Below, piece after piece: positions 1 through 64,000 of a stretch of 64,000 nucleotides of DNA. The translations under genes were made by a program, and so were the position numbers. Every line of letters begins with the position of its first letter. The stretch's first letter is position 1. The stretch covers positions 62,001-126,000 of the forward strand of contig JAJPHG010000041.1 of assembly GCA_021325375.1 (NCBI GenBank), read 5' to 3'. The notes under the pieces were generated by a model. The model searched no databases and had not been told where the DNA came from. It was given only the letters and a program-made list of their open reading frames with translations. Source of the DNA: Alphaproteobacteria bacterium. GTDB lineage: Bacteria; Pseudomonadota; Alphaproteobacteria; Micropepsales; Micropepsaceae.

Positions 1-434
1 AGCAGCGTCGATTCCGCGTTGCTCGCCATGCCGATGAGCGGGATCCCGAAGCGCTTGGCATAGGTGATGAGGTCGGAAAGCTCCGCCGTCTCGCCGCGCC
101 ACGAGAGCATCAGGAGCGCGTCCTGCCGCGTCAGCGCGCCGAGATCGCCGTGGCTGGCCTCGGCGGGGTGGATGAACTGCGCCGGCGTGCCGGTCGAGGC
201 CAAGGTCGCCGCGATCTTGCGGGCGATGTGGCCGCTCTTGCCCATGCCGCTGACGACCACCCTGCCCTTGACCGAGAGCAGCACGTCGACCGCGCGCGTG
301 AACTCGCCGTCCAGCGCCTCGCCGAGGGAACGGATCGCCTCGCCCGCGAAATCGAACACGCGCCTTGCCGCGCGCGCGTCGCCCATCGCGCGCGCACGGT
401 CGGTGAGAACGGCTTTCACGTTTGCGGGACGCAT
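1..434 (-). CDS. kdsD: Arabinose-5-phosphate isomerase, KpsF/GutQ family (3' end cut by window edge)
   Basis: Sugar-isomerase (SIS) fold that interconverts ribulose-5-phosphate and arabinose-5-phosphate, the first step toward Kdo for lipopolysaccharide. The visible 144 residues start MRPANVKAVLTDRARAMGD and contain the phosphosugar-binding segment VVVSGMGKSGHIARK, the HPAEASHGDLG block and LSWRGETAEL, all typical of KdsD. The C-terminal part, including any CBS pair, lies beyond the window. RNase D lies 131 bp upstream on the same strand. In many alphaproteobacteria the order is rnd, kdsD, then lptC-lptA-lptB-rpoN, so the next genes are probably LPS transport genes. The ATG at 434 is the first in-frame start after the gap. 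Family assignment is secure; orthology to kdsD rests mainly on the rnd linkage. Confidence 0.85.
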   Translation of the reverse strand, partial: MRPANVKAVLTDRARAMGDARAARRVFDFAGEAIRSLGEALDGEFTRAVDVLLSVKGRVVVSGMGKSGHIARKIAATLASTGTPAQFIHPAEASHGDLGALTRQDALLMLSWRGETAELSDLITYAKRFGIPLIGMASNAESTL

Positions 435-565
435 CCGCCACCCGTTGTTTTCGCGCCGTCCCCCGCCAGGCCGTCACGACAAGGCAAAATCCAGGCCAAT
501 TTGGCCCAAGGAAGGGGGCCATTCAAGCCGACCCGACCCTCCCTCAAGGGGCAGGTGAGTCTTTG

Positions 566-1177
566 TTAATGCGCGAAAATGTCGACTTCGGGCCAGCCGG
601 CGAGGTCGAGCGCGACGCGGGCCGGCAGGAAATTGAAGCAGGCCTTGGCGAGCTGTGTGCGCCCCTCGCGCTCCAGCATCATGTCGAGCGCCGCCTTGAG
701 CTTGTGCAGATAGGCCACGTCGTTGGCCGCATAGGCGAGCTGCTTGTCGGTGAGCTCGGCCGCGCCCCAATCGGAACTCTGCTGCTCCTTCGAGATGTCG
801 ACGCCCAGAAGCTCCTTCACGAGATCCTTGAGACCATGGCGGTCGGTATAGGTGCGCACGAGCTTGGAGGCGATCTTGGTGCAATAGACCGGCGCCGCCA
901 CGACATCGAGATGGCGACGGAACATCGCCATGTCGAACCGCGCGAAATGGAAGAGCTTGAGCACGTTCGGATCGGCCAGCATGCGCTTGAGGTTCGGTGC
1001 CGCGTAACCATCCGGTGCGAACTGCACGGCATGCGCCGTGCCGTCGCCGGAGGAAAGCTGCACCAGGCAAAGCCGGTCGCGATACGGATTGAGGCCGAGC
1101 GTCTCGCTGTCGATGGCGACGACGGGACCGAGATCGAGCCCATCGGGTAAGTCTTGCTTGTGGAGTTTGACTTTCAT
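566..1177 (-). CDS. rnd: Ribonuclease D-like 3'-5' exonuclease
   Basis: Single-domain DEDDy exonuclease of about 203 residues that trims RNA 3' ends. The motifs are in order: VAIDSETLGLNP near residue 25 (Exo I, D and E), the FHFARFDMAMFR segment (Exo II Asp) and YAANDVAYLHKL (Exo III, Tyr-x3-Asp). It lacks the HRDC domains of E. coli RNase D, as is usual for the short alphaproteobacterial form. I start it at the ATG giving MKVKLHKQDLPDG, which is preceded by GGAAGG. A TTG six codons upstream extends the frame but has no better signal. It probably belongs with kdsD downstream. Confidence 0.88.
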   Translation of the reverse strand: MKVKLHKQDLPDGLDLGPVVAIDSETLGLNPYRDRLCLVQLSSGDGTAHAVQFAPDGYAAPNLKRMLADPNVLKLFHFARFDMAMFRRHLDVVAAPVYCTKIASKLVRTYTDRHGLKDLVKELLGVDISKEQQSSDWGAAELTDKQLAYAANDVAYLHKLKAALDMMLEREGRTQLAKACFNFLPARVALDLAGWPEVDIFAH

Positions 1178-1206
1178 GCGCCTTCCATAGCCCAAGCGCG
1201 CCGTTC

Positions 1207-2382
1207 TTACCAGCCGACTGCTTTCTTAAGCGTTTCCAATTTGTCATGCGCGGTCTCGAGATCGTCGCGCTTGGCGGCGCAGCGCAGGTCGCGCAGGCGT
1301 TCGAGCGCCCGCGCGAGCACCGGCAGCGGCGGGCCGCTGGCGGTGAGCTGGGCGTGGTGCTTCTGGTCCAGCGCGTCCGACATCTTCACGATGAAGCTCT
1401 CGAAGAGCCGGTTGTGATGCTGGATCGCGGCGTGGCCGTGCGCCTCGCAGACCTCCAGGAACGCGCGCGCATTGGCCTTGAACCACGCCTTGTCCGACGA
1501 CGCGGGCGCGGCGTCGAGGAACTGGTCGAGCAGGGGCGGATGGATCAGGCAGGCGCGCAGGCTCTTCTGATCTTCCGGGATCATGAACAGCATCTTGTCG
1601 ATGAGAAGCTGCGAATAGCTCGGATCGTTGGCTCTGGCCAGGCCGAGCAACAGGTCGATCTGGTTGATGCCGGAGAAATCCCCCGCATTGGCGCCGCGAT
1701 ATTCCTGGCGGCCGACGCGATAGGGCTTGTAGTACGGCCGCACGCAATAGAAGAAGCGGTCCTTGTCGAGCTTCTCGAACAGGATGTCGTTCGTCTTCGC
1801 CACGTCGGCGAGCGCATCGCGCGCGTTCCCAAGCAGCATCAGCGTCGACTTGTTCGAGATGCCGAGCGGCGGGATGCGCATCAAGGCGTCGGCGGCGCGC
1901 TTGTAGCTGAGGATCCCCATCGTGTTGTAGTCGATGAACACGAACTCGTCCGCGAGCGCGGTGAAGCTCTTCTGCACGCCGTCGATCGCGCGGTTGTGGG
2001 TGGCCAGATGCGCCGTGGCGAAACGCGGCGCCACGCCGAGCGAGGCGCCGATATGCAGGCCGAGCGCCGAGGCCTCCGCGAAAGGCGACTGCTCATCGCG
2101 CGCGGGATTGGTCAGCTCGTGACGGCGCAGCGCGCCGAGGAACAGCCCGAGATTCCCCAGCACGTCGAAGGCGCGATCGAAGCCCTCATTGGTGTTGCCC
2201 TCGGCCGCGAGCGGCCGGATCAGCGCGCGCCCCTCGTCCGCGAGCGTCTTCTTTATGTTGTCGCCCACGCCTTCGACATTGGCGCGGTCGGCTTGCGCGA
2301 AATACAACTCCTCCAGCTCCGTGTTCATCGCCACGAAGGAGGTGCGCATCCAGCGGTCGAGATCGTCTGCGGCCTTGCTCAT
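1207..2382 (-). CDS. PrnB-like (DUF1864) putative heme-dependent oxygenase family protein
   Basis: A 391-residue soluble protein without signal peptide. The segment RPYYKPYRVGRQEYRGANAG followed by DFSGINQIDLLLGL resembles the family that includes monodechloroaminopyrrolnitrin synthase PrnB, whose fold is related to indoleamine/tryptophan dioxygenases. His residues around HNRAI, EAHGHAAIQHHN and HHAQL could include a heme ligand, but I cannot pick one from the sequence alone. There is no halogenase or other pyrrolnitrin gene nearby, so the substrate is unknown; an aromatic or indole compound is inference from the family. It sits 29 bp upstream of rnd on the same strand. Assignment is by motif recall. 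Confidence 0.55.
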   Translation of the reverse strand: MSKAADDLDRWMRTSFVAMNTELEELYFAQADRANVEGVGDNIKKTLADEGRALIRPLAAEGNTNEGFDRAFDVLGNLGLFLGALRRHELTNPARDEQSPFAEASALGLHIGASLGVAPRFATAHLATHNRAIDGVQKSFTALADEFVFIDYNTMGILSYKRAADALMRIPPLGISNKSTLMLLGNARDALADVAKTNDILFEKLDKDRFFYCVRPYYKPYRVGRQEYRGANAGDFSGINQIDLLLGLARANDPSYSQLLIDKMLFMIPEDQKSLRACLIHPPLLDQFLDAAPASSDKAWFKANARAFLEVCEAHGHAAIQHHNRLFESFIVKMSDALDQKHHAQLTASGPPLPVLARALERLRDLRCAAKRDDLETAHDKLETLKKAVGW

Positions 2383-2419
2383 GCGATAGTCATAGCGAGC
2401 GCTACCTCACCAAGACAAG

Positions 2420-2499
2420 CTCACCCTTCGACGGGCTCAGGGTGAGGGTCTGAGCACACTGTAGCATTCCCTCATGCTGAGCCTGTCGAAGCATGAGGG
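2420..2499. repeat. Two REP-like palindromes
   Basis: Two hairpin-forming palindromes fill the gap between flanking genes. The first is CTCACCCTTCGACGGG with CAGGGTGAG (2420-2446). The second is CCCTCATGCT plus AGCATGAGGG around GAGCCTGTCGA (2469-2499). Both carry the TTCGACGGGCTCAG / TGAGCCTGTCGAA core, so they are two copies of one family in inverted orientation. Confidence 0.7.
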
Positions 2500-2507
2500 G
2501 CAGCCAC

Positions 2508-4418
2508 CTACGGCGCCGGCATCGTCGCGTCCACGGCGCGCTTGCCGATCGCGCCCTTCACCACGGCCACCGCGTCGTGGTCGCGGTCGTTCCATGACGC
2601 GGTGAGATCGCCCGCCTCGCCATCGCGGTCGGTGAAGGTGAGATGCGTGCGGATCGCGCCGTCCTTCTGGTCCCACTCGGCGCTGCCGGAGACGGCCAGG
2701 TCCTTCGTCCAGCGCACGCCGTTCAAGGTCCAGCGCGCGACGAGATCGGGCTGGGTGTAGCTCCACGCGCCGCCGCGCAGGCCGAGCCCCTTGCCGCCGT
2801 AGTTGATGTTCCAGCGCGCGATCACGTCGCCCGCGGTCTGCACGGCGGCGGACGCGACGCAGAGCTGGTGCGGCGAGGCGGTGTTGGCGTCGCGCGGCTG
2901 GGCGGGAAGCGCGTCGGCGGCGTGCACGGCGAAGAACGGCACCAGGCGCACGGCATTGATGTTCGCGGCACAGGACGTATCGCCCGCGTCCAGCGTCTCC
3001 ACGAAGCGGCGCACGATCTCCTGCGCGCAATCGTCGTAATCGTCGATGGCGTCGACATGGAAGGAGTTCGCGACGACGATCTGCTGCGCGTGCGGGTATT
3101 GCGCGGTGACGATCGCGCCCTCCGCCGCCGTGGTCAGCATGTCGAGCTCGCCGTTCATCACCAGCGTGGGAGCCTGCGTGAACGCATCGCCGTCCGGGAT
3201 CGGCGCGCCCGGCGCGTAGGGCGGGTTGCGGATCGGCCAGTCGATGCACAGGTTGAGCACGCTGATGTCCAACGGCACTGTCTGGAACTCATCGATGGTG
3301 AGGGGGTCGTAGACCTTGGGGTCGCTCTCGCGTTCGCCCGCGATGGCGGTGCGGCGCTGGACGCGGCGCTGCGCGGGCGTCGAATTCATGTCGTAGATCT
3401 GCTGATAGTCCATGCAGCTCACCGCCGAGAACAGGCCGTAGGAATAGTCGTGCGGCGGCGTCGGGTCCTCGTTGCCGTTGCTCTCGGCGATGAGCCGCAG
3501 GAGCGGCTTGGTGTCGTGGTTTTCGGACAGGGCGCGCGCCGCGGCGTCGAGGTCGCGATAGATCACCGGTCCCTCGGTGCCGTCATAGAGCGTGTTGCCG
3601 ACGCTGCCCGGATCGGCGGTGACGGTGCGGATGCGGCCTTCCGCGTCGGTCGCGCGTCCGGTGATCGGCGTCGCGCGCACGGTCCTCACGAGTTGGCGGA
3701 TCCGCTCGAGCGAGCTGCCCTTAAGGCTTGCGCAATAGGGCGCGCGCTCGCACGCCTCGTCGAAGCCCTTGCGCACGACTTCGCCGGCGTGGCTGTACCA
3801 CGGCGTCTCGCCGATCACGGGATAGGCGCCGTCGAGCACCACCGCGCGCAGGCGGTTCGGATACATCGCCGAGAACACCTGGCCGAAGAACGTGCCGTAG
3901 CTGTCGCCGTAATAGTCGATTGTCTGGATGTTCAGCGCGTCGAGCACCGCCGCCATGTCCTGCGCCGCCAGCCGCGTGCCGTACAAATCCGCCGCGCGGC
4001 CGAGCGAGCGTCCGCAGTCGCCGATGTCATGCGGGGTGCGCACCGGCGAGTGCTGCACGCTGGCACAGTTGATCGCCGTCGGTCCCGTGCCGCGCGCGTC
4101 GATCATCAGGATATCGTGATCGGCACGCAGCGGCGCGAAAAGCACGAGATAGCCGTAGGACGAGCGCAGCGTCGCGAAGCCCGGCCCGCCTTCCTGCGCC
4201 ACGATGGTTTCCTTGGGCGGTGCGTTCGGGTCGGTATGCGGATAGAGGCGATAGGCGATGGCGAGCTGGCCCTTCACCTTCCCCGACGGGTCGAGCGGCC
4301 GAAGCAGGCTGCCGCAGATCGCCTTCTTGGGGCATTTGTGATCGCCCGCGGGCAGCGGTTTCGCGGCCGCGCCCGCCGCAAGCAAGACGCACAAAACCGC
4401 CAGCCCCGCCGTCCTCAT
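2508..4418 (-). CDS. Secreted alpha/beta hydrolase, S33 (tripeptidyl aminopeptidase-like), with extra C-terminal beta domain
   Basis: 636 residues with a signal peptide (MRTAGLAVLCVLLAAGAAA), so periplasmic or secreted. The hydrolase core has the oxyanion segment QEGGPGFATLRSS, the DARGTG turn, the nucleophile elbow YYGDSYGTFFG (Ser about residue 170) and, late in the core, MNGELDMLTT (acid region) and NSFHVDAIDDYDDCA (catalytic His). The last 130 residues (WNINYGGKGLGLRGGAWSY onward) read as a separate beta-rich domain not needed for catalysis. It belongs to the same family as the protein at 24319-25740 but is about 150 residues longer. Peptide or ester substrate is unknown. Confidence 0.78.
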   Translation of the reverse strand: MRTAGLAVLCVLLAAGAAAKPLPAGDHKCPKKAICGSLLRPLDPSGKVKGQLAIAYRLYPHTDPNAPPKETIVAQEGGPGFATLRSSYGYLVLFAPLRADHDILMIDARGTGPTAINCASVQHSPVRTPHDIGDCGRSLGRAADLYGTRLAAQDMAAVLDALNIQTIDYYGDSYGTFFGQVFSAMYPNRLRAVVLDGAYPVIGETPWYSHAGEVVRKGFDEACERAPYCASLKGSSLERIRQLVRTVRATPITGRATDAEGRIRTVTADPGSVGNTLYDGTEGPVIYRDLDAAARALSENHDTKPLLRLIAESNGNEDPTPPHDYSYGLFSAVSCMDYQQIYDMNSTPAQRRVQRRTAIAGERESDPKVYDPLTIDEFQTVPLDISVLNLCIDWPIRNPPYAPGAPIPDGDAFTQAPTLVMNGELDMLTTAAEGAIVTAQYPHAQQIVVANSFHVDAIDDYDDCAQEIVRRFVETLDAGDTSCAANINAVRLVPFFAVHAADALPAQPRDANTASPHQLCVASAAVQTAGDVIARWNINYGGKGLGLRGGAWSYTQPDLVARWTLNGVRWTKDLAVSGSAEWDQKDGAIRTHLTFTDRDGEAGDLTASWNDRDHDAVAVVKGAIGKRAVDATMPAP

Positions 4419-4473
4419 TTCTTCGCACCCGCAAATCGCGCTATCACTCTAGCGGATCGCCGGAGTTGGAAAC

Positions 4474-4953
4474 ATGGCAGCAGAGCCGCTCACCACCGCG
4501 TCGAGTTGGGACGATCTCGTCCTGGACGCCGAGGTCAGGCGTCAGATCGATGAGATCGTGCAGTGGGAAGCGCACGGCATGGCGCTGTTCATCGGCGAGC
4601 TCGGCCTGTTGCGGGATGTGGCGGCGCTGATCGCCCGGCAGAAAGGCTGCCCCGCCTACCGGGCCGATCTCGGCAAGCTGGTCGCGAAGACGGCCGAGGA
4701 GACGAAGGCGAACCTGGACCCGGTCTTCGAAAAGGCGGCGCAGGAGCACGGGCTTCTGCTGATCGAAAAGGTCGAGGCCGCTCTCGCCCAGCGCGGCGGC
4801 GGCGGGCGCCAGCGCGCCTATTTGCTGCAGCGCATCCAGGAATATCCGGGCATCGTCATCATCGCCACGAACCTGCGCGCGCTCGCGGACGAGGCCTTCG
4901 CGCGGCGGTTCCAAGCGGTGATCCATTTCGCCCGTCCGCAAACCGAAAAATAG
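4474..4953 (+). CDS. Degenerate AAA+ ATPase-like protein lacking a P-loop
   Basis: 159 residues. The N-terminus SWDDLVLDAEVRRQIDEIVQW matches the lead-in of AAA+ domains of the Cdc48/FtsH class, and GIVIIATNLRALADEAFARR matches the sensor-1/arginine-finger region (ATN, RRF). Between them there is no Gly-x4-Gly-Lys-Ser/Thr Walker A, and the Walker B position reads LLLIEKVEAAL with Glu-Lys in place of Asp-Glu. The protein is therefore unlikely to hydrolyse ATP. It is short for a full AAA+ core (about 230). The ATG follows a GGAG-like site, and the gene is divergent from the hydrolase before it. Function unknown. Confidence 0.6.
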   Translation: MAAEPLTTASSWDDLVLDAEVRRQIDEIVQWEAHGMALFIGELGLLRDVAALIARQKGCPAYRADLGKLVAKTAEETKANLDPVFEKAAQEHGLLLIEKVEAALAQRGGGGRQRAYLLQRIQEYPGIVIIATNLRALADEAFARRFQAVIHFARPQTEK

Positions 4954-5027
4954 GGCTGGCGCGGCAACCCTTATCTCCATTCCGGCGTTGTACTATCGTA
5001 ACCAAGCTTGTTGAGTCGGAGTGCGTC

Positions 5028-5474
5028 ATGAGGTCGGTGCGCATCCTGGTTCCCGTCGCTGTGCTGGGTTTGATGGCCTCGCCGGTCGCGGCGCAAACGA
5101 GTGACGCAAGCGCAGCGCAACAGGCGTCCTCTCCCTTGGACCTACCCATCGAGACGATCGCGGACAGCACCGGCGGCTGCACCGTCCTCGACAAGGACTT
5201 CCCCGGCCTCAGGGACCATCCGATGTATCCCTTCTTCAAGGCGATGACGCTCAACCAGATCGCGGCCATGTCCAAAGGCCAGATCACGCCGGACATGCTG
5301 GCGCAGGCCAAGACCGATCTGGCCGCGCTGAGCGCGGCTCCAATGACGACGGCCTCGAGCGATGCCCCCGCGGCAGCGGATCTGGCCGAAGATCCGGCGC
5401 CCACGCCCCTGGTGGCGATGACGGTCGCAGCCCCCCTCGCGCCGGTCCCCGCCACCGTCGCGGCGATGCATTGA
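5028..5474 (+). CDS. Small secreted protein of unknown function
   Basis: 148 residues starting MRSVRILVPVAVLGLMASPVAA, a clear signal peptide ending near AQA/AQT. The mature part has one short ordered-looking block (residues about 48-90: CTVLDKDFPGLRDHPMYPFF, then SKGQITPDMLAQ) followed by an Ala/Pro-rich low-complexity tail. GGAGTGCGTC precedes the ATG. It follows the AAA-like gene by 74 bp on the same strand, so the two may share a transcript. No family recognised. Confidence 0.65.
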   Translation: MRSVRILVPVAVLGLMASPVAAQTSDASAAQQASSPLDLPIETIADSTGGCTVLDKDFPGLRDHPMYPFFKAMTLNQIAAMSKGQITPDMLAQAKTDLAALSAAPMTTASSDAPAAADLAEDPAPTPLVAMTVAAPLAPVPATVAAMH

Positions 5475-5483
5475 AAAACGACT

Positions 5484-6365
5484 TCAAATAAACCCGATCG
5501 CCGCCGTCGCTTCGCGCACGGTCTCGCGCACGCCTTGGCGCTTCCTGCCGATGGTGACGACGGACTGGACGCCGTCGGCGTATTCGCCGGGCTCGACGGC
5601 GCGGATCGAGCGCACCTGCGCGCGGTCGATCATGAGCGGCGCGCCGTCGGGGCGCGTGAGCTGGGCGAGCTTGGCGCCACCGAGCGGCACCTTGGAGCCC
5701 GTCAGCCCCGCGATGCCGCTGACATAGGCCTGCGTCTCGGCGGGCAGCGGGCGGCCGCGATAGAGATGATCCTCGAGCGCGCCAGGGCCGTCATTGTAGG
5801 CGGCGAACATGCCCGGGTTGCCGTATTTGCGATAGAGGATGCGCAAGTAAGCGGTGCCCGCGAAAATGTTGTCGCGCGGATTGGTGGGATCGGCGCCGAG
5901 CCCGTATTGCGCGCGCATGTCGGCATAGGTTTCGGGCATCACCTGCATCAGCCCCATCGCGCCGGCGCTGGAGACGATCGGCTGGTTCTCTCCCAGCATC
6001 GTGCGGCCGCCGCTCTCCATGTGCATCACGGCGCGGATCCAGACCTCGGAAACGCCGAACTTCTTCGAGGCCTCGGCGACGATCGGGTTCCAGCGCTTCA
6101 TCAGTTCGCCGGACGTCATCGCGGACTCGACCGCGAAGGCGGAAGGCCGCGGCGTCACCACCTGCGTCTCGGGCGGCTTCGGCGCGGCCGCCTGCAACGC
6201 CACGGTGACGAGCCTGGCGGCCGGCACCGGATGCGGCGCGATGCCGTGCGCGGCCCAAAGCGCGGCCGCGCCGAGGAGGAACAGGAATGCCAGGTTGAAG
6301 GCCTGGATGCGGTACTCGTTACGCGCAGAGACGAAAGCTTCCGCGCGCGCATGTCGAAGTGGCAT
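5484..6365 (-). CDS. Lytic transglycosylase (SLT domain)
   Basis: 293 residues, membrane-anchored by one N-terminal helix (FNLAFLFLLGAAALWAAHGI, residues about 23-42), with the catalytic domain in the periplasm. SLT family signatures are present: catalytic Glu in AVMHMESGGR, then SSAGAMGLMQVMPETY and FAAYNDGPGAL. Such enzymes cleave the MurNAc-GlcNAc bond with 1,6-anhydro product formation. It converges on the secreted-protein gene with 9 bp between the stops. The C-terminal 60 residues (MIDRAQVRSIRAVEPGEYAD onward) are not part of the catalytic fold. Confidence 0.85.
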   Translation of the reverse strand: MPLRHARAEAFVSARNEYRIQAFNLAFLFLLGAAALWAAHGIAPHPVPAARLVTVALQAAAPKPPETQVVTPRPSAFAVESAMTSGELMKRWNPIVAEASKKFGVSEVWIRAVMHMESGGRTMLGENQPIVSSAGAMGLMQVMPETYADMRAQYGLGADPTNPRDNIFAGTAYLRILYRKYGNPGMFAAYNDGPGALEDHLYRGRPLPAETQAYVSGIAGLTGSKVPLGGAKLAQLTRPDGAPLMIDRAQVRSIRAVEPGEYADGVQSVVTIGRKRQGVRETVREATAAIGFI

Positions 6366-6688
6366 GTGCGCTCTCTCGTTGGGTGGACGGATACCGCGAG
6401 GCTGGACGCCTTGTCTGCGGCCGGTTCCCTAAAGGACGCACCTCTCAAGCTGCGTCGTGAACCTGCGCGATTTGCGCGCCGGTGAGACTTGGCGTCTCGA
6501 AACGTTCAATTCAAGAAAAAACTTCGCCGCACAAAATCGCCGCAATCGCGCTTAGGGAACTTTTCATGATCCCATTGAAGCAATGTGTCGCGAGAGCCGC
6601 GTTCGCTTGGCGAATAGAACGCGCGCGGCGCGGCGCGCAACGGATCGTGTCATCCGCCGCGGCGCGCATTGTCGCAGATGAAATCCCG
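6366..6688. other. Intergenic region, no gene seen
   Basis: 323 bp between the start of the transglycosylase gene and the stop of the next minus-strand gene. It holds AT-richer promoter-like sequence around 6495-6560, but I see no convincing coding frame, RNA or operator. Confidence 0.4.
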
Positions 6689-7270
6689 TTAAGCCGCGAG
6701 CGCGCGCCGGTAGACCCACACATGCATCGGCGGAACGTTGTGCCAGACGATCGCGGCGCGGCGGACGTCGACGCCCTCGCCTGCGGGAATCGGCGGCTCC
6801 GTGCCGTAGGAGAATTGCACGAACGGACCCTGCGGCCTGAGCGCCGCCATCGCGTCGTCGAGCAGCTTGCGCCGCACGCCGAGCGAGCGGCTCAAGACCG
6901 GGATGCCGCTGACGATGGTCCTGAGCGGCGTTGCGACGCCCGCACGCGCCAGCAGCGAGGGGAACGCGAACGCGTCACCCTCGATGATCCGTATACGGCC
7001 GAAATCGCGGCGCAGCGCCGCGGCGAAATCCGCGTCGCTCTCGATCGCCGCGATCTCGCCGGGCGCGATGCCGGATTCCAGGATCGCCCTTGTGACCGCG
7101 CCCGTGCCGGGGCCGAGCTCCAGGACCGCCCCGCCAGGCCTGGGATCGATCTGCGCGGCCACCATCGCGGCCAGCCGCTTGCCCGACGGCAGGAGCGCCG
7201 CGACGCGCAGCGGATTGGCCAGAAAGGTCCGCAGGAAGAATATCCCGTCCGAGGCAAGCAATCCCTTCAT
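6689..7270 (-). CDS. PmtA-like phospholipid N-methyltransferase / rRNA adenine dimethyltransferase-type SAM enzyme
   Basis: 193 residues. The Rossmann SAM-binding motif is VLELGPGTGAVTRAIL, followed by AIESDADFAAALRRDF and the IIEGDAF acidic loop. The N-terminus (FFLRTFLANPLRVAALLPSG) and the IVSGIPVLS segment are characteristic of alphaproteobacterial PmtA, which methylates phosphatidylethanolamine toward phosphatidylcholine. The ATG giving MKGLLASDG has no good Shine-Dalgarno; a TTG six codons upstream is possible. A related methyltransferase function on another lipid cannot be excluded. Confidence 0.72.
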   Translation of the reverse strand: MKGLLASDGIFFLRTFLANPLRVAALLPSGKRLAAMVAAQIDPRPGGAVLELGPGTGAVTRAILESGIAPGEIAAIESDADFAAALRRDFGRIRIIEGDAFAFPSLLARAGVATPLRTIVSGIPVLSRSLGVRRKLLDDAMAALRPQGPFVQFSYGTEPPIPAGEGVDVRRAAIVWHNVPPMHVWVYRRALAA

Positions 7271-7353
7271 GGGAGGGTAATGAACCAAAGGCCAAGCGGT
7301 TCCGCGCCGCGCGGTGGCTTTGGCCGCCCCGGCCGCTTAAGATCGCGCCGACC

Positions 7354-7842
7354 GTGGGGGCGACCGCTTTGCAGACGACCAAGAGATTTTCCTGGGCCCA
7401 TCTCCTTTTCCTGATCACCGTCGCGATCAAGGGCATCGACGGCGTGATCGAGACGGCGCTGGGCGCGCTGATCTATGCGATGGGCCCCGACCGGCTCTTC
7501 TTCTTCATCGCCCGGTTCACCACGCCGGAGCTGGAGGCGAACCCCTCCAACCACATCGCGCGCGCGGTGCAGAACGGCGCCGCGGGCCTCGCCGGCACCG
7601 CTGGCTTCGCGGTCTTCTATCTGGTGGCGCATGGCGTGCTGAAGGCCGGCATCGCGTACAACCTGCTGCGCGACCGGCGCTGGATCTTCGCGCCCGCCTG
7701 CGTGATCCTGACGGGCTTCGTGATCTATCTTTTCTATCACGCCGCGCAGAAGCACTCGCTCTGGGCCTTCGGCTTCGGCCTGTTCGACCTTTTCACCATC
7801 GGCCTGGTGATCAACGAATGGCGCAAGTTGCCGGCGCGGTGA
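7354..7842 (+). CDS. DUF2127-type integral membrane protein
   Basis: 162 residues with four predicted membrane segments: about 13-37, a long region near 75-95 (GLAGTAGFAVFYLVAHGVLKAG), 108-126 (IFAPACVILTGFVIYLF) and 135-152. The H-G-x-L-K-A-G segment (AHGVLKAGIAYNLL) is a signature I associate with DUF2127. GTG start at 7354; no ATG is available before the first helix. Divergent from the methyltransferase and convergent with the SDR gene, whose stop is 1 bp away. Function unknown. Confidence 0.68.
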   Translation: MGATALQTTKRFSWAHLLFLITVAIKGIDGVIETALGALIYAMGPDRLFFFIARFTTPELEANPSNHIARAVQNGAAGLAGTAGFAVFYLVAHGVLKAGIAYNLLRDRRWIFAPACVILTGFVIYLFYHAAQKHSLWAFGFGLFDLFTIGLVINEWRKLPAR

Positions 7843-7843
7843 T

Positions 7844-8599
7844 CTACAGCGTCCCGCCGTCTACCGGGAACACAGACCCCGTCGTGTAGGTCGAGTGCGG
7901 GCTCGCCAGGTACAGCGCAGCGGTGACGATCTCGTTCGGCTGACCCGGACGGCCCTGGATGTTGTGCGCGCGCTCGCGCGCTTGCGGCGTCCACGCCTTG
8001 GCGATGTCGGTGAGGAACGGTCCCGCCATGATCGTGTTGACGCGCACTTTCGGCGCGTATTCGAGCGCGAACACCGTCGTCAGCGCGTTGAGCGCGGCTT
8101 TCGCGCCGGCATAGGGCCCGAAGCCCGGCTGCGGGCGGATCGATCCCGTCGACGAGATGTTGATGATGCATCCGCCGCCCGCGTCGAACATGCGCTTGCC
8201 CGCGAGCGCGGAAAGGCGGAACGGTCCCTTGAAGTTCACACCGACGACCTTGTCGAACAATTCCTCGCTCGTCTCGGCGGAAGACGGCGCGAGCGGCGAC
8301 ATGCCCGCATTGTTGACGAGGATGTCGACGCGCCCGAATTCGCCATACGCGGCGTCGACCAATCCCGAGAGCGCGTCCCAATGCCCGACGTGACAGCCAT
8401 GGGCAAGTGCGCGCCGTCCCATCGCACGCACCTCGGCGGCCGCGTCTTCGCAGGCTTCGGCTTTGCGGCTGGTGATGACGACATCGGCGCCGGCACGCGC
8501 GAAGGCCCGCACCATCTCGCGCCCGAGCCCGCGGCTTCCGCCGGTGACCAGCGCGACCTTGCCGCCGAGATCGAAAAGCTCCGTCGGGCTTTGTGTCAT
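7844..8599 (-). CDS. Short-chain dehydrogenase/reductase (gluconate 5-dehydrogenase-like)
   Basis: 251 residues of classical SDR. Cofactor loop TGGSRGLG near residue 19, NNAG at about 96, catalytic Ser in NISSTGSI and YAGAKAA (Tyr-x3-Lys), C-terminal VFPVDGGTL. The N-terminal LFDLGGKVALVTGGSRGLG is close to gluconate 5-dehydrogenase or 3-ketoacyl reductase type enzymes; the substrate is not resolvable here. The start is the ATG with AAGGA seven bases before it. The neighbouring enoyl-CoA hydratase suggests acyl or carboxylate metabolism, but they are on opposite strands. Confidence 0.85.
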   Translation of the reverse strand: MTQSPTELFDLGGKVALVTGGSRGLGREMVRAFARAGADVVITSRKAEACEDAAAEVRAMGRRALAHGCHVGHWDALSGLVDAAYGEFGRVDILVNNAGMSPLAPSSAETSEELFDKVVGVNFKGPFRLSALAGKRMFDAGGGCIINISSTGSIRPQPGFGPYAGAKAALNALTTVFALEYAPKVRVNTIMAGPFLTDIAKAWTPQARERAHNIQGRPGQPNEIVTAALYLASPHSTYTTGSVFPVDGGTL

Positions 8600-8694
8600 T
8601 TTACAGTCCTTGCGATTTCGCCCCTGAGCCTTTAGCACAAGGCTGCGGGGGGCTAGAATGCGCGCATGTGCGCGTCAACTGAAAAGAGCCGAAC

Positions 8695-9603
8695 GTGAGC
8701 AGTCCCGCTTTCGCCATTCCGCCCGACCTGACCACCGGCACCGGCACCTGGCCGGACGACGGTCCGATCCGGCTCGGCAGCGACGAGCACAAGCGGCTGT
8801 TCTGCAAGACGCTGCTCGACACGTTCGATCCCTACAAGCCCGCGGTGATCGACTGGCCGAAGCTGGACGCGCAGACGCAGGCGCGCATAACCGGATTGCC
8901 GATCTGGGACATCGCGGTGCAGACCGAGAACCGCGCCGGCCTCTACGTGAACACCTATGCGGAGGGCGTCGACGATCCTTTGCTGCGCAAGGCGATCGCG
9001 CTCAACGGCTTCGAGGAGCGGCGCCATCGCCATGTGCTCTCCAATCTGGTCGAGGCCTACGGCATCGAGCTCGCGCCCGAGCCGCCCTATGAGCGCCCGC
9101 GCGATCCGGAATGGGCGTTCATGGTGACGGGCTACAGCGAATGCATCGACAGCTTCTTCGCGTTCGGTCTGTTCGAATCCGCGAAGCAGACCGGCTACTT
9201 CCCGCCCGAGCTCGTCGACACCTTCGAGCCGGTGGTGCAGGAGGAAGGCCGCCATATCCTGTTCTTCGTGAACTGGGTCGCGTGGTGGCGGCGCAACATG
9301 CCGTTGTGGCGCCGTCCGTGGTTCGAGATGAAGGTGCTGGGCGTGTGGGCGTTCCTGATCTGGGAGCGGATGGGCATCGCGTCGGATGTGAGCAACGGCC
9401 AGCAGGACAACAACTTCACCATGAACGGCGCGCAGCAGCTTGGCGCCGACATCGACGTCGCGGGACTGATCGAGGTGTGCCTGCGGGAGAACGACCGGCG
9501 GTTGGGCATCTACGACAAGCGCCTCATGCGCCCGCGCTTCGTCCCCTTCATGGCGCGGGCGGCGCGCCGGTTCATGGGGTCGAAGAAGGCTGCCCCAGCG
9601 TAA
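8695..9603 (+). CDS. Ferritin-like diiron protein of unknown function
   Basis: 302 residues, soluble. Potential iron ligands follow the ferritin-like spacing Glu, ExxH, Glu, ExxH: E78 (QTENRAG), E108/H111 (FEERRHRH), E149 (YSECID) and E184/H187 (QEEGRH). This supports a carboxylate-bridged diiron centre in a four-helix bundle, as in oxidases, desaturases or N-oxygenases. Several Trp-rich helices (FVNWVAWWRRNMPLWRRPWF) could associate with a membrane. GTG start preceded by AAAGAGCC. The enoyl-CoA hydratase lies 65 bp downstream on the same strand, so both may act on a fatty acyl or similar substrate. That link is inference. Confidence 0.6.
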   Translation: MSSPAFAIPPDLTTGTGTWPDDGPIRLGSDEHKRLFCKTLLDTFDPYKPAVIDWPKLDAQTQARITGLPIWDIAVQTENRAGLYVNTYAEGVDDPLLRKAIALNGFEERRHRHVLSNLVEAYGIELAPEPPYERPRDPEWAFMVTGYSECIDSFFAFGLFESAKQTGYFPPELVDTFEPVVQEEGRHILFFVNWVAWWRRNMPLWRRPWFEMKVLGVWAFLIWERMGIASDVSNGQQDNNFTMNGAQQLGADIDVAGLIEVCLRENDRRLGIYDKRLMRPRFVPFMARAARRFMGSKKAAPA

Positions 9604-9668
9604 CAAAGAAGTGCCTTGATTTCACGCCCACGTGGAGATTGCATGACGTTCCACGAACGGGGTCGAAC

Positions 9669-10445
9669 ATGGCGCTTGTCAATCTGGAACATTCCGGTCT
9701 CATCGCGATCCTTCGCCTGAGCGATCCCGCGACCTTGAACGCGATGTCGGTCAAGATGGTCGAAGAGGTGCGCGCCGCGCTGCGCGATCTCAAAGACGCG
9801 CGCGCGCTGGTGATCACGGGCGAAGGCCGGGCGTTCTGCTCCGGCGCAGCCCTCGGCGGCGGCGGCGCAGGCGGCTCCGGCGAGTTCGACGCGGGGGCCG
9901 CGCTGGAATCCCACTACAACCCGATGATGATGAGCCTGCGCGATCTGCAGATGCCGTTCGTCACCGCGGTGCACGGGGCTGCGGCCGGCGTCGGCTGCTC
10001 GGTCGCGCTGATGGGCGATCTGATCGTCGCCGACGAGACGGCGTATTTCCTCCAGGCGTTCCGCAATATCGGCCTGGTGCCCGACGGCGGCTCGCCCTAT
10101 CTGCTGGCCGCGTCCGCCGGCCGCGCGCGCGCCATGGAGGCGATGCTGCTGGGCGACCGCATCCCCGCCGCGCAGGCCTATGAATGGGGCATGGTCAACC
10201 GCCTCGTGCCGGAGGGCAAAGACGTCGAGACCGCGATCGCGCTTGCCGAAAGGCTCGCCGACGGCCCGCGCGCGACGCTGGGCCTGATCCGCCGCCTCGC
10301 CTGGGGCGCGCTCGACAATTCGTTCGAGGACCAGCTCGGCGCCGAACGCACGACGCAGCGCGAAGCCGGCAAGGGCGCCGAATTCCGCGAAGGCGTGACG
10401 GCGTTCCTCCAGAAGCGCAAGGCGAATTTCACGGGCGTGGGGTAG
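9669..10445 (+). CDS. Enoyl-CoA hydratase/isomerase family protein
   Basis: 258 residues of crotonase fold. The oxyanion-hole segments are ALVITGEGRAFCSGAALGGG and HGAAAGVGCSVALMGDLIVA; the later FRNIGLVPDGGSPYLLA block carries an acidic residue where hydratases have their second Glu. The C-terminal helix bundle contains QREAGKGAEFREGVTAFLQK. This is most like the PaaG/CaiD branch. The start ATG (MALVNLEHSG) lies 65 bp after the diiron protein and forms a probable two-gene unit with it. Confidence 0.83.
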   Translation: MALVNLEHSGLIAILRLSDPATLNAMSVKMVEEVRAALRDLKDARALVITGEGRAFCSGAALGGGGAGGSGEFDAGAALESHYNPMMMSLRDLQMPFVTAVHGAAAGVGCSVALMGDLIVADETAYFLQAFRNIGLVPDGGSPYLLAASAGRARAMEAMLLGDRIPAAQAYEWGMVNRLVPEGKDVETAIALAERLADGPRATLGLIRRLAWGALDNSFEDQLGAERTTQREAGKGAEFREGVTAFLQKRKANFTGVG

Positions 10446-10460
10446 GCTCTTTCCCGCACG

Positions 10461-11801
10461 CTAGGATGGACGGAATTCGTCGCCGAGATCCGGTCGGTCC
10501 CGGCTTTGGAACCAGCTCACTATCATCTGTTCCTGGCCGATCAGGGCGTGACGGTATAACGCCTTTGTGCGCCGCAGCGCCGATTCAGCAAGTGCGACAT
10601 TTTGCGTCGCCAGCGCTGCGTTCACAAATGTCTGCCAGACAATCCGGGACTTTAGCTTGGGCGTGCAATACGGCTCGACCAAGTCATGGGCCTCTCGCGG
10701 CCGTCCCAAGGCGATAAGAGCTCGTACACGAACCGGCAACGCCGAAAGATCGTCCTTGCCCACGAGCAACGCCAGCGCCTTTTCGGGATCCGCATCGGCG
10801 AGGACGGCCGCCTGCTCGATCTCGGTGCAGTCGTCGGCCTTCCGGCCCGATGTGAACGCGGAGACCATGCGGCTGACATTGAATGCGACGAGATCCTCAT
10901 TGGTATGCACGAGATCGTCGGTCCAGGCCAACTTGCGATCGCTGAGCACGAAAGCTTCATAGCTGGGGAAATATGTCACGAAATCGTGCCGGACGACTGC
11001 TTCCTCCGCGGCGGCCCTCAGGACGGCCTTTGAATAGGTATTGGCGACAAGGACGTCCATGTCCCGATGCGTGCTCATCAAAGGCACCGGCGATACGGTG
11101 AGGATGACGCGCATTGCCGGAGCTTCGCGATGCAGGATCGCCAAGGACTTGCGCAGATATCCGTAGGCGTCGGCATAGGACAGAACGTGCAGCTGATATC
11201 GGGCGGGTTCTGCGGCGATCATGGAGGGCCGCGGAGAAAGGTTCAGATAGAGGCCCGACCTGGTATCGAACCAGTTTTCCGCAAGGCCCAAAGTCATGAT
11301 CGTGACATCGCAGGTGGCGGCGAGCCGATATAGCGACCGGATCGAGGCGCACCGCTGAACCACGACGTCGCGTGGCTCCGGTTTGCGCGTTGGAGGCGAA
11401 TCGATGTCCGCGAATTTTCCCGGCACCACCTCGAAAATGTGGTCCTCTTCCACAAACGGTTCGTCGCCGAACGCCCAGGCGAACTCGTTGTAGATGCTCG
11501 CTACGCCGTAGTTGTTGAGGGCGGCGAACTCCACACCGGCGAACTCGGGGCGGCCGAATACGTCACGAAGCGGGATTTGAAACCCGCGCTTCAGCAGTTC
11601 GGCTTCCACGTTGCGGGCGAAGCACGAGCCCACGGTGAAAATCTTCTGTCCCGGCACCAATCGGAACGGGACGTCGAAGTCCGGCCGCGCTATGGGTTCG
11701 ACGCGATTTGCCGCGCCGCGCTCGCCCCAGTTCGAGTAGCGGTTCTTTTTGCGGATCTCGACCGCATCCGACGCACCTAGAACAAGCAGAGGATCTGGCA
11801 T
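10461..11801 (-). CDS. GSCFA-domain protein
   Basis: 446 residues. The name-giving motif is present as FTVGSCFARNVEAELLKRG near residue 55, followed by NNYGVASIYNEFAWAFG, TLGLAENWFD, VILTVSPVPLMST and TDDLVHTNEDLVAFNV, all characteristic of GSCFA proteins. The family has an SGNH-hydrolase-like fold and is suspected to act on cell-surface polysaccharide; that role is not proven. After about residue 330 comes a helical tail with a TPR-like feel. The ATG at 11801 is chosen; an ATG at 11816 would add five residues and neither has a strong ribosome site. Confidence 0.75.
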   Translation of the reverse strand: MPDPLLVLGASDAVEIRKKNRYSNWGERGAANRVEPIARPDFDVPFRLVPGQKIFTVGSCFARNVEAELLKRGFQIPLRDVFGRPEFAGVEFAALNNYGVASIYNEFAWAFGDEPFVEEDHIFEVVPGKFADIDSPPTRKPEPRDVVVQRCASIRSLYRLAATCDVTIMTLGLAENWFDTRSGLYLNLSPRPSMIAAEPARYQLHVLSYADAYGYLRKSLAILHREAPAMRVILTVSPVPLMSTHRDMDVLVANTYSKAVLRAAAEEAVVRHDFVTYFPSYEAFVLSDRKLAWTDDLVHTNEDLVAFNVSRMVSAFTSGRKADDCTEIEQAAVLADADPEKALALLVGKDDLSALPVRVRALIALGRPREAHDLVEPYCTPKLKSRIVWQTFVNAALATQNVALAESALRRTKALYRHALIGQEQMIVSWFQSRDRPDLGDEFRPS

Positions 11802-11848
11802 GCGACAACGGTACATAGCCGGAGAGGCCGATGCAATTCGGGTCCGCT

Positions 11849-12715
11849 CTATCCGCCGATTTCGTCGAGCAGCGCGAGCGCGTCTTCCGGGAGCGCGAGT
11901 TCCGCCGCCGCCAGGTTCTCGCGCAGATGCGCGAGCGACGACGTGCCCGGGATGAGCAGGATGTTGGGCGCGCGCTGCAGCAGCCAGGCGAGCGCCACCT
12001 GCATCGGTGTCGCGCCGAGGCTCGCGGCCGCGTCCGACAAGGCTTGCGACTGGAGCGGCGAAAATCCGCCGAGCGGGAAGAACGGGACATAGGCGATGCC
12101 CGCCTCGTCGAGCTCGTTGAGCAGCGCATCGTCGGCGCGGTGGACGAGATTGTAGTGGTTCTGCACGCACACGACGGGCGCGATGCCGCGCGCCTCGGCC
12201 ACCTGCGCGGATGTGACGTTGCTCAAGCCCAGATGCCGGATGAGGCCTTGGCCCTGAAGCGCGGCAAGCGCTTCGAACCGCTCCGCGATCGAGGCTTCGC
12301 TCGGCGCGTGGACCGCCCCCGTGATGCGCAGGTTGACGACGTCGAGGACGTCGACGCCCAGATTGCGCAGGTTGTCGTGCACCGCGCTTGTGAGCTCGGC
12401 CGGGCTCTGCGCCGGATTCCACGACGCGTCCGCCCCGCGCACCGCGCCGACCTTGGTCACGATGGTGAGACCGTCCGGATACGGATGAAGCGCCTCGCGG
12501 ATCAGTTGATTGACGACGAAGGGGCCGTAGAAATCGCTGGTGTCGATGTGGTTGACGCCGCTCGCCACCGCCTCGCGCAGCACGGCGAGCGCTTGGGGAC
12601 GGTCCTTGGGCGGCCCGAACACGCCGGGGCCCGCGAGCTGCATGGCGCCATAGCCCATGCGGTTCACGCTGCGGTCCCCGAGGGTGAAGGTGCCGGCTTT
12701 GGAAAGGTCGGTCAT
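11849..12715 (-). CDS. Aldo/keto reductase
   Basis: 288 residues of TIM-barrel aldo/keto reductase. Catalytic residues are visible: Asp and Tyr in NHIDTSDFYGP, Lys in TIVTKVG. The phosphate-binding end FPLGGFSPLQSQAL and LIPGTSSLAHLRENLA is NADPH-type. It begins MTDLSKAGTFTLGDRSVNRM, like the oxidoreductases annotated as YdbC/PdxI-like; a pyridoxal reductase role is possible but not shown. Upstream gap 86 bp to a divergent hypothetical gene. Confidence 0.85.
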   Translation of the reverse strand: MTDLSKAGTFTLGDRSVNRMGYGAMQLAGPGVFGPPKDRPQALAVLREAVASGVNHIDTSDFYGPFVVNQLIREALHPYPDGLTIVTKVGAVRGADASWNPAQSPAELTSAVHDNLRNLGVDVLDVVNLRITGAVHAPSEASIAERFEALAALQGQGLIRHLGLSNVTSAQVAEARGIAPVVCVQNHYNLVHRADDALLNELDEAGIAYVPFFPLGGFSPLQSQALSDAAASLGATPMQVALAWLLQRAPNILLIPGTSSLAHLRENLAAAELALPEDALALLDEIGG

Positions 12716-12801
12716 TTCGGGACTCCGTGCTTGGCGGCTGCGTGGCCTGATATACCATCTGCGCGGAAGCCCTCGAAGACTTTAAAGCCCGGAGGAACCG
12801 G

Positions 12802-13197
12802 ATGGTCGACGACGTCTGCGATCCCAGCACCGGCGCGCCAGGCGCGTTTGGGATCGTCGCGAACGTGTTGGAGCCGGATCAGATTTTCCGGTTGAACGCG
12901 AAGTCCTGGATCGTCACCGGAACCGGCGGAGAGGGATGGGAGCGCTTCGTGTGGACCGCGATGGCGCGCGGCGGCGGCTACGCCACGAAATGGGCTCCCA
13001 CGCAGCGCTTCCACAATTTCCGCGCGGCGTGGATTCCCCCGCCTCTTCAGGACGTCTTGACCGACATGATGGGAACGCGCGGGACGCGCGAGGAGATGGA
13101 GAGCGTGGCCCTGGAGCTCGAAGCGTTCGCCGCCGAGGAGAGAAAGCGCCATCCCAACCGCAGGGCGCCCGGCGCCGATGACGGACCCGCCGACTGA
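12802..13197 (+). CDS. Hypothetical protein
   Basis: 131 residues starting MVDDVCDPSTGAPGAFGIVA with GGAGGAACCGG in front of the ATG, which makes translation likely. Aromatic and basic middle (WERFVWTAMARGGGYATKWA), then a helical charged C-terminus (REEMESVALELEAFAAEERK). No signal peptide or membrane segment. No family recognised. Divergent from the aldo/keto reductase with an 86 bp shared upstream region. Confidence 0.55.
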   Translation: MVDDVCDPSTGAPGAFGIVANVLEPDQIFRLNAKSWIVTGTGGEGWERFVWTAMARGGGYATKWAPTQRFHNFRAAWIPPPLQDVLTDMMGTRGTREEMESVALELEAFAAEERKRHPNRRAPGADDGPAD

Positions 13198-13204
13198 GAC
13201 CGGC

Positions 13205-13455
13205 GCGGCAGGCTTTGGGAGCGAAAACTGGCTTGCCGAGCCGGTCGATAGCGACAGCGTATCGACCGCGGCAACGAGTCTGCCTTCCGCCTATGCTCTA
13301 CGAGCTACGGCGCGACAAGTCGCGGCTTGCCGAGCCGTAGCTTCCGCGTAGCGGAAGCGAAGACCGGCTTGCCGGGGCGTAGCTGCGCGAACCGATTCAC
13401 GGCCCGGCTTCGCGCTGGCGCGCTACGCCGCGGCAGGCTCCGCTGCTGCGCAGCG
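13205..13455. repeat. Cluster of short GC-rich palindromes
   Basis: The non-coding stretch before the tRNA gene is a mosaic of short inverted units such as CGGCTTGCCGAGCCG, GCTTCCGCGTAGCGGAAGC and GGTCGATAGCGACAGCGTATCGACC. No reading frame or RNA gene stands out. It resembles a decayed array of intergenic repeats. Confidence 0.5.
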
Positions 13456-13460
13456 TAGCC

Positions 13461-13545
<85 letters not shown>

Positions 13546-13654
13546 ACGGCAGGGGCGGGATGTTTAGGGACGGGCGGCGAACCTGTCAAACCGTCTTATC
13601 AAGGCGCCCGGCACACCCCATATTGGGGAGAGACTTGAGGGAGGCGCTGTGCCC

Positions 13655-13990
13655 ATGATCGTCACCACCACCGAGAATATCCCCGGATTCCGCCGCGCCA
13701 GGACGCTCGGCCAGGTGTTCGGCGTCGTCGTCCGCTCGCGCGGGCTGGGCGGCAACATCGTCGCCAGCTTGCGCTCCATCGTCGGCGGCGAGATCCATGA
13801 ATACACCCAGCTCCTGGAGGAGACGCGGCGCCAGGCCGTCGACCGGCTGGTGCGCAACGCGACCGCGATGGGCGCCAATGCCGTGGTGATGATGCGCTTC
13901 GACTCGTCGGAGATCGGTCAGACCATGAGCGAGATCGTGGCCTACGGCACCGCCGTCGTGATCGAGCCGGAGGCGGGCAATGCTGCGTAG
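13655..13990 (+). CDS. YbjQ/UPF0145 family protein (putative heavy-metal-binding fold)
   Basis: 111 residues. MIVTTTENIPGFRRARTLG and GLGGNIVASLRSIVGGEIHE are the conserved front of the YbjQ family; AMGANAVVMMRFDSSEI closes it. The family forms pentameric beta-rich assemblies and is loosely annotated as heavy-metal binding; its biological role is unknown. GGGAGGCGCT precedes a GTG at 13649 that would add two residues, so the exact start could be either codon. The next gene starts inside its last codons, so the two are co-translated. Confidence 0.82.
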   Translation: MIVTTTENIPGFRRARTLGQVFGVVVRSRGLGGNIVASLRSIVGGEIHEYTQLLEETRRQAVDRLVRNATAMGANAVVMMRFDSSEIGQTMSEIVAYGTAVVIEPEAGNAA

Positions 13991-14264
13991 TCTTGTCGTC
14001 GCGGCCGGCGTCTTCTGCATCGCCTGCGGCCTGGTTGCGCTCGCGACGGGCGTGTGGCCGGGCGCCATCGTGCCGATGATCTTCGGCACGCTGCTGCTTC
14101 TGGGCACGGTCTGGGAACGGCTCACCTACAAGCCGCTCGAGAGAAGCAGCCCCGGCCCCGGCTGGGTCGCCACCGAAGAGCGCTTCGTCGACGAGGACAC
14201 CGGCGCCATGATCCGCGTGTGGATGGAGCCGAAATCCGGCGAACGGCGATACATCAAGGATTGA
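13980..14264 (+). CDS. Small two-TM membrane protein, partner of the YbjQ-family gene
   Basis: 94 residues. Two hydrophobic helices (LRSLVVAAGVFCIACGLVAL and AIVPMIFGTLLLLGTVW) are followed by a soluble tail GWVATEERFVDEDTGAMIRV with WMEPKSGERRYIKD. Its ATG overlaps the end of the YbjQ-family gene by 11 bp in another frame, a sign of translational coupling. The 3' end overlaps the convergent gene by 11 bp. Function unknown. Confidence 0.7.
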   Translation: MLRSLVVAAGVFCIACGLVALATGVWPGAIVPMIFGTLLLLGTVWERLTYKPLERSSPGPGWVATEERFVDEDTGAMIRVWMEPKSGERRYIKD

Positions 14265-14880
14265 CCGAAGGCGCCGCCGCCTGCGGACAGGCCGTGCTCG
14301 GCGGACCGATGCGTCCGACCTCGATCCCGCCGATCTGTCCCTGCACGCCGGACAAGACGAAATCGATCGACGCCGGCGCGCGATCGAGATGCGTCCCGTT
14401 CAGCGTCTTCCCGGCGACGTCCAAGCTGATGACGCCGTTCTCGTCCCATCGGATCTCGACCGGAATCGATTGTCCCAGCGCGCCGGAAACCTTGTAGGTG
14501 CTGCGCTTGATCTCCTTCGTCGCATATAGGCTGACCGCCACCTCCAGCGACCCGGCAGGATCGAAGCGGACGAGGTGCAGCGCGATCCGGCGGGTATCGC
14601 GCAACTCCTGCGCCGTGTATTTGGCGTGCTCTTCCCCCAGCCCGATCTTCACCATCGGCGCCCATTGGGTGCCGTCATACAATTTCGCGACGTGGAACAC
14701 GGCGCGCAACGCGTTCGTGCCGCAGGACAGATCGCCCCGCCAGTTTTGATAGTGCCCGGCCGGGACATCGCCGCGTATCATCGGCGGTACATGGGCGGGA
14801 TCGGGCACGATCACCGCGCCGTCGGCCAAGGCCGGACCGGCCGCCAAGACGGCGAGCAATGCGGCAAATTTCGCGCTCAT
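14254..14880 (-). CDS. Secreted hypothetical protein
   Basis: 208 residues with signal peptide MSAKFAALLAVLAAGPALADG; AAAGGAGGGGCG precedes this ATG, which decides the start. The mature protein looks beta-rich (VEIRWDENGVISLDVAGKTL, SIDFVLSGVQGQIGGIEVG), like a laminin-G or lectin-type sandwich, with one early Cys (DLSCGTNALR) and one late Cys. No family recognised with confidence. Confidence 0.6.
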   Translation of the reverse strand: MSAKFAALLAVLAAGPALADGAVIVPDPAHVPPMIRGDVPAGHYQNWRGDLSCGTNALRAVFHVAKLYDGTQWAPMVKIGLGEEHAKYTAQELRDTRRIALHLVRFDPAGSLEVAVSLYATKEIKRSTYKVSGALGQSIPVEIRWDENGVISLDVAGKTLNGTHLDRAPASIDFVLSGVQGQIGGIEVGRIGPPSTACPQAAAPSVNP

Positions 14881-14945
14881 CGCCCCTCCTTTGCGCGGCC
14901 ATATTAGGCTAGCGTCCGGCCCCGGCAAAAGGCTACACAGCGCCC

Positions 14946-15926
14946 ATGAACAACGCTCTCGTCACGGTCTTCGGCGGCTCCGGGTTCCTCGGCCGCCATG
15001 TGGTGCGCGCGCTGGCAAAGGCGGGCTGGCGCATCCGCGTCGCGGTCCGCCATCCCGCGAGCGCCTATTTCCTCCTGCCCATGGGCACGGTCGGCCAGAT
15101 CCAGGTGGTCAAGTGCAATGCGCGAGACGCCGGCCAGGTCGCGGCCGCCCTCAAAGGCGCGCAGGCCGCGATCAACCTGACGGGCATCCTCTATCAGCGC
15201 GGCGCGCAGAGCTTCGCGGGCCTGCACGTCGAAGCCGCCGCCAATATCGCTGAGGCCGCGCGCGCCGCGGGCGCAGCCACGCTGGTGCACGTCTCGGCCA
15301 TCGGCGCGGACGCGGATTCGCGCGCGCGCTATGCCGCCACCAAGGGCGAAGGCGAGGCGGCCGTGCGCGAGGCGTTCCCGGATGCGGCGATCCTGCGCCC
15401 GTCCCTGCTCTTCGGGCCCGAGGACAAGTTCTTCAACAAATTCGCCTGGCTCGCGCGGCTCATGCCGGCACTGCCGCTGGTCGGCGGCGGGCACACCAAG
15501 TTCCAGCCGCTCTTCGTCGGCGACGCGGCGGCCGCGGTGCTGAAATGCGTCGAGGATGTTTCGACGCGCGCAAAGACCTACGAGCTCGGCGGTCCCACCG
15601 TCTACAGCTTCAAGGAATTGATGCAGGTCGTGCTCGCGCAGACGTGCCGCAAGCGCCTGCTCGTGCCGATCCCGTTCTTCGCGGCGAAGATCAAGGCGTT
15701 CTTCCTGCAGGGCTCGGCGCTTCTGGGCATCGAGCCGCTTCTGACGATGGATCAGGTCGAGCTGCTCAAGACCGACAATGTCGTGCATGCGGGCGCGCCC
15801 GGCATGAGCGAGCTCGGCATCGCGCCGACGGCGCTGGAGGCGATCGTGCCATCCTATCTCTGGCGCTTCCGCGCCAAGGGCCAGTTCGAGGAGCCGGCTA
15901 CCAGCCAGCTGCCAGCGCAGCGATAA
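14946..15926 (+). CDS. NDUFA9-like atypical SDR (complex I-associated NAD(P)-binding protein)
   Basis: 326 residues. Rossmann motif VTVFGGSGFLGRHVVRALAK, then VRHPASAYFLLPMGTVGQIQ, INLTGILYQRGAQSF and LVHVSAIGADADSRARYAATK with Tyr-x3-Lys. This set is characteristic of the alphaproteobacterial homologues of mitochondrial complex I subunit NDUFA9, often annotated NADH-ubiquinone oxidoreductase 39 kDa-like. A role in complex I assembly or quinone handling is by homology only. Its 3' end overlaps uppP (convergent) by 29 bp. Confidence 0.82.
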   Translation: MNNALVTVFGGSGFLGRHVVRALAKAGWRIRVAVRHPASAYFLLPMGTVGQIQVVKCNARDAGQVAAALKGAQAAINLTGILYQRGAQSFAGLHVEAAANIAEAARAAGAATLVHVSAIGADADSRARYAATKGEGEAAVREAFPDAAILRPSLLFGPEDKFFNKFAWLARLMPALPLVGGGHTKFQPLFVGDAAAAVLKCVEDVSTRAKTYELGGPTVYSFKELMQVVLAQTCRKRLLVPIPFFAAKIKAFFLQGSALLGIEPLLTMDQVELLKTDNVVHAGAPGMSELGIAPTALEAIVPSYLWRFRAKGQFEEPATSQLPAQR

Positions 15927-16710
15927 GCGCGAGCCCCGCCGCGATCCGGTACCAGCCGAAGGGCTTCAGCCCGTAGCGGCCGACGATCGCCAGGAATCCC
16001 TTGATCACGAACAGCGCGACGACGAACGACACGACGAAGCCGACCGCGATGTTCATCGTGTCGGCACGGGTGAGGAACGCCGCCTTGTGGCGCAGCTCGA
16101 CGATCGTGGCGCCCACCATGATCGGCACGGCGAGATAGAAGGTGAAGGCGGTCGCCGCCTTTCGCTCCACGCCCAGAAGCTCGCCGCCCAGGATCGTCGA
16201 GCCCGAGCGCGACGTGCCGGGGATCAGCGAGGCGAGCTGGCAGAGCCCGATCTGGAACGCCTTCATCAAGGGAAGCCTGTCGCCGTCGAGATAGCGCGGC
16301 GCCGGCGCCATGCGCTCGAGCAGAAGAATGAGAATGCCGCCCACGATCCACGAGCAGGCAATGAAGGGCGCGGCGAAGGCGGGATCGAGCAGGAAGGCGT
16401 TGATGTACTTCGCCGCGAACAGGCCGACGATCACGGCCGGGATGCAGGCGACGATGACGCTGCCCGCGAAGCGCCGCGCGTCGGGCGAGGTCGGCAGGCC
16501 GATCAGCACGTCCCAGAACTTGCGCCAATAGACCGCGACGACTGCGAGGATCGCGCCCAGCTGGATCACGACCGTGAACGCGTCCCAGCGCTCGCCCGGC
16601 AGATGCAGGAAACGCTCGGCGACGAGCAGATGCCCGGTCGACGACACCGGAATGAACTCCGTCAGCCCCTCGACGATGCCCAGCAGCACCGCGCTCAACA
16701 GATCGCCCAT
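15898..16710 (-). CDS. uppP: Undecaprenyl-diphosphatase
   Basis: 270-residue polytopic membrane protein that dephosphorylates undecaprenyl pyrophosphate to recycle the peptidoglycan lipid carrier; overproduction gives bacitracin resistance. The two signature blocks are present: GIVEGLTEFIPVSSTGHLL at the N-terminus (E-x3-E/PVSSTGH) and LIPGTSRSGSTILGGELLG in the middle. Length matches the family (265-275). Confidence 0.95.
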   Translation of the reverse strand: MGDLLSAVLLGIVEGLTEFIPVSSTGHLLVAERFLHLPGERWDAFTVVIQLGAILAVVAVYWRKFWDVLIGLPTSPDARRFAGSVIVACIPAVIVGLFAAKYINAFLLDPAFAAPFIACSWIVGGILILLLERMAPAPRYLDGDRLPLMKAFQIGLCQLASLIPGTSRSGSTILGGELLGVERKAATAFTFYLAVPIMVGATIVELRHKAAFLTRADTMNIAVGFVVSFVVALFVIKGFLAIVGRYGLKPFGWYRIAAGLALIAALAAGW

Positions 16711-16791
16711 CGTCCGCGCTCAAATGATTCGGTGGGTACAATACATCTGCGATTCAGGTACGTCGCCTTTCGAGGCTTGCTCAAAAACAAC

Positions 16792-18027
16792 TTACGGCTT
16801 CAACACCGCCAGCGCCGCCGCGATATCCGGATCGCGTCCCACGCAAATGTCGGCGCGCGTCCATGCGACGGCAATGTCGGGCGCAACGGCGCGGTCGCGG
16901 TAGTCGGCGCCGTCGGGGCCCCAAACGCCCTGGACCGGGATCGTCAGCGTCCAGCCGCCGGGCAGGTCGAAGTCCTGCGCGCTCAAGAGCGCGCCGGCGG
17001 TGGCGCGGCCGACGAACTTGACCTGCGGCAGCGCGCGCATCCCCCAGGCGAAGCCTTCGGCAGCGCTTCCGGTATCGCCGCCGATGAGGACCACGACCGG
17101 ACCCGCATAGCGCTTCGGCCCCACATCCTCCGACCAGAACGTCGCAGCCCCCTGATGCGCGGACACGGCGGCGAACACGCCCTCGTCCGTATAGGCGCCG
17201 CTGACCTTGGCCGCGTTCAACACGTCCGCGCGCGTCACGGCGCGACCGAGCTGCGCGAGATAAGGCCGCGCGAACAACGCGAAATTGGGCGCAGCGGGAC
17301 CGGAGAAATAGCTGAGCAGGCGGACCGCGGAGGCGTTGCCGCCCGTGTTCGCGCGGATGTCGATGATCAGCGCGGAGGTGTCATGGAGCTCCGCCATCGC
17401 CCGGTCGGCGAGGCCAGCTGCGCCGTCGTCGAAGCGGTCGATGCGCAGATAGCCGATGCGCCTGCCCTCGCCCAGCTTCGTCGCCGACCATTCAAAGGCG
17501 GGATGCTGAGGCGGCCAGAACGCGCCGATGCGGTGCGCGGTGACGCCACGCGCGCGTCCGCTGCAATCCTCGAAACGCGCTTTCGCCTGCGAGCCGATCT
17601 CTCCCACCAGCGCCGCGCGCGGCGAGACGAGCCTGTCGCCCACGCGGACCGCCGCGTCGGAGAGCGGCGCCACCTGCCACACGACCTGCTGGCCCTCGAT
17701 CTCCTGGAAGCGCACGCCGATGCCCGCGCCCGAGGCGGACGAGCCTTGCGGCGGCACGATGTAGATGTGCGAGGTGCCGATCTCCTTGAGCATAGCCGAG
17801 ACCAGCGCGTCGAATCCCTTGTCGTCGCGCACGCTGACGAGCCGGGCGCGATAGCGTGCGCCGACCGCTTTCCAGTCGACGCCGTGAAAGCCGGGATCGT
17901 AGAAATTCTCGTCGACCGTCGACCACACCTTCTCGAACAGCGCGGGATAGTCGGGGGGCGCCGCGGCCACGGCAGTCGCGCTCAGCCAGGCCGCCGCGAG
18001 TCCGGCAGCCAAAATTCCCGTTCGCAT
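16792..18027 (-). CDS. Secreted S41-family peptidase
   Basis: 411 residues with signal peptide MRTGILAAGLAAAWLSATAVA. A small N-terminal helical part (YDPGFHGVDWKAVGARYRAR) is followed by a PDZ-like segment and the tail-specific protease core: IDIRANTGGNASAVRLLSYF, then the nucleophile region VVLIGGDTGSAAEGFAWGM. The usual Gly-x-x-Thr-x-Gly-Lys that supplies the catalytic Lys in CtpA reads RATAGALLSAQDF, so a classical Ser-Lys dyad is not evident; a tricorn-like triad is possible. Divergent from gltD across a 237 bp region carrying paired operator-like repeats. Confidence 0.78.
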   Translation of the reverse strand: MRTGILAAGLAAAWLSATAVAAAPPDYPALFEKVWSTVDENFYDPGFHGVDWKAVGARYRARLVSVRDDKGFDALVSAMLKEIGTSHIYIVPPQGSSASGAGIGVRFQEIEGQQVVWQVAPLSDAAVRVGDRLVSPRAALVGEIGSQAKARFEDCSGRARGVTAHRIGAFWPPQHPAFEWSATKLGEGRRIGYLRIDRFDDGAAGLADRAMAELHDTSALIIDIRANTGGNASAVRLLSYFSGPAAPNFALFARPYLAQLGRAVTRADVLNAAKVSGAYTDEGVFAAVSAHQGAATFWSEDVGPKRYAGPVVVLIGGDTGSAAEGFAWGMRALPQVKFVGRATAGALLSAQDFDLPGGWTLTIPVQGVWGPDGADYRDRAVAPDIAVAWTRADICVGRDPDIAAALAVLKP

Positions 18028-18104
18028 CGTCTACTCCCCGGTTTCCGCCCGTCTTCTCATTGCGATGCGACCAGCCTCTGGATTGGATGCAGTCGGATTT
18101 TAGT

Positions 18105-18195
18105 CAGCATAGCTGTCTTATAGAGGAGAAAGTGAAAGCGGCGGATCGCCGCCGTGTGGGGTAAATTCCATATAGGACAGTATAGCTGACTTTTA
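18105..18195. promoter_or_regulatory. Paired operator-like repeats between S41 protease and gltD
   Basis: Two direct copies of CAGYATAGCTGWCTTWTA at 18105-18122 and 18178-18195 (15 of 18 identical), 73 bp apart, about seven helical turns. Each contains a near-palindromic core CAGnATAGCTG, so a dimeric regulator binding both and looping is plausible. The region is AT-rich against the GC-rich background. No regulator gene is adjacent. Confidence 0.45.
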
Positions 18196-18264
18196 ATCAG
18201 GTTCTAATCGCCATATGCGAGTTATTGGCAAGACTATTCCTATTGAGTCGAACAGAGTGAACGA

Positions 18265-19569
18265 ATGTTGCGGTTTCTGACCCTTGAGGCGGACTGGCCT
18301 GAAAAGCGCCCTGTCGAGACGCGCGCGCGGGATTTCTACGAGGTCTATGCGGACTACGCGGCGGCAAAGGCGGGCGAGCAGGCTTCGCGCTGCTCGCAAT
18401 GCTGCGTGCCGTTCTGCCAGGTGCACTGCCCGCTCTCAAACAACATCCCCGATTGGCTGAAGCTGACCGCCGAGGGCCGGCTCGAAGAGGCCTACGCGCT
18501 TTCGCAGGCCACCAACAACATGCCCGAGATCTGCGGCCGCATCTGTCCGCAGGACCGGCTGTGCGAGCGTAACTGCGTCATCGAGCAGTCGGGCCACGGC
18601 ACCGTCACCATCGGCGCGATCGAGAAGTTCCTCACCGACACCGCCTGGGACGAAGGCTGGGTCAAACCGCTGAAGCCGAAGCGCGAGCGTCCGCAGCATG
18701 TCGCGATCGTCGGCGCGGGGCCGGCGGGGCTGGCCTGCGCCGAGCAGCTTCGCCTCAAGGGCTACAAGGTCACGGTGTTCGACCGCCACGACCGCGCAGG
18801 CGGCCTGCTCGTCTACGGCATCCCGAACTTCAAGCTCGAGAAGGACGTGGTCAAGCGCCGCGTCAAGCGCCTCACGGACGGCGGCATCAAGTTCAAGCTC
18901 AAGTGCGAGATCGGCCGCGACGTTCCCTTCGCGCAATTGCGCGCGGGCTATGACGCGGTGTTCGTGGCGGCCGGCGCCTACAAGGCGCGCGATGCCGGCA
19001 TCCCCGGCGTGCCCGCACTGGACTATCTGATCGAATCCAATCGCGGTAGCCGCGTGCTGCACGCGAACGGCAAGGACGTCGCGGTGATCGGCGGCGGCGA
19101 CACGGCGATGGACTGCGTGCGCACCGCGATCCGGCAAGGTGCGAACTCGGTCACCTGCCTCTATCGCCGCGACCGCGACAACATGCCGGGCTCGCTGCGC
19201 GAAGTGATCAACGCGGAGGAGGAAGGCGTCGTCTTCGAGTGGCTGACGCTGCCCAAGAGCCTGGAGACCGACGGCGTGCGCATCTCGCGCCAGCGCCTGG
19301 GCCTGCCCGACGCCTCGGGACGACGCGCGCCGGACGCGATCGCGGGCGCCGACTTCACGCTGAAGGCCGACATGGTGATCAAGGCGCTCGGCTTCGATCC
19401 CGAACCGCAATGGACGGAGTTGATCGCGCAGGACGGCGTCTTCGCCGGCGGCGACCTCGTGCGCGGCGCATCGCTGGTGGTGTGGGCGATCCGCGACGGG
19501 CGTGTCGGGGCGGAGAAGATCCACAAATACATCGAAGCGAAGACGGCAGCGATGCAGGCGGCGGAATGA
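18265..19569 (+). CDS. gltD: Glutamate synthase (NADPH) small subunit
   Basis: 434 residues. The N-terminal Cys-rich segment (CSQCCVPFCQVHCPLSNNIP, then CGRICPQDRLCERNC) holds the two [4Fe-4S] ligands sets. FAD site VAIVGAGPAGLACAEQLRLK and the NADPH site VAVIGGGDTAMDC follow, then the second FAD contact GVFAGGDLVRGASLVVWAI. It passes electrons from NADPH to GltB for ammonia assimilation. It is short: about 20-25 residues that normally precede GVFAAGD appear to be missing (EPQWTELIAQDGVFAGGD). It lies upstream of gltB, separated by a palindromic element. Confidence 0.93.
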   Translation: MLRFLTLEADWPEKRPVETRARDFYEVYADYAAAKAGEQASRCSQCCVPFCQVHCPLSNNIPDWLKLTAEGRLEEAYALSQATNNMPEICGRICPQDRLCERNCVIEQSGHGTVTIGAIEKFLTDTAWDEGWVKPLKPKRERPQHVAIVGAGPAGLACAEQLRLKGYKVTVFDRHDRAGGLLVYGIPNFKLEKDVVKRRVKRLTDGGIKFKLKCEIGRDVPFAQLRAGYDAVFVAAGAYKARDAGIPGVPALDYLIESNRGSRVLHANGKDVAVIGGGDTAMDCVRTAIRQGANSVTCLYRRDRDNMPGSLREVINAEEEGVVFEWLTLPKSLETDGVRISRQRLGLPDASGRRAPDAIAGADFTLKADMVIKALGFDPEPQWTELIAQDGVFAGGDLVRGASLVVWAIRDGRVGAEKIHKYIEAKTAAMQAAE

Positions 19570-19582
19570 GAAAGATGCAATC

Positions 19583-19705
19583 CAACCTCCCCCTTGAGGG
19601 GGGGGCGAAAAATGCGAAGCACTTTTCGGGTGGGGGTTCTGCGCCCCGCACCGTACCCCCACCCGAAGCGCTTCGCGCTTCGACCTCCCCTCAAGGGGGA
19701 GGTTG
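19583..19705. repeat. Intergenic palindromic element between gltD and gltB
   Basis: Terminal inverted arms AACCTCCCCCTTGAGGGG (19584-19601) and CCCCTCAAGGGGGAGGTT (19687-19704) enclose inner inverted pieces (GGGTGGGGGT / ACCCCCACCC and GAAGC-type hairpins). This is the same family as 30837-30967. The right arm's GGGGGAGG lies seven bases before the gltB ATG and so acts as its Shine-Dalgarno. Confidence 0.85.
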
Positions 19706-19709
19706 AATT

Positions 19710-24149
<4,440 letters not shown>

Positions 24150-24196
24150 CGCTATCGCCCCAGAGCAAGTAGCTGCAATCTGATCCGGCCAAAACT

Positions 24197-24297
24197 GTCA
24201 TCCCGGCCGAGCGTAGCGAGTGCCGGGACCCAGTACGCCGTTTGCACCCTGGGTCCCGGCCCTGCGCGACGCTTACGCATCGCTTGGCCGGGATGAC
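24197..24297. repeat. Dispersed palindrome (GTCATCCCGGCC family)
   Basis: Outer arms GTCATCCCGGCC and GGCCGGGATGAC are perfect inverted copies, with an inner inverted pair GCCGGGACCCAG / CTGGGTCCCGGC. It fills the gap after gltB on the convergent side of the hydrolase gene and could act as a bidirectional transcription end. Confidence 0.8.
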
Positions 24298-24318
24298 AAC
24301 TTGGTGGGGCAGCGCCGT

Positions 24319-25740
24319 TCACTTCACCACGAACGGCGGAAGCTTGGTCTTGGCCACGCACGACGTATCGAGGCGCTTGGGATCGGCGGTCTCGATGAAG
24401 CGGCGCGTGATGTCCGCGATGCAGTCGCTGCCGGAGACATGCGCGCCGGGCACGATGATATGGACGCTGTCGGGGAAGTATTTCCGCGCCTCCTCGCCCC
24501 ATCTCGGCGGCGTCACGGGATCGAGATTGCCCGAAATCAAGAGCACCGGCGCGTCCGCGATGAACGGCGCGGCATAGTCCGCCGGCCGGGCGGGCGTCGG
24601 CCATACGCTGCACGCCGCCATCTGCCCCCTCACGCGCCAGTCGCCGATGAAGCTGCCGGCGGTCTCCTTCGCGACCTCTTCGGGGCGGATGCGCGAGACG
24701 TCCTCACTGCACGACACCGAAAGCAGAAGGCCGAGCGCGATACTCTCCTTCATGCCGCGGCCGTGATCGAGCGCGAGCTCGGCGAAGGGCGTGAAATCGC
24801 CCGCGCGTGCGCGCGCGAGCAGCAGCGGCACGCGCCGCCCCGTGTCCTCGTCATAGAGCATCAGGCGCAACCCGTCGCCGAACGCCGGCGCGGTTTCCAT
24901 CAATGTCAGCTTCTTGTGCGTGTGCGGGTCGGTGATCGTGACCGGCATCGGCCTGGCGCGCAGCCGCGACAGGATCGCATCGAGATCGCCTTTGGGATCG
25001 GGGAACGCCTTGTGGCAGGCGGCGTCGGCGGCGCATTGCGCGGCGAGGATCTCGAAGGCGCGCTCCGCCGCCGCCGCGTGATAGAGCGGCGAACGGTCGC
25101 CGAGCGCGGACACGCCCGAGAGCATCGCCACGCGCACGTTCTTACCATAGAGGCGCAGATAGACGATCGCCGCGCGCGTGCCGTAGGAGCCGCCGAAGAG
25201 ATCGATCTTGCCGTAGCCCAGCGCCTTGCGCAGCTCGTCGAGGTCGCGCATCGCGATGGTCGTGGTGTATTGCGTGAGATCGGCCGATTTCGCGAGCTGC
25301 TTCGCGCAGGCCGCATAAGCCGCGCCTTCGTGGAACAGGGGCTCGATATATTCCTGCGGATCGGCGTCGGAGCCGCCGAGGTCGCATTGCAGCTTCGTGC
25401 CCTCGCCCGTGCCGCGCATGTCGACGAACACGACGTCGTGCTCCTTGCGCAGCCATTCCGGGCCCACGAAACCAGGGGCTGCTTCCGTCGCCGCCTCGCC
25501 CGGCCCGCCGGAGAGGAAGAACAGTGGCTCCTTCGCGGGCTTGTTGCGCGCCGGCAGCACCACCACCTTCAGCGGCAGCAGCCGTCCGCCCTTGAGCGCG
25601 CGGTTCTCCGGCACCTCGAAGACGCCGCAAAGCACCGCTTCCTTCACCTCCGGCACGTGGCAGCTCTTGAGCGTGATCGCGAAGGCGGGATGAGAGGCGA
25701 GAAGGAACAGTCCGCAGACGGCGACGGCAAGACGGCGCAT
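24319..25740 (-). CDS. Secreted alpha/beta hydrolase, S33 tripeptidyl aminopeptidase-like
   Basis: 473 residues from the ATG giving MRRLAVAVCGLFLLASHPAF, a signal peptide. Family landmarks: FLSGGPGEAATEAAPGF (oxyanion region), VFVDMRGTGEG, nucleophile elbow LFGGSYGTRAAIVYLR, acid region LLISGNLDPVTPP and catalytic His in VPGAHVSGSDC. Paired Cys residues near the C-terminus suit an exported enzyme. The same architecture as the protein at 2508-4418 without its extra C-terminal domain. An in-frame ATG 12 codons upstream exists but would spoil the signal peptide. Confidence 0.8.
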   Translation of the reverse strand: MRRLAVAVCGLFLLASHPAFAITLKSCHVPEVKEAVLCGVFEVPENRALKGGRLLPLKVVVLPARNKPAKEPLFFLSGGPGEAATEAAPGFVGPEWLRKEHDVVFVDMRGTGEGTKLQCDLGGSDADPQEYIEPLFHEGAAYAACAKQLAKSADLTQYTTTIAMRDLDELRKALGYGKIDLFGGSYGTRAAIVYLRLYGKNVRVAMLSGVSALGDRSPLYHAAAAERAFEILAAQCAADAACHKAFPDPKGDLDAILSRLRARPMPVTITDPHTHKKLTLMETAPAFGDGLRLMLYDEDTGRRVPLLLARARAGDFTPFAELALDHGRGMKESIALGLLLSVSCSEDVSRIRPEEVAKETAGSFIGDWRVRGQMAACSVWPTPARPADYAAPFIADAPVLLISGNLDPVTPPRWGEEARKYFPDSVHIIVPGAHVSGSDCIADITRRFIETADPKRLDTSCVAKTKLPPFVVK

Positions 25741-25859
25741 GGAGCGAATCCGATGGTTTCGCAGCGCTTCTAGCACGCCGTCGCTGGCGTGGAGCAGTGC
25801 GCCGGCCGCGAAGCGCCGCGCCCGCAGCGCATGGCGGTGAAATAGCGACCTCCCCGAAT

Positions 25860-25887
25860 GTCATGGCCAGCGAATGCGGGCCATGAC
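25860..25887. repeat. Short palindrome GTCATGGCC...GGCCATGAC
   Basis: A 28-bp palindrome with GCGAATGCG loop between the hydrolase and PAS genes. Related units occur at 32954-33037 and 37591-37757. Confidence 0.6.
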
Positions 25888-25896
25888 AATCAGGGT

Positions 25897-26385
25897 TTAC
25901 GCCGCCACCACGAAGAGATGGTCGATCGTCCTGCCGTCGTCGGCCACGGGAAGGATCACCACCTCGTGGCAGAAGGGATGCCGATCGGCGGGGCGCAGGT
26001 ACCAGCCGCGGAAAGCGAGCGGCGCGCCCGCCGCGATCACGCTTTGATAGATGCGCTTGAGGACCGTGCCGTGGCCCGGGAGCGTCGCGTCGATCTCGGC
26101 CATGGTCTTGCCCTGCATCGCCGCACCCTGCTGGATGCGGATCTGGTCGCCGACGACGCGGAAGACGAACTCCGCGCCGCCGTCCAGCACGCGCAGCAGC
26201 GCGGTGTTCTTGAGCAGGGGCAGCATCGCGCGCGGGGTCATGTCCGCCTTCGCCGGCATGGGCCGCGCGGCCCGCGCCGCGTCCCACACGTCGAGCGCCT
26301 TGCGCACGAGTGGATGCTCGACGTCGCCGAGCGCGATCGCGTTGCGCGAGCGCAGTTCCGAAAAGGCTAAAGCGTGCCGAGCCAT
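25897..26385 (-). CDS. PAS_5 (DUF1488-like) family PAS-domain protein
   Basis: 162 residues. PLVRKALDVWDAARAARPMP at the N-terminus and the PAS core FVFRVVGDQIRIQQGAAMQG followed by HEVVILPVADDGRTIDHLFV match the small stand-alone PAS proteins common in alphaproteobacteria (PAS_5). There is no output domain, so it probably interacts with another protein or binds a ligand. Domain assignment good, role unknown. Confidence 0.72.
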   Translation of the reverse strand: MARHALAFSELRSRNAIALGDVEHPLVRKALDVWDAARAARPMPAKADMTPRAMLPLLKNTALLRVLDGGAEFVFRVVGDQIRIQQGAAMQGKTMAEIDATLPGHGTVLKRIYQSVIAAGAPLAFRGWYLRPADRHPFCHEVVILPVADDGRTIDHLFVVAA

Positions 26386-26443
26386 GGCCGTCTCGCCGCG
26401 AGCAGCACGTCATTCTGCGCCCGCGCGGTTAACGCAACGCAAA

Positions 26444-27673
26444 TCAGCCCGCCTTGAGGCGCACGAACACCATCGCGCCGTGCGGATCGGAGCCATAGGC
26501 CCGCGGCGCGAAATCGAGATCATAGAGCGCGCCCAGGCCGAGCACGGTCTTGTCCCCCACGGGCCAGTCGTGGATGGCGCCGAGCGAGAGCTTGCCCACG
26601 CTGGCGAGCGCAGGCGCCACGAGCTCGTCGCTGTCCGCGGTCTCCGCGCGCGCGAACGCCGTCCAGGCGCGGTCCGGCTTGTACTCCGTCTCGAGAGAGA
26701 ACCCGTCGAGGTTCTCGCCGTCGCTGAGCCGCTTATGCCCCCAGGCGAGCATCGCCGCGAGCGAACCCTCGCCCAGGGCCGTGAAATACTGCACGCTGGC
26801 GGTGAGGCGCGTCTCGTCGAGCAGCGGCGTGAGCTGTTCGGGGCTCTTCAGGAATCCCCATGACGCCTGCAGCGACCAGTTCGCGTTTGGGTTCCAGCTC
26901 AGCCGCGCCGAGGTGCTGTCGAAGCGCGCGGCGTCGAAATCGAAGCGCTGCTGGTCCGGCTCGCGGCCGGTGAACTGCGAGACCTCGAGCTTCCAGTCGT
27001 CATGCACATAGCCCAGCGTCGCCACGCCGAAGGTGATGTGCGTCGAGTCGAGGAAGTGATGCGTGATCGGCGCCTCGGGGATGTCCATCGCCGAAGCGCG
27101 GTGCGGGAAGGCCGGCGGGCCGAGCGCGGGCTCGCCGGGATAGCCGGCATAAATAAACACACCATCGCTCTGCGAGATGTCGTGGGCATAGGACGCCGAC
27201 ATCTCCATCACCAGATCGTGCGGATGCTGGCGGTCGAGGAGCGGCGTCCTGCCGTCGGCCGTCTCGCCGCTCGCGAGCAGCAGCGGATAGCCGCGCGCGC
27301 CCATGAGCGGCTCGGGGCTCAGCATGAGGCGCAGGTTGAGCACGTCGCCCTCGTCCAGATCGCGCCGTGCCGCGCCCATCAGCCAACCCGAGACGAACCA
27401 TTGCGTGCCGCCGCGCGGCCCGCTCTGGCTGTCGTAGACGCCGTTCAGCAGCGCATGCCCCATCAGCTCCCAGCCGTCGAGCCGGCCATGGAACGCATCA
27501 TGCGGCACCGCATCCGGCTGCCAGCCCGTCCCCGACGCCTCGCGCGTCAGCGCATACGGGCCGAGCGCGCCGGCCATCGGCATGGACATGTCCATGCCGG
27601 GCATCTCCTGCGCGAACGCGGGCAGCGCCGCGACGAGCAGCGAGAGGAGCGCAACCGCGCGGAACGGACTCAT
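26444..27673 (-). CDS. Outer-membrane/periplasmic beta-rich protein, Met-His-Asp rich N-terminus
   Basis: 409 residues with signal peptide (MSPFRAVALLSLLVAALPAFA). The mature N-terminus QEMPGMDMSMPMAGALGPY is Met-rich, as in copper-handling proteins. The rest has alternating aromatic/polar strands (NWSLQASWGFLKSPEQLTPL, AWTAFARAETADSD, MVFVRLKAG at the end with a terminal hydrophobic pattern), suggesting a beta-barrel. It is followed 71 bp upstream by the Tat-exported CA-like protein on the same strand, so the two may be expressed together. Copper relevance is inference. Confidence 0.55.
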   Translation of the reverse strand: MSPFRAVALLSLLVAALPAFAQEMPGMDMSMPMAGALGPYALTREASGTGWQPDAVPHDAFHGRLDGWELMGHALLNGVYDSQSGPRGGTQWFVSGWLMGAARRDLDEGDVLNLRLMLSPEPLMGARGYPLLLASGETADGRTPLLDRQHPHDLVMEMSASYAHDISQSDGVFIYAGYPGEPALGPPAFPHRASAMDIPEAPITHHFLDSTHITFGVATLGYVHDDWKLEVSQFTGREPDQQRFDFDAARFDSTSARLSWNPNANWSLQASWGFLKSPEQLTPLLDETRLTASVQYFTALGEGSLAAMLAWGHKRLSDGENLDGFSLETEYKPDRAWTAFARAETADSDELVAPALASVGKLSLGAIHDWPVGDKTVLGLGALYDLDFAPRAYGSDPHGAMVFVRLKAG

Positions 27674-27744
27674 GCCCCTGATATACTTCGCCGATGCGGG
27701 TTTGGAACAGGCTTCGGCCGAAGAGTATCGGTTCCGAACGTCCG

Positions 27745-28356
27745 CTAATGCGCGGCGTGCGGGTCGGGGATGTGCTCGGGCTCGCCCGGGTTCACTCCGC
27801 TCCGGAACAGCCAGAAGTCGAGGCCGATCTTCGGCAAGTGCATGTTCGCGATGCGCCTCGGGAACTCGTCGACGACGTGGCGCATGACCTCGATGTGCTT
27901 GGCACGCTCCGCCTCCGGTGACGCGAAATCGCAGCCGCGGTTGAACTCGACCTTGAAGGCGCCGCAGTCCAGATGGTCCACGAACACGACGTTCTGTATC
28001 CGGTGCAGCGTCCATGCCGCGCCGACCTGCTGGTAGAAACCTTCCACCGTCTCCTTGAACGTGGTTCGCGAACCGCAGGCGAGCGATGCGCCCGCGAGCG
28101 ATACGAGATCGTATTTCTTGAGTCCCGGTCCTTTGGGGCCGTTGAAGAAGCCGGTGTAGTCGTTGACCAGACGGTAGTCGATGCACATCACCGCCAGCGC
28201 GGGAACGGGCGTGACTTTCGGACAGTCCGCGGCAGCCTTGGCGCCGGCCGGCAGGACGCTCGACGCGGCTCCCGCCAGAAGGAGCGTGCCGAAACCGCGG
28301 CGGCTGAGCCCGCCCGAATGATCGTGGCCGCATTTCGAATGATCGTGTTCAGACAT
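27745..28356 (-). CDS. Tat-exported beta-carbonic-anhydrase-like protein
   Basis: 203 residues. The N-terminus MSEHDHSKCGHDHSGG is His/Cys-rich and metal-binding in appearance, followed by a twin-arginine signal SRRGFGTLLLAGAASSVLPA. The mature part has the two zinc motifs of beta-carbonic anhydrases: CIDYR (C58-x-D60-x-R62) and HLDC (H128-x-x-C131). There is no full beta-CA fold signature beyond this, and the length is typical (about 200). It may hydrate CO2 or be a related zinc enzyme. GGGGAGGGCATTGC precedes the ATG. The neighbouring Met-rich outer-membrane protein hints at metal handling. Confidence 0.65.
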   Translation of the reverse strand: MSEHDHSKCGHDHSGGLSRRGFGTLLLAGAASSVLPAGAKAAADCPKVTPVPALAVMCIDYRLVNDYTGFFNGPKGPGLKKYDLVSLAGASLACGSRTTFKETVEGFYQQVGAAWTLHRIQNVVFVDHLDCGAFKVEFNRGCDFASPEAERAKHIEVMRHVVDEFPRRIANMHLPKIGLDFWLFRSGVNPGEPEHIPDPHAAH

Positions 28357-28473
28357 GCAATGCCCTCCCCTTGGAAAATCGCGCGCAGTGTAATCCCGCT
28401 TTGGACGAAATGATAGATATTCGTCCGAAAGTAGAGTCGCCCCGGATTTTCGCCGACTTGCCGCGGATGTATC

Positions 28474-29241
28474 ATGCCCCGGATGGGGCAATGGATTCGT
28501 GGCATCGGACGCGGCGCGGCGTCGTCCCTGCGCTGGGTCTGGCACGGCGGCGGCGCGCGCACGCCGTGGATCAGGCGCGTGCTCGCCGTCCTCTTCGTCT
28601 TCGCCCTGCCCCTGCCGGTGCTGCTGCTTCTGGTCTTCCGCTTCGTGCCGATCCCCGGCACGCCGCAGATGCTGATCGATCTCGTCACGCTCCAGCCGGT
28701 GCAGTATTCCTGGCGCTCCTATGACGAGATCTCGCCTGCGCTTCCGCGCGCGGTGATCGGCGCGGAGGACCAGGATTTCTGCTCCCACAACGGCTTCGAC
28801 TGGAAGGACATCGACAAGGCCATCGCCGAGCACAAGCGCCATCCGGGCAAGCCGCTGCGCGGCGCCAGCACCATCAGCCAGCAGACCGCGCGCACCCTGT
28901 TCCTGGTCTCCAACCGCAGCTGGATCCGCAAAGGGCTGGAGGCCTATCTCACCGTGATGATCGAGGCGCTCTGGCCCAAGAAGCGCATCCTCACCGCCTA
29001 TCTCAATCTCGTCGATTGGGGCCACGGCAATTACGGCGCCGAGGCCGCGTCGCAGGCCTACTTCCACAAGAGCGCCTCGGCGCTCAACCGCGCGGAGGCC
29101 GCGCGCCTTGCGGCGGTTTTGCCCAACCCCGACCACTGGCGCGCCGACCATCCGGGACGCTACGTTGCCGGCCGCTCCGTGCATCTGCGCGGGCAGGAAC
29201 TGAGCGTCGTGGATAACGGTCTGGATTGGTGCGTGAAATGA
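28474..29241 (+). CDS. mtgA: Monofunctional biosynthetic peptidoglycan transglycosylase
   Basis: 255 residues. One N-terminal membrane anchor (VLAVLFVFALPLPVLLLLVF), then the GT51 domain: IGAEDQDFCSHNGFDWKDI (catalytic Glu), GASTISQQTARTLFL and KKRILTAYLNLVDWG. It polymerises lipid II into glycan strands without transpeptidase activity. Starts at ATG 28474 or 28483; no clear ribosome site distinguishes them. The stop overlaps the next ATG (ATGA), so the oxidoreductase downstream is translationally coupled. Confidence 0.92.
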   Translation: MPRMGQWIRGIGRGAASSLRWVWHGGGARTPWIRRVLAVLFVFALPLPVLLLLVFRFVPIPGTPQMLIDLVTLQPVQYSWRSYDEISPALPRAVIGAEDQDFCSHNGFDWKDIDKAIAEHKRHPGKPLRGASTISQQTARTLFLVSNRSWIRKGLEAYLTVMIEALWPKKRILTAYLNLVDWGHGNYGAEAASQAYFHKSASALNRAEAARLAAVLPNPDHWRADHPGRYVAGRSVHLRGQELSVVDNGLDWCVK

Positions 29242-30827
29242 ATTCTTCCGACGTCGTCATCATCGGGGCCGGGCATAACGGCCTGGTCTGCGCCTTCTAT
29301 CTCGCGCGCGCCGGCATGAAGGTGACCGTGCTGGAGCGGCGCGGCGTCGTCGGCGGCGCGGCGGTGACGGAGGAGTTTCATCCCGGATTCCGCAATTCGG
29401 TCGCGAGCTACACCGTCTCGCTGCTCAACCCGAAGATCATCGCCGACATGGACCTTAGCGGAAACGGGCTGCGCGTCGTCGAGCGGCGGCTGCAGAATTT
29501 CCTGCCGCTCAACGATCATGAATACCTCGAGACCGGCGGCGCGCGCACCAAAGAGAGCGTCGCGAAATTCTCCAACAAGGACGCCGAGATGCTCGGCCCC
29601 TACAACGACCGGATCGGCGAGATCGCCGATCTGGTGCGCGGGCTGATGCTCGCCACGCCGCCGAACGTGACCGAGGGCGGCTGGCTCGGTGCGATCCCCG
29701 AACTCTTGAAGGCCGCGGGCCAGGGAAGCCCGTTCGCGAAGCTCTCGATGCCGGCGCGGCGTGACCTCTTGGCGCTGTTCGCGCAATCGGCGGGCGACTA
29801 TCTGGGCGGCTGGTTCGAGAGCGCGCCGATCAAGGCGGCTTACGGCTTCGACGGCGTCGTCGGCAATTACGCCAGCCCGTTCACGCCCGGCTCGGGCTAT
29901 GTGCTGCTGCATCACGTGCTGGGCGAAGTGAACGGCAAGAAGGGCGCGTGGGGTCACGCCATCGGCGGTATGGGCGCGATCACCCAGGCGATGGCGAAGG
30001 CCTGCGCCGCGCTCGGCGTCGACATCCGCACCGATGCGCCGGTGAAAGAGGTGATCGTCGAGGGCGGCCGCGCGGTCGGCGTCGCGACCGAGAAAGGCGA
30101 CGTGTTCCGCGCGAAGATGATCGCCTCGAACCTCAATCCCAAGCTCTTGTTCCTCAAGCTCGTCGACAAGGGCGTGCTACCCAACGATTTCCGCGAGCGC
30201 ATCGAGCACTACCGCTGCGGCTCGGGCACGTTCCGCATGAACGTCGCGCTCAGCGAGCTGCCGCGCTTCACCTGCAAGCCGGAAGACGGCGATCACATGA
30301 CGGCGGGCATCATCATCGCGCCGAGCCTCGACTACATGGACCGCGCCTACATCACCGCGCGCGAGCACGGCTGGTCGACGGAACCGATCGTGGAGGTACT
30401 GATCCCATCGACGCTCGACGACAGCCTCGCGCCGAAGGGCCAGCACGTCGCCAGCATGTTCTGCCAGCAGGTCGCGCCGGAGCTTCCGGGTGGTCGCTCC
30501 TGGGACGACGCGCGCGAGGAAGTCGCCGACCTGATGATCGCGACGGTGGACAAGATGGCGCCGGGGTTCAAAGCCTCGGTCGTCGGCCGCCAGATCCTTT
30601 CGCCACTCGACCTCGAACGCACCTTCGGCCTGATCGGCGGCGACATCATGCACGGCGTCTTGAGCCTGGATCAGCTCTATTCAGCACGCCCCGTGCTCGG
30701 CCACGGCAACTACCGCTCGCCGGTACCCGGACTCTATATGTGCGGCTCCGGCACCCACCCCGGCGGTGGCGTCAGCGGCGCACCGGGGCACAATGCGGCG
30801 CGGGAGATGATCCGGGATAGAAGGTAG
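29238..30827 (+). CDS. FAD-dependent oxidoreductase, phytoene-desaturase/PYROXD2-like
   Basis: 529 residues. The dinucleotide fold VVIIGAGHNGLVCAFYLARAG opens the protein, followed by TVLERRGVVGGAAVTEEFHPG. The C-terminal FAD contact is YMCGSGTHPGGGVSGAPGHN, highly characteristic of the CrtI-type family that includes mitochondrial PYROXD2. Carotenoid genes are absent nearby, so a carotenoid substrate is not supported. ATGA overlap with mtgA places it in the same operon. A downstream palindromic element probably ends the unit. Confidence 0.82.
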   Translation: MNSSDVVIIGAGHNGLVCAFYLARAGMKVTVLERRGVVGGAAVTEEFHPGFRNSVASYTVSLLNPKIIADMDLSGNGLRVVERRLQNFLPLNDHEYLETGGARTKESVAKFSNKDAEMLGPYNDRIGEIADLVRGLMLATPPNVTEGGWLGAIPELLKAAGQGSPFAKLSMPARRDLLALFAQSAGDYLGGWFESAPIKAAYGFDGVVGNYASPFTPGSGYVLLHHVLGEVNGKKGAWGHAIGGMGAITQAMAKACAALGVDIRTDAPVKEVIVEGGRAVGVATEKGDVFRAKMIASNLNPKLLFLKLVDKGVLPNDFRERIEHYRCGSGTFRMNVALSELPRFTCKPEDGDHMTAGIIIAPSLDYMDRAYITAREHGWSTEPIVEVLIPSTLDDSLAPKGQHVASMFCQQVAPELPGGRSWDDAREEVADLMIATVDKMAPGFKASVVGRQILSPLDLERTFGLIGGDIMHGVLSLDQLYSARPVLGHGNYRSPVPGLYMCGSGTHPGGGVSGAPGHNAAREMIRDRR

Positions 30828-30836
30828 GTATCTTCA

Positions 30837-30967
30837 ACCCTCCCCTTGAGGGAGGGTCGAAAAAATCGAGCGCAGCGAAGATTTTTTCGGGGAGGGGTGA
30901 GCCGTCTGCGCCATACCCCTCCCCGAAAAATGCTTCGCATTTTTCGACCCTCCCTCAAGGGGAGGGT
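30837..30967. repeat. Intergenic palindromic element, second copy
   Basis: Perfect 24-bp terminal inverted arms (ACCCTCCCCTTGAGGGAGGG and its complement, each ending with TCGA) at 30837-30860 and 30944-30967. The inside folds again through CCCCTCCCCGAAAAA / TTTTTTCGGGGAGGGG and AAATGCGAAGCATTT. Same family as 19583-19705. Confidence 0.85.
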
Positions 30968-31011
30968 CGTCATTCTTGACAGCCCATGACTCAAAACCTC
31001 TCATCCCTCGC

Positions 31012-32925
31012 ATGGATCAACCGCAGCAAACCGGCACGCTCTCCACCGCGCTCGCGAACGCCACGAAGCTGCTCGGCGTGCGCCCCGCCCTCGCCGAGGA
31101 GCAGGCGGGCGAGATCCTGAAAGTCGTCCCTGGCGAGCCGCGCGCGCTGCTGCTGCTGGGGCGCGCGCGTTGGGCGCAGGGCAACGACGCGGGCGCGCGG
31201 CAGGTGCTGGAGCCGCTCGTGCGCAAGCATCCCGGTCTCGCCGACGCGCATTACGCGCTGGGCGAGATATTGAGCGCGCGCGGCGAGGACGCGGCGGCCG
31301 ACCGCGCCTATGCGCGCGCGCTGAAAGCCTCGACGCGCAATCCCAAGCTCGTCGAGGCGGCAGCGGCGCTCTGCGACAACCGCCTCGCGGTCGCGGAGCG
31401 GCTGTTGCGCGATTATCTGAAAAACCGCCCCACCGACATCGCGGCGATCCGCATGCTGGCGGAGACCGGCGCGCGGCTCGGCGCCTATCAGGACGCGGAG
31501 ACGCTGCTCAGGCGCGCGATCGAGCTGTCACCGGGCTTCACCGCCGCACGCCACAACCTCGCGATGGTGCTGCACCGCCAGCAGAAATCGCTCGACGCCA
31601 TCGCCGAAATCGACGTCCTGCTCAAAAGCGATCCGCGCAATCCCGGCTATCGCGCGCTGCGCGCGGCGGCGCTGGTGCGCATCGGCGAGTTCGAGCAGGC
31701 GATCGCGGCTTACGAGTCGCTGCTCAAGGACTGCCCCACCCTTTCCAAGGGCTGGATGAGCTACGGCCACACGCTCAAGACCGTCGGCCGCCAGGGCGAT
31801 TCAGTCGCTGCTTATCGCAAGAGCCTCGGCCTCGAGCCCGGCCTCGGCGAGACGTGGTGGAGCCTTGCGAACCTCAAGACCTTCCGCTTCACGGCGGACG
31901 ACACGGCCGCGATGCGCAAGCAGATCGCGCGAAGCGACATCGAGGACGAGGACCGCTTCCACCTCCATTTCGCGCTCGGCAAGGCGCTGGAGGACGAAGG
32001 TCTCTACGAAGAATCCTTCGAACAATACCGCCTCGCCAACGCGCTGCGCCGCAAATCCGTGAAATATGAGCCGGAGGCGCTGAGCGATCACCTGCGCCGC
32101 ACGCGCGCGACGTTCACGCCGGAGTTCTTCGCGTCGCGGCGCGGCACGGGAAGCGAGGCCCGCGATCCGATCTTCGTCGTCAGCATGCCGCGCGCGGGCT
32201 CGACGCTGATCGAGCAGATCCTGTCCAGCCATTCCCAGGTGGAAGGCACGATGGAGCTGTCCGACATCGCCTCGCTCGCGCGCGGGCTCGACGGCCACAC
32301 GCTGCACCGCGCGCAGAGCCGCTATCCCGAGCTGCTCGCCGATATCGAGCCCGCGCGCCTGCGGGAGATCGGCGAGGACTATCTCGCGCGCACCCGCGTG
32401 CATCGCAAACTCGGCCGACCGTTCTTCGTCGACAAGATGCCGAACAATTTCCTGCATGTGGGCTTTATCCATCTGATCCTGCCCAATGCCAGGATCATCG
32501 ACGCGCGGCGCCATCCGATGGCGTGCTGCCTGTCCAACTTCAAGCAGCATTTCGCGCGCGGCCAGACCTTCAGCTACGACCTCGGCGATCTCGGCCGCTA
32601 TTGGCGCGACTATGCGGGCCTGATGGCGCATTTCGACGCCGTGCTGCCCGGCCGCGTGCATCGCGTCCTGTACGAGGACATGGTCGCCGAGCCGGAAGCG
32701 CAGATCCGCCGCCTGCTCGACCATTGCGGGTTGCCGTTCGAGGAGCAGTGCCTGCGCTTCTACGAAACCGAGCGCGCGGTGCGCACCGCCAGCTCCGAAC
32801 AGGTGCGCCAGCCGATCTTCACTGACGGCGTCGAGCAATGGCGCCGGTTCGAGCCGTTGCTGGGGGAGTTGAGGGACGCGCTCGGCGATGCGGTCGAGAC
32901 GTATCCGGGTATGGCGGAATTTTGA
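31012..32925 (+). CDS. TPR repeat protein with C-terminal sulfotransferase domain
   Basis: 637 residues. The first 360 are TPR repeats (LLLGRARWAQGNDAGARQVL, HYALGEILSARGEDAAADRA, AYESLLKDCPTL). The C-terminal 280 form a PAPS-dependent sulfotransferase-like domain: 5'-phosphosulfate loop VSMPRAGSTLIEQILSSH, FVDKMPNNFLHVGFIHLILP and IDARRHPMACCLSNF (3'-phosphate region). This fusion is common in alphaproteobacteria and planctomycetes; acceptor unknown, probably protein or glycan. The ATG at 31012 is used; an upstream TTG would add 12 residues. It starts right after a repeat element. Confidence 0.85.
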   Translation: MDQPQQTGTLSTALANATKLLGVRPALAEEQAGEILKVVPGEPRALLLLGRARWAQGNDAGARQVLEPLVRKHPGLADAHYALGEILSARGEDAAADRAYARALKASTRNPKLVEAAAALCDNRLAVAERLLRDYLKNRPTDIAAIRMLAETGARLGAYQDAETLLRRAIELSPGFTAARHNLAMVLHRQQKSLDAIAEIDVLLKSDPRNPGYRALRAAALVRIGEFEQAIAAYESLLKDCPTLSKGWMSYGHTLKTVGRQGDSVAAYRKSLGLEPGLGETWWSLANLKTFRFTADDTAAMRKQIARSDIEDEDRFHLHFALGKALEDEGLYEESFEQYRLANALRRKSVKYEPEALSDHLRRTRATFTPEFFASRRGTGSEARDPIFVVSMPRAGSTLIEQILSSHSQVEGTMELSDIASLARGLDGHTLHRAQSRYPELLADIEPARLREIGEDYLARTRVHRKLGRPFFVDKMPNNFLHVGFIHLILPNARIIDARRHPMACCLSNFKQHFARGQTFSYDLGDLGRYWRDYAGLMAHFDAVLPGRVHRVLYEDMVAEPEAQIRRLLDHCGLPFEEQCLRFYETERAVRTASSEQVRQPIFTDGVEQWRRFEPLLGELRDALGDAVETYPGMAEF

Positions 32926-32953
32926 GCAGCACGAATCAAAATTAGCCGCCTTC

Positions 32954-33037
32954 GTCATGGCCGCCCTCGTGGCGGCCATCCATACTCCCTGGTCTCGCAG
33001 TGAGTTTATGGATGGCCGGGACAAGCCCGGCCATGAC
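32954..33037. repeat. Dispersed palindrome (GTCATGGCCG family)
   Basis: Outer arms GTCATGGCCG and CGGCCATGAC surround an inner GCGGCCATCCATACTCCC / TTTATGGATGGCCG inverted pair. It lies between the sulfotransferase stop and the TonB receptor promoter region. A related unit is at 25860-25887. Confidence 0.75.
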
Positions 33038-33172
33038 GATGGGGCTACCGAATCACGTCGTCCGGTGTTGCGGAATTCACACTCCTTCGCAGTTGCGAAA
33101 CCGCTCGCCTTGACAGGGGTGCGACGGCGGCATGACATGTCCACGGGCAGTATTCTTTTTGAGGGGATTTGC

Positions 33173-35551
33173 ATGAGCGGGATCGGAACTGCGCGCGGCG
33201 TGTTCCTTTCGACATTGCTGGCGTCGACGGCGCTGACCACGGTGGCGTTCGCGGCCGACAGCGGCGGCATCGAGACCGTCGTGGTGACGGCCGAAAAGCG
33301 CACCGAGAACATGCAGCACGTGCCCATCGCCATCCAGGTGCTGGGCACGCAGAAGATCGAGGAGCTCCACATCCAGAGCTTCACCGACTACGCGGCGATG
33401 CTGCCGAGCGTCTCCTTCTCGCCCAACGCGGCGGGCGGCGGGTTGAACGATCCGGGCTTCGCCAACGTCTATTTCCGCGGCATCACCTCGGGCAATGACG
33501 GCAACCATTCCGGCTCGGAGCCCAGCGTCGGCATCTATCTCGACGAGCAGCCCATCACCACGATCGGCGGCGCGCTCGACATCCACACCTACGACATCGC
33601 GCGCGTGGAAGCCCTGGCCGGTCCGCAAGGCACGCTCTACGGCGCGAGCTCGGAAGCGGGCACGATCCGCGTCATCACCAACAAGCCCGATCCGTCGGGC
33701 TTCTCGGCCGCATACGACGCCGAGGTCAACGACATCGACCATGGCGGCATCGGCGGCACGGGCGAAGGCTTCATCAACATCCCGCTGTCCGATCATGCCG
33801 CGATCCGCATCGTCGGCTGGGACGAGCATGACGCGGGCTATGTCGACAACATCGCGGGCACCGACGCCGCGGCCGGCATCGTCAACGGCGTGCGCACCTA
33901 TCCCGTCGGCAACATCTCGGTCTCCAACGCGCCGTTCCTGAAGAAGGACGAGAACGACACCGACATCTTCGGCGGCCGCGCCGCGCTCAAGATCGACCTC
34001 AACAACAACTGGACGATCACGCCCTCCTTCATGGGCCAGAAGACCGAGGCGCACGGCTCCTACGCGTTCAACCCCGCGGCCGGCGACCTCGACGTCATCA
34101 AGTTCGGCCCCGAATACTCCAACGACAGCTGGTACCAGGCGGCGCTGACCATCGAGGGAAAGATCGCCAATCTCGATCTCACCTATGCCGGCGCCTATAT
34201 GGGCCGCCACATCCATTCGGTGCTGGAATATTCGGACTATTCGTTCTTCTACGACCAGTATTACGGCCAGTACATCGTCAACAACGCCGGCAACCTCATC
34301 GACCCGGCGCAGACGATCATCGGCAAGGACTACTTCACCAAGAACAGCCAGGAGCTGCGCGTCACCTCGCCCGCGAGCGACCGTTTCCGCTACACCGCCG
34401 GCCTGTTCTACGAGCAGCAGACGCATGCGATCTTCCAGGACTATACGATCAAGGACCTCGCCCAGAACCTGTGGGTGCCGGGCTTCGCGGACACGATCTG
34501 GCTGACGCAGGAATGGCGCGTCGATACCGACTATGCCGCGTTCGGCGAGGCCTCGTTCGACATCCTGCCCAACCTGACGCTGACCGCGGGCGGGCGCCTG
34601 TTCGAATCCGACAATTCGCTGCGCGGCTATTTCGGCTACAGCGACCAGTACGACAACGACGTCGGCTCCACCTCGGGCATGATCGGCTGCCCCGATCCGA
34701 CGGCCGATCATATCTGCCAGAACCTGAACAAGAAGACCGACGCGCACGGCTTCACGCACAAGGTCAATCTGAACTGGCAGGTCGACGACGACCGCATGCT
34801 CTATTTCACCTGGTCGACGGGCTTCCGTCCCGGCGGCGTGAACCGCATCGCGCTCGTCACCGACCAGCCCTACAGGCCCGACTTCCTCACCAATTACGAG
34901 GTCGGCTGGAAGACGAGCTGGTTCGACAACACGCTGCGCTTCAACGGCGACGTGTTCCTGGAGAACTGGAAGGACTTCCAGTTCTCGTTCCTGGGACCGA
35001 ACTCCGTCACCGTCATCGCCAATGCCGGCCAGGCGCAGAGCAAGGGCATCGAGGGCCAGCTCGACTGGCGCGCCACCCAGGACCTGACGCTCAGCGGATC
35101 GGCCGCCTTTACCGACGCGCACCTCACCCAGCCCTATTGCAAGGACCCGACCGACTGCGCCGCCGCCGGCTCGCTGCAGGCGCCCAACGGCCAGCAGCTT
35201 CCGATCACGCCGAAGTTCAAGGCCAACGCGACCGGGCGCTACAATTTCGACGCCTTCGGCTGGCCGTCCTACGTCCAGGCCACGGTGATGTACAACGGCA
35301 GCTCGTGGAACGACCTGCGCACCGTCGAGCGCGACATCCTGGGCAAGAACCCGGCCTACACGGTCGCGAACTTCTCCTTCGGGGTGGCGCGCGACAATTG
35401 GACGGCGGACATCCTGCTCGAGAACGCGTTCGACGAGCGCGCCAATCTCTACCGCTACTCGGAGTGCACGCCCGGCGTCTGCGGCGCGGAGCCCTACATC
35501 ATCTCCAACCAGCCCAGGACGATCGCGTTCAAGGTCGGGCAGAAATTCTAA
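33173..35551 (+). CDS. TonB-dependent receptor
   Basis: 792 residues with signal peptide (FLSTLLASTALTTVAFAADS). TonB box region ETVVVTAEKRTENMQHVPIA, plug domain (FRGITSG, GIYLDEQPIT, RVEALAGPQGTLYGASSEAG) and a 22-strand-type barrel ending in PRTIAFKVGQKF with a terminal Phe. It belongs to the large class of sphingomonad/caulobacter-like receptors for carbohydrates or other small molecules; substrate not inferable. GAGGGGATTTGC precedes the ATG. The last 23 bp overlap the convergent aquaporin gene. Confidence 0.93.
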   Translation: MSGIGTARGVFLSTLLASTALTTVAFAADSGGIETVVVTAEKRTENMQHVPIAIQVLGTQKIEELHIQSFTDYAAMLPSVSFSPNAAGGGLNDPGFANVYFRGITSGNDGNHSGSEPSVGIYLDEQPITTIGGALDIHTYDIARVEALAGPQGTLYGASSEAGTIRVITNKPDPSGFSAAYDAEVNDIDHGGIGGTGEGFINIPLSDHAAIRIVGWDEHDAGYVDNIAGTDAAAGIVNGVRTYPVGNISVSNAPFLKKDENDTDIFGGRAALKIDLNNNWTITPSFMGQKTEAHGSYAFNPAAGDLDVIKFGPEYSNDSWYQAALTIEGKIANLDLTYAGAYMGRHIHSVLEYSDYSFFYDQYYGQYIVNNAGNLIDPAQTIIGKDYFTKNSQELRVTSPASDRFRYTAGLFYEQQTHAIFQDYTIKDLAQNLWVPGFADTIWLTQEWRVDTDYAAFGEASFDILPNLTLTAGGRLFESDNSLRGYFGYSDQYDNDVGSTSGMIGCPDPTADHICQNLNKKTDAHGFTHKVNLNWQVDDDRMLYFTWSTGFRPGGVNRIALVTDQPYRPDFLTNYEVGWKTSWFDNTLRFNGDVFLENWKDFQFSFLGPNSVTVIANAGQAQSKGIEGQLDWRATQDLTLSGSAAFTDAHLTQPYCKDPTDCAAAGSLQAPNGQQLPITPKFKANATGRYNFDAFGWPSYVQATVMYNGSSWNDLRTVERDILGKNPAYTVANFSFGVARDNWTADILLENAFDERANLYRYSECTPGVCGAEPYIISNQPRTIAFKVGQKF

Positions 35552-36221
35552 GGCGTTGGGCTGGCCGGAAAAGCCAGCCCAATATGCCATAGGCGGCGAC
35601 CGCGGCAAGAAACTGGGCCGCGACGAACGGCACCGCGGAATGGGGCGCGATGCCGGCGAAACTGTCGGTCATCGTCCGGGCGAAGGTCACCGCCGGATTC
35701 GCGAAGGACGTCGACGCCGTGAACCAATACGCGGCCGTGATATAGAGGCCGACGAGCTGGGCGGCCGCGTTCGGAACATAGCGGGCCGTGCCTGCGATCG
35801 TCGCCATGAGCCCGAAGGTGGCCACGAACTCCGCCAGCCATTGCGCGGGACCATCGCGCAGCTTCGTGGACAGTTCGACGACGGGCATCGCGAACATGGC
35901 ATGCGCTACCCACACGCCGGCGAGCGCGCCGACGAGCTGAGCGGCCACGTAAAGGGCGCCCGTGCGCGGCGCGATCTCGCGTCGCAATGCGAGAAAGAGC
36001 GTCACCGCGGGATTGAAATGCGCGCCGCTGATGGGGCCGAGAATGCTGATGAGCACGACCAGCGCCGCCCCCGTGGCCAGACTGTTGGCCAACAGCGCGA
36101 CGGCGGCGTTCCCGCCCGCCAGGCGCTCGCCCATGATGCCGCTGCCGACCACCGCCGCCAGCAGAAAGGCGGTGCCCATCGCTTCCGCGACGAGCCGCCG
36201 GCTCATCCCGAACGCGGGCAT
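35529..36221 (-). CDS. aqpS: Aquaglyceroporin of the ars operon (AqpS-like)
   Basis: 230 residues, six transmembrane segments and two NPA half-helices: GAHFNPAVTLFLAL and SFANPAVTFARTM. It is the distal gene of an arsR-arsI-arsC-aqpS operon with its start 1 bp from the arsC stop. In Sinorhizobium AqpS lets arsenite made by ArsC leave the cell down its gradient, replacing an ArsB or Acr3 pump. No efflux pump is present in this operon, consistent with that model. Confidence 0.85.
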   Translation of the reverse strand: MPAFGMSRRLVAEAMGTAFLLAAVVGSGIMGERLAGGNAAVALLANSLATGAALVVLISILGPISGAHFNPAVTLFLALRREIAPRTGALYVAAQLVGALAGVWVAHAMFAMPVVELSTKLRDGPAQWLAEFVATFGLMATIAGTARYVPNAAAQLVGLYITAAYWFTASTSFANPAVTFARTMTDSFAGIAPHSAVPFVAAQFLAAVAAYGILGWLFRPAQRLRISARP

Positions 36222-36749
36222 TCAGGCCTGCGCCTTGGCGTCAGCCGTCCGCCCGATCTCGTCCAGCTTCCTCTTGAGCGACATGCGGTCCAGGCCGCGC
36301 ACGGGCAGATTGGCGAACAGCTCGATGCGCCGTTGCAGCATCAAATAGGCTTCGCGGAACGCGGCCGCGATCTCGGCTTCGGTGCCTTCCGCGGCGGCCG
36401 GATCCGGCACGCCCCAATGCGCCGTCATCGGCTGGCCGGGCCAAACCGGGCAGACCTCGTTCGCGGCGTTGTCGCAAACCGTGAATACGAAATCCAAGAC
36501 CGGCGCATCGGGTGTCGCGAATTCCTCCCAGCGCTTGGAGCGAAGTCCGTTCGTGGAATAACCAAGCCGCTCAAGCAGACCGAGCGCTTGCGGATGCACG
36601 GCGCCTTTCGGCTGTGACCCCGCCGAAAAGGCCATGAACTTGCCCTTGCCGATCCTGTTCAAGATCGCCTCGGCCAGGATCGAGCGCGCCGAATTTCCGG
36701 TGCAGAGGAACAGCACGTTGTATGGGCGATCGGGCTGCGCGTCGCGCAT
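36222..36749 (-). CDS. arsC: Arsenate reductase, low-molecular-weight phosphatase type
   Basis: 175 residues. The catalytic P-loop VLFLCTGNSARSILAEAIL carries the nucleophilic Cys and Ser/Arg of the LMW tyrosine phosphatase fold; DPAAAEGTEAEIAAAF holds the later Asp-Pro. A further Cys (TVCDNAANEVCP) could serve the disulfide cascade. It reduces arsenate to arsenite. Its ATG overlaps the arsI stop by one base (TGATG), so translation is coupled. The 175-residue length with a C-terminal extension is typical of operon-borne alphaproteobacterial ArsC. Confidence 0.88.
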   Translation of the reverse strand: MRDAQPDRPYNVLFLCTGNSARSILAEAILNRIGKGKFMAFSAGSQPKGAVHPQALGLLERLGYSTNGLRSKRWEEFATPDAPVLDFVFTVCDNAANEVCPVWPGQPMTAHWGVPDPAAAEGTEAEIAAAFREAYLMLQRRIELFANLPVRGLDRMSLKRKLDEIGRTADAKAQA

Positions 36750-37201
36750 CAGCAGCACTTCGTCTTGGCGGCCGGCGCGCGGCACGGGGCCGCGCCCGGC
36801 GCCGCTTCGATCTTCGGCTCGTCCTCACCGTATGTCACAGATTCGCCGAAGGTGAAGAACGTCTCCCAGCGCAGGCCCGTCGGATCGTTCACCCAGGCCT
36901 TGTTGGACTGCGCGTAGCAGCAGGTCGTGGCTTCCTGGTCGCGCGTCGTCTCGCCCGCCGCCTTCAGCCGCCCGGAGAGCTCGCGCAGCTCGCCGTCGCT
37001 CTCGACCTGGATGCCCAGATGGTCGACACCGCTCGCGCGTCCCTCGTGCGCGCTGATCGCGAAGTTCACGCGCGGGTCGTCGAGCATCCATTTGGCGTAG
37101 TCCGCCTTGACGACCGAAGGCCCGGCCGCGAACAACGTCGAATAGAAGCCGATGGACGTCTCCAGATCATCCACGGCGACGTGAACGTGCAGGCGTTTCA
37201 T
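36749..37201 (-). CDS. arsI: ArsI/CadI-family glyoxalase-fold protein, probable organoarsenical C-As lyase
   Basis: 150 residues of vicinal-oxygen-chelate fold. KRLHVHVAVDDLETSIGFYS supplies the first metal His; GVDHLGIQVES the second; GLRWETFFT the Glu. The vicinal thiol pair needed to bind methylarsenite is visible as ATTCCYAQSNKAW, and the C-terminus ends in KTKCC. ArsI cleaves the C-As bond of trivalent methyl- or aryl-arsenicals using Fe(II) and oxygen. It lies between arsR and arsC with short overlaps on both sides. CadI-type annotation is the alternative name for the same family. Confidence 0.85.
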   Translation of the reverse strand: MKRLHVHVAVDDLETSIGFYSTLFAAGPSVVKADYAKWMLDDPRVNFAISAHEGRASGVDHLGIQVESDGELRELSGRLKAAGETTRDQEATTCCYAQSNKAWVNDPTGLRWETFFTFGESVTYGEDEPKIEAAPGAAPCRAPAAKTKCC

Positions 37202-37544
37202 GTTTGCCTCCGGTGTTGCAGCATGACGCGACCTTTGCCAGCGGCGCGCAGATCTCGGCGCGGCCGCCGCAGCAATCCTCGGTGAGGAACACCAGAAGAT
37301 CGCCCATCGCCTCGAAATCCACGCAATAGATGATCGACCTGCCCTCGCGCCGCGCGCGGACGAGCCCGGCATTGGCGAGCACGAGAAGCTGCGCCGACAT
37401 CGTGTTCGCGGGCGTGTCCAGCTTCCGCGCGATGTCGCCCGCCGCCAGCCCCTGCGGTCCCGCCTTCACGAGCAGCCGGAACACGGCAAGCCGTCCCTCC
37501 TGGGCAATAGCGGACAAGCGGCGGATGGCGACGTCGGAGTTCAT
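37167..37544 (-). CDS. arsR: ArsR-family metalloregulatory repressor
   Basis: 125 residues. Winged helix: IRRLSAIAQEGRLAVFRLLV, then DIARKLDTPANTMSAQLLVL (recognition helix) and ARREGRSIIYCVDFEAM (wing). Cys residues EDCCGGRAEICAPL and VASCCNTGG at the C-terminus can form the As(III) site, as in the C-terminal type of ArsR. Its 3' end overlaps arsI by 35 bp. An inverted repeat ATATTTC...GAAATAT overlaps its start codon region and is the probable operator, giving autoregulation of the whole operon. Confidence 0.9.
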   Translation of the reverse strand: MNSDVAIRRLSAIAQEGRLAVFRLLVKAGPQGLAAGDIARKLDTPANTMSAQLLVLANAGLVRARREGRSIIYCVDFEAMGDLLVFLTEDCCGGRAEICAPLAKVASCCNTGGKHETPARSRRRG

Positions 37545-37572
37545 ATTTCAATGATTCCGGAAATATTGGAAT
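37543..37572. promoter_or_regulatory. Probable ArsR operator
   Basis: Overlapping inverted repeats ATATTTC-N10-GAAATAT (37543-37566) and ATTCC-N9-GGAAT (37554-37572) at the 5' end of arsR. The AT-rich composition fits the known ArsR-type operators. Confidence 0.65.
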
Positions 37573-38221
37573 AAGTCAAGACACCCTAATGTCATGGTCC
37601 GCGAATGCGGGCCACCCAGGTGACGTCTTGAGTGAAGGAAAGAAAATTCACGCGGAGACGCGGAGTCGCGGGGGAAGAAAAGATCTCCGCGTCTCCGCGT
37701 GAGCCCTTATGGATTGTGGACAATCCACCTGGGTAGCCCGCACTCGCGAGCCATGACATCTATTTTTTTGGCACCTACGTTCAGAACATCCGTACACTGA
37801 TTATCTGTCATAAATTTTCCCGCGCGAACCTCTTGAACCTGTGATTGCAGACACGATATCTCACGCGTGTCGATTGTGAGAGGAAGCGGTTTGCGAGGAA
37901 TTTCCCACGACCCTCGGCGCGGCGCTGCGATGGTGCTGCTGCGAGGCGGGCATGGGCACAGACAGGGCAAGGGTGTCAGGTCCATGCGCACCCGCGCCGG
38001 ATGAGGACGAGTAGCGGTTAGTGGTGTCCCGAACGGGACGGGCGGCAACGTCGAATGAGCTGTTCGACCCGGAAACGCGAAACATCCCTCCAGCGAAGCC
38101 CGTGGCGGAGCCGATGTGCCGTACGTCGTCGCTTGACTGCGATGGCGGGCGGCGGCGGAGGCTTCGAACCGGCTGGCCCTCGGGAACGTGCATCGCACAC
38201 GCGCCCGTGGGCTTTGCCGCG
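37573..38221. other. Non-coding region with nested palindromes; remainder unassigned
   Basis: 649 bp between arsR and the beta-propeller gene. 37591-37757 is a large nested palindrome, described separately. From about 37770 to 38220 no reading frame has a start, ribosome site and GC3 pattern that persuade me. A Ser/Thr/Asn-rich minus-strand frame covering 37861-38319 overlaps the propeller gene and looks accidental. A decayed gene or structured RNA remains possible. Confidence 0.4.
37591..37757. repeat. Nested inverted repeat (outer 32-bp and inner 18-bp arms)
   Basis: The outer arms begin GTCATGGTCCGCGAATGCGG (37591-37622) and, inverted, lie at 37726-37757 with about 28 of 32 positions matching. 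The inner arms TCACGCGGAGACGCGGAG (37648-37665) and CTCCGCGTCTCCGCGTGA (37685-37702) are perfect. It looks like one repeat family inserted inside another. Confidence 0.8.
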
Positions 38222-39712
38222 TCAGTCGCCGAGCGCGTAGAGCTTGGCGTTGTTGATCGCGTAGGTCGTGCCGTCCGGGCCGATGACGGTCGGCGTATAG
38301 GCTTCGCCGCGCGGCGCATTCAGCTTCAGCCGCGTGAGCGAATCCTTCGCCAGGTCCCAGCGATAGGTGTGGCCGTCCTCGGCGTTGGCGATCACGGCCT
38401 TCCCCGCCGCGTCGACCACCGCGGAATTGATGCACCATTCGTAGACCACGCCCGCCGGCGCGCCCGGGAACTGCGTCGGGTTCACCTTGGTCATCACTTC
38501 CTTCATCACGGTCGCGTTGCTGAAGCGGTCCTTCTGCGTCTCGTCGGGCGAGATGATCGCGATCTCGTTGTGGCCGTTGCCGTTCCCGAAGCCGTAATAG
38601 TTGTTGTACTTGGTCATCAAGAGATAGGGCGACGAGCCGGTATAGGACGGCACCGCGCTCGTCGGCACCACCGAGACCGTGTCGTCCCAGCCGAACGAGC
38701 CCGGCGTCTTGGACTGGCTGAGGTCGGAGCTGAAATGCAGCATCCAGCCGCGGCCGTTATGCACGCCGGGATTGCTCTCGACCACGCCGTAGAACACGTC
38801 GCCGTCGGGACCGACCGTCGGCGAGGCGGAGGAATCGTCGTAGAGCAGCGCGTCGGTGCCGGCGGCCGGATCCTTCAGCCGCACCTTGGATTTGGGCGCC
38901 AGCGTCGCGCTGTCGAGGGCGACGAGATAGCCCGCCTCGCCGTCGCTGACCGCGATGTAGATCGTCGATTGGTCGGCCGATACCGCCGGCCCGCAGTTCT
39001 GCGCGACTTCGACGATCTCGCTGTCCTGGGCGGCGTTGGCGGCGGAGATCCAGGTGCCGGTGCCGTCGGCGCCGACGCGGGCGATGCCGCTCTCGAGCTT
39101 GCCCGGCACGGCACCCGTCACCGCGAAGCCGAAATAGACGTTGCCCGCCTCGTCCGCCGTGATCGGCGTGTCGATCATGACATGCTGGTCGAAGACGGTC
39201 TTGTTCTTGCGGTACTTGGCATTGCCGTAGAAGGCGATGCGGCCGTGGGTTCCGGTCTTGAGGTCCGGCGTGTCGCGGTACAGGACCGTGCCGCCCGCGC
39301 CCGCGTAGTAGAACCGGTTCTGCGCGGTCAGATGCGCGGGGAAGCTCGGCGTCCAGTCGTGCGGCGCGAAGACGAAGTCGGTGTCCGTCCTCCAGACCAC
39401 GGAGCCGTCGGCCCCCGCATGCGCCTCCATGCGGAAGCCGTTATCGGCGCCGGTCTTGACCGGGATCAGGATCGTGTTCGAGGCCGTGATCATCGGCGAG
39501 CCGTAATGGATCAGGAGCTCGCCGCCGGAATATTGCGGGTTCAGGTCGATCGCGGTCTTCCAATGCAGGCTGTGGATCTTCTGCCCCTTCGCGGGCGCAG
39601 GCGCGGTGTGCTGGGCGTTGCCGCCGTAACCCCGCCAGGCGGGTGTCTCCTGCGCCGGCGCCGGCGCGGCCGCGCAAAGGCAAACGAGTGCTCCGGTGAA
39701 CATCGCCTTCAT
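38222..39712 (-). CDS. Secreted beta-propeller-like (PQQ/YncE-type) protein
   Basis: 496 residues with signal peptide MKAMFTGALVCLCAAAPAPA. Repeating blade-like segments: GRIAFYGNAKYRK, ITADEAGNVYFGF, VSADQSTIYIAV, GYLVALDSATLAPKSKVRLK, PTVGPDGDVFYGV and ending TPTVIGPDGTTYAINNAKLY with ALGD. The N-terminal TPAWRGYGGNAQHTAPAPAK resembles the Trp-docking start of outer-membrane assembly and PQQ-repeat proteins. No catalytic signature. GGAGAGTTCG precedes the ATG. Confidence 0.68.
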   Translation of the reverse strand: MKAMFTGALVCLCAAAPAPAQETPAWRGYGGNAQHTAPAPAKGQKIHSLHWKTAIDLNPQYSGGELLIHYGSPMITASNTILIPVKTGADNGFRMEAHAGADGSVVWRTDTDFVFAPHDWTPSFPAHLTAQNRFYYAGAGGTVLYRDTPDLKTGTHGRIAFYGNAKYRKNKTVFDQHVMIDTPITADEAGNVYFGFAVTGAVPGKLESGIARVGADGTGTWISAANAAQDSEIVEVAQNCGPAVSADQSTIYIAVSDGEAGYLVALDSATLAPKSKVRLKDPAAGTDALLYDDSSASPTVGPDGDVFYGVVESNPGVHNGRGWMLHFSSDLSQSKTPGSFGWDDTVSVVPTSAVPSYTGSSPYLLMTKYNNYYGFGNGNGHNEIAIISPDETQKDRFSNATVMKEVMTKVNPTQFPGAPAGVVYEWCINSAVVDAAGKAVIANAEDGHTYRWDLAKDSLTRLKLNAPRGEAYTPTVIGPDGTTYAINNAKLYALGD

Positions 39713-39815
39713 CGAACTCTCCGAACCTGCTGGATCCCGCAGGCCGACACTAGAGGGTTCAAATGCCACGCGCTAGGCTGGCCCCGCCCCTGCCCTTTCA
39801 TTACATTGTACGGCC

Positions 39816-40460
39816 ATGCGCCGCCTGATTCATCTGACCCTGTCACCGCCCTCGCGCGTCGCCCGCCTGATGCTGGGCGAGAAGCGGCTGAGCTTCGATC
39901 CCTCGGCATCGGAAGACCCCCACGCGCATCTGCCCGTCTTCGTCGACCTCGACGGCACGCGCTGCACCGGGCTGTGGGCGGTGATCGACCATCTCGAAGG
40001 CACCTATCCCGAGCGGGCGCTGGTGCCGGAAGACCCTGCCATCCGCGCCGAGACCCTGCGCTGGTTCGATTGGGCGATGGGGCCACTCGGCGAGCGCGCC
40101 ACGCGCAAGATCCTCTACGAGAAGGCGGCGCAGCGCTTCACCGGCGCCCCCACCATCGGCGCGCCCGACATGAACGTGGTCCGCCAGGGGCGCGAGGCGC
40201 TCAAGGCGGTGTTGCCGGTGATCGGCAAGGCGGCGGAGGCGAACGGCAACCTCGTCGCGCGCGACTGCCTGCTCGCCGACCTCGCCGTCGCGGCGCATCT
40301 GTCGGCGCTCGACTATTTCGGCGAAGTTCCGTGGACGGAATACCCGGCCGCCGGCGAATGGTATCTGCGCATCAAGTCGCGGCCGTCCTTCCGCTCGCTG
40401 CTCGCCGACCGCCTGCCCGGCCAGCCGCCGGTCGCCAACTATGCCGAACTCGATTTCTGA
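39816..40460 (+). CDS. Glutathione S-transferase family protein
   Basis: 214 residues. Thioredoxin-like N-domain with [20 protein letters not shown] (active-site Ser region) and [20 protein letters not shown] (cis-Pro replaced by a short LPVF segment); all-helical C-domain with [13 protein letters not shown] and [19 protein letters not shown]. It resembles bacterial GSTs linked to QueG in alphaproteobacteria, where a GST gene very commonly precedes queG. Its 3' end overlaps queG by 20 bp, indicating coupling. Substrate unknown. Confidence 0.82.
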
Positions 40461-41571
40461 CGCGATCCGCGAACGCGCGATCGCCGAAGGCTTCGACGCC
40501 GTCCGCTTCGCGTCCGCCGCGGCGCCGCCCGACGCCGCCGAGCGCCTGGCGACGTTCCTCGGCGAAAGCCGTCATGGCACGATGGACTGGCTGGAGCGCA
40601 ATGCCGAGCGCCGCAGCGATCCGCACATGCTGTGGCCGCAGGCCAGGAGCATCATCGTGCTCGGCGCCAATTACGGACCCGGCCACGATCCTTTGGCCGT
40701 GCTGTCGCAGAAGGAATTGGGCGCGATCTCCGTTTATGCGCAAGGAAGCGACTATCACGACGTCCTGAAGACGAAGCTCAAGCGCCTCGCAGCCGGCATC
40801 GCGCGCGACTACACGGCAGACGTGAAAGTCTTCGTCGACACCGCGCCGGTTCTCGAGAAGCCGCTCGCCGAAGCCGCAGGCATGGGCTGGCAGGGCAAGC
40901 ACACCAATCTCGTCAGCCGCGAGTTCGGCTCGTGGCTGTTCCTGGGCTCGGTGTTCACGACGCTGGAGCTCGCGCCCGATCCGCCGGAGAGCGACCACTG
41001 CGGCCAATGCCATGCCTGCCTGGACGTGTGCCCGACACGCGCGTTCCCGGCGCCCTATCAGCTCGACGCACGACGCTGCATCTCGTACCTCACGATCGAG
41101 CACAAAGGCCATATCCCGCGCGAGTTCCGCGAGCCGATGGGCAACCGCATCTATGGCTGCGACGACTGCCTCGCCGTGTGCCCGTGGAACAAGTTCGCGC
41201 AGGTCGCCCGCGAGGCGCGCTTCCACGCCCGCGCCGAACTTCGCCGCCCCAAGCTCGCCGATCTCGCGAGCCTCGACGATGCGGGCTTCCGCGAGCTCTT
41301 CAGCGGCTCGCCCGTCAAGCGCATCGGCCGCGACCGCTTCGTGCGCAACGTCCTCATCGCCATCGGCAACAGCGGCGATGCGCTTCTCGCCTCTTCGGCG
41401 CAGGCGCTGCTCGACGATCCCTCGCCGCTGGTGCGCGCGATGGCGGTGTGGGCGCTGTCGCGATTGCTGGACGAGACGAGCCTCGCCTCGCTGAAGGAGG
41501 CGCGGGGGCCAAAAGAATGCGACGAAGGCGTACGCGCCGAGTGGGACGCTATCTCGCGCCCGTCTGGCTGA
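40441..41571 (+). CDS. queG: Epoxyqueuosine reductase
   Basis: 376 residues. Cobalamin- and Fe-S-dependent last step of queuosine synthesis on tRNA. Two ferredoxin-type clusters are visible, [13 protein letters not shown] and [10 protein letters not shown]. The N-terminal Cbl-binding part has [26 protein letters not shown] and [14 protein letters not shown] (with the catalytic Asp). HEAT-like C-terminus ([20 protein letters not shown]). Length and motifs match the family. Confidence 0.95.
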
Positions 41572-42304
41572 GATATTCGCTCGCCAGCGCCGCGGCGCGC
41601 GACTTGGGCGCGAGCTTCACGACCTGTTGCCAATCGGCATCGGCGCCCTTGACGTCGCCGTCCTCGTACTTCATCGCCCCGCGCTCGACCAGCGCGTCGC
41701 CGTAGTTTGGGAAGATCGCGAGCGCGCGCGCGATGTCGGCCCGCGCGTCCGCCTTCCTGCCCGCCGCATGCCGCGCGCTGGCACGCAGCACCAGCAGATC
41801 CGTGCGGTCGGGATCGGAGGTCAGTGCCGCGCTCAGATCCGCGTCGGTGCCGGCCCAGTCCTTGCGCATCGCGCGCGCTCGCGCCCGGTCGGCGAGGATA
41901 TCGACGTCGTGCGGCGTGAAGACCAGCGCGTTGGAGAACGAGACTTCGGCGCGCGCGCCGTCCTCGGCCAGCAACCAGGCATTGCCGGCCTGATCGTAGA
42001 GCTGCGCCCGCAGCGGCGGCTTGAGGCTCAACTGCTGCGCCAGCATGTCGAGCTTGGGCCCGGCCTCGGCATAGCGGCCGAGCTGGACCAGCGCCAGCGC
42101 GCCGCAATGCTCCGCCGAGCTGCCGCCGCCCGCGCTGTGCCAGGCGAGCGCCTGGTTGTACGCCCCCTGCGCGTCGATCCTGGTGAGCTGAATGCATTGC
42201 TGATAGCGGCTTGAATTGTCGATGCCCTCGCCCATGTCCGACGCGGCGGTCGCGGCGGCGGGGAAGATCAAAACGGCTAGTGAAAACGCAACATAGCATC
42301 GCAT
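41549..42304 (-). CDS. Secreted TPR protein
   Basis: 251 residues, signal peptide [20 protein letters not shown], then TPR-like repeats ([98 protein letters not shown]). Likely a periplasmic scaffold. The 3' end overlaps queG by 23 bp, convergently. Divergent from the Ste24-like protease gene 77 bp away. Confidence 0.78.
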
Positions 42305-42380
42305 GGCGGTAAGAGACCCGGGGCAGGTGGCAAAAGCAAGCGGCCCTCTGTTAAGGTTTCCACAGGAACGGGAGGATTCG

Positions 42381-43739
42381 ATGGCAAAGTCTTTGTCGTG
42401 CTTGATCGCCATGCTGGCGATGATCGTGCTGTCGGCAGTCATGGCCGGGCCCGCGGCCGCGCAGGCGGGACCGAGCGCGGCACCCACCTCCACCATCGAC
42501 GTCCATGCCCTGCCGCCTGCCGGGACGGCCGCGCAATTCGACGCCGACAAGGCGACCAACGCCTATCTCGCGCGCATCAGCGGCGACGCGCGGAAGAAAT
42601 CGGACTCCTATTTCGAGGGCGGCTACGTGCTGCTCTTCATCGATGCGCTCGTCGCCATCGCACTGTCGGGGCTGCTGCTCTTCCTGCGCATCTCCTCGCG
42701 CATGCGCAAGATCGCGGAAGGCGTCACGCGCTCGCGCTTCGTCCAGGCACCGATCTACATCGCGCTCTATCTTGTGCTGACGACCGTCGTGACGCTGCCG
42801 CTCGGGATCTATGAGGGCTTCTTCCGCGAGCACGATTACGGCCTGTCCAACCAGAATTTCGGCCAGTGGTTCGGCGAATATGCGATCTCCTTCGCGATCG
42901 AATTCGTCGTGTTCGTCATCCTGGGCACGATCGTCTATGCGGTGATCCGCAGGACGAGACAATATTGGTGGGTCTGGGCAACGGTCATCAGCCTCGTCTT
43001 CGGCATCTTCGCCGCCATGATCGCGCCCGTCTATATCGCGCCGCTGTTCAACACCTACACGCCGCTCAAGGACGGCCCGGTCAAGCAGCACATCCTGTCG
43101 CTGGCGCGCTCGGAAGGCATTCCGGTGACCAATGTCTATGAGTTCGACGCGTCGCGGCAGTCCAAGCGCATCTCCGCCAACGTCTCGGGCATGTTCAGCA
43201 CGACGCGCGTCTCGCTCAACGACAATCTGCTCAAACGCTCCACCGAGCGCGAGATCCTCGCCGTCCTCGGCCACGAGATGGGCCATTATGTCCTCGATCA
43301 CGGCATGCGGCTCGTGGTGCTGAACGGGCTTGTGATGCTGTTCGCCTTCGGCTTCACCGCGTGGGGTTTCAATGTGCTCGCCAGGATCTTCGGCGGCATA
43401 TGGGACGTGCGCGGCATCGACGATCCCGCCGGCCTGCCCGCGCTGGTGGCGCTTCTGACGTTCTTTTTCCTTGCCGCGACGCCACTGACCAACACGATCT
43501 CGCGGACGACGGAGGCGCAGGCCGACATCTTCGGCATCAACGCCGCGCGCCAGCCCGACGGCTTCGCGGAAGCCGCGCTGCAGCTCAGCGAATACAGGAA
43601 GCTCGATCCCTCTCCGCTCGAGGAGTTCGTGTTCTACGACCATCCCTCGGGCCGCAGCCGCATCTCGATGATGATGCGTTGGAAGGCCGAGCACCTGAAC
43701 GATCCCGACATCAAGGCGGGACCGGTCTCCCCGCAATAG
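42381..43739 (+). CDS. M48 peptidase, Ste24/CAAX-protease-1-like
   Basis: 452 residues, polytopic membrane protein. Zinc site HEMGH in LAVLGHEMGHYVLDHGM and the downstream Glu in TTEAQADIFGINAARQ. The N-terminal half contains the extra helices and the GIYEGFFREHDYGLSNQNFG block diagnostic of eukaryotic-type Ste24 proteases; FYDHPSGRSRISMMMRW closes the fold. In bacteria these are membrane-protein quality-control proteases. GGGAGGATTCG precedes the ATG; the N-terminus also resembles a signal peptide. Confidence 0.9.
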   Translation: MAKSLSCLIAMLAMIVLSAVMAGPAAAQAGPSAAPTSTIDVHALPPAGTAAQFDADKATNAYLARISGDARKKSDSYFEGGYVLLFIDALVAIALSGLLLFLRISSRMRKIAEGVTRSRFVQAPIYIALYLVLTTVVTLPLGIYEGFFREHDYGLSNQNFGQWFGEYAISFAIEFVVFVILGTIVYAVIRRTRQYWWVWATVISLVFGIFAAMIAPVYIAPLFNTYTPLKDGPVKQHILSLARSEGIPVTNVYEFDASRQSKRISANVSGMFSTTRVSLNDNLLKRSTEREILAVLGHEMGHYVLDHGMRLVVLNGLVMLFAFGFTAWGFNVLARIFGGIWDVRGIDDPAGLPALVALLTFFFLAATPLTNTISRTTEAQADIFGINAARQPDGFAEAALQLSEYRKLDPSPLEEFVFYDHPSGRSRISMMMRWKAEHLNDPDIKAGPVSPQ

Positions 43740-43775
43740 ATGCGCCAGGTGCCCGCAATATCCGCCGGGAAAGCG

Positions 43776-44090
43776 ATGCGGCCCGTTGCAGCGCTGCTTG
43801 CGATTTTCCTCGCGAGCTGTTCGACGGACCCGATAAGTGTTCAAAGCGGAGGATATGGCTGGTCGATCGCTTACTTCAGCACGCCTGGCGGCGAAGAGTA
43901 TCTGTCGATCACCGCCACCCACGAACTTTCAAAGAAGCGAAGCGATCTCAACAGTCAAGCAGCAATCGAAGCAGCGCGGGTGTTTTTGCGCAACGTAGGT
44001 GATAGGTGCACGGCGGCTTCAGCCACGGAGGCGACAAGACATTCCATTGCCGATCCGCCGGGGTGGAACGTCACGCTGAAGTGCCCTTGA
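43776..44090 (+). CDS. Small putative lipoprotein
   Basis: 104 residues from the ATG giving [20 protein letters not shown], a short lipoprotein signal with lipobox LASC. Mature part [20 protein letters not shown], two later Cys (DRCTAAS, LKCP). The upstream in-frame ATG at 43740, right after the M48 stop, would add 12 residues and is less consistent with a lipoprotein signal. Less GC-biased than its neighbours. It overlaps hisG convergently by 20 bp. No family recognised. Confidence 0.6.
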
Positions 44091-45021
44091 GAAGAAGCGC
44101 GCGCGCGAGCTTCTCGTCGAGGATGTCCGCGCCATCGAAGACATAATCGACGTCGTGCACGGTCGCGGCGCCCAGCACCGCCACCGCCTCCATCAGCCGC
44201 TCGCGCGGACAGAGCAGCGAATATTCCTCGCCGCCGCGCGAGAGCATCGTGACCTTGGCTTGCGCGATCCTGCGTTCCGCGTCCTTGCCCAGGCGCACGC
44301 GCAGCACATGGCTCGCCTTGGCACGTTCGCGGGCGCCGAGCCGCACGAGCAACGCGCGGGCAGCGCCGCGCTCGCTCGCGTCCCAGTCGGCCGTGAGGCT
44401 TGCGGCGAGCTGCGCCTGGCTCTCCAGGATCGTGCCGTCCTCGAGCGTCTTGAGCCCGTTCGCCGCCAAGGTGGCACCCGTCGTCGTGATGTCGACGATG
44501 GCCTCGGCCGAGCCCGCTGTCGGCGCGCCTTCGGTCGCGCCCGCGCTCTCCACGATGCGGTAGTCCGAGATTCCGGCATGGGCGAAGAACGCGCGCGTCA
44601 GGTGCACGTATTTCGTCGCGATGCGCAGACGGCGGCGGTGCCGGTGCGCGAAAGCGGCGCAGACGTCGTCGAGATCCGCCATGGTCGAGATGTCGATCCA
44701 GGCCTGCGGCACCGCGACGACGACGTTCGCGTAGCCGAAGCCCAACGCATGAATGAGCGCGACCGACGCGGCGAGTTCCGGCGCGGTCTCGCGGATCAGA
44801 TCTTCGCCCGTGATCCCCAGATGCACGTCGCCCGCGACCAGGCTGGCCGCAATCTCCGATGCCGAAAGCAGGCGCACGTCGATGTCCGGCAGGCCGGCCA
44901 GGGTCGCGCGATAGCCTCGCGCGCCGGACGTCTTCTTGAGCGCAAGACCCGCATCGGCGAACCACTCCGCCGCCTGTTCCTGCAGCCTGCCTTTCGACGG
45001 GATCGCAAGCGTGAGCGTCAT
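44071..45021 (-). CDS. hisG: ATP phosphoribosyltransferase
   Basis: 316 residues, long-form HisG catalysing the first step of histidine biosynthesis. [20 protein letters not shown] opens it; [15 protein letters not shown] and the PRPP loop [19 protein letters not shown] are clear; the C-terminal ACT-like regulatory part is [20 protein letters not shown] to the end. It starts four bases inside the end of hisS, so both are co-translated. Confidence 0.93.
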
Positions 45022-46415
45022 CTCACACCCAACGCGGCGCGCACTTCCTTCGTCAGATCGTCACGGGCAACGGTCTTCTGCGCCTGACGCTCGCTCAGCC
45101 ATTCGGCGCGGCTGGCGATCGACTTCGCCAGATCCGCGCCGGCCGCGAGGTTCTTGATCGTGATCAGCTTGTTCGCCAACTCGTCGCCGCCTTCGATGAC
45201 CGCGAGCGCGGCACCCCGCTTGTCGGCATATTTGAGCTGATCGCCGAATCTCTTGTTGCCGACATAGGCTTCGGCGCGGAATCCCGCTTCGCGCAGCTCG
45301 CGCGCCGTGGCGAAAGCCCGCGCCGCATCGTCGAGCGACAGCACGACGATGAGCGGCTTCAAGTCACCGGTGAGCCCGCGCGAACGCAGTGCCGTCATCA
45401 ACCGGCTGACGCCGATGGAGATGCCGGTCGCCGGAACCTGCTGCCCCGTGAAGCGCGCGACCAGGTCGTCATAGCGCCCGCCGCCGGCCACCGAGCCGAA
45501 CACGACCTCTTCACCGTCCTCGTTCTTCATGGGGAATGTGAGCTGCGCCTCGAACACCGGGCCGGTGTAGTAGTCGAGACCGCGGATGATGGTGGTATCG
45601 ACGCGGACGCGGTCTTCGCCATAGCCGCTCGCGGTCAGGATGGCGGATATGGCGTTCAGATCGTCCATCCCGCCATCGACCTTGCCGTGCAGCAGGCCCA
45701 TCACCTGCGCGATCTGGTCGTCGTTCAGCTCCGCGCCCTTGGTGAAATCGCCGGACTCGTCCTTGCGGCCCGGGCCGAGAAGAAGCCGCACGCCGTCTTC
45801 TCCGAGACGGTCGAACTTGTCGATGGCGCGCAGGACCGCGCCGCGCTTTGCCATGTCCACCTGCGCGGACCCGAGCACGGCGTCGAGCAGCTTGCGGCTG
45901 TTCATTTTCACGACGAAGTCGCCGCGCTTCAGTCCGAGCGCCTCCAGCGCATCGCACACCATCATCGGCAGCTCGGCGTCGGCGGAGGGCGAATTGCTGC
46001 CGACCGTGTCGGCGTCGAATTGGGTGAACTCGCGATAGCGCCCGGGGCCGGGCTTCTCGTTGCGCCACACTTGGCCCACCTGATAGCGGCGGAAGGGCTT
46101 GGGCAGGTCCTGGAAGTTCTCGGCGAAGTAACGGGCCAGCGGCGCGGTCAGGTCGTAACGCAGCGACAGCCATTGCTCGTCGTCGTCGCGCAGCGAGAAG
46201 ACGCCCTCGTTCGGGCGGTCGACGTCCGGCAGGAACTTGCCGAGCGCGTCGGTGAACTCGAACGCCGGGGTTTCGAGCGGCTCGAAACCGTAGGATTGGT
46301 AGACGGTCCGGATGGTGTCGAGGACCTTGCGCTCCGCCGCGATCTCGGCGGCGGTGCGGTCACGAAAGCCGCGCGGAAGCCGCGCCTTGGGGCGCTGTGG
46401 TTTGGCGGTGCTCAT
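45018..46415 (-). CDS. hisS: Histidyl-tRNA synthetase
   Basis: 465 residues, class II synthetase. Motif 1 region ([16 protein letters not shown]), motif 2 ([20 protein letters not shown]) and the HisRS-specific [16 protein letters not shown], motif 3 with [11 protein letters not shown]-terminal anticodon domain ([40 protein letters not shown]) separates it from the shorter HisZ paralogue, although the partnership with hisG makes HisZ worth excluding. Length and the C-terminal domain favour a true HisS. Confidence 0.88.
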
Positions 46416-46521
46416 GGGCCGGGTCGCTCATAGTGGGGCCGTTCCTTAAACGGCATGCTGCCGCGCAGCAACCGTTTTCTTAGTGTTAGAGTTCCCGCGG
46501 ACAAGTCAACTGGGCGGGCGC

Positions 46522-47526
46522 ATGGGTCAAAGCGGCTGGGACGAGATGCTGGCGGAGTTCCGTGCGCTGGGCGGAACGGCGGACAACATCTGCTTGCGCG
46601 AGGGCCCTTTCGGGCGCGGCCTGTTTCCCGTCGACCCGGCGCGGCCCGTCGCCGTCCATATCCCCGACAACCTCCTGATCGCGACCGCCGACACGCGGTT
46701 CGAGAACTGCGCATTCCGCGTCGCGCCGGACGCCCGGATCGGCGCGCGCGAACGCGCGTTCCTCGAGGCCTATGAGAACGGCTTCTCCTGGGGCGGCGGC
46801 GGCCAGGCGGAGACGGAGCGCGTCTTCGAGCAGGCGCAGGCGCTGCCGCCTGAGCTGCGCGCGCAGTTGCAGTCCGAATATCACTGCGGCGACTGGTTCA
46901 AGGAACCAACCGATGCGCTGGTGCAGGAAATGTTCATCGCCGCGCGCTGCATCCGCTATCGTGACCGCAACGTGGTGATGCCGATCGTGGAGTTTGCAAA
47001 CCACGGCGCGGGCGCGACCTATCTCACGCTGAACGGCATTGCGATCCAGGGCACATTTCCCGGCGAAGTGCTGATCCGATACGCAAGCTTCGATCCGCAC
47101 GGCATGTTCATGATCTTCGGCTTTGCCGCCGAGCAGCCGCAGGCGTTCAGCATCGCGCTCGGCGGCAAGGTGGGACCCAACCCCGTGCGGATCGGCCGCG
47201 ACCTCGGAAACCTGTCGCCCACGGCGCAGTATTGGGTTCCTCAACACGTGATGGAAGGAGGCACGGCGAAGCTGCAGTTCCTGATGATCGGAAACCGGCA
47301 GTTCCCGAGGCTCTGCAAGAGCGTGTTCTACAAGATCATGCGCGAGGCCGGGCTGTCGGGCTACGAAGAAGCCTTCGACACCATCCGCCACGCCAACCGC
47401 CTGCACTTCCTCAGCCTTCTGGCCGCATTGGAAACGGTCGAAGGCCCGATGGCGCTGAGCCTGCGGCGCATGGCGCGGTTCCAGCTCCAGGCAATGTCGT
47501 ATTGCTACGGTGCAGCCGAAATCTAG
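46522..47526 (+). CDS. SET-domain-like protein
   Basis: 334 residues, no signal peptide. The stretch VMPIVEFANHGAGATYLTLN and then FPGEVLIRYASFDPHGMFM with IFGFAAEQPQAFSI resembles the conserved NH-x and GEE-x-sY-x blocks of RuBisCO-type lysine methyltransferase SET domains, which bind SAM. Starts MGQSGWDEMLAEFRALGGTA. The remaining sequence is not diagnostic. A different fold remains possible. Confidence 0.45.
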   Translation: MGQSGWDEMLAEFRALGGTADNICLREGPFGRGLFPVDPARPVAVHIPDNLLIATADTRFENCAFRVAPDARIGARERAFLEAYENGFSWGGGGQAETERVFEQAQALPPELRAQLQSEYHCGDWFKEPTDALVQEMFIAARCIRYRDRNVVMPIVEFANHGAGATYLTLNGIAIQGTFPGEVLIRYASFDPHGMFMIFGFAAEQPQAFSIALGGKVGPNPVRIGRDLGNLSPTAQYWVPQHVMEGGTAKLQFLMIGNRQFPRLCKSVFYKIMREAGLSGYEEAFDTIRHANRLHFLSLLAALETVEGPMALSLRRMARFQLQAMSYCYGAAEI

Positions 47527-47624
47527 GCACGCGTGACGATGGTCACGCTCGCCCGGCAAAAGTGCGTATAATTACAGCGGATCGCGTCATCTCGCATGGG
47601 TGCTAGCCCGAGAAGGGGCATACA

Positions 47625-48362
47625 ATGCTATGGATCGTCGGAGTGATGCTTATTGCCGGACTTGTCGGCGGAGCAGCGGGTCACCTAAATACCCAGTCAG
47701 CCCCGTCCGGCGATGCGCCGCCGGCCGGCCCGCCCTGGAAAGCAGACGTCCTGATCGGCCTCGTGGCTGCACTCTGCGTGCCTATTTTCCTGCTGATCAC
47801 GCAAAGCAAGCTGATGGACAATCTTTGGAGCGATGCGCAGGCAGGCAAGCTACCCGATCTCAATCTGGTGTATCTAGCGGGCTTCTGCTTGATAGCTGCG
47901 TTCTACTCGAGATCATTCCTCCAATCGGTTTCCAATCAGGTCATCCGTCAGGAGCAAAAAGCTCTCAAGGCCGAAACGAAGAATCTCAAAGCCGGTCAGG
48001 AAGAGATCAAGGATAACATCGCCGATCTAGACAGCAAGGCGGAAGGCGCCACTCCGCCGACATCTGCAGAGGCGAATTTTGCGGCGGCCGCGAACAATGA
48101 TGATCTGAAGCCACTGCTGGACGAACTGTCGGACGAGGAAAAACGCGTCGTCCGGGCTCTGGCAAACGAGGACTATACCCGGCGCTCGCTCAGCGGAATC
48201 AGGAAGGAAGCCGAACTGAACCACTCGGAGACGGCGCAGGCGCTGGACCAGCTGACCCATCGCGGCTTGGTGAAGCAAAGCATCAGCAAGGTCACCGGCA
48301 GCAGACTCTACCAACTAGAGGCGAAAGGGTATCGGCTGGCCGAACTCCTGAAGAACAGCTGA
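47625..48362 (+). CDS. Three-TM domain protein with C-terminal winged helix
   Basis: 245 residues. Three hydrophobic segments (MLWIVGVMLIAGLVGGAAGH, VLIGLVAALCVPIFLLI and LNLVYLAGFCLIAAFYSRSF) match what I recall as the YEATS-associated three-TM family. A coiled-coil follows (QEQKALKAETKNLKAGQEEI), and a MarR-like winged helix at about 165-240 (EEKRVVRALANEDYTRRSLS, HSETAQALDQLTHRGLVKQ). Composition is clearly less GC-rich than its neighbours, suggesting transfer. No adjacent pYEATS gene. Possibly a membrane-tethered sensor or transcription factor. Confidence 0.55.
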   Translation: MLWIVGVMLIAGLVGGAAGHLNTQSAPSGDAPPAGPPWKADVLIGLVAALCVPIFLLITQSKLMDNLWSDAQAGKLPDLNLVYLAGFCLIAAFYSRSFLQSVSNQVIRQEQKALKAETKNLKAGQEEIKDNIADLDSKAEGATPPTSAEANFAAAANNDDLKPLLDELSDEEKRVVRALANEDYTRRSLSGIRKEAELNHSETAQALDQLTHRGLVKQSISKVTGSRLYQLEAKGYRLAELLKNS

Positions 48363-48401
48363 CCGATCCCGAAGATCGACGACCCCGCAGCGCTTCCTTG
48401 G

Positions 48402-50599
48402 CTATTTCTTCGGATGCGCCGCGTCCCAGGCCGCGTGCGACTGGTCGAGGATGTAGGCCTTGATCGCCGCGGTGTCGTCCTTCGACAGCACGTCCTTGAA
48501 CGACGCCATGCCGTTGTCGGCGAGCGCGCCGTCGAGGACGACGGAGTCGAACTGGGCGAAGATTTCCTTCGGCATCAGCCTGAGATCGGGCACCTCGCCT
48601 TCCGATTGCGCGAAGAAGCCGTGGCAGACGAGGCAGTTGCGGTGATAGAGCGTGAAGCCCTTGGCGATCGTCGCCGCGTCCGCCGTCTGCGGCGGCGGCT
48701 CGCTCGGCGGCACGCCTTCGGGCGCGAGCGCCGCGACCTGCTGCCTGCCGCCGAGCTTGAAGACGAAGAGGCGGCCCTGGTCGGTCTGGTATTTCGACAG
48801 CGCCGTATTTGGGTCCTTGAACGCCGAGAGGCCGCCCGCGCCGCCCCAACCGGCCAGCAGCGCGATGTACTGCTCGCCGTCGAGCTCATAGGTCATGGCC
48901 GGCGCCAGGATGCCGGTCTTGAGATCGATCGACCAAAGTTTCTTGCCCGCCTTCGCGTCATAGGCGCTGAACATGCCATAGGCATCGCCGCCGAAGACGA
49001 GACCGCCGGCGGTCGACAGCAAGCCCGAGTTCCACGCGCCGCCCATCGCGACCTGCCAAGCTTCCTTCTGCGTGACCGGGTCCCAGGCCTTGATGTAACC
49101 GACCGACGGCGGCGGCACCTTGCCCGCCTTGATCGCGTCGAGCACGGCCTGGCTCACGGCCGCGAAGTCGACGCCGAGATTCCACGAACCGTGGTGGTAG
49201 GCGAAATCCTTCTGGCCGGCATAGATGCCCGCCGAGTCCATCGCGGGGATGTAGACGAGCCCGGTCTGCGGATCGAAGGTCATCGGCTGCCAGTTGTGCG
49301 CGCCGGTCGCCGCTGGGAAGACCACCGCCATCTTGTCGACATAGCGCGCGCCCGGCGCCTCGACCGGGCGTCCGGTCGCGAGGTCGACGTGATCGGCCCA
49401 GGTGACGGTGGCGAATTTCTGCGCGCTGATCAGCTTACCCGTCTCGCGGTCGATGACGTAGAAGAAGCCGTTCTTCGGCGCGTGCATCAGCACGTGGCGC
49501 ATCTGGCCGTCGATCTTCAGGTCGGCGAGCACGACGTCGGCTGTGGAGTCGAAGTCCCAGGTGTCGCCGGGCGTCGTCTGGTAGTGCCAGGCGTACTCGC
49601 CGGTCTTGGCGTGGAGCGCCACGACCGACGACAGATAGAGATTGTCGCCGCCCTTGGGCGAGCGCAGCTCGCGGTTCCACGGATTGCCGTTGCCGGTGCC
49701 GAAATAGACGAGATCGAGCTGCGGATCATAGGCGAACGAATTCCACGGCGCGCCGCCGCCGCCGATGTCCCAGAACTTGTACTTGCCGGTCGTGTCCCAG
49801 GTCTTGAGCGCGGCCTCGAGCGCCGCGTTCTCCTGCGGCTTGGACGGATCGCCGGGCACGACGTGGAAGCGCCACACGAGCTTGCCGGTGTCGGCGTCGA
49901 AGGCGCTGACATAGCCGCGGCTGTCGTATTCCGCACCGCCATTGCCGATGACCACGAGGCCGTCGAAAGCGCGCGGCGCGCCGGTGATCGTATAAGTGTG
50001 CGCGTGGTTCTCGACCGTGTCGATGCTCCACTTCACCGCGCCGGTCTTGGGATCGAGCTTGATCAGCCGCCCGTCGAGCGTGCCGACGAAGACCCCGTCC
50101 TTCCAGATCGCGACGCCGCGGTTGACGACGTCGCAGCAGGCATAGCGGCCCGTGCCGCCGGGCACCTTGGGATCGAAGGTCCACAGCTCCTTGCCGGTTC
50201 TGGCATCGAGAGCCGTCACGATGCTCCAGGATTTGGTGATGTAGAGCACGCCGTCGGCCTCGATCGGCGTCGCTTCCAGGCCCCGCACGCTGTAGGTGCG
50301 GTATTCCAGGCCACGCCCAGCTTGCCGACGTTGGACGTGTCGATTTCTTTAAGCGGCGAGAAACGCTGCTCGGAATAGGTCCGGCCGTTGGAAAGCCACT
50401 CGCCCGGCGCCTGGGCGGCGATGCGCGCGCCGTCGATGTTTGTCCACGACTTGACGACACCATGCTCGGGAGGCGTGAAGATCGTCCCGATGATGTGCGT
50501 CGAAGTGCCGTGCCCCCCGACAATCGCATAGCCCGGCACCACGATCATGATGACGGCGATCAGCACGGCCTCGACGAGACCGAGAATTCGGCTATTCAT
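48402..50599 (-). CDS. PQQ-dependent alcohol dehydrogenase with C-terminal cytochrome c domain, frameshifted
   Basis: The encoded protein would be about 730 residues: an N-terminal membrane anchor ([20 protein letters not shown]), an eight-bladed quinoprotein propeller with [13 protein letters not shown] (vicinal Cys pair) and [17 protein letters not shown], and a cytochrome c domain with CLVCH (about 110 residues from the end). This suits a type II quinohemoprotein alcohol dehydrogenase. The reading frame breaks near 50306: the first 97 codons end LGKLGVAW in one frame and the rest ([14 protein letters not shown]) continues in another, as if one G were lost from a run. GGGAG precedes the ATG. 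It is either a real pseudogene or an assembly error. Confidence 0.75.
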
Positions 50600-50704
50600 A
50601 GGCGCTCCCTTCGACTCTGCGCGTCTGACGGCGCAGCCCGGGGGAAAGGCTATGCGAGGGGCGGCGCCGGGACAATATACGGACCTCGCCCACGAAAGTT
50701 TCGG

Positions 50705-52465
50705 ATGAACCTGCCGCTCCGTAATGCAGACGCGAAACACGACGTCCTGAAGGACGTGTTCGGTTTCGATTCGTTCCGCCCGGGCCAGGAAGAGGTCATC
50801 GACGGCGTGCTGTCGGGCCGCAACGTCCTGGCCGTGATGCCCACGGGCTCCGGCAAATCGCTCTGCTACCAGGTCCCCGCGCTGATGCTGGGCGGGCTGA
50901 CGGTCGTCGTGTCGCCGCTGGTGGCGCTGATGCAGGACCAGGTCGCGGCCCTGCGCCTGGCGGGCGTGGCCGCCGACGCGATCAATTCCTCCCGCTCCCG
51001 CGACGACAACGTAGCGGCGTGGCGCCGGGCCGCGGCGGGCGAGACGCGCCTGCTCTACATGGCGCCGGAGCGGCTGATGACCGAGCGCATGCTGGCCGCG
51101 CTCGCCCAGCTGGAGGTCAAGCTGATCGCCGTCGACGAGGCGCATTGCATCTCGCAGTGGGGCCCCGCGTTCCGCCCCGAATACCGCGCGCTCGCCAAGC
51201 TCGCCGATCTGTTCCCGAACGTCCCCATCGTCGCGCTGACCGCAACGGCCGACGAGGTTACCCGCGCCGACATCGCGCTGCAGCTCTTCGACAACCGCGC
51301 GCTCGCCGTGGTGCAGGGCTTCGATCGGCCGAACATCACGCTCGCCGTCGAGGGCAAGAGCAACACCAGCCGCCAGCTCCTGGACTTCCTCGCGCGGCAC
51401 AAGGACGAAAGCGGCATCGTCTACTGCCTGTCGCGCAAGAAGACCGAGAAGATGGCGGAGCTGCTCACGGCCCAGGGCATCACGGCCCTGCCCTATCACG
51501 CCGGGATGGAGAAGGCCGCGCGCGAGACGAACCAGAACCGCTTCATGACCGAGCCCGGCATCGTGATGGTCGCCACCATCGCGTTCGGCATGGGCATCGA
51601 CAAGGCCGACGTGCGCTTCGTCTTCCATACCGACCTGCCGGGGAGCCTGGAGGCTTATTACCAGGAGATCGGGCGCGGCGGGCGCGACGGCAAGCCGGCA
51701 GAGGCGCATATGCTGTTCGGGCTCGACGACATCCGCATGCGCCGCGTCTTCATCGACGAGGAGGATGCGGGCGAGGACCGCAAGCGCCGCGAGCATGCGA
51801 GGCTCAACACGCTGCTTGCCTATTGCGAGGCGCCGGGGTGCCGACGCCAGATCCTGCTCTCCTATTTCGGCGAGGCGTCGGAGCCTTGCGGCAATTGCGA
51901 CCGCTGCCGCGAACCGGGCGAGCGCATCGACAGCACCGAGGAGGCGCGCAAGGTGCTCGCCGCCGTCCGCGACACCGGCGAACGCTTCGGCGCCGTGCGC
52001 GTGATCGAGGCACTCGGCGAAACCACGCGCAAGAAAGAGGAATGGCAATCGCTGATCCGCCAGATGGCGGGCGCAGGCCTCCTGCGCCACGACGCGCAAG
52101 GCTATGGCGGATTGGAGATGACGCAGAAGGGCCGCGCCCTGCTCCGCGGCGAAGGCACGTTCGAAAGCCGCCCCACGAAGCCGCGCGTCCGCGCCAAGCG
52201 CGAGGCCCGCGCCGAGCGTTTCGCGGAGCAGCCCGAAGACAACCGCGCGCTGATCGCGAGCCTGAAGGAGCTGCGCCTGCGTCTCGCGCGTGAGCGACGC
52301 GTGCCGCCTTATGTGATCTTCTCCGACCGTTCGCTGATCGACATGGCGGAGCGGCGGCCAGCGAGCGAGCGCGAGTTCGCGGAAGTCCATGGCGTCGGCG
52401 CCGCCAAGCTCAAGGATTTCGGCGCCGTCTTCCTGCGCGCGATCGCCGAGCACGATGCCGCGTGA
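50705..52465 (+). CDS. recQ: ATP-dependent DNA helicase RecQ
   Basis: 586 residues. Helicase motifs in order: [20 protein letters not shown] (Q/0), [17 protein letters not shown] (I), [12 protein letters not shown] (II, DEAH), ALTATA (III), [17 protein letters not shown] (IV), [19 protein letters not shown] (V), [12 protein letters not shown] (VI). The RQC zinc site is [12 protein letters not shown] plus CGNCDRC, and an HRDC domain ends the protein. It repairs stalled forks and gaps 3'->5'. Its 3' end overlaps the convergent WYL regulator by 56 bp. Confidence 0.95.
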
Positions 52466-53417
52466 GCATCGCGCTCAACAGCCTGTCCATCTCGGCGCGC
52501 AGCGCAGGCGGGCCGTCGATCTCCACATCTTCACCGAGCCGCAGAAGATCGCGCGCGCCGACCTCGACCGTTTCGATCGGCAGCGTGCAGCGCACCCAGC
52601 CTTGCCGGTCCGGGCGGCTCGCGGTGCGATGCCCGGCTCCGGCAACGGTGTGGCCAAGCGTGTCCAGCCTCGCCAGGCCCCGCGTCGACAAACGCACCTC
52701 CGCAGTCCCGCCATATAGGCTGGCTTCGTAATCCTTGGACGCGCGCTGCCAATGGGCAGGCAGGTCGAAAGCGCGCGGCCGCGCGAAGGCTTCGTCCAGC
52801 ATCTGCGGATCAAAGATCGCCGAGACGCGATAGGTGCGGATCGACTTTCCGCTCTGCGCGACCAGATACCAAGTGCCGCCCTTGAGCACGAGCCCGAGCG
52901 GGCCGAGCTTGCGCTGCTGGAGCGCATTCTGTCCGGCGCGGCGATAGCCGAGCGCGAGATAGCGCTCGTTCCACACCGCGCGCGCGACGGTCTGCAGCGA
53001 CGGCAGCGGTTCCGCGGCACGGAACCAGCCGACCGGGTCGAGATGGAAGCGCGCCGCGATGCGGTCGGCGCCGGGCTGCACTTTCGCGGGCAGCGCCGCC
53101 GTGACCTTCAGCCGCGCAAGCTCCAGCGCTTCGGCGAGGCCGAGCTGGGCGGCAGGCCCCGGCAGGCCCGCGAGAAACAGCGCCTCGGCTTCGGATTGCG
53201 AAAGGCCGGTGAGCTCGGTGCGGTAACCGTCGGCGAGCTGGAAGCCGCCGTCGCGGCCGCGCTCGGCATAGACCGGCACGCCCGCCGCGCTCAACTGGTC
53301 GATGTCGCGGTGGATGGTGCGCACCGAGACCTCGAATTCGCCCGCCAGCGCGGTCGCGCTCATCCGGCCGCGGGTCTGGAGCAGCATCAGGATCGACAGG
53401 AGGCGGCTGGCGAGCAT
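52410..53417 (-). CDS. YafY-type HTH/WYL-domain transcriptional regulator
   Basis: 335 residues. N-terminal HTH_11 ([40 protein letters not shown]) and a central WYL domain ([40 protein letters not shown] with a WYL-like core), then a WCX-type C-terminus. WYL domains bind nucleotides, ssDNA or small ligands. The last residues ([14 protein letters not shown]) read through the recQ end and may not be natural; a shorter end is not available in frame. A perfect palindrome next to its start suggests autoregulation and control of the divergent gene. Confidence 0.8.
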
Positions 53418-53420
53418 TTT

Positions 53421-53436
53421 TTATCGTCGCCGATAA
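53421..53436. promoter_or_regulatory. Palindromic operator next to WYL regulator start
   Basis: TTATCG-TCGC-CGATAA, a perfect 6-bp-arm inverted repeat 4 bp upstream of the regulator ATG and 66 bp from the divergent secreted-protein ATG, well placed to control both. Confidence 0.6.
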
Positions 53437-53501
53437 TACATGACATTGGGTGGCATGTTTAGCCCCTTAGCCTGCGGGCGTTCAAACAAGGAGCCGACGT
53501 C

Positions 53502-54077
53502 ATGAAACCCGTCCTCATCGCCTGCACGCTCGCCATCCTCGCCTGCGCCGCGCCCGCGCGCGCCTATGAAGAGATCCCGCTGCATGCCCCGCCCGGCACC
53601 AATCTGAGCGGGCTGCACGATTTCGACTTCATCGCCGGCGAATGGCGCGCCCATCACCGCCGTCTGAAGGACCGCCTCATGGGAAGCCATGAATGGATCG
53701 AGTTCGACGGCACGCAGCGCGCGGAGCTGCTGATGGGCGGTTACGCCAATGTCGACGACAACGTGCTCGACGTGCCGGGCGGCGGCTACAGCGGCGTGAC
53801 GTTGCGCGCCTACGACCCCAAGACCGGCGAGTGGGAGATCTGGTGGGTCGACGGCCGCAGCCCGCATGCCGACATCGACCCGCCGGTGAAGGGCCATTTC
53901 GAGCACGGCATCGGCACCTTCTATGCCGACGACACTTTGCGCGGAAAGCCGATCAAGGTGCGCTTCACCTGGCACAATCTCTCGCCGACCAGGAGCCATT
54001 GGGAGCAGGCCTTCTCGCCCGACGGCGGCAAGAGCTGGGAGGTCAACTGGACGACGGACTTTGAGAAGATCAAGTGA
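53502..54077 (+). CDS. Secreted DUF1579-like protein
   Basis: 191 residues with signal peptide MKPVLIACTLAILACAAPAR. The mature part FDFIAGEWRAHHRRLKDRLM, then RAYDPKTGEWEIWWVDGRSP and HNLSPTRSHWEQAFSPDGGK with WEVNW near the end, matches the lipocalin-like DUF1579 family. Divergent from the WYL regulator and downstream of its palindrome, so it is the probable regulated gene. Ligand unknown. Confidence 0.72.
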   Translation: MKPVLIACTLAILACAAPARAYEEIPLHAPPGTNLSGLHDFDFIAGEWRAHHRRLKDRLMGSHEWIEFDGTQRAELLMGGYANVDDNVLDVPGGGYSGVTLRAYDPKTGEWEIWWVDGRSPHADIDPPVKGHFEHGIGTFYADDTLRGKPIKVRFTWHNLSPTRSHWEQAFSPDGGKSWEVNWTTDFEKIK

Positions 54078-54094
54078 GCCCGTAACCTCAGTGG

Positions 54095-55015
54095 ATGTCG
54101 TGGATTCTCCTCGCCTTCTGCGGCCCGGTGCTCTGGGCCGCATCCACTCATATCGACAAATATCTCGTCGAGCGCTTCTTCAAGGACAGCGGCGTCGGCG
54201 CGCTGCTGATCTTCACCGCGCTCCTGGGGCTCTTGGGCCTGCCGTTCATCGCCGCCTTCGTCGACGTCTTCACGATCGGGGCGACGGGGGTGGCGGTGAC
54301 GTCGCTGTCGGGGCTGCTCTATCTCACCGCCATGTATTTCTACCTGCGCGCCCTGCAGCAGGAGGAAGCCAGCGTCATCGCGCCCCTGTTCCAGACCTCG
54401 ACGCTGTTCACCTATGCCTTTGCCTATTTCGTCCTGCATGAGCATCCGACCGCGCCGCGCCTTCTCGGCGCCGCGCTGATCATCGCGAGCGCGCTCGTGG
54501 TGTCGTATGAGCCAGGCCGGCGCCTGCGGTTCAAGATGAGCATCGTGGCGCCGATCCTTCTGTGCAGCGCGACGCTGGCGGGCTCGGCGGTGATCTTCAA
54601 GCTGTTCGCGATCAAGGACGCGTTCTGGCCGGTGACGTTCTGGAACTTCGCCGGCGAGGCGGTGTTCGGCGCGGTCATGCTCGCGATCCCGCATGTGCGG
54701 CGGGAGTTCCTCGGCATGTTCGCCAAGAACCCCGGCGCAGTCATCGGCATCAACGCGGCGAACGAGCTGATCAATCTCGGCGGCGGGCTGGCGGCGCGCT
54801 ACGCCTCGCTGCTCGGCCCGGTCAGCCTGGTGCAGGCGATCGGCGGCACGACCTCGTTCTTCGTCTTCCTGTTCGGCGTGGGATTGTCTCTGTTCTTCCC
54901 GGCGCTGGGCCGCGAGGATATGTCGAGATCGGCGCTGCTGCGCAAAAGCTTCGCGATCGCGCTCATCGTTCCGGGTGTGATATTGATCGGCGGCGGCAAC
55001 GGGGGCTTCTCATGA
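54095..55015 (+). CDS. EamA/DMT-family transporter
   Basis: 306 residues, ten hydrophobic segments in two EamA halves (MSWILLAFCGPVLWAASTHI to FVLHEHPTAPRLLGAALIIA and the second from ILLCSATLAGSAVIFKLFAI to the end). Exports small metabolites in characterised members; substrate not predictable. The ATGA at 55012-55015 couples it to the following hydrolase gene, suggesting the two act on related compounds. Confidence 0.8.
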   Translation: MSWILLAFCGPVLWAASTHIDKYLVERFFKDSGVGALLIFTALLGLLGLPFIAAFVDVFTIGATGVAVTSLSGLLYLTAMYFYLRALQQEEASVIAPLFQTSTLFTYAFAYFVLHEHPTAPRLLGAALIIASALVVSYEPGRRLRFKMSIVAPILLCSATLAGSAVIFKLFAIKDAFWPVTFWNFAGEAVFGAVMLAIPHVRREFLGMFAKNPGAVIGINAANELINLGGGLAARYASLLGPVSLVQAIGGTTSFFVFLFGVGLSLFFPALGREDMSRSALLRKSFAIALIVPGVILIGGGNGGFS

Positions 55016-55842
55016 GGAATTGGATCTTCGCGCTCGCGGCGTTCTTGGCGACAAGCGCCCAGGCGCAGCAATGGATGACGCTGCCGCCGACGCCCACCTT
55101 GCCCAAAGCCGACATCAGCGGCACTGCGCCGGTGAACGGCGTGCGCATCTGGTACGCGGAGTTCGGCAAAGGCGAGCCGGTGCTGTTCGTGCATGGCGGC
55201 CTCGCCAATTCGAACTATTGGGGCAACCAGGTCCGCGCCTTCTCTCGTTCCTATCGCGTGATCGTAATGGACAGCCGCGGCCATGGCCGCTCGACCCGCA
55301 ACGCGCAGCCCTACGGCTACGATCTCATGGCGGGCGACGTCATCGGCCTGCTCGATTATCTCAAGATCAGGAAGGTCGCCCTCGTCGGCTGGAGCGACGG
55401 CGCGATCATCGGCCTCGACATTGCCATGCATCATCCCGAGCGGCTGTCGAAACTGTTCGCCTTCGCCGCCAACATCGATCCGAGCGGCGTCAGCGACGCC
55501 TCGCACAGCCCGGTGGTGGCGCAGTACATCCCGCGCGCCGGCCGCGAGTACGAAATGCTCTCGCCCACGCCCAAGGAGTACAAATCCTTCCTCGCCCAGA
55601 TCACCGGCATGTGGAACTCCCAGCCGCATTGGACGAAGGCCGACTTCGCCAGGATCAAGGTGCCGACCTGGATCGTGGACGCCGACCACGACGAGATGGT
55701 CAACCACGACCAGCCGCGCACCATGGCGGACTGGACGCCGGGCGCCGGCCTGCTCATCGAGCCCGACGTCAGCCACTTCGCCTTCCTCCAGGATCCGGCC
55801 CAATTCAACCGTGATCTGATGCATTTCCTGGAAAAGCACTGA
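55012..55842 (+). CDS. Secreted alpha/beta hydrolase
   Basis: 276 residues with a signal peptide (MRNWIFALAAFLATSAQA). Classical hydrolase landmarks: FVHGGLANSNYWGNQ (oxyanion), MDSRGHGRSTRN, nucleophile elbow VGWSDGAIIGLD, acid in VDADHDEMVNH and catalytic His in EPDVSHFAFLQDP. Starts with overlap of the transporter stop. Probable periplasmic esterase or lactonase; substrate unknown. Confidence 0.82.
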   Translation: MRNWIFALAAFLATSAQAQQWMTLPPTPTLPKADISGTAPVNGVRIWYAEFGKGEPVLFVHGGLANSNYWGNQVRAFSRSYRVIVMDSRGHGRSTRNAQPYGYDLMAGDVIGLLDYLKIRKVALVGWSDGAIIGLDIAMHHPERLSKLFAFAANIDPSGVSDASHSPVVAQYIPRAGREYEMLSPTPKEYKSFLAQITGMWNSQPHWTKADFARIKVPTWIVDADHDEMVNHDQPRTMADWTPGAGLLIEPDVSHFAFLQDPAQFNRDLMHFLEKH

Positions 55843-55888
55843 GACCATCCCTACATTCGATCATTCCACACGAATCGGAGGGTGAGCG

Positions 55889-56734
55889 ATGAGCATTCAA
55901 GACAGGTTCGATAAACACATGCAGCCGCACGGGATGCAGCGCGTCGGATCGCTGGTCCTGATCGGACTCGTCATCCTGCTGGTCGCGGTGCTCGGCTCGG
56001 GCTCGTGGTACACGGTCGACCAGGGCGAGCGCGGCGTGGTGCTGCGCAACGGCGCGGTCGTCAGCGAGGCGGAGCCGGGCCTCGGCTTCAAGATCCCGCT
56101 GTTCGAGACCGTCGAGCACATCACCATCCAGTCGCAGAACGGCCGCTTCGACGACGTCAAGACCTATTCGCGCGACCAGCAGCCGGCGACCTTGCGCGTC
56201 TCGGTCAACTACCACGTCACCGACGCGCGCACCGTCTACACCGACTACAAGACGGTGCAGAACATGATCGACCGGCTGGTGACGCCGCAGGTCTACACCT
56301 GGTCGGAGAACATCTTCGGCCAGTTCAACGCCGCCAGCGCCGTGCAGGACCGCGCCAAGCTGAACTCGGAGCTCGCGATCGCCCTGCGCAAGGTGATCCA
56401 CGGGCCGCTGTCGATCGAATCCGTGCAGATCGAGAACATCGACTTCTCCGGCAAATACGAAGAGGCGGTCGAGGCGCGCATGGAAGCGACCGTGCGCCAG
56501 CAGCAGGCCGAAGCCGAGGCGGCCGCCACCCGCACCCGCGCCGACGCCAACGCCTATTCGGTGAAGGCGCAGGGCGAGGCCGAAGCGTCCGCGATCCGCG
56601 CGCGCGGCGACGCGCTGCGCGACAACCCGGGCCTGCCGGCGCTGGTGACCGCGGAGAAATGGGACGGCCACCTGCCGCAGACCATGATCCCCGGCAACGC
56701 GACGCCCTTCATCAACGTCAAACCGGGGGGGTAG
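55889..56734 (+). CDS. SPFH/band 7 (prohibitin-like) membrane protein
   Basis: 281 residues. One N-terminal membrane helix (VGSLVLIGLVILLVAVLGSG) then the band 7 domain (YTVDQGERGVVLRNGAVVSE, LGFKIPLFETVEHITIQSQN, LRVSVNYHVTDARTVYTDYK) and a long coiled-coil (ARMEATVRQQQAEAEAAATR, KAQGEAEASAIRARGDALRD). Similar to prohibitins and HflK/HflC; probably forms oligomeric membrane-microdomain rings. GGAGGGTGAGCG precedes the ATG. Confidence 0.9.
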   Translation: MSIQDRFDKHMQPHGMQRVGSLVLIGLVILLVAVLGSGSWYTVDQGERGVVLRNGAVVSEAEPGLGFKIPLFETVEHITIQSQNGRFDDVKTYSRDQQPATLRVSVNYHVTDARTVYTDYKTVQNMIDRLVTPQVYTWSENIFGQFNAASAVQDRAKLNSELAIALRKVIHGPLSIESVQIENIDFSGKYEEAVEARMEATVRQQQAEAEAAATRTRADANAYSVKAQGEAEASAIRARGDALRDNPGLPALVTAEKWDGHLPQTMIPGNATPFINVKPGG

Positions 56735-56778
56735 AGCAGGTTGTGATCGATTGGACTCGGCATACCGATCTCCAATCT

Positions 56779-56874
56779 CGTCATGCTGAGGTGCGAGCGG
56801 AGCGAGCCTCGAAGCACGCACCGTGGCGATGTCATCCTTCGAGGCCCGGCTATGCCGGGCACCTCAGGATGACG
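56779..56874. repeat. Dispersed palindrome (CGTCATGCTGAGGTGC family)
   Basis: Outer arms CGTCATGCTGAGGTGC (56779-56794) and GCACCTCAGGATGACG (56859-56874) with inner GAGCGGAGCGAGCCTCGAAG / CTTCGAGGCCCGGC pieces. It carries the TCGAAG / CTTCGA motif also seen in the 2420-2499 repeats. Confidence 0.75.
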
Positions 56875-56920
56875 ACGTAATTCAATATGATCACAACCCG
56901 CTCTGGAAGACGACGACAAC

Positions 56921-56965
56921 AAAAAAAGGCCCGCAGGGGGACGCTGCCCGCGGGCCTTTCGTTTT
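56921..56965 (-). terminator. Strong hairpin terminator, minus strand (possibly bidirectional)
   Basis: On the minus strand, AAAGGCCCGC and GCGGGCCTTT form a 10-bp GC-rich stem (loop GGGCAGCGTCCCCCT region) followed by TTTTTTT. It lies about 310 bp beyond the YcaO stop and faces the SPFH gene on the other side, where the T-run is weaker. Confidence 0.85.
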
Positions 56966-57223
56966 CCGAAGCTCCGGCGAACAGCCGCGAGCCCAATCAA
57001 GAAGCAGCGGACAGACATCTTCGCATTCGTCCGCGGGATTACGGGAACTTGCGTTCCACGCGGGCGCGCCTGGACTTGCGCCCTTCCCTGTCTGACCCGC
57101 CCAAGCGACGCCTAGTTCAACGGCAAACATGCCTCTTGCAACTTCCGCATCTGAAAATGGCGATTGCAACCGGGAGTTCAAGGGGTCGAGGTAAAATATT
57201 TTCCGTGTACGGAACATATGTTC
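56966..57223 (-). ncRNA. Candidate structured RNA or long 3' leader between YcaO gene and terminator
   Basis: There is no convincing reading frame between the YcaO stop and the terminator. The minus strand begins with stacked palindromes GAACATATGTTC (57212-57223) and TTCCGTGTACGGAA (57201-57214), which look like operator or promoter elements. They are followed by a region able to fold (GTTGCAATCGCC...GTTGCAA at 57127-57173 and GCTCGCGGCTGTTCGCCGGAGC near 56990) and end at the strong terminator. I do not match it to a known RNA family. Confidence 0.3.
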
Positions 57224-57272
57224 AGAACTTTCCTCCCTTCGCGGGACGGGAAGATCGGCTTCGCGTATCGTG

Positions 57273-58472
57273 TCAGGCCGCGGCTTCGGCGTCGGCTTCG
57301 AGGGCGGCCTGCAGCCTTGGGCCCACGCGCATCGTCTCTTTCGAGAAATGCTCCAGCAGCGGCACGATCAGTCGCACGACGTGGAGCGGGCCTTCCTCCG
57401 GCGTGTAGACGACGCGCCAGATCGCAGTGTCGACGACGCGCCGCAGGCAGGCAGCCGCGAGCGCCCACTGCCCTTCGAGCGACGATGCCCTGCCCGGCTC
57501 CTCGATGTCGGCGAAGGCAACCGGCGCGGAGGCGTTCGACACCCGTTCGATCTGGGCGCGCACGCCGTCGGCCTCGGGACCGCTTCCGTCCCATTGCGGG
57601 GCGGCGCGCCCGCCATGAAGGAAAGCCGCCCTGCTCTGCGCCACCTCGGTGACCGCGCGCGTCAGCGCGATGGAAGGATCGAGATGACAGCCCCAGCCGC
57701 CGTTGAAGAAGCGCTGCTGCGGAAGCTCCGGATCGAACAGGAACGCCGCGAAGAACGGCATCCCGAAATCGTTGGGAACCGAACGGACGACGAGATCGAG
57801 GCCGTGGCGCTGCGCTTTCTCCACGATCCGGCGGATCTCGTCCGGCAGGCTCGAAGCCGCGACCAGGCGCGAGGCGTCGCGCACGAACTCGATAGACCAG
57901 ATGTCGCGCTCGATGAGCTCGAAAAGCGCATGCAGGCTCGCCTCCGCGACCGTGTTGCCGGAAGCAAGACCGTTGGTCGACGCGCCGTACAATTCGGTTC
58001 CGACATCGGGGGCAGGATAGAAGACCAGCTCGGCGGGAACCCAGGCGGCTGCGCCCGTCTCGACGTCGCGCGCGCGCGCCAGCAGAAGGCGCTGGTCGGG
58101 CCCAGCGCGGCGGTTCAGCAGAGGCGCGAACGCCAACACCGGGTCGGCGCATGCGCCGCGCACAGCCGGGGCCAGATCGCGCGGCGTTCCCCAGCACGTC
58201 TCGATCACGGCCGCGCCGGGCTCGGCGAAATGGCTTTCGATCGCCTCCATATGGGCGCCGATCTCGGACTCGATCGCGGCCAACCCCTTGCCGAAGGTGA
58301 AGCCGTCCGACAGCGCCGCTTCGCGCTCGCTGACGAAGATCGGAACGTCCAGGCAATCCAGATGGGTGATTTCTTCGACCGCGCGGATGCGCGCGCTTTT
58401 CGCCCAGGCTTTGGCAAGCCTGAGCGTGTCCTCCGGGGCCGCTGCGCGCATGCTGGTGTGCAACCTGTTCAC
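57273..58472 (-). CDS. YcaO-domain protein, putative ATP-dependent peptide cyclodehydratase/thioamidase
   Basis: About 399 residues from a GTG whose site TTTGGAGCGGGC is well placed; an ATG seven codons later is the alternative, and the first 36 codons of the open frame upstream overlap the small peptide gene. YcaO landmarks: FTFGKGLAAIESEIGAHMEA (residues 58-77, with E76 and E79 in MEAIE), STNGLASGNTVAEASLHALF (165-184) and the ATP-site helix FELIERD (184-190). YcaO enzymes phosphorylate the peptide backbone to make azolines, thioamides or macroamidines. No PxPxP C-terminus, ThiF-like partner or TfuA is seen nearby. Last gene of the operon with two mini-proteins and a hydrogenase-like subunit. 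Confidence 0.85.
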   Translation of the reverse strand: MNRLHTSMRAAAPEDTLRLAKAWAKSARIRAVEEITHLDCLDVPIFVSEREAALSDGFTFGKGLAAIESEIGAHMEAIESHFAEPGAAVIETCWGTPRDLAPAVRGACADPVLAFAPLLNRRAGPDQRLLLARARDVETGAAAWVPAELVFYPAPDVGTELYGASTNGLASGNTVAEASLHALFELIERDIWSIEFVRDASRLVAASSLPDEIRRIVEKAQRHGLDLVVRSVPNDFGMPFFAAFLFDPELPQQRFFNGGWGCHLDPSIALTRAVTEVAQSRAAFLHGGRAAPQWDGSGPEADGVRAQIERVSNASAPVAFADIEEPGRASSLEGQWALAAACLRRVVDTAIWRVVYTPEEGPLHVVRLIVPLLEHFSKETMRVGPRLQAALEADAEAAA

Positions 58473-58546
58473 GCCCGCCCGCTCCAAACGGCCGCCGGAT
58501 CTCGACAAGAAGGAGAGGCGAAAGGCGCCTCTCCCGGAAACGAACC

Positions 58547-58648
58547 CTACTTCGGCTTCGGCTTCTTGGTGCCGTGGCAATGCGCGCCCGCGGCGGCGAC
58601 ATGCGAAGCGAGAAGCTCTTCGAGACGCTTCGTGGCCATTTTCGACAT
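58547..58648 (-). CDS. Mini-protein 1, candidate RiPP precursor
   Basis: 33 residues: MSKMATKRLEELLASHVAAA, then GAHCHGTKKPKPK. AAGGAGATCACG precedes the ATG. It shares KRLEELLAS and AAGAHC with the neighbour at 58731-58847, but uses different synonymous codons for 4 of 7 positions of LEELLAS and 3 of 6 of AAGAHC, so the protein, not the DNA, is conserved. The amphipathic front half plus a C-terminal part holding a single Cys between His residues resembles leader and core of modified peptides. YcaO starts 74 bp downstream. Confidence 0.8.
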   Translation of the reverse strand: MSKMATKRLEELLASHVAAAGAHCHGTKKPKPK

Positions 58649-58730
58649 CGTGATCTCCTTGGTGATGTGACCGCTTCCCTGGCGGCCGGGTTGGAATGCC
58701 CCGGAAGCACGGCTTCCGGCACTATCCCCC

Positions 58731-58847
58731 TCAGACGCCCGGGGGCTTAGGCTGGGGCTTCGGGCGGTCGCCGCCGCAATGGGCGCCGGCCGCGTTGATG
58801 CGTGAAGCAAGCAATTCTTCGAGATGTTTCCTGGCTTGTACCGACAT
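58731..58847 (-). CDS. Mini-protein 2, candidate RiPP precursor
   Basis: 38 residues: MSVQARKHLEELLASRINAA then GAHCGGDRPKPQPKPPGV. AGGAGAGAATGCA precedes the ATG at good spacing. Paralogue of mini-protein 1, with 17-18 conserved positions over the first 25 residues, a Pro/Lys-rich tail of different length and exactly one Cys at the same place. It starts 37 bp after the hydrogenase-like gene, in the same operon. No database family recognised. Confidence 0.8.
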   Translation of the reverse strand: MSVQARKHLEELLASRINAAGAHCGGDRPKPQPKPPGV

Positions 58848-58884
58848 TGCATTCTCTCCTTGCGTTGCAGCCTTGCGGCGAGGC

Positions 58885-60726
58885 TCAAATGAGCCCGTCG
58901 CTGGTCACCTCTTTGGCCGCGGTGAAGTTGGTGCCCAAAAAGCTCAGCTCCGCCTTGCAAGGCATGCAGGGATCGAAGCTCTGGATGGCGCGGACGATAT
59001 CGATGCCGGCGAAATCCTCCGCAGCCGTCCAGTTCGACTCGACGATCGTGGTGTTGAGCACCGCCTGCTCCACGGCGCCCGGCTGGCCGCCGGGCGTGCG
59101 CGGCCCCGCATTGATGCGCGACGGGATCGAGACCTGATAGTTGGCGAGCTCGGCGCCTTCGAGCACCGCCCAATGCGCCAGCATCCCGCGCCCCGCGCCG
59201 CCGAAGCCGACGCCGAAACGCCGCCCCGGCCCGGGCAGGTCGAAGGCACTGCGCATGCGCGTCTCGCCCTGCGCGATCAGCGCCTTGGCGCGCGCCTGGC
59301 ATTCCAGGACCGCCGCGAGATTGAAGGCTATGGCATAGGCGCGCGCGCGGTTGCGCTCGAAGGCGTTCCAGATCTCGGGAACGCGCCATTCCAGCCCATC
59401 GAAGACGAGGCTCGTACCCGTGGAATGCATGAAGCGGCTCTCGGGCATCTTCGCCGCGAGCGCCGATATATAGAGACGCGCATAGGCGCCGACCTCGAAC
59501 GCGCTTCCGTCCCAGGCGAGCGACGGCGCCCAGCTATAGGCGCCCGGCTTGGCGGGGTTGCGGCGGATCGTCTTGTTCCAGGGATGGTTGGGACTGAGCG
59601 CGTTGCCCAGCGGATCGGCGGCGTGATCGGCGCGCTCCCACGAATCGTAGAAGGCACGGTCTACGAACTCCTCCATCCCGGCATTGAGGGCGCTGAGCTT
59701 GGTCGTGACCAGCGCGCCGTCGACGACCGCGCCCGGCGTCGACCAGCGCTTCTCGCCCCAGACGTCGCAGTTCTCGTAAGTGCCGTCGTAGAACGCTTCG
59801 TGGTCCCACTGGCCGAAATCGACGAGATTGGCGGGGCCGCGCCCGAGATCGCGGTAGCGCGGCTCGCACGCATAGAGGAAATCGAATACGTCGTCCCAGA
59901 TCCGCGCGCAACGCAGCGCATAGTCGCGGAAGGGGCTGAGCTTCGCCGCGAACGCATCGAGCTGCTCCACGCTGAAGGAGAGCGTGACGCCGCCGGGCAC
60001 GATCGATTCGGAATGCGGATACTTCCCGCCGAGCAGCGCGTAAGCCGCGCGCGCCAGCCGCATCATGTCGAGCGCTTCCGCGAACAGCCGGCCGCCCGGA
60101 CGGTTCAGCTCCGTCATGATCGCGCCGATCGTGGCAAAGCCATGCGTGGCGGCATGCGCCGCGGGCGCGTGCTCGGCCTTCGCCCAGATCTCGGGATTGG
60201 TCGCGCGGATCGCGCTTTCCGAATAATCGGGGCCCGACAGGATGAAGAGATGCATCGGGTTGTCGTTCAGATACTGGCACCCGAGCAGCAGGTTGCGCGC
60301 CAGGATGCCGAGCGGCGGCGGCTTGATGCCGAGCGCCATCTCCAGGCACTGCGCGGAAGTCGCGGCATGCACGCCGCCGCAGATGCCCGACGCTGTCGCG
60401 CTGATCAGCCCCGCATCGCGCAGGTCGCGCTTCATCAGCAGCGTCTCGTAGCCGCGGAACAGCGTCGCGAAAGATGCCGCGTCCGCCACGCGGCGGCGTT
60501 CGAGGTCCACGCGGCAATGCAGCGCGATGCCGCCGCCGATCTTGCGGAACTTGTCGGTGTCGTCGGCGAGCGACGCCTTGTTCTGGCGCGCGATGGCGTC
60601 GAGGAGCTCGCGCCCTGGACCATTGGCGGGGCCCCGCGCGGGCATCGCGGCACGGCTCGCCACGACGTCCGGTTCGCCCAGGACGTTGTGCGCATACGCG
60701 CTCGACAATCTCGCAGTGCCCCTCAT
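58885..60726 (-). CDS. [NiFe]-hydrogenase large-subunit homologue with altered L1 site
   Basis: 613 residues. It aligns without gaps around L1 to group 1h/actinobacterial-type hydrogenases (FRGYETLLMKRDLRDAGLIS; YPHSESIVPGGV; HGFATIGAIM). L1 reads TASGICGGVH (residues 111-120): the Arg and first Cys of RxCGxC are Thr111 and Ser113, while the bridging Cys116 and His120 remain. L2 is intact (FDPCMPC, Cys587/590), as is the GRGMLAHW Arg. The position of the processing His after L2 is Glu593 (CKAEL), followed by a 20-residue tail. AAGGGGCGCT precedes the ATG. First gene of the operon with two mini-proteins and YcaO; no small subunit is in the window. Confidence 0.85.
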   Translation of the reverse strand: MRGTARLSSAYAHNVLGEPDVVASRAAMPARGPANGPGRELLDAIARQNKASLADDTDKFRKIGGGIALHCRVDLERRRVADAASFATLFRGYETLLMKRDLRDAGLISATASGICGGVHAATSAQCLEMALGIKPPPLGILARNLLLGCQYLNDNPMHLFILSGPDYSESAIRATNPEIWAKAEHAPAAHAATHGFATIGAIMTELNRPGGRLFAEALDMMRLARAAYALLGGKYPHSESIVPGGVTLSFSVEQLDAFAAKLSPFRDYALRCARIWDDVFDFLYACEPRYRDLGRGPANLVDFGQWDHEAFYDGTYENCDVWGEKRWSTPGAVVDGALVTTKLSALNAGMEEFVDRAFYDSWERADHAADPLGNALSPNHPWNKTIRRNPAKPGAYSWAPSLAWDGSAFEVGAYARLYISALAAKMPESRFMHSTGTSLVFDGLEWRVPEIWNAFERNRARAYAIAFNLAAVLECQARAKALIAQGETRMRSAFDLPGPGRRFGVGFGGAGRGMLAHWAVLEGAELANYQVSIPSRINAGPRTPGGQPGAVEQAVLNTTIVESNWTAAEDFAGIDIVRAIQSFDPCMPCKAELSFLGTNFTAAKEVTSDGLI

Positions 60727-60820
60727 AGCGCCCCTTGAAATCGTCTCGTCCGGAGCCCTTCGCCGGAATCGTTCCGTTGAAAGTAGAATAGGCTTCTCAA
60801 CGCCGTAAGGTTGTGATGTT
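60727..60820. promoter_or_regulatory. Divergent promoter region between hydrogenase-like and hyp operons
   Basis: 94 bp must carry both promoters. An inverted repeat CGTTGA-N16-TCAACG (60775-60802) lies centrally and could be an operator shared by both directions. No standard sigma-70 or sigma-54 element is clear. Confidence 0.4.
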
Positions 60821-63172
60821 ATGAGAGGACTGTTCCGCGTTCAAGGGCCTGCGTGGGCGGAGTGGGGCAATATGTATGCAAACACGGCCGATGTGGTGTC
60901 GGGCGAACCGCACGCCGTCGAGACCGTCGAGATTCGCGTTCGCGGCACCGTCCAGGGTGTCGGCTTCCGCCCGACCGTTTGGCGCCTGGCGCAGGAGAAC
61001 GGCCTTGTCGGCCACGTCCTGAACGACAGCGCCGGCGTGCTCATCCAGGCTACCGGAAGCACGGCGCGCATCGCGCGATTCGTGAAGAGCCTGGAGACCG
61101 AGGCGCCGCCGCTGTCGCGAATCGAGCGGATGGAAGTCCGCCGCTTGCGCGAGGCTGTCGCGTTCGACGGTTTCGTCATCGCGGGCAGCGTCGCGGGCGA
61201 GACGCGCACCAACGTCACGCCGGACGCCGCCACCTGCCCCGCCTGCCGTGCCGAGATCTTCGATCCGGCCGAGCGGCGCTTCGGCTATCCCTTCACCAAC
61301 TGCACCCATTGCGGGCCCAGGCTCTCGATCGTCAAGCGCGTGCCCTATGACCGCGCTAACACCACGATGGCGGCGTTCCCCCTTTGCGAGGATTGCACGC
61401 GCGAATATCGCGATCCGGCCGACCGGCGCTTCCACGCGCAGCCTGTCGCCTGCCCCGTCTGCGGCCCGAAAGTCTGGCTGGATGGCGGCGAGCCCTCGCC
61501 GGGGACGATCGGCGAAGTCGTCCGCGAGCTGCGCGCCGGAAAGATCGTCGCCATCCGCGGCCTCGGCGGCTTCCACCTCGCCTGCGACGCGACGAACGCC
61601 ACGGCCGTGCAAACGCTGCGCAGCCGCAAGAAGCGCTTCGGCAAGCCCTTCGCGCTGATGGCGCGCGACGTGGACGCGATCCGCCGCTACGCGCGCGTGT
61701 CGGAAAGCGAACTTGCGCTTTTGCAGAGCCCGGCCGCGCCGATCGTCCTTTTGAACGCATCGGGCGAGCGCCTGCCCGAGGGCGTGGCGCCGGGGCTGAA
61801 GACGCTGGGCTTCATGCTGCCCTACACGCCGCTGCATCTGCTGATCATGGCGGGGTTCGACACGCCACTGGTGATGACCAGCGGCAACATCGCGCACGAG
61901 CCGCAGGTCACCGGCAACGACGAGGTGAGCGCCAAGCTCGGCCCCATCGCCGACCGCGTCCTGCTGCACGACCGCGACATCGCCAACCGCATCGACGATT
62001 CCGTCGTGCGCGTCATGGCCGGACGCCCGCGCCTCATCCGCCGCGCGCGCGGCTATGCCCCCGCGCCGATGCGGCTTCCCAAGGGGTTCGAGGACGCGCC
62101 CGAGATCCTGGCCTTCGGCGGCGAGCTGAAGTCGACGTTCTGCCTGGTGAAGAACGGCCAGGCGATCCTGTCGCAGCACCAGGGCGATCTCGAGGACGCC
62201 GCGACCTTCGACGACTACCAGAAGAACCTCGCGCTCTATCGCGACCTCTATCATCATCGTCCGCGCGCCATAGCGGCGGACATGCATCCCGAATATCTCT
62301 CGACCAAGCTCGCCAAGGAGCATGCGCGCGGCGTGGCGATGCACGAGGTGCAGCATCACCACGCGCATATCGCCAGCTGCATGGCGGAGAACGGTCTGCC
62401 CATCGACGCGCCGCCCGTGCTCGGCGTGGTGCTCGACGGCCTGGGCTACGGCGCGGACGGAACGATCTGGGGCGGCGAGTTCCTGAGCACAGACTATCTC
62501 GGCTTCGAGCGCCTCGCCTCGCTCAAGCCCGTGGCGATGATCGGCGGCGCCCAGGCGATCCGCGAGCCATGGCGCAACACCTATGCCCATCTCGTCGCCG
62601 CGTTCGGCTGGGATGGATTCGAGGAGCGCTTCGGCGACTTGCCGCTCGTCTCCTATTTGAAGAGCAAGCCGCGCGCCAGCATCGACCGGATGCTGGAAGC
62701 CGGCATCAACGTGCCGCCCGCGAGCTCCTGCGGACGCCTGTTCGATGCCGTCGCGGCCGCGCTCGGCTTGTGCCCCGACCTTGCGCTGTTCGAAGGCCAG
62801 GCCGCCATCGAGCTGGAGGACGCCATAGAGGCGCCGGAGGAAGGCTATGTCTTCGACCTGCGCGAACCCCGCGCGCTGTGGGAAAGCCTGCTCGAAGATA
62901 TCCGCGCCGATGTCGGCGTGCCGAAGATCGCCGCGCGCTTCCACTACGGCTTGGCCGCCGCGGTGACCGATCTCGCGGTCGCGCTCGCGCCGGGCGATAC
63001 GGTGGTGCTCTCCGGCGGCTGCTTCCAGAACAAGACATTGCTGGAAGTCTGCACAAGGATGATCGAGAGCCGCGGACTTCGGGCGCTCTCCCAAGCAGAC
63101 ATCGCAACCAATGACGGCGGGCTGTCGCTCGGCCAAGCGGCAATCGCCGCCGCGCGCGAAATAAGAGGATAG
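60821..63172 (+). CDS. hypF: Hydrogenase maturation carbamoyltransferase HypF
   Basis: 783 residues. Acylphosphatase domain (VRGTVQGVGFRPTVWRLAQE), two zinc-finger pairs (CPACRAEIFDPAERRFGYP..CTHC and CEDCTREY..CPVC), a YrdC-like domain (GKIVAIRGLGGFHLACDATN) and the Kae1-like C-terminal part (HHHAHIASCMAENG, VLSGGCFQNKTLLEVC). It makes thiocarbamate on HypE to produce the CN ligands of the NiFe site. ATG 60821 or ATG 60872 (preceded by GGAG) may be used; the longer form is given. Divergent from the hydrogenase-like gene. Confidence 0.95.
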   Translation: MRGLFRVQGPAWAEWGNMYANTADVVSGEPHAVETVEIRVRGTVQGVGFRPTVWRLAQENGLVGHVLNDSAGVLIQATGSTARIARFVKSLETEAPPLSRIERMEVRRLREAVAFDGFVIAGSVAGETRTNVTPDAATCPACRAEIFDPAERRFGYPFTNCTHCGPRLSIVKRVPYDRANTTMAAFPLCEDCTREYRDPADRRFHAQPVACPVCGPKVWLDGGEPSPGTIGEVVRELRAGKIVAIRGLGGFHLACDATNATAVQTLRSRKKRFGKPFALMARDVDAIRRYARVSESELALLQSPAAPIVLLNASGERLPEGVAPGLKTLGFMLPYTPLHLLIMAGFDTPLVMTSGNIAHEPQVTGNDEVSAKLGPIADRVLLHDRDIANRIDDSVVRVMAGRPRLIRRARGYAPAPMRLPKGFEDAPEILAFGGELKSTFCLVKNGQAILSQHQGDLEDAATFDDYQKNLALYRDLYHHRPRAIAADMHPEYLSTKLAKEHARGVAMHEVQHHHAHIASCMAENGLPIDAPPVLGVVLDGLGYGADGTIWGGEFLSTDYLGFERLASLKPVAMIGGAQAIREPWRNTYAHLVAAFGWDGFEERFGDLPLVSYLKSKPRASIDRMLEAGINVPPASSCGRLFDAVAAALGLCPDLALFEGQAAIELEDAIEAPEEGYVFDLREPRALWESLLEDIRADVGVPKIAARFHYGLAAAVTDLAVALAPGDTVVLSGGCFQNKTLLEVCTRMIESRGLRALSQADIATNDGGLSLGQAAIAAAREIRG

Positions 63173-63176
63173 AACC

Positions 63177-63452
63177 ATGTGCCTTGGAATTCCCGGACGG
63201 ATCGTCGCCATCACGGACCCCGGGCGCAAGCTCGCCCTCGTCGAGGTGAGCGGGGTCAGGCGCGAGATCAACGTCGCCTGCGTCGTCGACGACGGCCAGC
63301 CGATCGAGGATTGCGTGGGCTATTGGGTGCTCGTCCATGTCGGCTTCGCGATGAGCCGCATCGACGAGGCCGAAGCCGCCGCGACATTGCAGGTGCTCAA
63401 CGAGCTCGGCGAGGTGCAGCAGGAGCTCGCCGCCATGGCAGGCTCGGCATGA
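63177..63452 (+). CDS. hypC: Hydrogenase maturation chaperone HypC/HupF family
   Basis: 91 residues, 4 bp after hypF. The N-terminus MCLGIPGRIVAI supplies the essential Cys2 that carries Fe(CN)2CO with HypD; EVSGVRREINVACV and GYWVLVHVGFAMSRIDEAEA complete the fold. The stop overlaps the next ATG (ATGA). Typical length for the family. Confidence 0.95.
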   Translation: MCLGIPGRIVAITDPGRKLALVEVSGVRREINVACVVDDGQPIEDCVGYWVLVHVGFAMSRIDEAEAAATLQVLNELGEVQQELAAMAGSA

Positions 63453-64000
63453 GCGGCAACACCACGCTCAAATCGCTCTATCCCTTCCTGCACGGGCGAA
63501 AGCAGGACCCGGCGCAGATGAACGCGGCGCTGCTCGCGGCGGTCGGCGAGAAGGTCGATCATCATCGCGCCACCATCGACGCGTTCTTCGCCAAGAACGG
63601 TCAGGCGGTGATCGACGCCGCCGGCGCGATCGCCGACACCTATCGCCGCCGCGGGCGGATGTTCACGATGGGCAATGGCGGATCGAGCTGCGACGCGGCC
63701 CACGTCGCCGTCGAGTTCATGCATCCGGTGACGGCGGGACGCCCGGCGCTCACGGCCATCGACCTGACCGCCGACCGCACGATGCTGACCGCGGTCGGAA
63801 ACGACGTCGGCTTCGCGCACATCTATGTCCGCCAGATCATCGCGCAGGGACGCGCCGGCGACGTGCTCATCGGGCTCTCGACCAGCGGCAATTCGCAGAA
63901 CCTGGTGAAGGCGTTCACCAAAGCCAAGGAGATGGGGCTGACCACCATCGGGCTTTCGGGGATGAGCGGCGGCGAGATGGCGAAGATGGGGATCGACCAC
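63449..64000 (+). CDS. SIS-domain (GmhA-like) protein in the hyp operon, cut by window edge
   Basis: 184 residues visible. SIS landmarks: FTMGNGGSSCDAAHVAVEFM (phosphosugar site), LTAVGNDVGFAHIYVRQI and VLIGLSTSGNSQNLVKAFTK, as in sedoheptulose-7-phosphate isomerase GmhA. Genes of this kind occur beside hydrogenase maturation genes in group 1h clusters, as I recall; their role there is not known to me. The overlap with hypC indicates one operon; hypD and hypE probably follow beyond the window. Confidence 0.85.
   Translation, partial: MSGNTTLKSLYPFLHGRKQDPAQMNAALLAAVGEKVDHHRATIDAFFAKNGQAVIDAAGAIADTYRRRGRMFTMGNGGSSCDAAHVAVEFMHPVTAGRPALTAIDLTADRTMLTAVGNDVGFAHIYVRQIIAQGRAGDVLIGLSTSGNSQNLVKAFTKAKEMGLTTIGLSGMSGGEMAKMGIDH

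Follow-up and report, generated by a model that had tools for sequence, protein, structure and literature searches.

A hydrogenase-like protein encoded with short His-Cys peptides and a YcaO enzyme beside hyp genes in an alphaproteobacterium

Genes at the locus

The window (the whole stretch of DNA analysed, 64,000 nucleotides) holds four minus-strand genes in the order HYL, peptide A, peptide B and YcaO, separated by gaps of 37, 82 and 74 bp (Table 1). Re-deriving the coordinates returned the same four genes and gaps as an earlier sequence-only reading, and its gene identities held as well: HYL matches PF00374 (NiFeSe_Hases, 4.9e-59) in Pfam and the last gene matches PF02624. The ribosome site that it assigned to every gene is clear for both peptides (aaggag) and weaker for HYL and YcaO. 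No sigma-70-like promoters were found in positions 57150-61000.

A hyp operon adjoins HYL divergently and was absent from the finding of the sequence-only reading; it probably belongs to the system. The downstream order can be followed in L009, where the SIS/GmhA-like gene is succeeded by hypD, hypE (with its PRIC end), and FmdE-like, M15-like, PRTase-like and again M15-like genes, the FmdE and PRTase_3 matches being weak and below Pfam cut-offs.

Table 1. Positions of the genes and motifs within the window
Feature	Position	Strand	Remarks
HYL, hydrogenase large-subunit homologue	58885-60726	minus	613 aa; GTG 60708 as alternative start gives 607 aa
L1 motif SGICGGVH, HYL residues 113-120	60367-60390	minus	first Cys = Ser; second Cys and His kept
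L2 motif DPCMPC, HYL residues 585-590	58957-58974	minus	both Cys kept
Peptide A, 38 aa	58731-58847	minus	homologues in five other loci; purifying selection, from codon comparison
Peptide B, 33 aa, paralogue of A	58547-58648	minus	61% identical to A
Peptide-YcaO intergenic stretch, 10-bp hairpin	58473-58546	minus	
YcaO enzyme, 399 aa, GTG start	57273-58472	minus	PF02624 1.1e-53
hypF, carbamoyltransferase for CN ligands	60821-63172	plus, divergent from HYL	TIGR00143 773.5 bits, cut-off 466.1
hypC	63177-63452	plus	PF01455 2.4e-24; N-terminal Met-Cys kept
SIS/GmhA-like gene	63449-64000	plus	continues past window end

HYL descends from group-1l-like hydrogenases

The solved structure closest to HYL is 5AA5 HofG (1.7e-121), which is also the top Foldseek match of the structure predicted by AlphaFold (pTM 0.88). 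Orthologues in three genomes of the genus are 67, 79 and 70% identical. HYL is a member of a 21-sequence clade nested inside the group-1l-like [NiFe]-hydrogenases, with SH-aLRT values of 100 for the clade and 99 for its YcaO subclade; judged by this placement, it descends from a group-1l-like large subunit. Against plasmid records HYL gave 121 matches, all below 60% identity, the best 5 of the 121 lying at 34-36%.

Where all 51 canonical loci have the first Cys of L1, all 21 clade members have Ser. The second L1 Cys, the His and a conserved Arg are retained throughout the clade (21/21), as is the first L2 Cys; the second L2 Cys is kept in 20 of 21, the exception being L061. HYL does not carry the complete four-Cys ligand set (CxxC in both L1 and L2) of a [NiFe]-hydrogenase. 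An alternative reading of L1, in which the second Cys had been deleted, was rejected once alignment to canonical relatives placed the Ser at the first. Loss of a Glu, presumably the proton-gate residue, was dropped as a trait of HYL because canonical sequences in the same comparison are also without it.

Absent partner genes and retained Fe(CN)2CO genes

Beside the window, 71 loci were compared: 20 of the Ser-type clade and 51 canonical. Loci exceed 15 kb in 17 of the 20 and 39 canonical loci were counted as long, absence being less certain in the 15 of 71 that span 15 kb or less. A small subunit is encoded in none of the 20 Ser-type loci, against 47 of 51 canonical ones (39/39 long); a maturation protease in none, against 44 of 51 (39/39 long); and a MinD/CooC-type P-loop ATPase, whose role in canonical loci we take to concern nickel, in none, against 41 of 51 (36/39 long). 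Since no protease gene was found, the C-terminal tail behind the L2 motif of HYL is probably uncleaved. The genes for Fe(CN)2CO are retained in most of the 20 loci (HypF 17, HypC 16, HypD 16, HypE 15), and the Met-Cys of HypC and the PRIC of HypE are intact in four of four genomes of the genus.

In fold, length, the second L1 Cys with its His, and the CxxC of L2, HYL resembles the group 1l/1h [NiFe]-hydrogenases, whose loci likewise contain hypCDEF and sometimes SIS/GmhA-like neighbours. It differs from them by the Ser in place of the first L1 Cys, by its new neighbours, and by the three partner genes missing from its loci.

At the genome level, HYL is the only PF00374 match in the window genome. 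Four genomes of the genus contain no HycI protease, and their PF01058 matches are all open frames of 124-184 aa, which we took as complex I. HypA is absent from these four genomes and from L041 and L042; among 17 Ser-type genomes, PF01155 was above cut-off in two (L061 and L069), with a sub-cut-off fragment in a third (L065), and it was missing from five of six canonical genomes. Because of this distribution HypA neither separates Ser-type from canonical genomes nor proves nickel loss, and the absence of HypA/HypB was given up as proof of a nickel-free system (a single match to TIGR00073, HypB, in the four genus genomes scored 20 bits and stayed below cut-off).

The same distribution makes nickel possible, and HYL could still be a hydrogenase whose NiFe site is Ser-ligated, or altered in some other way, and whose partner went unrecognised; the fold is intact in the predicted model, and the window protein keeps the second L1 Cys and the L2 pair. 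Set against the absence of small subunit, protease and P-loop ATPase from all 20 Ser-type loci compared, such an enzyme seems highly improbable.

HYL also recalls HoxV/HupK, as a hydrogenase-like protein with a cofactor-handling role (predicted for HYL), and it might be a scaffold of that kind, handing Fe(CN)2CO to another protein. In PMC12134894, HoxV is described as carrying Fe(CN)2CO and no nickel, and HYL has neither the first nickel-site Cys nor a small subunit. However, HupK, a protein of ~37 kDa (PMC3534401), works for a hydrogenase in its own cell, whereas HYL, at ~600 aa, is a 1l-type relative of full length that descends separately from enzymes of that type, and the window genome encodes no further hydrogenase large subunit that could act as recipient; we find a scaffold role decidedly unlikely. 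It would need a non-hydrogenase recipient, possibly the peptide.

The peptides are conserved genes

Eight peptides from six loci share the pattern L..LLA.....A..HC. Peptide A has, by eye, a helix-like start, followed by AAGAHC and a Lys/Pro-rich tail; His-Cys is invariant among the peptides while their copy number varies. At E<=1, neither A nor B has a match among Pfam or NCBIfam families. The two paralogous peptides of the sequence-only reading are real in the window, yet its description as twins extends to two of six loci (the window and G054), the other four having one peptide.

Seven of the eight peptides went into a profile, which is hence partly self-matching; it found matches between HYL and YcaO in six of six loci of the window's type and in none of the 66 others (71 loci plus the window). 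Searched against 388 relatives, the profile gave matches below 1e-10 in the four locus-holding genomes and in no others; the next-best match was 0.0024, and 74 of the 388 had some match at E<=0.1. Bare-motif matches in clade loci without YcaO (L055, L074, L108) are unlike the peptide, have no significant profile match, and were set aside as chance. When seven peptides, leaving out peptide B of G054, were compared over an 18-codon core, pN was 0.13-0.34 versus pS of 0.46-1.04 in 20 of 21 pairs, and 0.05 versus 0.13 in the close pair L041/L042. The peptides are real genes, present in all six loci of this type and, on these substitution patterns, under purifying selection.

Hairpins lie behind the last peptide gene in four genus loci, in two of them beyond all 20 shuffles of a custom shuffling procedure. 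The energy of the window hairpin is not beyond its shuffles, stronger hairpins are present at the same position in G013 and G054, and in L041/L042 the hairpin is weak; an attenuator is no more than suggested by them. Hairpins at this position could favour expression of peptide over enzyme, as might be expected of a usual RiPP pathway, in which the peptide would be the precursor of a small product, secreted or metal-binding, and HYL a tailoring redox enzyme, and short conserved peptide genes do adjoin YcaO in one or two copies (eight in 6/6 loci). However, no gene for an exporter, a leader protease or immunity stood out by eye in the gene lists of YcaO-type loci, and other genera possess Ser-type HYL but no such peptide, which makes a usual RiPP pathway quite unlikely. 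Nor do the peptides show a variable core set off from a conserved leader by a clear cleavage site; this, like the exporter and leader protease not noticed by eye, counts against the reading favoured below.

The YcaO enzyme and its co-occurrence with HYL and the peptide

The last gene encodes a member of the YcaO superfamily (183.2 bits to PF02624, cut-off 25.7), present in single copy in the window genome and with YcaO as its only Pfam domain. That domain and the overall length are shared with the McrA-thioamidating YcaO MJ1094, its best PDB match (2.7e-41), and the nearest NCBIfam model is TIGR03266 (McrA thioamidation); it differs in scoring below the cut-off of that model (175.2 bits, cut-off 365) and in its link to HYL and a His-Cys peptide. 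TfuA, considered as a missing YcaO partner, was discarded, as none exists in the six genomes carrying peptide-YcaO loci. This sets the enzyme apart from YcaO-TfuA pairs; among 16 other alphaproteobacterial YcaO loci read, 14 have a neighbour that by eye is TfuA-like, and two of these neighbours were tested as PF07812. According to PMC13063428, in habitats that are not high in sulfide, YcaOs that form thioamides tend to work with TfuA, a tendency that counts against a thioamide here.

The same paper describes E. coli YcaO as modifying folded uL16 without an RRE, in a cell without TfuA. The window enzyme is similar in having no TfuA, and differs in its score to NF040716 (28.5 bits, cut-off 700) and its neighbours. 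This precedent, with the proximity to MJ1094 and TIGR03266 and the adjacency of HYL, peptide and YcaO on one strand, would suit a YcaO that modifies HYL itself, as happens to McrA and uL16, the peptide being an adaptor that joins them or a stand-in for TfuA or RRE. We consider this unlikely: no YcaO was found in 15 of the 20 clade loci, the Dyella genome of L072 has none at all, and the invariant His-Cys and variable copy number make the peptide look more like a substrate.

Peptide and YcaO occur together in six of six cases, namely the window and five loci whose HYL is at least 64% identical to that of the window; in the 66 farther HYL loci (at most 57% identity) neither was found within the stretch available. 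Both are thus confined, together, to one subclade, and among 100 relatives close orthologues of HYL and YcaO fall in the same four genomes. Whether homologous loci mostly lack peptide and YcaO, the check proposed by the sequence-only reading, depends on how wide the circle is drawn. Since all six near loci have both genes and all 66 far loci neither, the two were apparently gained as a pair, which would fit an enzyme and its substrate; the earlier suggestion that the peptides are YcaO substrates is strengthened, short of proof of modification. In titles and the beginnings of abstracts, we found no description of a system that combines YcaO, a hydrogenase-like protein and a peptide; both words of the combination occur in PMC7058361, PMC7794033, PMC12667266, PMC10322722 and PMC2760140, among others.

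A possible function for the system

The vague earlier proposal for HYL, a partner or second modifying enzyme, can be replaced by a hydrogenase descendant without the first L1 Cys, small subunit or protease whose Fe(CN)2CO genes are kept. The reading we favour, at somewhat under an even chance, is that HYL is a hydrogenase relative of the Fe(CN)2CO type that does without nickel and has acquired, as a partner, a His-Cys peptide modified by YcaO. HYL would resemble a maturation intermediate kept permanently, probably receiving Fe(CN)2CO from the adjoining HypC/D/E/F and never nickel, with its C-terminus uncut and no small subunit; the nickel-free HoxV (PMC12134894) offers a precedent. One subclade would then have acquired the dedicated peptide and YcaO, which most likely activates a backbone amide near A-x-x-H-C, giving a thioamide, or a thiazoline at the Cys. 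The modified peptide may act with HYL, either at the iron site, as ligand or recipient, or in the manner of a small partner subunit. According to PMC12134894, C241 of E. coli HycE is essential for contact with HypC; by its number C241 is the first L1 Cys, and because the matching residue is lost, Fe(CN)2CO loading of HYL may fail or differ. We also speculate, as a long shot, that HYL transfers Fe(CN)2CO to the Cys (and His) of the YcaO-modified peptide; the product would be an organometallic peptide that is genetically encoded, or a catalyst in which the peptide ligates Fe(CN)2CO.

To our knowledge, Fe(CN)2CO is known only in the [NiFe]-hydrogenase cofactor and on maturation scaffolds. Because this family keeps the iron-group genes without the first Cys, small subunit or protease, and the window genome has no second hydrogenase, Fe(CN)2CO may be doing another job, which, if true, would be a biological use outside hydrogenases. 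The association of HYL with YcaO and a His-Cys peptide would likewise bring YcaO chemistry into metallocofactor biology, in an arrangement of HYL, peptides and YcaO that recurs in related bacteria.

Conservation of the hydrogenase-like protein, the peptide and YcaO

Re-reading of the sequence bore out the four-gene arrangement proposed for the window, with its three gaps: the nickel-hydrogenase large-subunit homologue HYL (PF00374 in Pfam), the paralogous peptides A and B (38 and 33 aa), for which no Pfam or NCBIfam family was matched at E ≤ 1, and YcaO as the last gene (PF02624 in Pfam). Ribosome sites are good for both peptides and weaker for HYL and YcaO. Close orthologues of YcaO (E < 1e-100) and HYL (E < 1e-270) are found in the identical 4 of 100 relatives; with weaker matches included, the numbers are 7 and 11, respectively.

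Patterns from the HYL alignment, scanned over a collection of genome contigs, returned 71 loci (numbered L), among them those of the three other genus genomes (L040 in G026, L043 in G013 and L099 in G054); since the patterns derived from window-type sequences, this sample is non-random and may miss relatives. A YcaO of the window's type was found at five of the 71 loci (L040-L043, L099) in addition to the window, and all six encode the peptide (eight peptides in total, with two copies in the window and G054). The association advanced in the sequence-only reading, HYL together with peptide and YcaO, stands for all six window-type loci and does not extend to the other 66, where neither was found, the peptide profile giving 0/66 matches. 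L041 and L042, both among these six, belong to MAGs with the title Xanthobacteraceae; the tails of their peptides differ and L..LLA.....A..HC is unchanged. Among 388 relatives, peptide-profile matches below 1e-10 are confined to the four genus genomes that carry the locus. The HYL-peptide-YcaO system is real and conserved, and undescribed within the literature searched.

The nearest NCBIfam model of YcaO is TIGR03266 (175 bits vs a cut-off of 365) and its nearest solved chain is MJ1094 (2.7e-41). At E ≤ 1e-30 to the profile, YcaO occurs in 14 of 385 class genomes besides the window's, at 16 places, 14 of which have an adjoining TfuA-like gene (by eye; the two tested are PF07812). The six HYL+YcaO genomes carry one YcaO apiece and TfuA in none. 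TfuA is also missing from certain methanogens according to PMC5589413, and PMC13063428 describes E. coli YcaO acting on folded uL16 without RRE or TfuA.

Descent of HYL and gene content of its loci

Considering 72 HYL sequences (71 loci and the window), the first ligand position of cofactor-ligand motif L1 is Ser in 21 and Cys in 51 (canonical), with L1 Cys 2, His and one conserved Arg invariant across both sets. L2 Cys 2 is lost in one of the 21 (L061, a Methylococcaceae MAG with HypA, whose motif reads DPCMKT). In a 49-row tree (all 21 Ser sequences, 26 of the 51 canonical taken as every second locus, plus two outgroup rows out of an intended four), the Ser sequences form a single clade (SH-aLRT 100) nested among canonical ones and the YcaO subclade a single group (SH-aLRT 99), this being a quick tree with composition warnings on eight rows, the window included, and with L055 and L061 on long branches. 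We assume the label "group 1l" because Hymenobacter roseosalivarius (L085) is in the set. The AlphaFold model of HYL (mean pLDDT 84.7, pTM 0.88) has 5AA5 HofG as its top Foldseek match (TM 0.81/0.88).

Small subunit, protease, P-loop ATPase and four more accessory families are present in 36-39 of 39 canonical loci above 15 kb and in none of 20 Ser-clade loci (17 above 15 kb). The latter retain hypF/C/D/E in 15-17 of 20 cases and have PRTase-like (17/20) and M15-like genes (16/20), both found in no canonical locus, along with enriched SIS/GmhA-like (16/20 vs 8/51) and FmdE-like genes (16/20 vs 9/51), all counts including the window-clade or three canonical loci from which the profiles were made. 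Reference small subunits (L057, L085) are PF14720/PF01058, and the L057 protease and ATPase are PF01750/TIGR00072 and CbiA/MinD-type, the ATPase presumably being CooC, with a nickel role. Both the descent of HYL and the gene losses are well supported.

At YcaO-less Ser-clade loci (e.g. L055, L064, L065, L068-L074, L101, L102, L107, L108), HYL is linked to PRTase-like, M15-like, SIS and FmdE-like genes, and such loci suggest an older HYL role without need of the peptide. A pair of family-2-like glycosyltransferases was recognised by eye in each of L055, L064, L068 and L102, and the single one tested is PF00535; L068 additionally has Ycf48-like and multicopper-oxidase-like genes.

Nickel and the proposed role of HYL

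HypC, D, E and F build Fe(CN)2CO, which the large subunit receives ahead of nickel (PMC12134894), and its C-terminal extension is usually removed after cofactor insertion (PMC7294309). HYL would be held at the first maturation stage, with Fe(CN)2CO in and nickel never added. HoxV, a nickel-free carrier of Fe(CN)2CO, is the precedent. The Ser-replaced residue matches the HycE Cys required for HypC contact, which speaks against Fe(CN)2CO loading (PMC12134894 for both HoxV and HycE). HYL is the sole PF00374 protein of the window genome; with no other hydrogenase there as recipient, a loaded HYL would itself use Fe(CN)2CO or hand it on. The peptide, with its invariant His-Cys and co-occurrence with YcaO, would be the obvious new candidate partner; cofactor on HYL and peptide modification are proposals.

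HypA and HycI are missing from the four genus genomes, and HypB exceeds its cut-off in none of them. HypA is likewise absent from 5 of 6 canonical genomes tested (those of L085, L097, L047, L054 and L060) and over cut-off in 2 of 17 Ser-clade genomes (L061, L069; L065 has a fragment). As this pattern fails to separate the sets, the case for nickel loss lies solely in the Cys-to-Ser change and in the gene losses at the loci. The same five canonical loci encode large and small subunits despite no HypA match, and the nickel route of group-1l-like hydrogenases may be unusual.

Extra PF00374 matches in 17 other genomes (those of L061, L065 and L069 being outside this search) score weakly, with 19-28 bits in frames of 414-541 aa, and are taken as complex-I subunits, bar a partial match in Dyella subtropica (G115, genome of L107; 109 bits, profile 299-508).

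Divergent neighbours and other locus features

Divergent from HYL run hypF, hypC, SIS/GmhA-like, hypD, hypE, FmdE-like, M15 (VanX-like), PRTase-like and second M15-like genes, of which the window covers hypF and hypC in full and the SIS gene in part; FmdE and PRTase_3 matches fall under Pfam's cut-offs. In G026 and G013, the hyp operon is flanked by the gene of a large, probably secreted protein with AWQEFIALNWP, whose L015 copy matches no Pfam or NCBIfam family; large proteins in L041 and L055 resemble it by look alone.

Coordinates of features in the window and in other loci, DNA stretches or genomes
Feature	Sequence	Position	Remark
HYL	window	58885-60726	minus strand
YcaO	window	57273-58472	minus strand
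Peptides A, B	window		minus strand, between HYL and YcaO
Hairpin	window	58473-58546	position of the peptide-YcaO intergenic stretch with the hairpin
Hairpin	L015	9860-9905	
Hairpin	L013		behind peptide 2
Hairpin	L011	10283-10410	
AWQEFIALNWP protein	L011	1-1638	G026
AWQEFIALNWP protein	L015	18105-19901	G013
M15 (VanX-like)	L009	14005-14805	
M15 (VanX-like)	L009	15731-16522	
M15 (VanX-like)	L014	252-1031	
M15 (VanX-like)	L016	1001-1837	
Second PF00374 match	G115, C13	100375-101049	351-aa frame; contig other than that of the HYL locus

By eye, the four M15 proteins retain His...Asp and a WH motif and apparently have no counterpart of VanX's catalytic Glu, with VFWH or AVWH instead of EWWH, which we take to be the VanX motif. 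All four genus loci have hairpins 3′ of their last peptide gene; these exceed all of 20 shuffles only in G013 and G054, and are a possible mRNA stabiliser or attenuator.
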